Virus record (IMG/VR): IMGVR_UViG_3300017786_000041
Span: 1 to 38,878 of that record
DNA length: 38,878 nt
Reading direction: 5' to 3' (one strand)
Source: a virus
Under the pieces are notes generated by a model. It saw nothing but the letters and a program-made list of their open reading frames with translations, was not told where the DNA came from and did not search any database. The translations under genes were made by a program, and so were the position numbers. Within the stretch, counting starts at the first letter, position 1. Each line of letters opens with the position of its first letter. Shown one piece after another: positions 1-38,878 of the stretch.

Positions 1-1165
1 AACTATTTTTAATTGCATCTTGAATAGCTCCAGTATTATCATAAACAGCAACCTTAGCACCTGTTAATCCTGTACCGCTAGAATCAGTTATTGTATATTT
101 TATAGATTTAGCTTGTTTATATTTTCCTATTGTATCTGTTATTTTACTGTCAGCGAAAGTCGTGCAATCAATAAAAGTAAATAACAAGGAAGAAGATGCA
201 CTAGCTGAATTAATAATATTTGTGTTTGAATCTGCAAAAGTTGTATTAGTAAAAGTACCTTGAAAACCTGCAAACGCTTTTACAGCAGTATCATTTTGAA
301 AAAAGAAAACATTGTTAATTGGTCTTGTAAGGCTAGCTCCAAGTGAGAAAGCGTTGACACCTGATAAATTACCACTAAATCTAGTATCAACAAGTTCTGA
401 AGCTGTAGAATAAAGACGTCCACCTAAAGCTCCGTCTGAAATACAACCTATGTATCTAGTAGCACTAACACCTCTGATAAACAATTGAGCAGGCAAGTTT
501 TGACTTGTTGTTTTAGGAAAACCTTCAATTAAACATCCATAAAAATTTATTACAGGTCCTGCAGACCTATATTCATTGTCTGAATTAAATAGTAGACAGT
601 TTTGACTTGATCCAAAAGTTAAACTACAACCACCTATTGTCTCAACGGAATTATTACCTTCACCTCCTACAAGTCTTCCAAATTGAATTACACAATTATC
701 TTCAAGAGGATAAGCATTAATATAAGTACCACCTGAAGCTGTTACAGTATTTTCAGTTGATAAGTTTTTGTTTACATCAGCTAAAAAAGCTCCACTAGTT
801 AATTCAAAGTCCCTACTAGGAAATCCATAACTATTTTGTGTTTTAGTAACAACACTACTAAGAGCACTATAAACATCTTCTAAGTTTGTTGATATTTTAA
901 AAATAGCATTATTTGGTGGAGCAGAACTAAAACCACCATCAGTAACAGTAACAGTGCTACTTGTAGCAGACTCAATAAACCTAACTTCCCAGTTATTAGT
1001 AACTGCAGTATTTCTCCATAATAAAAACCTTCCTGCATCTCCACTCGCTGGAGCATTTCCTGACTTATATTGAATTACAGTTGTAGTACTTCCGGTATCA
1101 CCTGTAAAACCTTTATAGTCGCCGCTAATTGTTATCCTAGTTGAGGTACTTGTTATTGTGGCCAT
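1..1165 (-). CDS. Beta-rich virion protein, probable tail fibre or tailspike (3' end outside window)
   Basis: Open frame of 388 codons read leftward from an ATG at 1165 with no stop before base 1, so the C-terminus is missing. The product is rich in Thr, Ser, Gly and Asn and starts MATITSTSTRITISGDYKGF. Its middle has many short beta-like segments (for example GCLIEGF and YIGCISDGALGGRLY) that resemble coils of a right-handed beta-helix, as in tailspikes and receptor-binding proteins. No catalytic motif is visible. The start shares one base with the stop of the preceding gene (TAATG), so translation is probably coupled. The position after the ejection-protein genes fits a tail appendage. Virion role is an inference; the open frame itself is clear. 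Confidence 0.75.
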   Translation of the reverse strand, partial: MATITSTSTRITISGDYKGFTGDTGSTTTVIQYKSGNAPASGDAGRFLLWRNTAVTNNWEVRFIESATSSTVTVTDGGFSSAPPNNAIFKISTNLEDVYSALSSVVTKTQNSYGFPSRDFELTSGAFLADVNKNLSTENTVTASGGTYINAYPLEDNCVIQFGRLVGGEGNNSVETIGGCSLTFGSSQNCLLFNSDNEYRSAGPVINFYGCLIEGFPKTTSQNLPAQLFIRGVSATRYIGCISDGALGGRLYSTASELVDTRFSGNLSGVNAFSLGASLTRPINNVFFFQNDTAVKAFAGFQGTFTNTTFADSNTNIINSASASSSLLFTFIDCTTFADSKITDTIGKYKQAKSIKYTITDSSGTGLTGAKVAVYDNTGAIQDAIKNS

Positions 1166-1515
1166 TATTTAACTATTACATTTACTTTTTTAATAAAATT
1201 GTTGGCCTTACTTCTTTCGATGTCAAATGAATATTCCTTTGGTTTGTTTTGCTCTATGATAAGCTCTTTCAAGCTATTAATATTTTCTTCTATTTTAAGG
1301 CCCAAATCTTGTATAGATTGTACTAGTTTAAGATCACTTACTGGCTCAGTATTTTTACTTAATACAGCTGTAATAGAGTCTTTTAGATTATCTAAAGCAG
1401 ACAAGTCTATTTTAGTCTCAGGCATGTCTTCCATTATGCTTTTTATAGCACGTATAACTTCCCTGTGTCTTTTTTCTTGTATTACAAATTCTTCTAAGTT
1501 GTTATCTACTTCCAT
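1165..1515 (-). CDS. Small helical coiled-coil protein, unknown function
   Basis: 116 residues from an ATG at 1515; a TTG two codons upstream is possible but less likely. The start overlaps the end of the large ejection-protein gene by 10 bases, and the stop overlaps the next start by one base. The sequence is almost entirely charged and helical (EKRHREVIRAIKSIMEDM, LGLKIEENINSLKELIIEQ), consistent with one or two coiled coils. It has no signal peptide, membrane segment or known motif. It sits between an internal virion protein and a fibre-like protein, so it may be a small tail or assembly factor, but nothing in the sequence proves this. Confidence 0.7.
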   Translation of the reverse strand: MEVDNNLEEFVIQEKRHREVIRAIKSIMEDMPETKIDLSALDNLKDSITAVLSKNTEPVSDLKLVQSIQDLGLKIEENINSLKELIIEQNKPKEYSFDIERSKANNFIKKVNVIVK

Positions 1516-4500
1516 AAGCAATTAATAAGTTTCTTTAGCTCTTTAAACTCTTCTTTAATCTCATTGTTCTTCTTTACTACATTATCTAAGTTTTTAGCAT
1601 TAGATAACTCTTGTCTAGTTACAAAGCTCATTTTAAGATCTGGTTTACTAGCTATAGATGTTATTTCTTTTCTAGCCTTAGCAATAGGTTGGTTTTGCTT
1701 TCTTCTACTTTGCCTGTAGTCTTCATTGAATACTTTATTATAATCTTTTATAAAGTTAAAAGCTTGCTCAGGCGTTTGTATCTTCATATTAGCAGATACT
1801 ACTTCATCAAAAACATTTTTGTTTTTATCAATAAATTGATTTATTAAGTTTTTAATTTTAGTGAAAAAACCATCTTGTTTTCTATTGTAAGTAATATTTT
1901 CTTTTTGTATTTCATCACTTATTGTAGTAAATACCTCTTGATAATATCTTTTATCTTTACCACCATAACGCTCTTCATAAGCTGCTAACCTTTCTGCTAT
2001 TCTGCTTTTAGCTTCAGTAGTTAATTCTGTATTAGCATCGTCTTGTAAAAAAGTTTCAAGTTCTTGACCTATTTGATTTACCTCTGTCTCTGTAAAAGCT
2101 TCATCTAATACAGCATGAAGTATTTCGTGTGATAATGTAGAAAAACCTGATGTATCACCGTTTAATATAGCCGTAGTATAGGAATTACCTAAAGTATCAG
2201 AATTTACAACTAAGTATTTAGTACCGTTTACTTCAGGCGTTATGAAACCAGACGAGTCTTTAAATTTATTTATTATTTTAAATAGATCTGGATTAGTATC
2301 TTTTATTTGCTGTATGTTTTCTTTGTTAGCATCGACAAACTGATAACCTTCTTTTTTTAACTTTCTATTTATAAAGTTAACACCAGCTGATAAGTTTCTT
2401 TTATATAGACTAGCTAAATCACCTAATGTTTTAGTTTTAGAATTTACATCAACTTTACCTGTCTTAGACATAGTGTTGATCTCAGAATTTATCTCATCTA
2501 ACTGTTTTTTAACATTAGACTTTTCTTTACCTACAGCATCTTCTAATATAGCTTCAACTACTTTTTTATGCTCAAGTAATTCTGCCATACGTATTCTAGC
2601 TGCACCTTTACCTTTTACAAACTTAGGTGACTTACGCATTAATGAATTAGCTTGATCGTTTATTCTAGCGTTTTCTAAGAGCTTTTCTCTAGTATCTAAT
2701 GTTATCTTACCATTTTTATATAAACGGTTAGAGAACGCGTCTATATCAGTATATGAGTAGTTTTGTTTAGATAACTGATTTAAATTTAATAAATCTTTAG
2801 CTAATTTAGTTTGTGTTTGAAATAATGTTTTCTGAGCCCAAGCAGCGCTTATATTAGTCCCAGCGCCTGGCATACCACCTATAGCTTCATTTAATATTTC
2901 AGTTGGTATTAATTTGCCTTCATCTAATAACTGAGCTATAGTTTCACCACCTGCTTCAAATACTGGTTCTAATGTTAAACCTGTAAAAAGTGTAGTACCT
3001 AATTGTTTAGCTGTACTTGATATTGGACTTACTAAACCGCCTGCAACTCTACCACCTATAAATGATGTAATTGCTATAGGTATACCTCTTGAATTACCTT
3101 TACGACTTGCTTCTTTTACAACTTCTGGGTTACGTAAACCTTCCATAACAGATCCTTCATTTGCTATGTCATATCCCATTTTAGTTAAAGTCTCTGAGTA
3201 TGCACTACCCATTTCCATTGCATAAGCAGTCATACCTTGCCAAGTTGGAAGTGTATATGCTAAACTAGATAAAGCACCTGGTATTATACCAACACCACCA
3301 GTTGGAACACCACCAGCAATAGCACCTGTTGCCAAACCAGTACCAATAATAGGTAATATTAAGTTTGATCCTGTTCTAAGAAACATAGACATAGAATTAC
3401 CAAATAAACTAAGTAATACTTCACCTGGGTCTTGTCTTAATAATGATAACTGTTCTTGCACGGTTCCAGCAGCTTGATAACGCTCCCATACTTCAGAAGT
3501 TAGTATACCTTGTTGATATGCACCTTCTTCAGCAACTCTTTTAGCAGCCGTAGCTAACTCTTCTTCATCGTTAATATCATTTATACCAAAATGTATTTTC
3601 ATTAACTCAGCGTTCATAACACCTTGGCTCCAACCTTTTTTAACGTTGTTCCATACACTCAAGCCTTTACCTTCTTCATATACACCTCTTATTTTGTATA
3701 AGTTATCGAAGTTTAACATAGCTTGCAATGTATTACCTAAACTAGCTACTTGCTTTTGTTTATCACCAAGAAGCTTGTAGTTCATATATACATTGTTGAT
3801 AGGTTCTACAGTTTGTTGGTAATATGCATTATAACCTTCTAGTATTTCGTTTATTTGGTTTTGCTCATTTGGATCAGTTGTTTTATATTCTGCTATATCA
3901 GCTAAACCAGTACCATTAGTTATTTGCTTAAGTGCAAAATCAAAACCTTCTACTTGCTCTTCTATATCATCATTAGCTTTTCTCCAGTCTGAAACATCAT
4001 AACCTGTAATCTCTTTAAATTTATTATTAGTATATGCAGATACTTTGGCAATATCTTTCATACTATCAGATATTGTAGTTATCTGCGCATTTTTAAACCG
4101 ATCAAATAAATTCTTTTCTTTTTGTTTTAAATCATATACAAACTCAGAGGTAGTTATTTCAGCATTATTTTCATTTTCTGTTTTAAGCTTACTCATATAT
4201 GAATATGGCGTAACTTTTAAATCACCTTTTTCATCAAATAAATCAGGATATTTTTCTATGTCTTCTTTTGTTGGTACGTAATTTGTAGTATAACTGTCAG
4301 GTGCAGCAGCATCAGGACCTAAGAAAAATGCAGTTCTAAGACCTTCATCTGACACAAGGTTTTGCTCTATAAAACTTATTTCTTCGTCAACGTGCTTACC
4401 TCTTTCTTCAATGTTTTTTATTTCATCATAGCTAACACCTTCAGAAGCATATATCATACGACTAATACCTTGTAATATACTTTGTTGCTTGCCTGTGTCT

Positions 4501-5111
4501 TTTTCAGCTGTAGCTTTTAACAGGTCTTGTATATAGTCGTCTGTTATTTCTATTTTAGTATCTACATCTTCTGTGAATACAGCTGACTCACGTTTATTTT
4601 TATCTATGAAATTTTTAATCAAAGACATACCTTCATTTGGATCTGAAAGCGATACAGTCTTCTTTATGTTTGGATCTACTGTTGATCTAATAAATACTTC
4701 ATCAGTACCAATACCTGACTCTTCAAATACAAAACCATACTTCTTAAACTTCCTATTTAAGTCAGATGTAACAGTTTCTTCTAAGTTACCAAATATACCA
4801 CCTATTTCTTCATCTAACTTATTAAAGTCTTTATTAAAGTATGAAAAGTCTTTTTCTTGTCTAGTTTTACCGTCATTGTCAAAAAATGATCTTATGTCGA
4901 TGTCTGACTTATATATAGGATCTACCTCAGCATCTGGTAATTCTACAGGCTCTTCATCACCTACATTACCTATAACACTAATACCATCTAATAACTCAAT
5001 TGCATCAACGACAGTTCCGTCTTTTTTAATTTCATTTGCATTTGGCTCATTAACATTGTTACCATCGTTAACATTGCCAACAACAGTAATTCCTGGTGGT
5101 AATTGTTCCAT
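1506..5111 (-). CDS. Giant internal virion (ejection) protein with HExxH metalloprotease-like motif
   Basis: 1201 residues. The position, last of three consecutive long proteins after the tail-hub genes, matches internal or ejection proteins of short-tailed phages (compare T7 gp14, gp15, gp16). The N-terminal half is acidic and helical. A Gly/Ala-rich hydrophobic stretch at about residues 570-625 could insert in or cross a membrane during DNA delivery. A zinc-peptidase-like motif lies at H995-E996-x-x-H999 (SHEILHAVLDEA), followed by acidic helices that could give a third ligand. The C-terminal 150 residues are Lys-rich. This mix resembles phage polyvalent proteins. Protease or peptidoglycan-opening activity is inferred from the motif alone. 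It starts 5 bases after the preceding stop. Confidence 0.8.
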   Translation of the reverse strand: MEQLPPGITVVGNVNDGNNVNEPNANEIKKDGTVVDAIELLDGISVIGNVGDEEPVELPDAEVDPIYKSDIDIRSFFDNDGKTRQEKDFSYFNKDFNKLDEEIGGIFGNLEETVTSDLNRKFKKYGFVFEESGIGTDEVFIRSTVDPNIKKTVSLSDPNEGMSLIKNFIDKNKRESAVFTEDVDTKIEITDDYIQDLLKATAEKDTGKQQSILQGISRMIYASEGVSYDEIKNIEERGKHVDEEISFIEQNLVSDEGLRTAFFLGPDAAAPDSYTTNYVPTKEDIEKYPDLFDEKGDLKVTPYSYMSKLKTENENNAEITTSEFVYDLKQKEKNLFDRFKNAQITTISDSMKDIAKVSAYTNNKFKEITGYDVSDWRKANDDIEEQVEGFDFALKQITNGTGLADIAEYKTTDPNEQNQINEILEGYNAYYQQTVEPINNVYMNYKLLGDKQKQVASLGNTLQAMLNFDNLYKIRGVYEEGKGLSVWNNVKKGWSQGVMNAELMKIHFGINDINDEEELATAAKRVAEEGAYQQGILTSEVWERYQAAGTVQEQLSLLRQDPGEVLLSLFGNSMSMFLRTGSNLILPIIGTGLATGAIAGGVPTGGVGIIPGALSSLAYTLPTWQGMTAYAMEMGSAYSETLTKMGYDIANEGSVMEGLRNPEVVKEASRKGNSRGIPIAITSFIGGRVAGGLVSPISSTAKQLGTTLFTGLTLEPVFEAGGETIAQLLDEGKLIPTEILNEAIGGMPGAGTNISAAWAQKTLFQTQTKLAKDLLNLNQLSKQNYSYTDIDAFSNRLYKNGKITLDTREKLLENARINDQANSLMRKSPKFVKGKGAARIRMAELLEHKKVVEAILEDAVGKEKSNVKKQLDEINSEINTMSKTGKVDVNSKTKTLGDLASLYKRNLSAGVNFINRKLKKEGYQFVDANKENIQQIKDTNPDLFKIINKFKDSSGFITPEVNGTKYLVVNSDTLGNSYTTAILNGDTSGFSTLSHEILHAVLDEAFTETEVNQIGQELETFLQDDANTELTTEAKSRIAERLAAYEERYGGKDKRYYQEVFTTISDEIQKENITYNRKQDGFFTKIKNLINQFIDKNKNVFDEVVSANMKIQTPEQAFNFIKDYNKVFNEDYRQSRRKQNQPIAKARKEITSIASKPDLKMSFVTRQELSNAKNLDNVVKKNNEIKEEFKELKKLINCLWK

Positions 5112-5116
5112 ATAAT

Positions 5117-7087
5117 TTAATCTTCAGTTGTTTCTTCTGGTGCTCCTTTAGTAACTATTCTACCATCAGATAAAGTTACTTGCTGACCTGGTAGCAGATC
5201 TTTCATCTTGAAATAATCAGATATATAGTTTGTAAATGCTCTTTCATAAGTAAACTCATACTCTCTAGCTGACGGAGTTGATTTATTAAAAGAACCTTTT
5301 GATCTAGCTCTTTTTTGATACTCAATGTATTCTGGTGTTTTCATAAAACCATTTAGCATCGTTTTTCTTTCATCTGGATCCATACCTTTTGTCATACTTA
5401 CTCTTGATGATTTGAGTCCAGGTATCATAGCTTGCTCTTGTTTGTATTTTTTATCAGCTTCAGCTTTTAATCTTTGTTGTTCTCTTATAGCATCAGCGTA
5501 GTTTTGATTACCTTGTTGTAATGCATCTACAGTGCTTAATGCTGGATTTTTACTAGTAGCATCACTAAATCTATTTCTTACAAGTACGTTTTCAAGTTGC
5601 TTAATACCACTAGTTGTATTGATATTTTTTATTGTTATATCTTTACCAGCTTTTCTAACTACTTTACTTGGAACAAAATTAATACCAGCTTCTTTTGCTT
5701 TAGGATCAGTGCTAAAGAACTCAAAGCCATCTTTAGATACTATTCTACCATCATCACCTATTATTACAGCTTTTTGATCAGGCATTGCATTTTCCATTAC
5801 ATAGTTGTTTATTGCGTCAGCTTGTTCTTTGGTGAATATCATTTCCTCTTCAGTGCCACTATTTTTAATAACTAAGTTGTTGCCATCTAAAACAACATCG
5901 TCAACATTTATTTTAGTACCAGCTAATTCTTCTTGAACTATAGTTTTAAGTGCATTAGTATTAACAGTGTTAGCAAGTGCAGCTGTAGCTATTTTTTTAT
6001 TTAAATCAAGTACATAGTTTTGAGGTATGCCATCATTGTTGTCACTACCACTACCACCGCCATCACCTTTTTTATCTAAAGGTGAACTTTTAAACTGCAT
6101 AACCTCAACATCAGTTGGAAACCTTTGTTCTATCATGTACTTAATTAAAGCTTCTTTTGTTTCCTGTACTTGAGCAGGTGTACCATTATATGCATCACTA
6201 TTTAAACCGTAACCAGTAAACATTTGATAAGTTGACTCATTAACAGGTAAAGCTATATCACCGCTTCTAAGTCTTTTTTCATATTCAGCTTTAGCTTTAG
6301 TATAGTTTTTACTTTGAGTTTCATTTAGTTTAGTACCGTTTTTAACACTTTGTATAATACTTTTAGTAACTAGCTTATCTAAACCATTGTAAGCTTTTTT
6401 ATCTGACTCACCTAATTGCTTATCGTAGTTACCTGCAAAATTAACTAGATCAAAACCTTTTTCTTTAGCTTTTACATAATTACCAGCATTAAATAAGTCT
6501 CTACCATTTAACTGAGCAACTAAGTTACCACCGTTTATTTTAAATGAAATACCTTTTCCACCTTTACTAGCAGCTCTAACAAAGTCTACATAATCTTTAT
6601 CATTACTTCTAAGCATTAACTTATCTAAGTTACCGCTATCTTCATTTTCTTTTAATGTAGTACCTTCTGCATCGATTAATCCCATTACAGCAGGTATAAC
6701 ACCAATAATTCTTTGTAAATCTTTTTGTTTTTTCAAGAACTCACTTCTGTCACCCTCTGATGTTTTAATATCTAATAGATATAATTCTTCAGCTTTTTGC
6801 ATTAACTCTTTCTGTATTGAATCTATAGCTGTTATATCTTGCATACTATCAGTATCCATGACACTGTCGATCATATCTTGCCTTCTTATAATAGCAGCGT
6901 TCTCTATTTCTTTTACTTCACTACGTCTATCACTTATAGCTGTTTCAGCACCTTCAATACCAGCTAATATAATACCAGCAGGATTAAAAAAGCCTGTATC
7001 ACTTGATTGAGGATTAGTATATGCTCTAGCTCTAGGTGTTCTATTGCCTTGTTCGTACTTAAATAAATCTAAATCTTCTTTTGCCAT
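5117..7087 (-). CDS. Internal virion protein, probable ejection protein
   Basis: 656 residues, mostly helical and charged, starting MAKEDLDLFKYEQGNRTPRA. A helical region rich in Gln, Glu and Lys (about 60-130) is followed by a mixed middle part and a C-terminal helical region containing QQRLKAEADKKYKQEQAM. No membrane segment or enzyme motif is evident. It lies between the Gln/Ala-rich 252-residue protein and the 1201-residue HExxH protein; this trio parallels the gp14-gp15-gp16 ejection set of T7-like phages in order and relative size. Function is inferred from position and composition; I did not recognise a specific family. Confidence 0.7.
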   Translation of the reverse strand: MAKEDLDLFKYEQGNRTPRARAYTNPQSSDTGFFNPAGIILAGIEGAETAISDRRSEVKEIENAAIIRRQDMIDSVMDTDSMQDITAIDSIQKELMQKAEELYLLDIKTSEGDRSEFLKKQKDLQRIIGVIPAVMGLIDAEGTTLKENEDSGNLDKLMLRSNDKDYVDFVRAASKGGKGISFKINGGNLVAQLNGRDLFNAGNYVKAKEKGFDLVNFAGNYDKQLGESDKKAYNGLDKLVTKSIIQSVKNGTKLNETQSKNYTKAKAEYEKRLRSGDIALPVNESTYQMFTGYGLNSDAYNGTPAQVQETKEALIKYMIEQRFPTDVEVMQFKSSPLDKKGDGGGSGSDNNDGIPQNYVLDLNKKIATAALANTVNTNALKTIVQEELAGTKINVDDVVLDGNNLVIKNSGTEEEMIFTKEQADAINNYVMENAMPDQKAVIIGDDGRIVSKDGFEFFSTDPKAKEAGINFVPSKVVRKAGKDITIKNINTTSGIKQLENVLVRNRFSDATSKNPALSTVDALQQGNQNYADAIREQQRLKAEADKKYKQEQAMIPGLKSSRVSMTKGMDPDERKTMLNGFMKTPEYIEYQKRARSKGSFNKSTPSAREYEFTYERAFTNYISDYFKMKDLLPGQQVTLSDGRIVTKGAPEETTED

Positions 7088-7097
7088 AATTTATTTT

Positions 7098-7856
7098 TTA
7101 AATATCTTCCCATTTACCATTTATCCACTGCGGATTATTCATACCAGCTGGCGGCATACCTATAGGTTTATCAACACTACCGCCACCGCCGCTGCCATCA
7201 TTACTAGTAAAGTCTGTAGCTTCTGGGTTCATAAATACGTTAGCCATACCTCCTATCATAGAGCTTAATGAAGCTGTACCGCCAGCAACACCGCCAACAC
7301 GTCTGTTACCTTCAATAGTAGCCATAGACTGTAAACGATCAAGATCAGCATTGTCTCTTTGTTCTTGTAGTTGCATTTGTATTGCAGCACCTCTACCTTG
7401 TAATTGTTCTGCTTGTTGTTGTCCTTGAGCTCTTAGTTGAGCGTTTTTAGCTTCTTGTTTTTGTATATCAGCAGAAATACCTTGCTTAGACTTTAACGCA
7501 GCTTGTGCAAGTGCAGTAGCACCACCAGCACCCATACCAGTTTCTCTCATAGCATCAAGTGTATTGGCAAGTGATAAATCAGCTTGTTCTGCTTGCATCT
7601 CAGCAGCTGCAGTAGCTACTTGCATATTTTCAAACGGATTAGTTACATTAGCATACGGATTAACTATTTTTTGTCTGTTCTCCTGTATCTTTTTAATGTC
7701 GTCAAGATAATCTTTCTGAGCATTTTTAGCTTTACTAGCTTGATTAAAACCTATAATAGCTGGCGCTATTTTTAAAGCATTAGTTACCAATGCTGTTTTA
7801 TCTGCTCCGTCTAAGTTGCCAAATGCCTCTCCTATGCTACTTAAAAATTCACCCAT
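7098..7856 (-). CDS. Small internal virion protein (T7 gp14-like position)
   Basis: 252 residues from the ATG at 7856 (MGEFLSSIGEAF). An in-frame upstream extension exists but would overlap the previous gene, which ends at 7861, so the ATG is preferred. The centre is strongly Ala/Gln-rich (AAAEMQAEQADLSLAN, QLRAQGQQQAEQLQGRG), typical of the helical inner-core proteins that podoviruses eject into the cell. A hydrophobic patch (TALVTNALKIAPAIIGF) near residues 20-36 may contact membrane. The C-terminus is Gly/Met-rich (GVAGGTASLSSMIGGMAN). First of the three presumed ejection proteins. Confidence 0.75.
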   Translation of the reverse strand: MGEFLSSIGEAFGNLDGADKTALVTNALKIAPAIIGFNQASKAKNAQKDYLDDIKKIQENRQKIVNPYANVTNPFENMQVATAAAEMQAEQADLSLANTLDAMRETGMGAGGATALAQAALKSKQGISADIQKQEAKNAQLRAQGQQQAEQLQGRGAAIQMQLQEQRDNADLDRLQSMATIEGNRRVGGVAGGTASLSSMIGGMANVFMNPEATDFTSNDGSGGGGSVDKPIGMPPAGMNNPQWINGKWEDI

Positions 7857-7860
7857 GATT

Positions 7861-9549
7861 TTATTTTGATGATAATACAAATTCAGATGATACAGCAAAT
7901 AATTCTTTTGAGCCGCCTACATCTGTAGTTGTGTCTGTTGATAATGTTACTTTTGCTAAAAATCCCTTAATACCTGTAGTCGCTGATCCAAACAGAACTT
8001 CACCAGGTTTTATAGCAGAGTTATCTACTATGGTAGCAAAATATTTATTTTCTTTTCTATTAAAACCTAACCTGTAAGGTATACCATTTTCAGTGTATAA
8101 ACCTTCTTTGTAGCTTCTTATTGGTTTAGCTTCATCTTGTAATTCACTAGCACCATTACTTATCGCGCTTGTTACTTGCCAACCAGAACTACCTTCATAG
8201 TTTATAGTTTTAAAATTCTTTACAACACTAGGTTGTACGTTAAACACCATTGATATATTAGACTCGCTAGATATACCATAAAAAGTGTTTCTGTTTTCAT
8301 TTATATAATGCTGATATGTTTCACCTTCATTAACAGTGAAAAACTTATTTTTTAAACTAAACATCCAGTCAGGTTTGTAAGTAAAAAAGCTCACCCAACC
8401 TTTTGGTCCTTCATCAAAAGTTAAAGTATAGAAGTCTGTTAAATTAGTTTGTGCTGTAGTTGTTGAAGTAAAGTTTGTAGACTTCTGTAATGACAATGTA
8501 TAATTATCACTATAATTATCATAACCACCTAATATCTTATCTTTAACTTGTTTTGATACAGTAACTTTAGCTCCTGAAGCTATTGAACCTGTATTTTGAT
8601 CAGTATAAAGATCTAAAAATTCACCGCTATTATTTCCAAAGAAACCTAAAATTATAGCTGATATATCACCACCACTTGCTTGAGGTATTAAAACAGTAGC
8701 ACCTTTTTCTATTTTATCGAGATTACTAGTTATTCTAACAGTAGAAGAACTTGTACTTGAAACATTACACTCAAACTGTTGAAAGTAAAAATTATTATTT
8801 ATTTCACTTAGTTTGTCTCTAAAAAAGTCTTTCATACCATACTCAGATATAGGTGTTAAACCATCTTGAGATAACCTCATAACTGAGTTTCTAAACTGAT
8901 CTACAAAATATCTTCTATATCCAAAGTATGCAAAGCTTTCAGGACTAGTACTTATACCATAGTCACCAGCGTAAGGTGTTATTTGCCCAATAACCATATT
9001 GCTAGTTGTTAATTGTCCACCGCCTTGAGCATTGTATATTGCATCTTTGTCTATTAATGCTGAACTAACTTTATTCTCTTGAAATATAGCTAAGTTAGTA
9101 TCTAATGCATGTATCTTTTGTATACTACCGTATATTGGATCTGTAGCTTTAGTAATTGTTTCACCAACAGAAAATACATTTGTTTCATTTAAACCAGTAA
9201 GTGAATTAAATACACCTGAATATATAAGTGCATTTGTTTTAACTTTACCTATACTAATCTCTTCTCTTAAATAAGCTCTTGGGCTATAGCCTACATCTGT
9301 ACCATTAAAATCACCTCTAATTCTAGCTTCTTCAACTATCCAGTTATCTTTGTTTAACACCGCGTTATTAGTATATCTAGCTCTACCTTTAAGTGCTTGA
9401 GTACTGGTTATCATAGCTGGATAATCAGTTGGGTTCCAAGGCAGTCCAGTAAACACAGGTTGATGATTAGCAGGATCTTGAGTGTTTGTTTCTTTTACAA
9501 CAGTCTTCTTTAATATAAAAGAGTTAAAATACTTTACACTAATAGCCAT
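7861..9549 (-). CDS. Tail hub/muzzle-like protein, second component
   Basis: 562 residues, beta-rich. The stretch at about residues 193-247 (YAGDYGISTSPESFA, GYRRYFVDQ, VMRLSQDGLTPISEYGMKD) matches, from memory, the region that follows the N-terminal half of the large tail-hub or muzzle proteins of crAss-like and related podoviruses, where repeated RLSxDGL-type blades suggest a beta-propeller. The gene begins 29 bases after the end of the 1194-residue gp10-like protein, so the hub may be encoded here as two polypeptides. A role in closing or stabilising the short tail is inferred from family resemblance and gene order. No enzymatic motif seen. Confidence 0.75.
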   Translation of the reverse strand: MAISVKYFNSFILKKTVVKETNTQDPANHQPVFTGLPWNPTDYPAMITSTQALKGRARYTNNAVLNKDNWIVEEARIRGDFNGTDVGYSPRAYLREEISIGKVKTNALIYSGVFNSLTGLNETNVFSVGETITKATDPIYGSIQKIHALDTNLAIFQENKVSSALIDKDAIYNAQGGGQLTTSNMVIGQITPYAGDYGISTSPESFAYFGYRRYFVDQFRNSVMRLSQDGLTPISEYGMKDFFRDKLSEINNNFYFQQFECNVSSTSSSTVRITSNLDKIEKGATVLIPQASGGDISAIILGFFGNNSGEFLDLYTDQNTGSIASGAKVTVSKQVKDKILGGYDNYSDNYTLSLQKSTNFTSTTTAQTNLTDFYTLTFDEGPKGWVSFFTYKPDWMFSLKNKFFTVNEGETYQHYINENRNTFYGISSESNISMVFNVQPSVVKNFKTINYEGSSGWQVTSAISNGASELQDEAKPIRSYKEGLYTENGIPYRLGFNRKENKYFATIVDNSAIKPGEVLFGSATTGIKGFLAKVTLSTDTTTDVGGSKELFAVSSEFVLSSK

Positions 9550-9578
9550 AATTTATTATTACTTATTTATTTTAATAC

Positions 9579-12500
9579 TTACGGATGGTATATTGTATAA
9601 GTTATAGGATACGTAGGTTGAACTGTTATACCATTGTTAGTTCCTGGTGTACGAGCATTTGGACTGTTAGGTGGTACTATAGGACCTTGAGCAGCATCAG
9701 TAAGCTCCAAAGTAACTTGCACAGCAGTAGAATTTAAATTATTGTTACCTGGTAAACCACCACCTTGATTTGTAATTTGCGGCATGTCATCTCCTATTTC
9801 TAATATACCTGCAGCATTTGAAAAGTAAGCAGGATTAGCATAACCAGGACTCAACTTAAAGAAATTACCTTCTTGACCCGTGTCTGTTCTCACGCAAGAT
9901 TTTATATTTAATCTTAATCCACTTAACTTTTCTATTTGATCAGTACTTGCAGTTCCGTTTTGAATATCTGCTTGATATATTGCAGTACCTTGAAAACCTG
10001 AACTACCTGTAATAGTTACAGTTTGAGGTGGCTGATTAATAAATGAAGGAGCTATGTTTTGCATCCTCATATTAAATAATGAAATTGGAAAAGCACCTGT
10101 CCAAAAGTTATTACCTGATGTATCTGTAAATGTCAAATTAAAAGTATAACTATTGCTTGTAGGAGAACCAAAGTCATATACCATAGTTCTTTGAACTTGA
10201 ATTTTAAATGTATTAGCATTTGGTTGTACTAAATGAAAGTCACCTAAAACACTATTACCACTACCATCAAGTACATTGACTAAGTTAGCTGTAAAAGCTG
10301 TAGATATTGTACCACCTGAACCATCTGTTAAAAATAGGTTTGTTGTAACATCTATCCTATTAGAAGTTGTTGCAGCCATAGCCTCAGTATGAATATACTG
10401 TATGTTTTGACCTAATACAGTTTGATTATTCAAAGTATCTTTAATACCTGCAGGTACTGCATCTTCTGCAGCTAAATTAAAATCTGTTATTAAACCAGCA
10501 GTTGAACTTTCCCAAAATACATCTATAGCAGACTTAACTGGATTTGTTTCAAACACTGATAGATCTGCCCATGAGTTTTCAATACCTGCTTTACTACCAT
10601 AACTAGGTGTTGCACCTATTTGTTTCTGTGTATTTATTTTAGCTATTAAAGGATTTGACTGTGCATTGTAAAATATATCATGAAAATCATATTGAGTACC
10701 GTTTGGAACATAAGGATGCCAAGGTTGAGGTGAGTCTTGTGTATTACTATCAACTGTTTGACCTGGAAATAACTGACCTTTAGTTTTTGTCCAAGCACCT
10801 AAATCTCTATATGGCTTTACAGAAACAACAGTAAGTGGCTTAGCCGTAGTTTCACCTTGTGAGTTGTGAAAAGGCTGCGTGGCTTCTGCATCTCTATTAT
10901 TTACTCTGTTAAATAATAATGTATTTACACTAAAAGTTTGATCATTATCAGAAGCGTTAGTAAAATCTCTAGGTATTTTATTTATGTTATCACCAAATAA
11001 GTTAAGTAATGATATTTCACTAGTATTTACAAATGAAGGTAATCTATCATTTCTGCTAGCTGCAGATGCAGGATCGTTTTGTTGTTTAACATCCCATACC
11101 AAATCACCAGCTAATGCACCAGGTAGATATACATTGTAATATTCTTGCTCTTGCTGCTTAACAACTATTCTATAACTATACCATCCAAGTGGATTAATCT
11201 CTGAATATAAACCTGGATAATTAGGTCTAGTTGAATCGTTTGGTACTGGTGTTCTTAATGTAAACTCTAACTGTTCACCAAAATATTGTGTAGAAGCAAA
11301 ATTATCTTCACTTTTAAAACTACTATATATTGTAGAGTTCTTTTGAAAACCTAGTTTGTCTGGATCATTTAATACAACATTAGATGATCTACCATACCTG
11401 TCTAGTAACACAATACCTACTTGATAGCTTCTATTTTGTTTTAAACTATGATTAGGTAATTCTCTTGCTGTAATGTTTAAAGGTACACCACTAACTACAT
11501 TATTAGATATTGGCTTATCAACTACATTAATATCATAATTTAAAAGCTCAGGTGAAGTATGCTTATCTAAATAATTAGCGTATACAACTCTATTACTTAT
11601 AACTTCTTGTGTTAAAGCTCTAACAGGTATTTTGTCATGTACCCTTACTAAATCAGCTTCAGGTAAAGCTCTTATTGCTCTACTTGCTAGATAATCATAC
11701 TCATACAAAGTAGAATTATTAGATGCACTAGATATTCTAGCTACGTCTATATCTTCTATTACTCTTACAGCTAACTCATCAGAGTTTTTAACTAATACTT
11801 GTAATTCTTTTATTTTTAAATCGTTTTCAAGATTACCTCCTTTTATAGGTAATTCTATTTGTAGCTTGATTTGATCTACTCTGTTTTCCATAAATGGAAC
11901 TGTACCTATTTTTTTAACTTGATCTTCATCATTATGCATGAAATAACCAAATTGCTCAGGAACAAATGCAGCTTGGCTAAATGGTGCCATAAGCGAATAC
12001 TCATCATCGTCATACTTAAATCTATAGCTAAACTTAGGAAATTTATCTTTTAATAAGTTTATATCACCTTTATATGCTGTATCGTAATCTGGATTTAATC
12101 TTGCTATTTTTATTAGATCAGTACCAGAGTTTATAGCTGCAATACTACTATTAGGACTAGCATTTAAATTAGCTGACAATGTAATTTCAGTATTTGTAAC
12201 GTTTTGTGCTACTGAATCTATAGTATACTTATAAGTTTCTTCATCTTGAAATATTTCTAACTTATCTTTTGCTTTTATATCTCTATTGTTACCTGTTATA
12301 ACATAGTTACCCGGTATGTTGATTACAGCTTGGCCTAAACTAGTTACATTAGTTGATACTCTTGTTACGATGTGAAAAGGTAGGTATTGTTCTGAGTTTG
12401 ATATTAGCGTGCTGTTGAAGCTGTTATCTAGAAACGATATACTATTATATGGAGCGAACTTAGCTACTGAAATATGATCTTCATTAAAGTAGTAAGGATT

Positions 12501-13163
12501 AGTAGCTGGTGTACCTGACCAAGCTGACCAACTACCATTATCGTTTGAAGAACCTGATGCTAAATCAATATTTATTTTTCTTGGTTGGTTTCTATTGTCT
12601 GTAAAGAAAAGTAAGTTTTCAAGTAAGTTTACATTTATTATTGGATGTGTTTTAGAAAAGTTTAACCAATTACCTCCAACTAAAACAGTCATAGCTTCTG
12701 TATTTAAATCAACTTGAACTATATAACACATAGCTCCTTTGTATTTAAAAGCCCAACCTGACTCAGATCCTGAGCTGTTAACCGCTACGTCTGCTGAAGC
12801 AAAATTAGATAATCTATCATTAGATGTATCTACATAATCAGTTAAAAACAAAAATATTTTATCTATAGATACTGCAGAATAATAACCTATAATATCTAGT
12901 TGTTTAGTTGAAAGTTCGTTTGATCTAACTGTAGCACCATTATAATAACTTTCTAGCTTTTCAGCTTCTAGCGCTCTAATACTGTTTCTAAGGCTAGTAA
13001 TTATATTATTACCTAGTATATTTTCAAGAGCACCAACATCTGCACCTTCTGACTTACTTACACTTACATTTTGTGCATCTCTATATTCGCCATTAGGTAC
13101 GAGTCTAGAGTCTAAGTCTTTATTCATCTTAGACTTTAAAAACGTATTCTTTATTTCAGCCAT
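9579..13163 (-). CDS. Tail stabilisation / muzzle protein (P22 gp10-like)
   Basis: 1194 residues. The N-terminus (residues 11-52: SKMNKDLDSRLVPNGEYRDA followed by QNVSVSKSEGADVGALENIL) is a hallmark I associate with the tail-stabilising hub proteins of P22-like and crAss-like podoviruses. The body is beta-rich and Asn/Thr-rich with scattered blade-like repeats; the last 250 residues look like Ig-like or adhesin modules (TFNLTFTDTSGNNFW, PITYTIYHP). In P22 the equivalent protein plugs the portal-adaptor channel below gp4 and carries the needle and spikes. The adjacent upstream genes (adaptor-like, ring-like) support that position. It begins 3 bases after the preceding stop. Confidence 0.85.
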   Translation of the reverse strand: MAEIKNTFLKSKMNKDLDSRLVPNGEYRDAQNVSVSKSEGADVGALENILGNNIITSLRNSIRALEAEKLESYYNGATVRSNELSTKQLDIIGYYSAVSIDKIFLFLTDYVDTSNDRLSNFASADVAVNSSGSESGWAFKYKGAMCYIVQVDLNTEAMTVLVGGNWLNFSKTHPIINVNLLENLLFFTDNRNQPRKINIDLASGSSNDNGSWSAWSGTPATNPYYFNEDHISVAKFAPYNSISFLDNSFNSTLISNSEQYLPFHIVTRVSTNVTSLGQAVINIPGNYVITGNNRDIKAKDKLEIFQDEETYKYTIDSVAQNVTNTEITLSANLNASPNSSIAAINSGTDLIKIARLNPDYDTAYKGDINLLKDKFPKFSYRFKYDDDEYSLMAPFSQAAFVPEQFGYFMHNDEDQVKKIGTVPFMENRVDQIKLQIELPIKGGNLENDLKIKELQVLVKNSDELAVRVIEDIDVARISSASNNSTLYEYDYLASRAIRALPEADLVRVHDKIPVRALTQEVISNRVVYANYLDKHTSPELLNYDINVVDKPISNNVVSGVPLNITARELPNHSLKQNRSYQVGIVLLDRYGRSSNVVLNDPDKLGFQKNSTIYSSFKSEDNFASTQYFGEQLEFTLRTPVPNDSTRPNYPGLYSEINPLGWYSYRIVVKQQEQEYYNVYLPGALAGDLVWDVKQQNDPASAASRNDRLPSFVNTSEISLLNLFGDNINKIPRDFTNASDNDQTFSVNTLLFNRVNNRDAEATQPFHNSQGETTAKPLTVVSVKPYRDLGAWTKTKGQLFPGQTVDSNTQDSPQPWHPYVPNGTQYDFHDIFYNAQSNPLIAKINTQKQIGATPSYGSKAGIENSWADLSVFETNPVKSAIDVFWESSTAGLITDFNLAAEDAVPAGIKDTLNNQTVLGQNIQYIHTEAMAATTSNRIDVTTNLFLTDGSGGTISTAFTANLVNVLDGSGNSVLGDFHLVQPNANTFKIQVQRTMVYDFGSPTSNSYTFNLTFTDTSGNNFWTGAFPISLFNMRMQNIAPSFINQPPQTVTITGSSGFQGTAIYQADIQNGTASTDQIEKLSGLRLNIKSCVRTDTGQEGNFFKLSPGYANPAYFSNAAGILEIGDDMPQITNQGGGLPGNNNLNSTAVQVTLELTDAAQGPIVPPNSPNARTPGTNNGITVQPTYPITYTIYHP

Positions 13164-13165
13164 AC

Positions 13166-14248
13166 TTAATGTTTAATCCATTTAGATTTGTTTCTCATCA
13201 CTTGTGCGGTCTCTTCTATCTTAATATTGCTTAATCTTAATTTAGCATTACGTAGCGCAGCTCTTCTGTCTTTCTTAAATCTTTGTACTAAATATTCTGG
13301 TACATTTGCTCTACCAGCTAATATACTATAAGCTATGTGCATATACATTGCTTCTTCCGCCATCTTAGGTAGCTTCATATCAGCATCGTAAGCTAAACCA
13401 TCTGTAACATATTCTAATACTACTATTTTACCAACTATCTCACTTGAGAATACAAACTTACCTTCTCTATTGTCTATAACAAAGTTACCGTTTACTTGAG
13501 CTTCTGATGGCTCTAAACCATATCTTCTACCAAGTCTATTGCCTAACCTTGGCTCTCTGTAATCACTAGGTTGGTTGTTTGTACTTAATGATCTATCGTC
13601 CCATCTTTCACCTGTTATTGACTGACTTGACTCTACGTTTTGACCTGTTTGATCTTGTACTGGTGTGCCAGTTGGATAATCCTGTACAGGAACTGATGTA
13701 GGTCTTATAGTAACAGCAGTTGGATATAAAATATGTTTTGCACCTGCATCATCGATCCAAGAACACTTAACATAGTTTACATAATCTTGTGGTATTGGAA
13801 AACCAAGTGATGGTGGTACTTCAAACTCTATACCGTTAATACTTTTTAATGTGTCGTAACTAAACTCTTGTAAACCTCTTCTTGCATGAAATATAACATC
13901 AGTTCTCTTTACGCTTGGTATTAATTTACCTGCACCAACATACGCAACTAAAAAGTTATTTATTACTTCATTTAGTTTTATATACTCGTAACTACCATAA
14001 TTATCTTCTATATCAACAATGTCTAAAGTAACTTGAATAATAACATTGTTACCAGGTGCAGCGTTAAATACTAATTGATTTTTAGTTCTAACAAAAGCAG
14101 TTGTAGCTACTCCGTCTAAAGTTACAGTAAAGTTGATGTCTGTTAAGTCTGTATTAAACGTACAAAGAAAAGTATCTGTAGATCCATCACCATTAAATGT
14201 TTGTTGACCTGAATAATACTGCGCATTAGTTTCTGTAATTAATCCCAT
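13166..14248 (-). CDS. Head-tail connector / ring protein (P22 gp4-like position)
   Basis: 360 residues. N-terminal beta domain (residues 10-80, YYSGQQTFNGDGSTDTFLCT) resembling a small Ig-like or phage ring fold, then a conserved helical block at 91-135 (KLNEVINNFLVAYVGAGKLI, PSVKRTDVIFHARRGLQEFS) that I recognise from short-tailed phage adaptor proteins, which join the portal ring to the tail tube. The C-terminal 70 residues are helical and basic, as expected for a protein whose tail docks into portal subunits. The gene is 4 bases from its upstream neighbour and 3 from the muzzle gene, suggesting stoichiometric assembly of the neck. Confidence 0.75.
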   Translation of the reverse strand: MGLITETNAQYYSGQQTFNGDGSTDTFLCTFNTDLTDINFTVTLDGVATTAFVRTKNQLVFNAAPGNNVIIQVTLDIVDIEDNYGSYEYIKLNEVINNFLVAYVGAGKLIPSVKRTDVIFHARRGLQEFSYDTLKSINGIEFEVPPSLGFPIPQDYVNYVKCSWIDDAGAKHILYPTAVTIRPTSVPVQDYPTGTPVQDQTGQNVESSQSITGERWDDRSLSTNNQPSDYREPRLGNRLGRRYGLEPSEAQVNGNFVIDNREGKFVFSSEIVGKIVVLEYVTDGLAYDADMKLPKMAEEAMYMHIAYSILAGRANVPEYLVQRFKKDRRAALRNAKLRLSNIKIEETAQVMRNKSKWIKH

Positions 14249-14251
14249 TTA

Positions 14252-15280
14252 TTATGATTTTTCGTTTATTTCTTGTTGCTTAACTTGTTGTGCAGCTACT
14301 TGTACAACTTGTGGATCTCTTATAACTACACCAGCATATAGTAATACTTTTAATACTACTTCTGCAAACTCTGAGTTATGTAATGTAAATGCGATATGAC
14401 CTTGAGTAGTATCAGGTATTAAATCATCTTGAGCTAATGTAAATACAATACTACTGTTTAATGAACCTACTGCACCAGCAGGTATTGTTATTGTATTAGT
14501 AGCAGCATAACCTTTACTCTCATCACTTTCAGATACTGAAAACGTAACATTTGATGCAGATAGTGTTACTGTACCAGAACCTGTTACTACCATATCTAAT
14601 TTAGCACCAGTACCTTGTGAACTAGTTGTTACAGCAACACCTTCATAAGTGCCTGCTGTTATTTGTTGGCCATAAGCATTTGGTAAAAGTGCATTTAATA
14701 TTCTAAGTGAACCAGTATCATATACTCTACTATCATACAAGTATTGACCTAAAGTTCCTTCATAATAGCCCCAACGTATATCAGCTGGCTTATGTAAGTA
14801 ATCTACATTTACTTTGTTTTGTATTTCCTGAGGATAAATCTGTATTGTGTTATTCTCGTATAAGTATATTGGAAGCGCTTTACTTGGAGCAGTAAGCGGT
14901 GATCTGATTATGTTGTAGTATTGACCTCTAGTTACTCTTTGTATTTCTATAGGTAACTCTTGAGTGTCTTCAAATGTAACAGTACCTAGTCTATATAAAT
15001 TACTAGGTAATGTAAATTGCCCTTTTTGAGCATGAGTAGCAGAACTAAATGTTTTGAACTCTGCTATTTTCTCATCTGTTATGGCTACTCTGCTAGCGTA
15101 ATCTTCATCGCTTTCAGGTACACGCAGTTGTTGATTTAAGTCTTCAAAGTAAGCCTCAAATATTTCTCTTTGAACTTGACTACCTATTTTATTAAACTCA
15201 TCAGGCGTCATATAACCTCTTTGTTCTTTATTTAGTATAAGTAGTACAGTTTTGTAAACATCATCTACGTTTATTGCCAT
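14252..15280 (-). CDS. Neck/ring structural protein
   Basis: 342 residues. The N-terminal third (residues 1-55, including NKEQRGYMTPDEFNKIGSQV) is a conserved helical segment I associate with ring-type structural proteins of crAss-like and marine podoviruses. The centre (about 85-170) is a beta domain ending in VDYLHKP. Residues 200-310 form a Thr/Ser-rich Ig-like insertion. The C-terminus is helical and Gln-rich. It starts a transcription block directly after an intrinsic terminator (15293-15320) and precedes the connector and muzzle genes, which places it in the portal-distal ring stack. Exact ring assignment is uncertain. Confidence 0.7.
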   Translation of the reverse strand: MAINVDDVYKTVLLILNKEQRGYMTPDEFNKIGSQVQREIFEAYFEDLNQQLRVPESDEDYASRVAITDEKIAEFKTFSSATHAQKGQFTLPSNLYRLGTVTFEDTQELPIEIQRVTRGQYYNIIRSPLTAPSKALPIYLYENNTIQIYPQEIQNKVNVDYLHKPADIRWGYYEGTLGQYLYDSRVYDTGSLRILNALLPNAYGQQITAGTYEGVAVTTSSQGTGAKLDMVVTGSGTVTLSASNVTFSVSESDESKGYAATNTITIPAGAVGSLNSSIVFTLAQDDLIPDTTQGHIAFTLHNSEFAEVVLKVLLYAGVVIRDPQVVQVAAQQVKQQEINEKS

Positions 15281-15292
15281 GTTAAATATTTT

Positions 15293-15320
15293 AAAAAAGG
15301 GGCTAGCAAACCCAGCCCCT
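15293..15320 (-). terminator. Intrinsic terminator, stem AGGGGCT with U-run
   Basis: On the minus strand, AGGGGCT (15320-15314) pairs perfectly with AGCCCCT (15304-15298) across a 9-base loop, followed by six T residues (15298-15293, the first shared with the stem end). This is a classical rho-independent terminator. It lies 19 bases beyond the stop of the 267-residue gene and 13 bases before the start of the ring-protein gene, so it should separate the head block from the tail block or reduce read-through between them. Confidence 0.9.
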
Positions 15321-15338
15321 AATGATTATAATCACTTG

Positions 15339-16142
15339 TTATTTTAACTTTTTCTCGACAGATCTGTAAACTTCAACACCTTCGTCAGTTTTAAACCATG
15401 CAGCTAATGCTGAGTATGGATTTTCATCAAAAGGTACATTCATTAATTTCCTGCCAGTTGTTCCCCAAGTAAATGTTCTTTGATCGCTTGACAAATCAAT
15501 AATACCCATTTCAACTGCGTTAATACCGAAGTTTCTTAATTGTACATTGTCATCATTAGCTAATTCTAAGAAATTATATGGGTTGTTTCTAGCAAACAAC
15601 ATTAAATCTCTTTTAAGTTCCTTAGAACTCATCTTAGATACTTTAGAACCTAACTCAACTCTTAATATAGCTTCTGCCATATCAACTTCCATGTTCATAG
15701 CCATGTTCAAAGCTTCTACTTCAACTTCTAAATAATCAAGATCACTAATAGCTTCTTGCTCTTCGTCTTTTTCTTTATAAAGTTTATTTCTGTTTGGGTG
15801 ATACAATGATAAAAGCTTTTGTAAAGCTAAATCTGATTTTGGTACCATTAGTACACCATTTTCAAAAACAATATGACCTAAAGTTGCTTGACCTACTTGC
15901 TCATCAACAAATGGTGTGTTCATGTTAGTAGCGTACCTTAGTTCTCTATTAAAACCTTTTGCTTCATCAAAATACATTAAAGGTTTTTTAGCTGTATGCT
16001 TAGAATTAATTCTAAACGTCAGCGGTGATTTATCATATAGTAAATGATAATATCTATCTTTTATTTCCCAGTCTGGTTTTATAGCAGCTGGTTTTTCTAC
16101 AACTTTCTTAGCTGCAGGCTTTTTTACTTTTTCTTTTTCCAT
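15339..16142 (-). CDS. Conserved phage protein of unknown function between head and tail genes
   Basis: 267 residues. The basic Lys/Ala/Pro-rich N-terminus (MEKEKVKKPAAKKVVEKP) is probably disordered. Residues 30-115 form a beta-rich part (LLYDKSPLTFRINSKHTAKK, LMYFDEAKGFNRELRYAT), and the remainder is helical and acidic with FARNNPYNFLELANDD and TGRKLMNVPFDENPYSALAA. I recognise this layout from marine phage genomes but know no function. An intrinsic terminator lies before the gene and another after it, so it may form its own transcript fed by partial read-through or by a promoter in the AT-rich leader TTATATTATAAT-like stretch at 16143-16160. A minor head, completion or regulatory protein is possible. 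Confidence 0.65.
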   Translation of the reverse strand: MEKEKVKKPAAKKVVEKPAAIKPDWEIKDRYYHLLYDKSPLTFRINSKHTAKKPLMYFDEAKGFNRELRYATNMNTPFVDEQVGQATLGHIVFENGVLMVPKSDLALQKLLSLYHPNRNKLYKEKDEEQEAISDLDYLEVEVEALNMAMNMEVDMAEAILRVELGSKVSKMSSKELKRDLMLFARNNPYNFLELANDDNVQLRNFGINAVEMGIIDLSSDQRTFTWGTTGRKLMNVPFDENPYSALAAWFKTDEGVEVYRSVEKKLK

Positions 16143-16160
16143 GATATAATATAATAATAA

Positions 16161-16190
16161 TTAATAAAGACCCCGCCGAAGCGGGATCTT
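16161..16190 (-). terminator. Intrinsic terminator with UUCG tetraloop after the capsid genes
   Basis: Minus-strand AAGATCCCGC (16190-16181) pairs with GCGGGGTCTT (16176-16167), with one G-U pair, around the exceptionally stable TTCG tetraloop, followed by TATTAATT. The 10-base stem is strong but the U-run is short, so termination may be partial. The hairpin would also protect the upstream capsid mRNA from 3' exonucleases. It lies 14 bases past the stop of the 132-residue gene. Confidence 0.85.
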
Positions 16191-16204
16191 ATAATTGTTT
16201 GTAC

Positions 16205-16603
16205 TTACGGTGTTACGTCGTAAAGTACAGGAGCAGCGCTTGTTACCAAGGTATCTGTTCCAGTGTAATTAGCATCTGTTAATAATAGAGCAAAATCAAC
16301 TTCAACTGGCTCCAATTGTGAAGCAGCTTTGATGATTGCAGTATTAACAGCATCTTGCATAAACTTTGCACACTTAGTAGTCGCAACGTCCCCAGTTGCT
16401 GGGCCTACGATTACTTTGTTAGCAGCTAGTTTATCAGAATCGTTAGTAGCAAATCCTTGTACGATCACTACAAATGGAGCAGTTCCATCTAAGTTACCAG
16501 CGCCAGTTTCAGCACCACCTTCTGTTCCTTTAACATAAACGATGTTGTCAGCTGGAATTAGATCAACAGATCCACCAGCTTTTCTTAACTTTATATATCC
16601 CAT
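16205..16603 (-). CDS. Small capsid-associated protein, possible decoration or head protein
   Basis: 132 residues, starting MGYIKLRKAGGSVDLIPADN. The mix of short beta segments (IVYVKGTEG, FVVIVQGFAT) and one central helix (AKFMQDAVNTAIIKAASQLE) is compatible with a small head protein. It follows the major capsid gene by 27 bases and is closed by a strong terminator, so it should be made at similar levels to the capsid. No known motif recognised. Function inferred only from position and probable high expression. Confidence 0.65.
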   Translation of the reverse strand: MGYIKLRKAGGSVDLIPADNIVYVKGTEGGAETGAGNLDGTAPFVVIVQGFATNDSDKLAANKVIVGPATGDVATTKCAKFMQDAVNTAIIKAASQLEPVEVDFALLLTDANYTGTDTLVTSAAPVLYDVTP

Positions 16604-16630
16604 TTTCTTAAATTTAAAGATGTTAATAAA

Positions 16631-18094
16631 TTATACAGTTGACTTGAACAATACGAAATTGTTAGCACCTTGTACACAAAGACATCTTTCAGATAAGAAA
16701 TGAACTTGCATTGCATCTAAAGAAGAAGTATAAGCTCCGCCTACTGAACCAGTAACCCAAGTTTTCATTCTTCTATCATCAGCTTCAGAAGCTCTATATC
16801 TTACGTGTAAGAATGGTCGTCTGATGTTAGATCCTAGTAATTGATCGTATACTGTAGAAGTTCCAGCAGGAATTAATACACCATCAATGTCTCCAGTTAA
16901 ACCTCTTGTAGAAGCATCGTTAAGATATTTCCAGTCAGTTTTATAGAAATCATAAGATCCTCTTCTAAACCCTGAGAAACCAAAGTTTAACGCCATATCT
17001 TCTTCGTTGTTAAATAACCCGTAAGAAGCAGCACCTGTAGAATTATAAGCACCGTTCATTGCAGCGATCATATCATCAAAATCAAGAGCAGTTCCTCTTG
17101 ACAAGAATAACATGTTTTCTTCAATAGCACCTTGCTTGTCTAATTGCTTAAGGATAGCGTCAAAATCAGCCATTGCACCTGAACCAGGAGCAGCAGCACC
17201 AGCGAAATCATTAAAGATATTACCTCTATCTTCGATAGCAGCAAATAAACCTTCAGTTCCTTCAAGAGCTCCACCAGCACCTTTTTTCTCAGCTTCAACT
17301 AAACTCATTTCTAAGTAGTCCTCGAATCTTAATCTAGTTTCAGACTCAGCTTTTAAATACCATAAGTATCCATTAGTTCCGTCTTCAGTAGCAACTTCTA
17401 CCCAACCAATTTGTGAAGCATCTGATCCATTTACTTGGAACATATCTTTCAATATAATTGGCTTGTTAGAAAATTGTGTAAAATCTGGTTGAATAGAAAC
17501 AACTTTTGAAGTAGCTTCGTTAGCAGCAACATCATAACCTGAAGTACCTTTATCAAATTCAGAACCGTAAACAAATATCTTAATAGCAGTTTGTTCATCA
17601 GCTAAACCTGTTCCAGTAATCAAATCAGCGTGCTTGTAAGTAGCAACAGTAACATCAGCGATGTCATTACCGTCAGCTAAACCTACGTCACTAACTCTAG
17701 CTTTAACAGTATTTAAACCGTCAGAAACTACAATTGTTTGTCCTACTCTGATTGCACATTGCTTGTCAGCTTCAAGAGGTACATTGATTGAAGTACCATC
17801 TTTAATTTGACAACCGTCATAAGAGATGTGTAATCTATTTTGTTCAGACCAAATTACTTGGTCAGCAGTCATTGGCATTTCAGCACCAACCATTCTTAAG
17901 AAACCTTGTAACGTTCTGTTACCAAATCTCTCAACTTCTGCTTCGTACAATTCTGGTAAGTATTGTTGAGCGAAGTTATTCATATTTTGCCCAGCGCCAG
18001 TACTAGAAGAGTTAAACGAAAGATAGTTCGTATCTAACGCTTGTTTCTTCTGATGTGGCTTTAAACCTGGAGCAGCGGAAATATCTAATCCCAT
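16631..18094 (-). CDS. Major capsid protein
   Basis: 487 residues. The N-terminal part (residues 20-95: LDTNYLSFNSSSTGAGQNMN, FAQQYLPELYEAEVERFGNR, TLQGFLRMVGAEMPMTADQV) is a strongly conserved signature of the major capsid proteins of marine Bacteroidetes podoviruses and crAss-like relatives, presumed HK97 fold. Length is normal for that group, near 490. The gene follows portal and scaffold in the canonical order and has one of the most regular codon patterns in the window. It begins 11 bases after the scaffold stop behind an A-rich leader (AAACTAAGAAAA), without a Shine-Dalgarno sequence. Confidence 0.9.
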   Translation of the reverse strand: MGLDISAAPGLKPHQKKQALDTNYLSFNSSSTGAGQNMNNFAQQYLPELYEAEVERFGNRTLQGFLRMVGAEMPMTADQVIWSEQNRLHISYDGCQIKDGTSINVPLEADKQCAIRVGQTIVVSDGLNTVKARVSDVGLADGNDIADVTVATYKHADLITGTGLADEQTAIKIFVYGSEFDKGTSGYDVAANEATSKVVSIQPDFTQFSNKPIILKDMFQVNGSDASQIGWVEVATEDGTNGYLWYLKAESETRLRFEDYLEMSLVEAEKKGAGGALEGTEGLFAAIEDRGNIFNDFAGAAAPGSGAMADFDAILKQLDKQGAIEENMLFLSRGTALDFDDMIAAMNGAYNSTGAASYGLFNNEEDMALNFGFSGFRRGSYDFYKTDWKYLNDASTRGLTGDIDGVLIPAGTSTVYDQLLGSNIRRPFLHVRYRASEADDRRMKTWVTGSVGGAYTSSLDAMQVHFLSERCLCVQGANNFVLFKSTV

Positions 18095-18105
18095 TTTTCT
18101 TAGTT

Positions 18106-19248
18106 TTAAGTTTTACTTTTATATGTTGTGTTTATTTTTAACTTAGAACTATCAGCGCCACTAATCGCTCGAACCCTAATACCATTAGTAAAGACTTCAC
18201 CCGGACTTGTTCTAGGTTTGTCTGTAGTAATGTTTTTAGATTTAGCCATAACATCTTTAACAGCATCGGCTTTGCCTTGCTCATAGAAATGTTGTGCTAT
18301 TGTGTCCACGTTTTCAGCAGCGAAGATTGCTTTGTGATAACCAGCGTAATCTTGTACTTCACCTTTTTCATCTAGGAACTTCCCAATAAAATTGGTTAGA
18401 TCAGATTGGGCTTTAGCAACATTGTCAGTATTCTTCACTCCGTATCTAAACTTCTTTTCACCGACCTTAATATCAAAACCTTTGAAATTATCAGTGAAAA
18501 ACTTTTTAGTATTGTTCTGAAACCTCTGATGTTGGCTTTGAACCACTTTCTGTTCTTCGTTGTATCTATTGAAAAAGTCAATAGCTTTTTGGCCATCAGC
18601 ATTAATACCAGGTCTAGATTTAATCTCTTCATAGTATTTTTGCTTTGTAGTTTCCAAAAAGTTTTTGGCTTTAGCAACTTCTTCTTTATAAGCGAGTTTT
18701 TTCTTTTTTATTGTTCGCTCATCATCCATATCTTCATCATAAGAAAAAGTATCGTCTAATAAAAACTCTACTTCATCATACTCAAGATGTGGCTTAGTAT
18801 GTTTATAATACTCTCTAATTAAAGTATCATTATCAGCTTTTGAGTAGTCTGCGTTTAATCTAACGTAGTCTTCTATAGTACCGTTTGTGTCGTTCATGAA
18901 CGTAACTAACTTTTCGATGTTCTCTGGTAAGTTAATCTTAGGTTGTTCAACTTCTGGCTCATAAGTAACAGGTGTTTCTTCTTCTGCTACTTCTTGTAAT
19001 ACTGGAGCTTCTTCTTGTACTTCTTCAGCTTTTTCTTCTTCTTTTTCTGGCATATTAATCTCAACAACCTCTTCAACTGGTTGCTCATCTTTAATAACCA
19101 CTTTAGTAACTTCCTCTTCTTGAGGTGTTTCTTCTTGCTTCTTAGACAGATCTACTTTTACAGTGTCACCATCAGAAACTAGTTTTTTAGGTCGACCAGT
19201 TTTCTTCTTAACTTTAAACTCGCCTTCCTGTTTTACATTTTCTGACAT
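18106..19248 (-). CDS. Capsid scaffolding protein (probable)
   Basis: 380 residues, highly charged. A Lys-rich start (KVKKKTGRPKKLV, which looks like an AT-hook-like GRPKK patch) leads into an extremely acidic low-complexity region (about residues 38-110, many EE and EV repeats), then helical, coiled-coil-like sequence to the C-terminus. Acidic, helical, low-complexity composition and location between portal and major capsid genes are the usual marks of a phage scaffold, which directs procapsid assembly and is then removed. No protease domain is visible. The upstream leader is an ATTATATTATATT stretch much like that before the 267-residue gene. Confidence 0.75.
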   Translation of the reverse strand: MSENVKQEGEFKVKKKTGRPKKLVSDGDTVKVDLSKKQEETPQEEEVTKVVIKDEQPVEEVVEINMPEKEEEKAEEVQEEAPVLQEVAEEETPVTYEPEVEQPKINLPENIEKLVTFMNDTNGTIEDYVRLNADYSKADNDTLIREYYKHTKPHLEYDEVEFLLDDTFSYDEDMDDERTIKKKKLAYKEEVAKAKNFLETTKQKYYEEIKSRPGINADGQKAIDFFNRYNEEQKVVQSQHQRFQNNTKKFFTDNFKGFDIKVGEKKFRYGVKNTDNVAKAQSDLTNFIGKFLDEKGEVQDYAGYHKAIFAAENVDTIAQHFYEQGKADAVKDVMAKSKNITTDKPRTSPGEVFTNGIRVRAISGADSSKLKINTTYKSKT

Positions 19249-19276
19249 AATATAATATAATAGTTAATATAAAATT

Positions 19277-21697
19277 TTATCTAGGCTCAAACTGCTCTAG
19301 ACCAAAACCGCCAACATTATCGAATCCAGCAGACTCGAAGTTTTTAGGTAATAAATCATTTTTTCTTTGATCTATTAACTCAGACTGTTGCGTTGCCTGT
19401 ATTTTTGTTCTTTGATCTTTACGATCTTCTTTATTATTTTCTACTTCAACTTTAGCTTGACTATTAGCTTGTGCTAACTTTATATTGTATTGAAACTCTT
19501 GCTCCATTAACTGTTGCTTTATCTGAGCTTCTCTTTCCATTTTAGCTAGCGTGTTATCTGCTTTCATTTTTTCAAGTTGCATTTTCTGCTCAGTAAGTAC
19601 TTGTTGCTTTTGTGTTTCAACCATAGCAGTTTGTTCTGCTAACTTAGCATTGCTTTCAGCTTGTGCTTGTATATTAGCTTGCTGTGCTTGTGAATCTCTC
19701 TTAGCTTTTTCTTTTCTTCTTTTCTTAAGCATTTGATTAGCTAACTTTAAATTAGCTATCTCTCTAATATCTATAGCATCTTCAAGATCTATTTGTCCAG
19801 CTTTTAATGCCATCTGTATACTTTGCTCTAGCACTTGCTTTTCTTCATCTTCTGGTTCTAGTTCTATGAATATACCAAAGTCGTGTAAGTTTTTACTAGA
19901 TAATTCTTCTATAGTAGCTACATTATATCTTGATACACTAGACATTAACGCTTGCTTAGTCATAGGATACATAAGTGCATCAGATACTCTTAATGATATA
20001 TTCTCACAAGTTTTAAGTGTTAAATATAAACTAGCTTGTAGTATATGTCTTGTAGCTATGTTACTGTTAGCAGCAGCAAGCTTTTGTAAACCAACTAATG
20101 AGTTTTTATCTGGTAAGCTACCATCTCTAGCTTCATTAAGTCCGGTCACATCTCTTATCATTTGTAAGTAATACTGGTAAGTTTGTATCAAACTTTGTAT
20201 CTTACTTATACCACTTGATGTAGCTAGTTCTTGTATTGGCACTTTACCTGGATTAATACCACCGTCTTGTGTCATTGAACGACCTACTATAGAACCTGTT
20301 TGGAAATACATGTTTAATGCTTCCTGTGGATTATAGTTTGTACCATTACCAAGATCTACTTCTGCTAAACCATCAACATCTAAATAAACACCATCAGGTA
20401 TTATTCTAGACATTACTTGTTGCAGTTTTAAATGCGTTAGCTGTATCATATCAGCAAAACCAGTTATTCTGCTTACTACAGACTCAATACGACCTCTGTA
20501 CATTCTAGGTGCAACAACATTGTAACTCATGTTTACTCTAGTTGTATCAGCGTATGGTCTTGTCATATTCTCAGCCATTGCCCACTCTAACATTTTGTCG
20601 TGGCCTAGTATTTTAGCTCCTGAGTATACTACTTCAATTGATCTATAAGCTTTTTTGAAGCTATCAGTATCAGGTGCTTCAATAAATGTGTCTTGCTTTT
20701 CTAATGCTTTTTCAAGACCGTTAGCAGTCTCTTTAATTTTAAATACTTGATTTGTATAAGTCTTATATTCAAAGTATAATACTTGTACTGTATCATCATT
20801 GTATTTTCCAGACCAGTTCCTAGTATAATTCTTATTACCTGGATATTTCTGTATTTCCTCAATATCAGCAGGTGTTAACATAGGAAACTGCTTTTTTAAT
20901 TCAGGTATACTAATATTTTTAACTTCACCTATGTAAAACAGGTCTTGAAAGTTTGGATCATCACTATATGAATAAACTATATTAGCTGGATCAACATAAT
21001 CAACTTTAACTCCTTCTGATACATTAAATGATGTTTTTGAACAAGCAATACCAAGTACAGTTAAATCATAGTTTAATCTACGTCTTATAAGATCATATCT
21101 ATTGTAATCTAGTATTTGGTTGATAACTTCTTCTTCTGCAACTTCTATAGACTCTTTATAGTTCATCTGCATGTGAAGTTGTATATCTTCATTGTTTTGC
21201 ATTGACTCACCAACACCTTGTGTACCTGATATGTCTAAACCAACAGTTTGTTTGATTTGAGCTATCAATTGTTTTTGCAGCATGTCTTTATGTAAAGCTT
21301 CTGCATACTTAGTTCTTTTATTAATGCTTTCAGGATCTTGAGCAAATGTTTTAACTTGATATGATCTATCAGACATACCGTTAACAACAATGTCTACAAA
21401 CTTAGGTATAACTGGTACAGGCTTCCAGTCTAAGTTTAAATAAGACATATCACCATTTATAGATAATTCATCTTTATATTTCTGCACAGACTGTTCACCT
21501 CTTGCATAATTTCTTAGTTCATTAAATCTAGTAAAATTGGTATTAAAACGATCTGTGTAACCTGTATCAGTTCTAAACCACTCTGACTCTATCGCCTTCG
21601 CAACTCTTAGTCCATATTCTAATGTAGCTTTTTCAGCATCAGGTACTACCTGAGTAGGAAAAGAATTAGATGTATTAGCATTTGGAATATAACTCAT
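19277..21697 (-). CDS. Portal protein
   Basis: 806 residues. Portal-like architecture: N-terminal clip/wing region (VAKAIESEWFRTDTGYTDRF), central stem and crown parts with VTGLNEARDGSLPDKNSLVG at about residues 515-535, and a long Gln/Lys/Glu-rich coiled coil at about 655-770 matching the C-terminal barrel or crown seen in long podovirus portals. The end (ESAGFDNVGGFGLEQFEPR) matches my memory of crAss-like portal C-termini. Twelve copies form the ring through which DNA is pumped. The ATG follows the terminase stop directly (TAAATG), giving tight translational coupling. Confidence 0.9.
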   Translation of the reverse strand: MSYIPNANTSNSFPTQVVPDAEKATLEYGLRVAKAIESEWFRTDTGYTDRFNTNFTRFNELRNYARGEQSVQKYKDELSINGDMSYLNLDWKPVPVIPKFVDIVVNGMSDRSYQVKTFAQDPESINKRTKYAEALHKDMLQKQLIAQIKQTVGLDISGTQGVGESMQNNEDIQLHMQMNYKESIEVAEEEVINQILDYNRYDLIRRRLNYDLTVLGIACSKTSFNVSEGVKVDYVDPANIVYSYSDDPNFQDLFYIGEVKNISIPELKKQFPMLTPADIEEIQKYPGNKNYTRNWSGKYNDDTVQVLYFEYKTYTNQVFKIKETANGLEKALEKQDTFIEAPDTDSFKKAYRSIEVVYSGAKILGHDKMLEWAMAENMTRPYADTTRVNMSYNVVAPRMYRGRIESVVSRITGFADMIQLTHLKLQQVMSRIIPDGVYLDVDGLAEVDLGNGTNYNPQEALNMYFQTGSIVGRSMTQDGGINPGKVPIQELATSSGISKIQSLIQTYQYYLQMIRDVTGLNEARDGSLPDKNSLVGLQKLAAANSNIATRHILQASLYLTLKTCENISLRVSDALMYPMTKQALMSSVSRYNVATIEELSSKNLHDFGIFIELEPEDEEKQVLEQSIQMALKAGQIDLEDAIDIREIANLKLANQMLKKRRKEKAKRDSQAQQANIQAQAESNAKLAEQTAMVETQKQQVLTEQKMQLEKMKADNTLAKMEREAQIKQQLMEQEFQYNIKLAQANSQAKVEVENNKEDRKDQRTKIQATQQSELIDQRKNDLLPKNFESAGFDNVGGFGLEQFEPR

Positions 21698-23920
21698 TTA
21701 TTTTATTTTTGATAAATATCCTGTATTATCATATCTCTTGAAACCAAGATTAACAACCTTTGTAGTTCTATCAGCAACAGGTTTGTACATATTTCTATTA
21801 CACGCCATAATGGCTAAACCTGAACTTATCGAAGCATCGTGCTTTGTTCTGTTGTTGATATTGAACTTTGCCCAGTCTTCTAATGTTTTTTGATGGTACA
21901 TATCACCGTAACCACCTTCAATTTGCCCTACATAGTTTTCTATATAAGACTCTATAGCAGCAGCATGTGCTTGCTTAATATCTTCACTTGTATTAGGTAT
22001 GCCACCTATTTCTTTTTCTGTAACTGACAACTTGTTCCAAGTTTTATCTGGTCTGTTCATAGAGTATTGTCTATAACCTCTACGCTTTAAATAATATAAA
22101 AACCTTGGTTTATTATTTTCAGCTAGTATAGGCATACCATAAAATACCATTGCCATAAGTACATCTTCAAAGAATATCTCAGCAGTTTGTGGCCTTGATA
22201 TATATTCTAAGAAGAAATGATTTGGCGGAGCATCTTCCATAGAATACTTAGTGAGGCCGTGCAATGCGCCATTAGAGCCCTTGCCACTAACAGTTCCGGA
22301 TATATCGTAGCTATCCAAGCCAAATGCTCCCATGTGAATATTGCCAGGGTTTTTACCATTATTCTTTAATATTACTCGATTTTGAAGATTTTTAGGTGGT
22401 ACCCAACTTATTTGGAACCTGCCATCTTTGTTTGGCATAAACATAACCTCTGTATCTTTAATACCGTTTTTCCACATAAAGCTTCCAACGGTAACCTGTG
22501 CTTTGTTATTTAACTCAGCATTATAATCGATCTGTTCGTATATTTTAGTTAAATTAAATAAACTGTCTTTTGTTTCGTCTCTGAAAGCATGTGCTTCAGT
22601 TCTTGGAAACTGTCTGTAATATTCATTTAAACTATCACTGTCATCTTTCAGTCCAGCGACTTCGTTTTCCCAATGTTCGATAACGCCAGTTTCAATGTAC
22701 TCACCATCAACTCCTTTGACTCTATTCTTGCCGACAATGAAGACAGGCAGTCCATGAGAATCGATGAATCCTTCGTAGTTCCATTCCATAGGTATGAACA
22801 AGCTATAGAGTCCCGAAGACGTTTGTCCGTTTTTATTTCTTTTTGTAACGTCCGAAGCGTAGTATAGTTTTTTGAAGTTGTCTCCACCTTTGTCTAAAGC
22901 ATTACTTGTTGAGCCCATCATACATTTACCTACAACTCTTGATCCTAGTCTTAATGTAGTTTTTGTAACTCTCCAGTTATTTAATATATTGTCAGGTCTT
23001 TCCCATTTACCACTTTCATCATGAGCTAGTAGTTTTAATTTCTCACCATCGTATGAGTTATCTCCTGTATTTTTCCAGTCTATCGTAGTGTCAAGACCAT
23101 CAAGCTCTCTTAGTTGTTCATTAGTTTCCAGCTTTCTTCTAGTAAGTTTGGATGCTGGAACCCTATATGCCAATTCAGTTTTTGGCCGATCCATACCGTC
23201 TTGAATTGGTTTGAAGAAAAACGGATAGTTAACGGATATTGGAACAACCTTATCTGTAAACATTTTTTTGGCATCAGCACCTGATTTGGAAAGTATACCA
23301 AATCTAGAGTCTTTAGCAATTGTCGCTTGATTAACAAGCTCTGCAGACGACATAAAGGAGAAACCCGATCGTCTGTTCTTAAGGTAGCACATACCATAAC
23401 ATCTTTTGTCTGCTTTACAAGCTTCCCAGAATATAAAAAACAACCTGTTTGACTCTCTAAAGTCTGGTGCACCAACATCGATCTTTGACCACTGCAAGTA
23501 CATGTAATGAGTACCAGTAATATATATAGGACTGCCGTTATTATAGAAATGAAAACCTTCTTCTCTACGCTTAAATTCTTTATCGATATATTCATACCAT
23601 CTCTCTTTAAAATCTGTTGGGTACTCTTCCCAGTCAAATCTTGACTTAATTCTATTTAATTCTTTTGGGTAGTCGAATCTTTCCCAGTGTTGTTCCTTTT
23701 TGACTTCGCTTCGTTTAAACGGTTCATCTGTTGATGGTAAAGCAATGCGGAGATTCTGTATTTCAATAATCTTTCCAATTTTACCTGTTTTACTAATTAC
23801 TATGAAGTCGTAGTCGGGATTATATCCGTACTCCCATTTTTTATATCTATTGTTTTTAGCTAATAGCTTTGGATTAACAACGTCCTTAATTTCTTTGTAT
23901 AATGTTTGATGGTAATTCAC
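21698..23920 (-). CDS. terL: Terminase large subunit
   Basis: 740 residues, ATPase-nuclease that cuts and pumps phage DNA. The Walker A equivalent is LKNRRSGFS (K181 to S188), the variant form found in many phage terminases. Walker B is LLAHDE with D301-E302. The RNase H-like nuclease acidic residues are D536 and D539 (GLDSYDIS), with a late acidic residue at D695 (KHDASISSG). Length fits the crAss-like and related terminases. The start is GTG at 23918-23920, overlapping the TGA of the 91-residue gene as GTGA; the next Met is far inside, so this start is the only sensible one. It directly precedes the portal gene. Confidence 0.93.
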   Translation of the reverse strand: MNYHQTLYKEIKDVVNPKLLAKNNRYKKWEYGYNPDYDFIVISKTGKIGKIIEIQNLRIALPSTDEPFKRSEVKKEQHWERFDYPKELNRIKSRFDWEEYPTDFKERWYEYIDKEFKRREEGFHFYNNGSPIYITGTHYMYLQWSKIDVGAPDFRESNRLFFIFWEACKADKRCYGMCYLKNRRSGFSFMSSAELVNQATIAKDSRFGILSKSGADAKKMFTDKVVPISVNYPFFFKPIQDGMDRPKTELAYRVPASKLTRRKLETNEQLRELDGLDTTIDWKNTGDNSYDGEKLKLLAHDESGKWERPDNILNNWRVTKTTLRLGSRVVGKCMMGSTSNALDKGGDNFKKLYYASDVTKRNKNGQTSSGLYSLFIPMEWNYEGFIDSHGLPVFIVGKNRVKGVDGEYIETGVIEHWENEVAGLKDDSDSLNEYYRQFPRTEAHAFRDETKDSLFNLTKIYEQIDYNAELNNKAQVTVGSFMWKNGIKDTEVMFMPNKDGRFQISWVPPKNLQNRVILKNNGKNPGNIHMGAFGLDSYDISGTVSGKGSNGALHGLTKYSMEDAPPNHFFLEYISRPQTAEIFFEDVLMAMVFYGMPILAENNKPRFLYYLKRRGYRQYSMNRPDKTWNKLSVTEKEIGGIPNTSEDIKQAHAAAIESYIENYVGQIEGGYGDMYHQKTLEDWAKFNINNRTKHDASISSGLAIMACNRNMYKPVADRTTKVVNLGFKRYDNTGYLSKIK

Positions 23921-24192
23921 TTACTTCTACCTTCTGCAAAACCTTTAAAAGCTTTTTGTTCTTTTTCTTTTTTAGGTTTTTCGTTCAACATCTCTTCCTC
24001 TGTTTGAATACGTGTGAGTATTTCAAAAGCATCCATTATAGCTAATTTCTTTGTAGCGGCAGCGTTTTTAAGTCTGTCAGCACTTACGTCATCGTCTGAG
24101 TCTACGATCTTTTCTTTTGCTACCTTAATTAGTTCTTCTATAGCTTTTTGACCTGCCTCTATAATCTTTTCTTTAGTTTCTTTAATCTTCAT
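23917..24192 (-). CDS. Candidate terminase small subunit
   Basis: 91 residues, all helical (EKIIEAGQKAIEELIKVAKE, ADRLKNAAATKKLAIMDAFE), ending in a Lys-rich tail (EKPKKEKEQKAFKGFAEGRS). Immediately upstream of and overlapping the large terminase gene by 4 bases, the usual place for the DNA-recognition subunit. The length is short for a terminase small subunit and no helix-turn-helix is obvious, so this is a positional assignment. It overlaps the end of the tandem GroES-like gene by 11 bases. Confidence 0.55.
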   Translation of the reverse strand: MKIKETKEKIIEAGQKAIEELIKVAKEKIVDSDDDVSADRLKNAAATKKLAIMDAFEILTRIQTEEEMLNEKPKKEKEQKAFKGFAEGRSK

Positions 24193-24730
24193 GTGTTAAA
24201 GCTATATCATTAAATTTCATACAATATAAACGTTCATCATCTATATAAAACTCAAACTCTGAGTCAGGTGTAAACGTTACATACGCGCCAGGTCTTATTC
24301 CGGCGGCTTCTAAGGAACTATTGCCATATTTTAGTATTCCAACATTAGGTTGTTCCTTTCTGTTCTCTAGAACATTTGTGTTTGGCAAAGGCTTTACAAA
24401 GCAATAATCTAAATGACATTTACCATCATACATATATATTTGATCTGGCGATACAAAATAAAGATCATCTTTGAAATATGTAGAAGAGTTTTGTTCTTCT
24501 CCTCTCATATTGTACCATCTTCTAAATACATTATGATGTACGTAAACCTCATCACCTATATTTACTTTAGTTTTAAAAGCTGCAGGTGTAGAAACAACTA
24601 CAGCTTTTTTACTTACAAATATATGGTTTTCAATGCTAGTATTAACAATAAGTGTATTATTACCTACTTGCTTTACATTTTCATACCTTTCATTTAAAGG
24701 CTTGACAATGTATCTATATAAACTCTTCAT
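24182..24730 (-). CDS. Tandem GroES-like (double Cpn10) protein
   Basis: 182 residues, about twice the length of GroES. Residues 108-178 follow the GroES pattern closely: FVKPLP, then PNVGILKYGNSSLEAAGIRP, GAYVTF, and FYIDDERLYCMKFNDIAL, which parallels the GroES end (vkvGdxVxF ... vdgeeyLimrexDIla). Residues 5-101 repeat the same order more loosely: YRYIVKPL, a loop with NNTLIV, KKAVVVSTPA, VNIGDEVYVHHN and DDLYFVSPDQIYMY. Two joined Cpn10 folds recall plastid Cpn20. It may cap the phage GroEL or act as a modified cap for the host chaperonin. It sits upstream of the terminase genes, not with groEL. The fold call is by eye. Confidence 0.65.
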   Translation of the reverse strand: MKSLYRYIVKPLNERYENVKQVGNNTLIVNTSIENHIFVSKKAVVVSTPAAFKTKVNIGDEVYVHHNVFRRWYNMRGEEQNSSTYFKDDLYFVSPDQIYMYDGKCHLDYCFVKPLPNTNVLENRKEQPNVGILKYGNSSLEAAGIRPGAYVTFTPDSEFEFYIDDERLYCMKFNDIALTHED

Positions 24731-24954
24731 TAATACTTCAAATCGTACTCTACTGATATTGCCATATTAGAGTTAAACTTTTTCCAAGGAAGTACTTCTT
24801 TATTTTTAGTTATAAAAATATTATAAGACTGATCTTTCTCTTCGTAAAGTATATCACTAATATTATGACCGCCATATACCTCTTGACCTAATGAATAATG
24901 CATTGCATCATTTTTATAGTCAGAGCCAATACTAATCTTTCTTATCACTTTCAC
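24730..24954 (-). CDS. Small conserved phage protein, unknown function
   Basis: 74 residues if started at GTG 24954 (M/VKVIRKISIGSDYKND). An AGGAG sequence lies six bases upstream, one of the few Shine-Dalgarno-like sites in the window, and the protein then begins with the KVIRKISIG stretch I recall at the N-terminus of marine phage homologues. An earlier TTG at 24972 is less likely. The product is small and beta-rich (YNIFITKNKEVLPWKKF, MAISVEYDLKY). It overlaps the upstream gene by 23 bases and shares a base with the next start (TAATG). Confidence 0.65.
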   Translation of the reverse strand: MKVIRKISIGSDYKNDAMHYSLGQEVYGGHNISDILYEEKDQSYNIFITKNKEVLPWKKFNSNMAISVEYDLKY

Positions 24955-25165
24955 TGTACTCTCCTGTTTCAAGATTAATCTCTATGTCGCCATAAGCTTC
25001 TTGTAAAGTAGCTTTGAAGCTTTCTATCTCGTTTCTGTACGCTTCAGCTTTATGTGTTAGCATGTGCTTACCTAACTCAGCTTCACCAACTGCTAATAAC
25101 GCGTTTCTGTACTGTGTAGATAGATCTTGAGCCATCTCTAGCTCTTTCTTTTTTATTTTTCTCAT
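24932..25165 (-). CDS. Small helical protein, unknown function
   Basis: 77 residues, ATG at 25165 after an A/T-rich leader. One long charged helix pair (STQYRNALLAVGEAELGKHM, AEAYRNEIESFKATLQEAYG) followed by an acidic tail (NLETGEYSESDKKD). It resembles the short coiled-coil proteins that often accompany phage packaging genes, but no family is recognised. The 3' end overlaps the next gene. Confidence 0.65.
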   Translation of the reverse strand: MRKIKKKELEMAQDLSTQYRNALLAVGEAELGKHMLTHKAEAYRNEIESFKATLQEAYGDIEINLETGEYSESDKKD

Positions 25166-25198
25166 TTGATTAAATTAAATTGAATTAAAAATATATGA

Positions 25199-25786
25199 CT
25201 AGTATAATGCTATCATATTTGTTGTTAACGGGTTGTTTGAATTATCTGATGTATCAGCATCAACAACCTGTTTTACTAACAATGGTACATGTCCACCAAC
25301 TATAGAATTAGCAGGACATCTCATTGTAATTTCTTTACCGCTTTCAAGTAAAAACTTTGCACTAACAGCTGAACTACCGTTGTGATATACTACACAACCT
25401 CTTTCTTCTGTAAATGGTATATCAAAGTTTGTTACTAATATCTTTGCATTAGAACCATTACCACTTATAGCATCAACAGTACCAATTAAACCAGCACCAC
25501 CGTTTGACTTTATACCACTACCTCTAGCAGTTATAACTACATTAGTTACTACACCTGCTACTAAAGTTACTGTACCTGCAATACCAGTACCACTTCCTGA
25601 AAAAGTTATATTTACATTGTTTACTGTACCTGTTTGATTACCGCCTGTTCCATAACCAGTACCACCAGCTGTTAATAGAAAACCACCATCAGCAGCATCT
25701 GTATTTAAAGCTCCAGTAATTATCGTTGCTGCATCATGAGCAAATAATCTTGGTTCAGCAGCTACATTTCCGTTTAAACCTCTCAT
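25199..25786 (-). CDS. Gly-rich virion protein, probable capsid decoration or spike
   Basis: 195 residues. The N-terminal two thirds contain a Gly/Thr-rich beta repeat (LLTAGGTGYGTGG, VNITFSGSGTGIAGTVTLVA, VVTNVVITARGSGIKSNGGA) of a type I know from cyanophage structural proteins. The C-terminal domain (CVVYHNGSSAVSAKFLLESG, KEITMRCPANSIVGGHVPLL, ending in NMIALY) matches, from memory, a short phage virion-protein module whose end reads like TxILALY. A decoration or capsid-spike role is likely. It lies between the holin and the small packaging-region genes. Confidence 0.65.
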   Translation of the reverse strand: MRGLNGNVAAEPRLFAHDAATIITGALNTDAADGGFLLTAGGTGYGTGGNQTGTVNNVNITFSGSGTGIAGTVTLVAGVVTNVVITARGSGIKSNGGAGLIGTVDAISGNGSNAKILVTNFDIPFTEERGCVVYHNGSSAVSAKFLLESGKEITMRCPANSIVGGHVPLLVKQVVDADTSDNSNNPLTTNMIALY

Positions 25787-25789
25787 AAT

Positions 25790-26242
25790 TTATTTATTTA
25801 TTTTTGTTATTTTTTCAGCACCTCGACTACCGAAGTATGCTACATATACTGTTACTAATAATGTTTTTAATAAACTTACCCAAGCTTCATCAACTTCAAC
25901 AGTTATAAAAATAGCATCGATAACCATTAGTATAGTTGAAGAAACAGTTAAGTACATTAAAGTAAGTGGTCTTGTATTTTTACTAAGCCAAGAATCACTT
26001 TTCATATCAGATCTCCATCTGCTTGATATTTCTTTTATTTCAGCAAGATCTTGATCTATAAGCTTTAGTGCAGTTTCTTTATCTTTAGGCTCAATATTAC
26101 TATCACCTGAGATAAGATTTTTTACCACACCAAGTCCACCTTGATCTGGTAATATATCTCCTACAGCTTGAAATAATGTAGGTACTTTTTCTTTTAAAAA
26201 AACACCTACTTTAGTTTCGTTAAATTTCTTTTTATCGCTCAT
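25790..26242 (-). CDS. Holin of the 3TM type
   Basis: 150 residues. An amphipathic segment at 21-43 (PTLFQAVGDILPDQGGLGVV), a charged helix with EIKEISSRWRSDMKSDSWLS at 70-87, then two hydrophobic membrane segments at about 93-114 (LTLMYLTVSSTILMVIDAIF) and 119-138 (EAWVSLLKTLLVTVYVAYFG) and a short basic tail. The RWRSDMxSDSWLSKNxRP stretch before the first membrane segment is typical of the phage holin family with three transmembrane segments (Holin_3TMs). It would permeabilise the inner membrane to release or activate the amidase encoded at 28206-28619. Confidence 0.82.
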   Translation of the reverse strand: MSDKKKFNETKVGVFLKEKVPTLFQAVGDILPDQGGLGVVKNLISGDSNIEPKDKETALKLIDQDLAEIKEISSRWRSDMKSDSWLSKNTRPLTLMYLTVSSTILMVIDAIFITVEVDEAWVSLLKTLLVTVYVAYFGSRGAEKITKINK

Positions 26243-26763
26243 TAGTTTTTTCTAAGTTGTTGAAAACCTTTTTTGCCTTTACTTATACCGTATTTAGCTT
26301 TAGGTTTTTTACTAAAATCAATATTAATATTAACTTTAGGCATGTTAATTTTAGGTAAGTTTATTTTAGGTATAATGCTTTTTGTCATTGAACCACCTGT
26401 TTTTTTATTTACTTTAACATACTCACCAAACTCTAAACCACCTGAAGCTGATTTATGATGTGCTTTTTGTTGTTTAACTTGCTCTCTGCTTATCTTAGGC
26501 TCGTCACCTGTTTCCATTTTAGCAGCTGAATCATACATCTTTAAACCTGAACTTCTATATTTTTTAGAACAACCTGTTTTATGTAAAGGACTATGGCTTT
26601 CCATTGGTGAAGCTTCTTCGCCATACATATAAAAACCTGATTTCTTTTCAACAGGTGAACCATGATCCATCTTAGCGGCTGAGTCATACATTTTAGCAGC
26701 AGACTTTTCTTCTGCTTTTGCAGCATGCACTGCCATTCTTTGTTCGTCACTTACGTATCCCAT
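26242..26763 (-). CDS. Met/Lys-rich low-complexity protein with internal repeats
   Basis: 173 residues. The nine-residue unit KMYDSAAKM occurs at 24-32 and again at 75-83, and short Ser-Pro units recur (GSPVEK, ASPMES, HSPLHK). The C-terminus has a basic, Pro/Ile/Asn repeat (PKINLPKINMPKVNINID). There is no membrane segment and no catalytic motif. Repeat-rich, Met- and Lys-rich proteins like this are common and unexplained in marine phages; virion association or DNA binding are possible. It shares a base with the holin start (TAATG), so it is translated with the lysis genes. Confidence 0.7.
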   Translation of the reverse strand: MGYVSDEQRMAVHAAKAEEKSAAKMYDSAAKMDHGSPVEKKSGFYMYGEEASPMESHSPLHKTGCSKKYRSSGLKMYDSAAKMETGDEPKISREQVKQQKAHHKSASGGLEFGEYVKVNKKTGGSMTKSIIPKINLPKINMPKVNINIDFSKKPKAKYGISKGKKGFQQLRKN

Positions 26764-26765
26764 TT

Positions 26766-27092
26766 TTATTTTTTATTGTAGGCTTCTTTTTCCCACCACG
26801 TTGATGGTGAACCGTCGCCTGATTTACTTCTTTTTTTAACTTTCCATTTACCTTTACCACTTTTTCTATGGTAAATGTTTTTACCGTCATAAGCAAGTCT
26901 ACCATCTTTAATTTGGTCTATATGTACTTTCTCATGCTTAATGACTGTAGCTCTTTGTTTAGGGTCTTTAACATCCTTGTTTACAACAATAGTACCACAC
27001 ATATTTGCTCTACCTAAAACACCTGGTTCATCAGGTATTGTATATATAGGCGTGTTATCTACTGTATAAAAAGGTTTTAGTTTAAATGCCAT
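26766..27092 (-). CDS. Small HExxH zinc-peptidase-like protein
   Basis: 108 residues. The motif H53-E54-K-V-H57 with following ID Q (KHEKVHIDQIKDGRLAYDG) is the zinc-binding and catalytic signature of zincin peptidases, and an acidic cluster at E101/E103 (STWWEKEAYNKK) could provide the third ligand. The N-terminus (MAFKLKPFYTVDNTPIYTIP) is a short beta part. I recall the same HEKVHxxQ...WEKEAY arrangement in other phage small proteins. Substrate unknown; the location between lysine-rich proteins and the holin suggests a role in lysis or virion maturation. Starts 10 bases after the previous stop. Confidence 0.7.
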   Translation of the reverse strand: MAFKLKPFYTVDNTPIYTIPDEPGVLGRANMCGTIVVNKDVKDPKQRATVIKHEKVHIDQIKDGRLAYDGKNIYHRKSGKGKWKVKKRSKSGDGSPSTWWEKEAYNKK

Positions 27093-27101
27093 AATATATT
27101 T

Positions 27102-27407
27102 TTAACATCTCCATCTACGTCTTGCTGCTCTACCTCTCTTGCTTTTCCAGCCTTTTGATCTAGCACAAAAAGACTTTCGTCTTGCTTTTTCTTTTTTAGT
27201 TAATCCTTTTTTCTTTGTAACGGCTGTTTTAAGTTTACTGCCTGGGTTTTTTCTTTTATACTCATTAACACCTTTCTGTGTCATACCACCTCCAGCTGCA
27301 CCACCTTCTCCAGTGTCTTTAGCTTTGTTGAAGTTCTTGCCTTTACCTATTGTTCTTCTTACATCTCCTTTTTTTGCAAAGGGACTATTAGGTTGAGTAT
27401 ATGCCAT
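27102..27407 (-). CDS. Small basic protein with SFCARS motif
   Basis: 101 residues, strongly basic. Contains MTQKGVNEYKRKNPGSKLKT (42-61) and RRKSFCARSKGWKSKRGRAA (77-96), a pattern I know as a recurring domain of viral and phage small proteins (DUF6321-like, recalled from memory) with the conserved SFCAR core. The Arg-rich C-terminus (RAARRRWRC) would bind nucleic acid. It overlaps the next-upstream 88-residue gene by one base. Probably a virion or DNA-associated protein; function unproven. Confidence 0.7.
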   Translation of the reverse strand: MAYTQPNSPFAKKGDVRRTIGKGKNFNKAKDTGEGGAAGGGMTQKGVNEYKRKNPGSKLKTAVTKKKGLTKKEKARRKSFCARSKGWKSKRGRAARRRWRC

Positions 27408-27673
27408 TACTTTTTCTTTTTACGTTTAGTAGACTCACCGCATGGTCTACCAGTTTTAATGTTTATCCAGTTTTCTTTTTCAAACCAGTCTCTAAGTGTT
27501 GCTCCTTTTTTACGAGCACCTTTTACATTAGTCTTGCTAGATCTTTTGTATTTGCCTTTTCTACCTGCACTTTCCTTAGCACGTATAATTCTAGCTTTTT
27601 CCTTCTTACTTAAGCTTGCAGCTTTTTTAGCAGGTAAACAAACTTTTTTAGTACCACCACCTTTTTGTGCCAT
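27407..27673 (-). CDS. Small basic protein, DUF5872-like
   Basis: 88 residues. Ends in RDWFEKENWINIKTGRPCGE followed by STKRKKKK. The LRDWFxKENWxxxKTGxPCG core is typical, as I remember it, of the DUF5872-type modules found in phages and large viruses. Very Lys/Arg-rich throughout, with Cys12 and Cys79. One of four consecutive short basic genes. The poly-Lys end is encoded by A-rich codons that lie directly before the next start. Confidence 0.7.
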   Translation of the reverse strand: MAQKGGGTKKVCLPAKKAASLSKKEKARIIRAKESAGRKGKYKRSSKTNVKGARKKGATLRDWFEKENWINIKTGRPCGESTKRKKKK

Positions 27674-27795
27674 TACTTTTTCTTTTTCTTTGACGCAGCT
27701 TGCATTTGTTTGATATGTGCTTCAATTTTTTTAGCTTGAGCTAAGTGCATCTTTGAAGCTTTCTTAAGCTGTGCAACAACGGATTTTAAACTCAT
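27673..27795 (-). CDS. Very short Lys-rich helical protein
   Basis: 40 residues: MSLKSVVAQLKKASKMHLAQ, then AKKIEAHIKQMQAASKKKKK. One amphipathic basic helix with a poly-Lys tail. Both ends overlap neighbouring genes (ATGA upstream, TAATG downstream), which together with the constrained frame supports it being a real gene rather than a chance frame. Function unknown. Confidence 0.65.
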   Translation of the reverse strand: MSLKSVVAQLKKASKMHLAQAKKIEAHIKQMQAASKKKKK

Positions 27796-27944
27796 TTCTT
27801 TTTCTTTTTCTTTTTAGACTTACCCATTTTACTTGGTCCACCAGCTTTAGTACATCGTACACCCCAACCACTAGCATAAGCGCTTGGCCACACTTTAAAC
27901 TTTCTTTTTGCTGCTGTCTTACAAGGTCCTGATATTTTACCCAT
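27792..27944 (-). CDS. Very short basic protein, DUF5872-like N-terminal module
   Basis: 50 residues. MGKISGPCKTAAKRKFKVWP then SAYASGWGVRCTKAGGPSKM and a run of lysines. The CKTAA...VWPSAYASGxGVRCTK pattern is one I recall from virion-associated basic proteins of phages and giant viruses. Cys8 and Cys31 could pair or bind metal. The start overlaps the stop of the preceding membrane protein (TAATG) and the stop overlaps the next start (ATGA). Confidence 0.7.
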   Translation of the reverse strand: MGKISGPCKTAAKRKFKVWPSAYASGWGVRCTKAGGPSKMGKSKKKKKKK

Positions 27945-28225
27945 TATTTCTTTTTAAATGTTTTAAGTTCATCATCCACCTCTTTTGCCCAATGTAATAC
28001 ATGGTCTACTTTTTCTTCTAATTGTTCTATATGCTTAGTTTGCCACTCTTGTTTTAAATCATATTCTATACGATCTATAACTGCTTCAGGTAACTCTTTA
28101 GCTTCTTCAATATCTGATTTTAGCGCAAAGTATACCGACATAAAGCCTATCACACCGGCTAGTATACTTATCAATGTTTTAATGTCAATAGTAAAGTTAG
28201 TTTGTTCAGATATTTTTATACTCAT
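27944..28225 (-). CDS. Single-pass membrane protein with coiled coil, lysis accessory (spanin-like?)
   Basis: 93 residues from ATG 28225 (MSIKISEQTNFTIDIKTLIS); an upstream TTG extension overlapping the amidase is rejected. One membrane segment at about 17-36 (KTLISILAGVIGFMSVYFAL), then a charged, probably coiled-coil region to the end (YDLKQEWQTKHIEQLEEKVD). It overlaps the amidase gene by 20 bases. An N-terminal anchor plus periplasmic coiled coil is the plan of inner-membrane spanins, so an outer-membrane disruption role is possible. No lipobox partner was found. Confidence 0.7.
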   Translation of the reverse strand: MSIKISEQTNFTIDIKTLISILAGVIGFMSVYFALKSDIEEAKELPEAVIDRIEYDLKQEWQTKHIEQLEEKVDHVLHWAKEVDDELKTFKKK

Positions 28226-28619
28226 TTGTAGCGTCAAAGGACGGGCATGCTTTGTTAGCAAACTCGTTGTGTGAATATATAGTAGCCTTTGGCCAAGTTA
28301 ATTTTAAAAAACCTAGCAATGATAGTAAGGCTTGTTTTTGTTCTTCTGTTCTTGTATCACAAGGTGTTTTTCCATCTTCTTCAACACCGCCACAATAGCA
28401 TACTCCTATTGATCGTTGGTTGTGATTTAAAGTGTGAGCTCCAGACTTAGCAATATCTCTTCCTTTCCAGATCTTGCCATATAAATCGATGTAATAATGA
28501 TAACCAATATCTGTCCACCCTCTACCTTCTGTATGCCATTTTTTAATAGTATCAACTGTTACGTTTTGACCTTTTCTAGTAGCTGAACAGTGTACAATTA
28601 TCTCATCAATTTTTCTCAT
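28206..28619 (-). CDS. N-acetylmuramoyl-L-alanine amidase (endolysin, T7 lysozyme-like)
   Basis: 137 residues, Amidase_2 family. It cuts the amide bond between muramic acid and the stem peptide. Zinc ligands and catalytic residues are all visible: H10 (IIVHCSAT), H117 and C125 (YSHNEFANKACPSFD), with Y40 (DIGYHYYID) and K123 matching Y46 and K128 of T7 lysozyme. Length is close to the 151 of T7 lysozyme. No signal peptide, so export depends on the holin. Whether it also inhibits an RNA polymerase as T7 lysozyme does cannot be judged. It overlaps both neighbours. Confidence 0.93.
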   Translation of the reverse strand: MRKIDEIIVHCSATRKGQNVTVDTIKKWHTEGRGWTDIGYHYYIDLYGKIWKGRDIAKSGAHTLNHNQRSIGVCYCGGVEEDGKTPCDTRTEEQKQALLSLLGFLKLTWPKATIYSHNEFANKACPSFDATNEYKNI

Positions 28620-28770
28620 CTTTCTTATTTATTAAATCTCTCCACTTGTATATTGTGTAACCTATAGTAGTTATTAATAACGCTGCTTCTAACAAAGGCT
28701 CTGCATAATTCCAAAATGCAAAAAATCCTACACTAGCGTTCATTATGTAAAGCCTAAGATCTTCTTTCAT
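28606..28770 (-). CDS. Small membrane protein upstream of amidase, holin-like candidate
   Basis: 54 residues: MKEDLRLYIMNASVGFFAFW, then NYAEPLLEAALLITTIGYTI, then YKWRDLINKKDEKN. Two hydrophobic stretches (about 11-22 and 25-42) and a charged tail. Start and stop overlap the neighbouring genes (TAATG upstream; 14 bases into the amidase). Gene order directly before the endolysin suggests a second holin, pinholin or antiholin next to the 3TM holin at 25790-26242. Small size makes the assignment tentative. Confidence 0.6.
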   Translation of the reverse strand: MKEDLRLYIMNASVGFFAFWNYAEPLLEAALLITTIGYTIYKWRDLINKKDEKN

Positions 28771-28943
28771 TATTTCTGAGCGTTAAGTACGGCATTGCCT
28801 TTATACATAGGTCCTTCGATTTTAAATGACTTAGTCATCTTCATCATAGTTTTACTTGCTGGTATTTTACATGCACATGAATGATCACATCCACATGTTT
28901 TCAGCATACCTGCTGGTTTTTGATATTCTCCTACGCTTGGCAT
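28770..28943 (-). CDS. Short Cys/His-rich protein, possible metal binder
   Basis: 57 residues. The core KTCGCDHSCACK places C17, C19, C23 and C25 with H21 within nine residues, a dense CxCxHxCxC cluster that could bind zinc, iron or copper. The rest is basic and Met-rich (KTMMKMTKSFKIEGPMYKGN). Both ends overlap adjacent genes by one base (TAATG). No family recognised. Confidence 0.65.
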   Translation of the reverse strand: MPSVGEYQKPAGMLKTCGCDHSCACKIPASKTMMKMTKSFKIEGPMYKGNAVLNAQK

Positions 28944-29506
28944 TAGTCTTCTTTTTTGATTTTGTTACCTTCTTCATCAAGAACTCCCCTACCTATTAAA
29001 ACATCTTTAAAAGTAGTTTTACCATCTCCTGATAAATCTGCCATTTTTAAATCAGATCTTTCAGGTAATGTATTAGCTCCTGATATGTTAGACATCTTCA
29101 TAGCTGACTTGTATTGTGCAGCAGACATCTTGTATGTCATAGGAGCTTGTACTCCTGTTAAACTTTTTATTGGCTTGTTAGTTGTCATACCGAATGGACT
29201 TGATGTTATTGTGTTGTCATCGGCGATCTCTTCGCCAAATGCATTTATGTTAGTTGTATAATTAGGTCGCTGTTGTTGTTGGCCTTCACCAGCACCACCA
29301 GAAAAGTTAGTACCTAAAAATCCGTCAGCTCCACCTGTAAAGAAGTCACCAGCACCTTCTTTAAATGAATATTCTTCACCTGCTTCTGTAGCTGCTTTTT
29401 TATTCTTAATAACGTTAGCTACGCCACCAACGCCTGCTTTAATTATAGGCAGTATGGCCGCAGCTGGTATTGTTAACGGGCTATTACTATTTGTCTTTGT
29501 TGGCAT
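28943..29506 (-). CDS. Virion-like protein with EF-hand/dockerin-type calcium loop
   Basis: 187 residues. A hydrophobic, Gly/Ala-rich N-terminal segment at 10-32 (PLTIPAAAILPIIKAGVGGV) is followed by a Gly-rich flexible part, a Gln run, and near the end a canonical EF-hand-like loop D157-x-S159-x-D161-G-K-T-T-F-K-D168. Such loops occur in dockerins and phage structural proteins. KMSAAQYKSAMKMS at 126-139 echoes the Met/Lys repeats of the 173-residue protein. It overlaps the winged-helix-like gene by 20 bases. Possible minor virion protein. Confidence 0.65.
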   Translation of the reverse strand: MPTKTNSNSPLTIPAAAILPIIKAGVGGVANVIKNKKAATEAGEEYSFKEGAGDFFTGGADGFLGTNFSGGAGEGQQQQRPNYTTNINAFGEEIADDNTITSSPFGMTTNKPIKSLTGVQAPMTYKMSAAQYKSAMKMSNISGANTLPERSDLKMADLSGDGKTTFKDVLIGRGVLDEEGNKIKKED

Positions 29507-29915
29507 AATGTATTGCTTTTGTTATTGTTTTATAACTATATCTAGTATTATGTTCTAGTTTTTTAGTAGGCATCTCTTCTTCACCTAGCATTATTCGATA
29601 CATTCGACTTATCAGTTGTTTGCACTTTACGGATACTTTATATATATGATATTTTTGAGTGGTGCGGTTTCTTTTTCTCCACACATATATCCACCCTTCT
29701 TTCAATAATCTGTTCCAGCGCCTTTGATCCCAACTGTAAGAGTATGTACCTCTTTTATAATCATCTTTAGTAAACATATCTATTGCATCTAAATACATTA
29801 GTAGCTCAAGATCTGCTTCTCTAAGACCATAAGTTTTACAAGCCCACTTACGAATAATCCTGTAGTGTTTGAGTAAACCTAAATCTTTTAAATCACTAGA
29901 TGATAGTCTTCTCAT
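29487..29915 (-). CDS. Winged-helix-like DNA-binding protein, unknown target
   Basis: 142 residues. Predicted helices (LKHYRIIRKWACKTYGLREA, DLELLMYLDAIDMFTKDDYK) followed by SWDQRRWNRLLKEGWIYVWR and KRNRTTQKYHIYKVSVKCKQ, where a probable recognition helix and a beta-wing carry many Arg/Lys. The order resembles MarR-type winged helices, and I recall relatives in marine phages without function. It follows groES with a 4-base overlap (ATGA). May regulate late transcription, but no operator was identified. Confidence 0.6.
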   Translation of the reverse strand: MRRLSSSDLKDLGLLKHYRIIRKWACKTYGLREADLELLMYLDAIDMFTKDDYKRGTYSYSWDQRRWNRLLKEGWIYVWRKRNRTTQKYHIYKVSVKCKQLISRMYRIMLGEEEMPTKKLEHNTRYSYKTITKAIHYANKDK

Positions 29916-30172
29916 AACACAACAACAATATCAAATTCTTTTATGACCTTGTAATTTTCTTTTTCTATTTCTATATTAAAACCAGCTGATCTATCATAAT
30001 ATATCTCATCGCCGGCATATATTTCCTTTACATCAGAGCCAGGTTCTACAACCTTAGCTCTTCTGTATCGAATATCTTCTCTTTGCTTTTCAGATAGAAT
30101 TAATCCACCTTTTGTAGTCGTATCAGTTTCTTTGATAGGATCTATAACTAAAAACTTACCAACCGCTCTCAT
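29912..30172 (-). CDS. groES: Co-chaperonin GroES
   Basis: 86 residues, slightly shorter than the usual 95. The start VGKFLVIDPIKETDTTTKGG and the mobile loop with GGLIL (22-26), equivalent to the GGIVL tripeptide region that binds GroEL, are clear, followed by RAKVVEPG, IYAGDEIYYD and the end YKVIKEFDIVVV. It caps the GroEL ring and closes the folding chamber. It overlaps the groEL stop by four bases (ATGA), so both are co-translated. The gene order groEL then groES is the reverse of the bacterial operon. Confidence 0.9.
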   Translation of the reverse strand: MRAVGKFLVIDPIKETDTTTKGGLILSEKQREDIRYRRAKVVEPGSDVKEIYAGDEIYYDRSAGFNIEIEKENYKVIKEFDIVVVL

Positions 30173-31713
30173 GCTCTTATATTATTAATTACACAGTTAG
30201 TTGATAATATCGTAGTAGCTACTGAAGCCGCGTTAACTAGTGCACTCTTAGTAACTAATAAAGGATCAATAATTCCGGCTTTTACCATATCAACCGTTTT
30301 TCCTGTAACCACGTTTAGTCCTTTACCTTTTTCAAACTTCTCCAACTTCTCAATACCAGCGTTTTTTAATATCAATTCATAAGGCTTACGTATTGCTTGT
30401 AACAATACCTCTTCACCTATTGACATAGGATTAATTTCAAAACTAGCATTTAGTAATGCAACTCCACCCCCTGGCACTATGCCTTCTTTTATCGCGGCTT
30501 TTGTAGCGCAAATAGCATCTTCCACTCTATCTCTTTTCTCTTTTAATTCAACATCTGAATTAGCACCAACCTTTACTACAGCAACTTTAGCTTTTAATTT
30601 AGCTAAACGTTTCTCTAGTCTAACAATAATGTTAGGGTTTTTAGTTTCTTTAATCTGCTTTTCTAACCTATTAATAGTTTCTTCAACCTTTGTATTATTA
30701 GACAAATCAACTTGTAATATTGTTTCCTCGTGATTTGTTATTGTTTTAATACATTGACCTAAGTGTTCTGGCTGGATTATATCCATATCATCACCTAAGT
30801 CTTCATTAATAAGTGTCGCACCTGTAACAGCACATAGATCGGATAATACGTCTTTTTTGCTGATACCATATGTAGGTGCGTCAATAATGTTAACCTTTAT
30901 ATTACCCTTCTTTTTATTCATAGCTAACGCAGAAACTACTTGTTGGTCAACATCTGCAATAATTAGTAAGCTTTTACCGTTTTTAATAACATATTCAAGG
31001 ACGGACTGAATCTTCCTCACGTTGGGTATAACTGACTCTACAATGAGAACCAAAGGATTTTCAAGTTCAGCCGTACCTTTTTCTATGTTGGTAATAAAGT
31101 GGTTGTTCTTTAACGCTTGGTCATATTGAACACCCTCTATTAACTCAACGACAGTTTCTGGTTGCTCATTTGTTTCCATCATAACTATACCAGTCTCGTC
31201 CACTAATCTGAATGCTTCTCCTATGACCTTACCTAATTCTACATCATTGTTAGCTGATATAGAAGCTACTTGGTCTATCTTTCGTCCACTTACCTTTTTA
31301 CTTACTTTGTTTAAATACTTTAATACTTTTTCAACTCCTGCATTTATGCCTTCTCTCATTAATCTAGAATCATCTAAAAGGCTATGTTCTTCTGCTTGTG
31401 ATAGTATTGCTTTAGCTAATACAGTCGCGGTAGTTGTACCATCTCCTGCATCTGCTACTGTTCTTTGAGCTGCTTGCTTAATAAGCGTAGCTCCAATGTT
31501 TTCTAACGGATCTTGTAATGTAATAGCATTAGCTACTGTCACACCGTCTTTTGTTATCTGTGGCATGCCGTTACTATCTTCTAGTATAACACATTGTCCA
31601 CTTGCTCCTAACGTAGAACCAACTGCATTAGTTAGTTTCTCTACGCCAGTTAATACCTGACTCCTAGCTGTTTCGCCAAAAGTCAGGTTTTTAACTAACT
31701 TTAAATCTTGCAT
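30169..31713 (-). CDS. groEL: Phage chaperonin GroEL
   Basis: 514 residues against about 545 for bacterial GroEL; the Gly-Gly-Met tail is absent and the protein ends NNIRA. ATPase elements are intact: TLGASGQCV, D56 in ITKDGVTVA, GDGTTTATVLA at 90-100, D399 in VEDAICATKAA (E. coli D398) and VPGGGVAL. In the apical domain the E. coli stretch LAGGVAVIKVG reads LKAKVAVVKVG, so both hinge glycines near position 374-375 are replaced. The substrate groove differs too (EGVQYDQALKNNHF against EGMQFDRGYLSPYF). An active but specialised phage-encoded folding chamber is likely. Confidence 0.95.
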   Translation of the reverse strand: MQDLKLVKNLTFGETARSQVLTGVEKLTNAVGSTLGASGQCVILEDSNGMPQITKDGVTVANAITLQDPLENIGATLIKQAAQRTVADAGDGTTTATVLAKAILSQAEEHSLLDDSRLMREGINAGVEKVLKYLNKVSKKVSGRKIDQVASISANNDVELGKVIGEAFRLVDETGIVMMETNEQPETVVELIEGVQYDQALKNNHFITNIEKGTAELENPLVLIVESVIPNVRKIQSVLEYVIKNGKSLLIIADVDQQVVSALAMNKKKGNIKVNIIDAPTYGISKKDVLSDLCAVTGATLINEDLGDDMDIIQPEHLGQCIKTITNHEETILQVDLSNNTKVEETINRLEKQIKETKNPNIIVRLEKRLAKLKAKVAVVKVGANSDVELKEKRDRVEDAICATKAAIKEGIVPGGGVALLNASFEINPMSIGEEVLLQAIRKPYELILKNAGIEKLEKFEKGKGLNVVTGKTVDMVKAGIIDPLLVTKSALVNAASVATTILSTNCVINNIRA

Positions 31714-31745
31714 TTTATTTAATTAAATTATATTTATTGAATACT

Positions 31746-32036
31746 TTACTTAAAGGTTTTAACTACTTTAGGTCCTTTGGTAAATTCTAGCTTCTTAGTA
31801 TAATGTTCTATTGAAGCATCGATAGCTTTTTCAGCGCCATCAATTGTTTCTCTTCTAGTAACATCTACCCAGTCGCCAGACTCTAAATGTTTGTATTCGG
31901 TTTGTAAAAAGCCATTAGGTAATTGAACTATTCTCCAGTTTGATTTTTTGGTAATATGTTCCCATAACTTAATGGTATCTTCACTTGGTTGTGGTGCACT
32001 AGTCCACGTATTAGTGCGGGTGTATAAAAACGTCAT
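31746..32036 (-). CDS. Conserved small phage protein, unknown function
   Basis: 96 residues. Compact mixed fold: WRIVQLPNGFLQTEYKHLES, GDWVDVTRRETIDGAEKAID and a Lys-rich end (KLEFTKGPKVVKTFK). I remember the pattern WRIxQLPNGFxQTEYxD...WxDVTRRExIxGAExAID from many marine phage genomes but no function is known to me. It lies 32 bases upstream of groEL and 75 bases downstream of a fibre gene, with tandem hairpins in that gap. Confidence 0.7.
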   Translation of the reverse strand: MTFLYTRTNTWTSAPQPSEDTIKLWEHITKKSNWRIVQLPNGFLQTEYKHLESGDWVDVTRRETIDGAEKAIDASIEHYTKKLEFTKGPKVVKTFK

Positions 32037-32071
32037 GGTTTTATGTTTTGTTATTATTGGTTGTTATTTAT

Positions 32072-32109
32072 ACTATCACTTGATAGTAGTGGTTTCTACA
32101 TGGTAGAAA
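32072..32109 (-). other. Two tandem small RNA hairpins in the fibre-to-chaperonin gap
   Basis: Reading the minus strand, TTTCTAC (32109 side) pairs with GTAGAAA around a three-base loop (32093-32109), and ACTATCA pairs with TGATAGT around a two-base loop (32072-32087). Both stems are perfect seven-base pairs. No U-run follows either, so a clean intrinsic terminator is unlikely; an mRNA processing or stabilising element, or a protein-binding dyad, is more plausible. Confidence 0.55.
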
Positions 32110-32111
32110 TA

Positions 32112-33143
32112 TTATTCGTAGTATATTGAACCTACAGGAGCAACTCTAGGTGCAGTTACTGATCCTAATTGCAATATAGCTTCTAATGTAGGAAATGAAG
32201 TTCCTGAACTTGGCCAAGACGCTCCAGTTGCGCTTAAAGCAACTACACTTGTATTATTTGAAGCTGCTGTACCAGCATAAGTTGCAAGGTTACCTCCGTC
32301 TCCTTGTAAATAAAAAGCTATTACAAATGGATCGCCTGGTACAAGCACACCGTTACCAAGATCAGTTAATGATACCTTATGCATGCCCACTGCTACTCTT
32401 TCTACTTTCACAGATGCAGATATTATAGTAGCATTTGGTGCATCAGTTAATTTACCTCTATATATTCCAAAGCCAGTTGCACCTGGGTTACTAGTATCAT
32501 AGTTACTAGGCGTAAATAGACTCATTGAAAGCGGTACATATCTACCTCCTGTCCATGTATCTTGTACAAGTAGTACTTGGCTATTGAATACACTGTTGTT
32601 TGTAATGTTATTATTAAACATCATTATAGGTGACATTTGATGAGCTTCCTTCATTGTTTGCCAAATACCGTCACCACCTAAAAAATGATTAGCAGATCCA
32701 CCTGTTGGAACATGACCTACATTAGTACCACCAGCATAAGCCATTGGCTTAATACCTACGTTACCGCTTGTTGGATTAACTACTATAGCATTACCAGTTG
32801 ATGCAGCAGGATTTACACCTGCAACTGAAGCAACACCTGCTGTTATACCTGATCCATCTATGTTAATATTATTTGCAGCTAAGTTTTGTATGGCAATACC
32901 ACCTGATCCACTAAATGAAATAGTGTCAGTTGTATTGTCATCACCTACTAATGTTAATACACCATTTGATGGTACTGATAAATCATAAGTTTTAGATGCA
33001 ATTGTTTTTAAAGTAGCCATTGTCATATTGGCTGTATCACCTGTTACAACACCGGTACTTGGATGAGGTTCATTGTCAGTTAACAATATCTTGTCGCCAG
33101 CGAAGTAATTAGTTTTAGTTTTATATGTTCTTATTATAGCCAT
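32112..33143 (-). CDS. Tail fibre-like protein
   Basis: 343 residues, Thr/Gly/Ser/Asn-rich and beta-dominated. The N-terminal part (MAIIRTYKTKTNYFAGDKIL ... DNEPHP) resembles that of the 110-residue protein at 36003-36335, suggesting a shared virion-anchoring module. Residues about 55-165 have the collagen-free repetitive pattern of fibre shafts, followed by AHQMSPIMMFNNNITNNSVF, VQDTWTGGRYVPLSMSLFTP and a jelly-roll-like C-terminus (FVIAFYLQGDGGNLATYAGT). Ends in PVGSIYYE. It overlaps the nucleotidyltransferase gene by 23 bases. Probably receptor binding. Confidence 0.72.
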   Translation of the reverse strand: MAIIRTYKTKTNYFAGDKILLTDNEPHPSTGVVTGDTANMTMATLKTIASKTYDLSVPSNGVLTLVGDDNTTDTISFSGSGGIAIQNLAANNINIDGSGITAGVASVAGVNPAASTGNAIVVNPTSGNVGIKPMAYAGGTNVGHVPTGGSANHFLGGDGIWQTMKEAHQMSPIMMFNNNITNNSVFNSQVLLVQDTWTGGRYVPLSMSLFTPSNYDTSNPGATGFGIYRGKLTDAPNATIISASVKVERVAVGMHKVSLTDLGNGVLVPGDPFVIAFYLQGDGGNLATYAGTAASNNTSVVALSATGASWPSSGTSFPTLEAILQLGSVTAPRVAPVGSIYYE

Positions 33144-33564
33144 TGTATTTCCTACTTTTAAATAATTTAGTTTCTTCTTTGTTGCCTTCGTAAAATTTGT
33201 TTGTAATTAAAGAATACTTAGGTAGATCATATGTACCACCGAACTGTGTCCAGTTTCCGTTGTCCATATTTTCAGCTTCATAAAAAGTTATATCAAGTGT
33301 AAACCAATTACCAAACTCATGATCTGGTCTATGTATATTGTTTACATAACTCATTATTTGATTTGGTTGTAGTTGGCAACATGGACATCTTTTTATCTCA
33401 TCTACATATATACCAACATCTAGATCAGACTCTTTAGTAAAGTCTCCGCTTACACGACTACCGTATACAACTATATCTAAATATTCTTTATCACCTAAAA
33501 TCTGTTTGATCCTATCAAGCAGAATAGTTTTATCTTGGTCAGACCAGTCTTGTACTAGTTTCAT
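33121..33564 (-). CDS. Nucleotidyltransferase (polymerase-beta superfamily, minimal type)
   Basis: 147 residues. The signature GS at 35-36 (VVYGSRVSGDFTKESDLDVG) with D47 and D49, and a third acidic residue D91 (FTLDITFYEAE), match the catalytic metal ligands of NTP_transf_2 proteins. Between them lies an insertion with C60-P-C62-C63 and nearby histidines (IHRPDHEF) that may bind zinc. Such proteins transfer nucleotides to proteins, RNA or small molecules; the substrate is not predictable. It sits inside the fibre cluster, overlapping both neighbours (ATGA with the S74 fibre gene), which is an unusual place for an enzyme. Confidence 0.85.
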   Translation of the reverse strand: MKLVQDWSDQDKTILLDRIKQILGDKEYLDIVVYGSRVSGDFTKESDLDVGIYVDEIKRCPCCQLQPNQIMSYVNNIHRPDHEFGNWFTLDITFYEAENMDNGNWTQFGGTYDLPKYSLITNKFYEGNKEETKLFKSRKYNGYNKNI

Positions 33565-34469
33565 TTTACTCTCTTAAACTCTACATCGATAAGGCTATAG
33601 TCAACCATATCATATCCACCTTTGTCTTGAGTAACAGCTCTCCATGGAACTTCATCTGACATAACACCTTGGAATCTACCTACACCGTATTTAGTATCTT
33701 TATACCTAAACTCGTATATGTTAATTCCACTAGGTGATTTACCTACTAGTTTAATATTTTTCTTCAGTCTTCTATCACTATTGTATGTAATACCTGTTAT
33801 AATACCGTTTTTTATAGTAAATACAGTAGTGTTTGATCCAGCTGCATTTCTTACATATACTGTTGATGTAAGTCCAGCAGAGCCATCATAAGACTTATAC
33901 TTAGCTTGAACACCTGCTGTACTATCACTAAAATACTTTTGACCAGCTATAGTTTGGTTACCTGTAGTTAGTACTGCACCTGATAGTGAAGTTAAAAAAC
34001 CAGAGTTATTAGTAAGCTGACTAGTTGTAGTAGGTATTTCATCTGAGTTAAAAGCATTGTCACCAAGCTCTCTATATGTAACTATATTACCTTCTAGCAC
34101 TAGGCCTTTTGTAGCTTCTTCTGACTCAGCTACTGACATAAGTGTTAGTGTATTACTTAATGTTTTAGCACCACCTACAGTTTGTGTACCTGTTGTTCTA
34201 ACTACTGTACTGTCTATAGCTATAGTACCACTACTTGTTATGGTACCACCTGATAAACCAGTGCCAGCTGTTATACTAGTAACTGTACCTTGCCCTGCAC
34301 CTATATCTGATAATATCTGTGCGCCTGTTCTATATTTTATAACTCCGCCATCTGATACTAGTATTTTATCAGTATCTGTTGAGGCATTAGCTATAGAAGA
34401 CACTTTAAGAGTGCTAGAAAAAGTACTAGCACCTGATACAGAAAGTCCGTCTTTAAAAGTTATTGCCAT
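33561..34469 (-). CDS. Tail fibre with C-terminal S74 intramolecular chaperone
   Basis: 302 residues. Residues 1-230 are a Thr/Ser/Gly-rich fibre shaft (SVSGASTFSSTLKVSSIANA, GTVTSITAGTGLSGGTITSS). From about S231 a Peptidase_S74 chaperone domain follows: SDRRLKKNIK, SGINIYEFRYKD, GRFQGVMSDEVPW and DMVDYSLIDVEFKRVK. This domain drives trimerisation of the fibre and then cleaves itself just before the Ser of SDRRLK, the Ser-Lys dyad being present. The end is the usual one for the family. It is preceded by an A/T-rich leader. Confidence 0.88.
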   Translation of the reverse strand: MAITFKDGLSVSGASTFSSTLKVSSIANASTDTDKILVSDGGVIKYRTGAQILSDIGAGQGTVTSITAGTGLSGGTITSSGTIAIDSTVVRTTGTQTVGGAKTLSNTLTLMSVAESEEATKGLVLEGNIVTYRELGDNAFNSDEIPTTTSQLTNNSGFLTSLSGAVLTTGNQTIAGQKYFSDSTAGVQAKYKSYDGSAGLTSTVYVRNAAGSNTTVFTIKNGIITGITYNSDRRLKKNIKLVGKSPSGINIYEFRYKDTKYGVGRFQGVMSDEVPWRAVTQDKGGYDMVDYSLIDVEFKRVK

Positions 34470-34495
34470 TTAATTTAATTATATTTTATTTTATT

Positions 34496-35998
34496 TTATG
34501 CGCCTGGTGCTTTTGTTATTACAACTTCTAATGAGTCAGCACCAAAGTTTGTAGCTCCAGCTATTGTAACTGTATTTGCATTTGTTCTAGTTACACTTGT
34601 ATATACTTGCTCATATGTAGTAGCATCGTAAGTTTGAACTAAAACTTTTCTTGTTCCTAAGTTATGTGTTACATCAAAATCTGAAGCAGCACTTGATGGT
34701 CCAGTAGCAGTAAATGTACTCTCTGAGTTTGCATAAGTAGCTAAATTTGCAGCTGTAACAGCTCTATGATCATTAGCACTAGCATCGTAGAATAAAAACT
34801 TATCAGCATCAACTAATGCTGACTCAGTTGTAGTAGTTTTAATATTAACGTTTATAGAAGCAGTACCACTTGAGTTGTAGCTAACAGTTACACCTGGTTG
34901 ACCAGCTGATTGAACTATATTACCTAAACCTATTTGTGTTGAACTTGCAATATCAGTATCAGACTGAACTACAGCAAAGTCACCTTCAACGGATGCACCG
35001 GCTGATGCAGCTGACTGACATATTACTGAGTCACCTGGCGTAAGCGGTGTATCTGTATTAGCAAAGAAGTTACCAGCAGTAGTTACAATGTACATATCAC
35101 CTTTAGCTACTGCAACTCTTGAACCACCGACTGTTAAGTTACCACCACCGGTTATTGCACCTGTATCAGCATTGAAACTACCTTTTACTACAACGCCACC
35201 TGCAACTACTCCATCAACGTATGCTTTTGTAGCAGCATCTTGAGCAGCTGTTGGATCTGTAACGTTTGTAAGCTTGTTAGTACCCATACTAAAATCAGCA
35301 TCTGGAGAAGCAAATCTGTTAATAGGTACGTTAGCCATAACTGCTTTCTGTATTTTCCAGTTATCTGTACTAGCATTTGAAGACCATAGCATAACATCTG
35401 TCGCATCTGCTGGCACTGCTGAGTTCATGTTCTTAGAGAACATTTCTAATAAACCTGTAATGGTTGTACCTGATTTAGTAGGTGTTAAAAGTCTTACACC
35501 TGGTGAAGTAGAACTTTCAGATAATTCATATGTGTCTCCATCATTAACATTTACTGTAGTACCTGATGCTCCTTTAGCTACCCAGTTAGTATAACTCTGT
35601 GGTGCATCTATCCAGTTTGTACCTGTACCAGTTGATGATAGTAATTGTGCCGATGTACCTGAATCACCACTTGAATCTTTTAAATAACCAGTTACAGATA
35701 AGCCACCAGCCACTGTAACTGCAGAAGCATCGGATGCTTGTGTTATTATTGAATCGCCTATTGCGGAAGCACCAGTCCATCTAGTTATCTTGTTAGCTGT
35801 ACCTGAACCGCCAAGACCAGCTGATATAGTTACCCAAATAGTACCATTGAAATACTTAAGTAAGTTAGTTGAACTATTGTAAAATATATCACCAGTTTGA
35901 GCTGTAGCCGTGTTTGGGTCTGAGCCTAGGTTTTGTATTCTAACGTTCTGTATCTCGTTGTCATTTAAGTTTATCGAGTCTAAAAATTTTATTGCCAT
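34496..35998 (-). CDS. Large tail fibre protein
   Basis: 500 residues, starting MAIKFLDSINLNDNEIQNVR. The N-terminal 120 residues carry repeated beta strands (TGDIFYNSSTNLLKYFNGTI, a motif widespread in phage fibres); then a shaft rich in Ser, Thr and Asp; the C-terminal block has FDVTHNLGTRKVLVQTYDAT and EVVITKAPGA, a short fibre-tip module also echoed in the next smaller protein (INHGLKKYCSVTVVDSG). No chaperone domain or enzyme motif. Encodes the largest fibre of the cluster and probably contacts host surface polysaccharide or protein. Confidence 0.72.
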   Translation of the reverse strand: MAIKFLDSINLNDNEIQNVRIQNLGSDPNTATAQTGDIFYNSSTNLLKYFNGTIWVTISAGLGGSGTANKITRWTGASAIGDSIITQASDASAVTVAGGLSVTGYLKDSSGDSGTSAQLLSSTGTGTNWIDAPQSYTNWVAKGASGTTVNVNDGDTYELSESSTSPGVRLLTPTKSGTTITGLLEMFSKNMNSAVPADATDVMLWSSNASTDNWKIQKAVMANVPINRFASPDADFSMGTNKLTNVTDPTAAQDAATKAYVDGVVAGGVVVKGSFNADTGAITGGGNLTVGGSRVAVAKGDMYIVTTAGNFFANTDTPLTPGDSVICQSAASAGASVEGDFAVVQSDTDIASSTQIGLGNIVQSAGQPGVTVSYNSSGTASINVNIKTTTTESALVDADKFLFYDASANDHRAVTAANLATYANSESTFTATGPSSAASDFDVTHNLGTRKVLVQTYDATTYEQVYTSVTRTNANTVTIAGATNFGADSLEVVITKAPGA

Positions 35999-36002
35999 GT
36001 CT

Positions 36003-36335
36003 TTAGTTTAAAAATGCTTTTCCTGAAAAGCCTCCTGAAAATGTTACTCTTACCGCGTTAAGCGATAAATATTCTATATCACCTATTACTATGTTATTAC
36101 CTGAATCAACTACTGTAACTGAGCAGTATTTCTTCAGTCCGTGGTTAATTTCCCATGTAGCAGATGGTGAGCCTTGTGTAAATACAAAGTTTTTATCACC
36201 ACCTAGGCTAGATGTTAAGCTTTCTATTGTTGCAGATCTAGTTTGTCTTCTAGGATGTGATGTTTCATCCGATATAAGTACTAGATCTTCGCCTTGAGGC
36301 GTTAATTTTTTTGGGTAAGTGTGTATTATAGCCAT
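36003..36335 (-). CDS. Short fibre-like protein combining fibre anchor and tip modules
   Basis: 110 residues. N-terminus MAIIHTYPKKLTPQGEDLVL ... SDETSHP aligns with the start of the 343-residue fibre (MAII-TY--K----G--+L++D---HP). The C-terminal half (WEINHGLKKYCSVTVVDSGN, IVIGDIEYLSLNAVRVTFSG) matches the tip module of the 500-residue fibre. It looks like an anchor joined directly to a tip without a shaft, so it may be a fibre-joining piece, a remnant, or a short side fibre. Confidence 0.68.
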   Translation of the reverse strand: MAIIHTYPKKLTPQGEDLVLISDETSHPRRQTRSATIESLTSSLGGDKNFVFTQGSPSATWEINHGLKKYCSVTVVDSGNNIVIGDIEYLSLNAVRVTFSGGFSGKAFLN

Positions 36336-36596
36336 TTATCGTCTTTTTTTAGTTTTCTTTTTACCTTCTTTTCTAGTTCCTTGCCCGTCGTTGCCTCTAT
36401 TTGCTTTAACTGACTTAAACTTACCATCTTTATGGTCATAATCCTTACCCTTTAACCAAGATTTGCCATGCATTTTAGCTGCTGCACGCCTTTTTCTTTG
36501 GTTTTCTGCTTTTTTCTTTCGCCTTGCTGGTGTTTTTGCAAAGGCTAAGTCTCTTTTTGCTTTAGCTGCTTTAGCTTTTTTACTTTTAGCTGGCAT
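36336..36596 (-). CDS. Small very basic protein, possible DNA-binding virion protein
   Basis: 86 residues from ATG 36596 (MPAKSKKAKAAKAKRDLAFA). A 50-residue Lys/Ala/Arg region resembles histone tails, followed by KSWLKGKDYDHKDGKFKSVK and ANRGNDGQGTRKEGKK, a motif I recall in phage and large-virus basic proteins. The TAATG junction with the preceding gene fixes the start; an upstream in-frame extension starting with MRCKRR overlaps that gene and is rejected. Likely nucleic-acid binding. Confidence 0.7.
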   Translation of the reverse strand: MPAKSKKAKAAKAKRDLAFAKTPARRKKKAENQRKRRAAAKMHGKSWLKGKDYDHKDGKFKSVKANRGNDGQGTRKEGKKKTKKRR

Positions 36597-37294
36597 TAGT
36601 CTGGATTTACTTGTCTGCAAACGCCTTTTGCATCGCAAAAACTAGCTTGACCACGACCAGCACCGGGCTTTGGACCTGGTCCTACGATACCACCACCGCC
36701 TTTTGCAGCTGCAGCTTCAGCTTCTAACGCTTTTCCAAACATATCAGGCGTTTTACCAAAGCCGTATGATTGTTTAATTTTATTCTTTACACCTAAAGCT
36801 TTGTCTCCTGCTTGCTCTTTCCAGTTTTTTCTCATACGTTTAGTAGTACCTGGCCCTTTAAAATAAGGTTTTGACTCTTTCAATGCTTTACGCATCTCCC
36901 ACCATGGTCTATACTTTTCATCGTTAGTAGATCTTGCAGCTTTTAAGTATGTTTTAGTTTCCTTTTTCGTTAATCTTTCTCTATATACTTCTTCACGGCC
37001 TGCTTCACCCATTGTTGGCTTCATACCAACTCTTTCATAATGGCCTGGATCAACCATTACCTTACGCATAGAACCATCTACATCTCTTTTTTCGTACTTA
37101 GCTTTTACTTTTTCGATGTTATAGAATATGTTTTCCTTCTCTGGCTTAGCTTTTAACTTTTCATTTAGTATTGCTTTCTTCTTTGCCGCTACATCTTTCT
37201 TAGCTGCTTTTAAGTTAGTCAATGTACCTAATAAACCTCTAGATTTAATTACCTCCATTAAGGGTTTTGGTTGTCCTGGATTTTGCTCAAACAT
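36596..37294 (-). CDS. Basic protein, unknown function
   Basis: 232 residues, Lys-rich and helical (LTNLKAAKKDVAAKKKAILN, ENIFYNIEKVKAKYEKRDVD, RERLTKKETKTYLKAARSTN, YRPWWEMRKALKESKPYFKG), with a Gly/Pro-rich tail (GGGGIVGPGPKPGAGRGQAS) and two C-terminal cysteines (FCDAKGVCRQ). No recognised domain. It is the second gene of the minus-strand series, one base after its upstream neighbour and overlapping the next start, and may be a virion or DNA-binding protein. Confidence 0.68.
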   Translation of the reverse strand: MFEQNPGQPKPLMEVIKSRGLLGTLTNLKAAKKDVAAKKKAILNEKLKAKPEKENIFYNIEKVKAKYEKRDVDGSMRKVMVDPGHYERVGMKPTMGEAGREEVYRERLTKKETKTYLKAARSTNDEKYRPWWEMRKALKESKPYFKGPGTTKRMRKNWKEQAGDKALGVKNKIKQSYGFGKTPDMFGKALEAEAAAAKGGGGIVGPGPKPGAGRGQASFCDAKGVCRQVNPD

Positions 37295-37295
37295 A

Positions 37296-37703
37296 TTATC
37301 TTCCTTTTATTCTATCCATAATACCAGCTCCTATTGTAGATCCTGCCATTAGACCACCAATTGCACCTACTACGCCTCTTGCAAGACGATCTCTACGTCT
37401 AGCTTTCTTAAAAGCTTTAGCTGAGCTTTGCGCATTAGGATTCATAGCGCCTGGACCTGAGAAATATGTTTTGCCTCTTTTATCTGTAATTGTTTCAATA
37501 TTTGGATTATCTTTAAATAACTTAGACTTTTCGTCCCAAGCTTCAGCACGCGGTACTGCGATAGTTACTTTACCTTTTTTGTTTGTCTTTACAATATGGT
37601 CTTTAGCATAGTCAGATAATTCTCCTTCTTTAGGTTTTATCTTGACTTTCATCTTACCCTTGAACTCTCCTATATATTTTAAAGCTGATTGATCGTATGG
37701 CAT
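37296..37703 (-). CDS. First gene of the minus-strand block, unknown basic protein with hydrophobic C-terminus
   Basis: 135 residues from ATG 37703 (MPYDQSALKYIGEFKGKMKV); an upstream TTG codon gives an 11-residue extension that I reject. N-terminal half is basic and beta-like (VKIKPKEGELSDYAK, GKVTIAVPRAEAWD). The last 29 residues (LARGVVGAIGGLMAGSTIGA ...) are Gly/Ala-rich and hydrophobic enough to form a membrane helix. It follows the 369-base control region, so its promoter should lie there. Function unknown. Confidence 0.65.
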   Translation of the reverse strand: MPYDQSALKYIGEFKGKMKVKIKPKEGELSDYAKDHIVKTNKKGKVTIAVPRAEAWDEKSKLFKDNPNIETITDKRGKTYFSGPGAMNPNAQSSAKAFKKARRRDRLARGVVGAIGGLMAGSTIGAGIMDRIKGR

Positions 37704-37955
37704 AATTCTTTGTTTTACAGGCTTACGGAAATGCAACCCCTATTATTATTAAGATATTACTTGAATTTATTGATTTTTACTAGATATTTAGAAGTAAAGT
37801 GTAATATACCTATATAGAGCTCGTTGGCCCCTTTGGGAAAGTGAAAACACAAAAGGGCAGCCCCTATGAAAAAAAACGCAACACGAGAAGGTTTTGGCCT
37901 TTATAAATAATTTTACGAATATGTTTCAGACTTTTGCTACTGTATGGCAGTGCGC

Positions 37956-37981
37956 GGGGCCGTGGGGTGGGGTGCGCTGGG
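37956..37981 (+). other. G-quadruplex-compatible sequence upstream of promoter
   Basis: Four G-runs at 37956-37959, 37964-37967, 37969-37972 and 37979-37981 with loops of 4, 1 and 6 bases fit the G3+N1-7 rule for an intramolecular quadruplex. This is striking in an AT-rich genome, and the last run is also the first three bases of the conserved promoter block (GGGTATAGCAC). A looser version with a 15-base loop lies at 38437-38466. Confidence 0.5.
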
Positions 37982-38022
37982 TATAGCACTTACATTGCTA
38001 ATACGAGGCCAATAAGATAATA
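37979..38022 (+). promoter_or_regulatory. Putative phage promoter, copy 1 (upstream of 38073 gene)
   Basis: GGGTATAGCAC-TTACATT, then five bases, TACGA, nine bases, GATAATA. The same elements recur with the same internal spacing at 38464-38508, apart from one inserted C. GATAATA could serve as a -10 element, with TTACAT about 19-20 bases upstream as a -35-like element. It ends 50 bases before the ATG. This is a repeat-based inference; the transcription start is unknown. Confidence 0.6.
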
Positions 38023-38072
38023 CTTATATAATTAAAAGCTAATTATTTTAAACTTAAATTAAATATATAACT

Positions 38073-38324
38073 ATGACTAACAAAGCTAACAACATAACTA
38101 CAAAAAGATTTGTAATAAGAAAATCACTAATAGGTACAAATACTATTATCACATTCACTAACAAGAAAAATCAGAAGTGGACATACAATCATGATGAAGT
38201 ATATGAAGCTAACAAAGCAAAGTTTGACTCAATGGCATGCTTCGAGAAATACAAAAACTATACTAATACTAATACAGTACCTGCATTTGCAAGACAATTA
38301 GCAAGCATGGAAGAGGTTAAATAA
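38073..38324 (+). CDS. Small plus-strand gene, unknown (early or regulatory candidate)
   Basis: 83 residues. Starts MTNKANNITTKRFVIRKSLI, with beta-like segments (NTIITFTNKKNQKWTYNHDE) and a C-terminal helical part (NTVPAFARQLASMEEVK). No recognised domain. First gene of the opposite transcription direction, which in phages often means early or replication genes. The bases around its start (ATAACTATGACTAA) are the same as at the next plus-strand gene, so both share a leader as well as the promoter block. A hairpin overlaps the stop codon. Confidence 0.7.
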   Translation: MTNKANNITTKRFVIRKSLIGTNTIITFTNKKNQKWTYNHDEVYEANKAKFDSMACFEKYKNYTNTNTVPAFARQLASMEEVK

Positions 38325-38330
38325 CCTCTT
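38311..38330 (+). terminator. Stem-loop over the stop codon, weak terminator candidate
   Basis: AAGAGGTTA pairs perfectly with TAACCTCTT across a two-base loop, overlapping the TAA stop of the 83-residue gene and followed by TC then AAAC rather than a U-run. Termination is uncertain; it may instead modulate translation stop or stabilise the message. Confidence 0.45.
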
Positions 38331-38340
38331 TCAAACAGCT

Positions 38341-38386
38341 GGACAAATAGGTTCTTATTATAATATTCTTAAGAGCCTAAATGTCC
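38341..38386 (+). other. Long RNA hairpin between the two plus-strand genes
   Basis: A 17-base arm (38341-38357) pairs with 38370-38386: GGACA with TGTCC, a two-by-two internal loop, then TAGG with CCTA, one G-U pair, and TCTTA with TAAGA, around a 12-base loop containing TATAAT-like sequence. No U-run follows. It may be a protein- or processing-recognition structure, attenuator or small RNA 5' structure. Confidence 0.6.
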
Positions 38387-38422
38387 ACCTGAGCGAATAT
38401 TCTAAATTCATGGGTAGCAACA

Positions 38423-38435
38423 GCGCCGAAGGCGC
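38423..38435. repeat. GC-rich palindrome GCGCC-GAA-GGCGC
   Basis: Perfect five-base stem with GAA loop, beside the second G-rich stretch. It occupies the same relative place as the GCGCGG-rich block ahead of the first plus-strand promoter copy, about 30-45 bases upstream of the conserved block. It could be a short terminator stem or a protein site. Confidence 0.45.
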
Positions 38436-38463
38436 AGGGTAGGGTTGTGTGTATAGCGTGGGT

Positions 38464-38508
38464 GGGTATAGCACCTTACATTCCTTTTACGATCACTAAT
38501 AGATAATA
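38464..38508 (+). promoter_or_regulatory. Putative phage promoter, copy 2 (upstream of 38532 gene)
   Basis: GGGTATAGCACC-TTACATT, five bases, TACGA, nine bases, GATAATA: element-for-element the same as copy 1 at 37979-38022, with one extra C. It ends 23 bases before the ATG. The repetition at two separate genes is the evidence; the sequence is unlike the genome background in its GC-rich first part. Confidence 0.65.
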
Positions 38509-38531
38509 TAAATATAATAAAAATAATAACT

Positions 38532-38834
38532 ATGACTAATAACTATTCTTTCTATGTAAGTTTTCCAATTATAAATAAAATGGTTGACTTCAACAATAAA
38601 CATCACTTAAAACTAATTAATTTTATAAAGGAATTAGAAAACCATGATGAGTATACTAAAAGCCAAACAAGCAAAGCTAGAAGATTAATAAAGCAAGCGC
38701 TTGGTGATTCTGGCGAGTGTGGTAAATACCATATTGACCTTACCTTTAGGAAATGTAAATACCCTACTTGGCAAGCAAATGATGAAGATTTAGTAAATAA
38801 TGCTTCATGGTGTAAACCAAGAGAAGTGGTATAA
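38532..38834 (+). CDS. Second small plus-strand gene, unknown
   Basis: 100 residues, starting MTNNYSFYVSFPIINKMVDF. Basic helical middle (HLKLINFIKELENHDEYTKS, KARRLIKQALGDSGECGKYH) and a C-terminal part with C87-C (CGKYHIDLTFRKCKYPTWQA, ASWCKPREVV), including three cysteines. No family recognised. Its leader and promoter-like block duplicate those of the 83-residue gene, although the proteins themselves are not similar beyond the MTN start. The 44 bases after its stop hold no recognisable feature before the window ends. Confidence 0.68.
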   Translation: MTNNYSFYVSFPIINKMVDFNNKHHLKLINFIKELENHDEYTKSQTSKARRLIKQALGDSGECGKYHIDLTFRKCKYPTWQANDEDLVNNASWCKPREVV

Positions 38835-38878
38835 AACCTTTCAACCTTTTTCAACTAACTAATTTTTAATCACCTTAA

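Follow-up and report, generated by a model that had tools for sequence, protein, structure and literature searches.

A conserved, putative early-gene promoter motif in a clade of uncultured phages, probably read with a phage sigma factor

Phage sigma factors with promoters of their own are already known. The T4 protein gp55 and the SPO1 protein gp28 are sigma factors that redirect the host core polymerase to promoters whose -10 element is short and A/T-rich. In T4, late promoters lack an upstream element and depend on the sliding clamp. phiEco32 and phage 7-11 combine a sigma-70-family factor with short conserved phage-specific promoters, several of which are upstream of the sigma gene itself; their early genes use host sigma-70 promoters, and the phage promoters serve the middle and late genes (PMC4331800).

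PhoB half-sites are located some 9-10 bp upstream of the -10 element. The pho box has two half-sites in direct repeat, with an 11-bp period, in place of a -35 box (PMC4415409). Bacteroidota primary sigma promoters are of the type TTTG / TAnnTTTG (PMC7366714, PMC6847099), and in the F. johnsoniae -7 element TAnnTTTG, T-12, A-11, T-8, T-7, T-6 and G-5 are near-invariant (PMC6847099). A-rich leaders without a Shine-Dalgarno sequence are typical of this phylum (PMC6847099).

The window is the whole stretch of 38,878 bases analysed here, a 38.9-kb fragment; the long contigs of its relatives measure some 58-72 kb. Its minus strand encodes a terminase, a portal, head proteins and a GroEL (at 30169-31713), and GroES-like genes are found in relatives. 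The cultured phages with a related portal all infect Flavobacteriia: elemo phages (40% identity), Maribacter phage Panino (44%) and Cellulophaga phages (28-33%). The portal of the environmental genome MW202828 is 51% identical. The cultured-phage collection holds no DNA match to the window end. The genes lack Shine-Dalgarno sequences, and their leaders are A-rich. The clade is a large group of uncultured marine podophages that probably infect Bacteroidota.

At the end of the window, two plus-strand genes are each preceded by a copy of the same block. The features are:

37979..37989, + strand: GGGTATAGCAC, an extra repeat private to the window phage, upstream of copy 1
37990..38022, + strand: putative promoter copy 1, conserved core TTACATTGCTAATACGAGGCCAATAAGATAATA, from sequence comparison
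37991-37995 and 38002-38006, + strand: half-sites of copy 1, TACAT and TACGA
38016-38022, + strand: -10-type element of copy 1, GATAATA
38028, + strand: predicted transcription start of copy 1, an A after T, 26 nt from the T of TACGA
38028..38072, + strand: predicted leader of ORF1, 45 nt, A/T-rich, without Shine-Dalgarno sequence
38073..38324, + strand: ORF1, 83 aa, conserved phage protein of unknown function, family FVIRKSLIG..IITFTNKK
38464..38475, + strand: GGGTATAGCACC, an extra repeat private to the window phage, upstream of copy 2
38476..38508, + strand: putative promoter copy 2, conserved core TTACATTCCTTTTACGATCACTAATAGATAATA, from sequence comparison
38488-38492 and 38502-38508, + strand: elements of copy 2, TACGA and GATAATA
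38514, + strand: predicted transcription start of copy 2, an A after T
38514..38531, + strand: predicted leader of ORF2, 18 nt
38532..38834, + strand: ORF2, 100 aa, no family match

Both blocks are where the original prediction had placed them, the first (GGGTATAGCAC-TTACATTGCTAATACGAGGCCAATAAGATAATA) at 37979-38022 and the second (GGGTATAGCACCTTACATTCCTTTTACGATCACTAATAGATAATA) at 38464-38508. It had also correctly located the start codons of both genes within ATAACTATGACTAA, the same 14-nt context. Aligned locally, the two block regions score 37, where 300 shuffles give a mean of 11.0 (sd 2.0, maximum 18). If up to one mismatch is allowed, the string TACGA-N9-GATAATA has exactly two occurrences in the 38,878 bases. 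Dinucleotide shuffles contain 0.24 matches on average, and reached two matches in 1 case out of 100. Motif scans of all 38,878 bases found no third copy of the block.

The conserved core is TTACA(A/G)-N6-AATACGA-N9-GATAATAT, which is narrower than the string first proposed. The anatomy is revised to a -10-type element with an 11-bp direct repeat, and a phage-encoded sigma factor is added as its likely reader. The GGGTATAGCAC part had to be dropped: it is absent from a third copy in contig L003, and from the copies of other phages. Among 2.9 million viral contigs, GGGTATAGCAC-N0-2-TTACAT occurs in a sister contig and in one unrelated-looking contig outside such context, and nowhere else. GGGTATAGCAC and a G-rich stretch are common to the first two copies only, and look like a recent local duplication. 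The window has only two G-rich stretches of the G-quadruplex type, at 37956-37981 and 38437-38466 on the plus strand, each just upstream of one copy; none of 400 copies in sigma-bearing relatives has such a stretch upstream of the motif.

The anatomy was derived from 71 copies, with the T of TACGA counted as position 0. TTACA(A/G) then spans -12 to -7 and AATACGA -2 to 4, followed by nine free positions, GATAATAT at 14-21 and an A/T-rich sequence. The invariance of GATAATA and TACGA is partly built into the search pattern, but that of TTACA, of the AA before TACGA and of the purine further downstream is not. This purine is found at offset 26 in 71/71 copies, mostly after a T, and in 98% of 372 nonredundant copies the base there is A or G; the starts at 38028 and 38514 were placed on this basis. 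The most common distance to the start codon of the downstream gene is exactly 26 (39 cases), and there is another peak at 45-48. Transcription is predicted from these alignments to start at offset 26, 7 nt after GATAAT. With this base as +1, GATAAT is at -12 to -7, the canonical -10 position. Because the start codon is often exactly at offset 26, a class of leaderless mRNAs is implied.

The upstream element is a direct repeat with an 11-bp period. The identity of the half-sites reaches 0.62 at offset 11; for offsets 5-10 and 12-14 the values are 0.20-0.37. The extent to which half-sites match within a copy beyond the lineage background is negligible (0.617 vs 0.606). Conservation also runs some 15 nt past GATAATA (AAATGTAAC).

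It had been forecast that the series would continue beyond the window, with copies ahead of other plus-strand genes, and this was borne out. L003 (IMGVR_UViG_3300017771_000293) is near-identical to the window end, and runs about 440 bases further. The third motif copy is at 10925-10957 of this contig, and the gene behind it shares 71% identity with ORF1. Searching for homologues of ORF1 yielded 65 loci, of which 61 were inspected. In 52 of these homologues, all on other contigs, the match begins 22-82 nt downstream of a GATAATA; a GATATTA or TATAATA variant occupies the equivalent place in most of the remaining ones. The ORF1 family (window 38073-38324; L003 10988-11263) has a confident predicted model (pLDDT 90) that matches none of the solved structures, and ORF1 paralogues sit close together. 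Right after the ORF1 stop, at 38336-38391, there is a long, strong hairpin without a T run. It is perhaps a 3' end or a processing site, which would make ORF1 a single-gene unit.

A scan of 2.9 million viral contigs for the core pattern gave 11 stretches. The window's portal recurs at 53-63% identity in 7 of the 11 first-found contigs, and the other 4 are short fragments of 15-24 kb. Forward and reverse motif counts per contig are 3/0, 0/7, 14/3, 0/10 and 10/0, where a control with the reversed pattern gives 0-1. Relatives have roughly 1-14 copies each, on the early-gene strand. The array lies among small genes, in the block bounded by the divergence point and the replication genes, on the strand opposite to the structural genes. 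This fits the early gene series of the original prediction, with the word early inferred from position and gene content.

By homology search with the sigma protein described below, 80 loci were gathered. The pattern AC(G/A)(A/G)-N9-GATAATA occurs 377 times on the sigma strand of these loci, and 7 times on the other. GATAATA is found upstream of genes 220 times in 694 upstream regions, against 33.8 expected. The -10 element can be switched throughout an array, to GATATTA in L252, L275 and L277, and to TATAATA or TATATTA in L215, L217 and L218. In some lineages TACGA has become TACAA, TACGT or TTAGA while GATAATA is kept. None of 7 cultured or named relatives has the motif, the exact motif is found in 0 of 84,980 prokaryote species genomes, and no description of it was found in the literature searched.

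In one relative, scanning the genes against Pfam and NCBIfam revealed a sigma-70-family protein, and its gene is present in those relatives whose contigs span its region. The protein has about 255 aa, scores 52.4 bits against TIGR02937 (cut-off 42.9), and aligns to RpoD over residues 14-244. Its predicted model (mean pLDDT 71) resembles sigma-70/SigA chains along its length. The gene is found in 13/14 long motif-bearing contigs, as opposed to 0/7 cultured or named relatives; the best tblastn matches in the cultured-phage collection have 24-28% identity. It is on the same strand as the array (+), and downstream of it. In cellular genomes, close relatives come from four metagenome-assembled genomes only, where they are mostly on short, probably mis-binned phage contigs. 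The window and L003 end before the expected position of the gene, so its presence in the window's own phage is extrapolated from relatives.

That the phage sigma itself reads the motif is what we infer. The association is at the level of the clade, and one shared ancestry could be its cause. By partial distance correlation, the whole-region distances of sigma (regions 2 and 4) show no signal with motif variation above the background of a neighbouring gene. In the -10 variants (the TATAATA and GATATTA lineages, with a switch of the -12 base), the residues aligned to E. coli Q437/T440 are unchanged. Phages whose sigma region 4 is closely similar can differ in the upstream element, as would be expected if another protein bound the direct repeat. 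In a comparison of 35 gene families located near sigma, those that co-vary best (an 83-aa early protein, a primase and a DUF3799 protein) rank too close together for any of them to be named as the reader of the repeat. The core resembles the pho box in its 11-bp direct repeat upstream of a -10 element, but the OmpR/PhoB-type DNA-binding domain (PF00486) is absent in 17 contigs, with positive controls.

The motif also differs from what the presumed hosts use. Bacteroidota primary sigma promoters belong to the same presumed host phylum, and the phage leaders are likewise A-rich without Shine-Dalgarno sequences. The phage core is unlike a Bacteroidota promoter, with an E. coli-like -10 (GATAAT) and no TAnnTTTG. 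Its G-12, A-8, A-6 and mostly T-5 conflict with the host's T-12, T-8, T-6 and G-5, and the TAnnTTTG -7 element was not found in the window blocks. Neither block scored as a consensus E. coli-type sigma-70 promoter (TTGACA, TATAAT, 16-18 nt spacer), and there was no excess over shuffles. Together with the strand-bound arrays in relatives, the unlikeness to the host promoter type supports the initial reading of the block as a phage-specific promoter.

Relatives without the sigma or the motif do have TAnnTTTG upstream of their genes: elemoA in 13/18 regions (1.8 expected), Panino in 15/40 (3.5) and MW202828 in 9/24 (1.0). Sigma-bearing loci show no excess (40/694 upstream regions vs 33.1 expected), nor does the structural strand of portal-bearing relatives (9/179 vs 8.3). 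This contrast between motif-less and motif-bearing phages is the strongest sign of a changed promoter code; that the hosts of the clade have another promoter code is a less likely alternative. With TAnnTTTG at chance in sigma-bearing loci, a first round of transcription from host-type promoters, of the phiEco32 type, was not detected there. Upstream of late genes another element was seen, AAGTRAT followed by a TATAA-like sequence (window 32081, - strand, and relatives). It is a candidate late promoter.

The best explanation, with a probability of roughly two in three, is a phage sigma regulon in which an 11-bp direct repeat takes the place of the normal -35 box. Each block would be the phage promoter of its own transcription unit, within a clade-wide array of early-gene promoters. 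Host core RNA polymerase would be loaded with the phage sigma instead of the primary sigma of Bacteroidota, GATAAT would be melted as the -10 element (-12 to -7), and transcription would start 7 nt on, at the purine. The repeat TACAA/TACGA, at about -37 and -26, would stand for the -35 box. Sigma region 4 may make contact with it, but a partner protein that binds in tandem is the likelier candidate, because sigma does not co-vary with the repeat. Array promoters precede the sigma gene, so the circuit should reinforce itself. Some of the mRNAs would have no leader. In support, sequence comparison places the core on the early-gene strand, ahead of early genes, in otherwise divergent phages.

Other readings deserve consideration. 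A host holoenzyme, with a primary or alternative sigma and perhaps an early activator on the 11-bp repeat, might read the block, leaving the phage sigma for late genes. This would be a classical cascade, with host sigma early, the sigma gene in an early operon and phage sigma late; the lack of co-variation between sigma and motif agrees with it, as does the weak late-strand motif AAGTRAT, found in 19/179 regions vs 6.4 expected. We rate it as unlikely, given that the core violates most of the near-invariant host -7 positions (PMC6847099), that sigma-less relatives do employ TAnnTTTG and that the exact motif is missing from the 84,980 species genomes. A point against the sigma regulon is that no host-type promoter that could make the first sigma was found. 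It is quite improbable, if conceivable, that no host-sigma promoter is used at all, and that sigma or the repeat-binding partner enters the cell with the DNA and steers host core polymerase for the first transcripts. If true, this would be a counterpart to the N4 and crAss-like virion RNA polymerases, but with only the specificity factor packaged. The block could also be an operator or a conserved RNA leader element, given its resemblance to a protein-binding site and the conservation beyond GATAATA. There is however one copy per transcription unit, with a fixed -10-like geometry and a purine start signature; where the ATG is at +1 there is no leader RNA that could act, and these intergenic regions show no other type of promoter, all of which makes this very unlikely.

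There is also a likeness to the T7 promoter, where TAATACGA, 9 nt and then a G have the same spacing. Window copy 1 has TAATACGA without a mismatch, and it is frequent in relatives, so a T7-like single-subunit RNA polymerase might read the block, with GATAATA as the start of the transcript. The nine middle positions are variable, however, against a contiguous consensus of ~23 bp in T7-family promoters; the start signature and the leaderless ATGs come 12 nt after the G with which GATAATA begins; and some lineages that keep GATAATA have an altered TACGA. A PF00940 scan for such a polymerase had no match in 16 contigs, although the control genomes were silent too. This candidate was rejected as highly improbable. 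There is next to no chance that the two blocks are a mere recent local duplication in the window phage without wider meaning: despite the extra upstream sequence that they share, other phages contain hundreds of copies of the core, flanked by different sequences. For the core this is a refutation; for the extra upstream part a duplication may hold.

Other polymerases were looked for as well. The multi-subunit type (PF00623) is absent, with controls positive in 14/14. The structural block ends with genes for giant late proteins of 2600-3365 aa (L108 4161-14258, - strand, and counterparts), and one of these proteins carries a Zeta-toxin/AAA_33 domain. An N4- or crAss-like virion polymerase in such a protein was rejected, with no Pfam polymerase match and no DxDGD-type motif in ORFs >800 aa. 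In one relative, visual inspection of the giant protein seemed to show a sigma-like stretch, but this had no Pfam support in three others.

Set beside phiEco32 and 7-11, the clade similarly has a phage sigma and phage-specific promoters that favour one strand and gene block. Here, however, the motif heads an early-type block, no host-type promoters are detectable, and the host phylum, the sigma sequence and the motif are different. The differences from T4 are an upstream element that is long and conserved, and a sigma that comprises regions 2, 3 and 4. In the literature searched, and as far as we found, the clade, the motif, its early placement, the 11-bp repeat and the loss of host-type promoters are new.

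Bacteroidota have an unusual primary sigma and promoter, and outside the crAss-like phages little is known of how their phages control transcription. The motif marks early regions in viral contigs, and comes with many presumably leaderless messages and a testable prediction of the start site. It also raises the question where the first sigma comes from, when no host-type promoter is visible. An orthogonal pair of promoter and sigma for Bacteroidota is on offer. The clade seems to have left the promoter code of its host for one of its own, with the likely sigma at hand.
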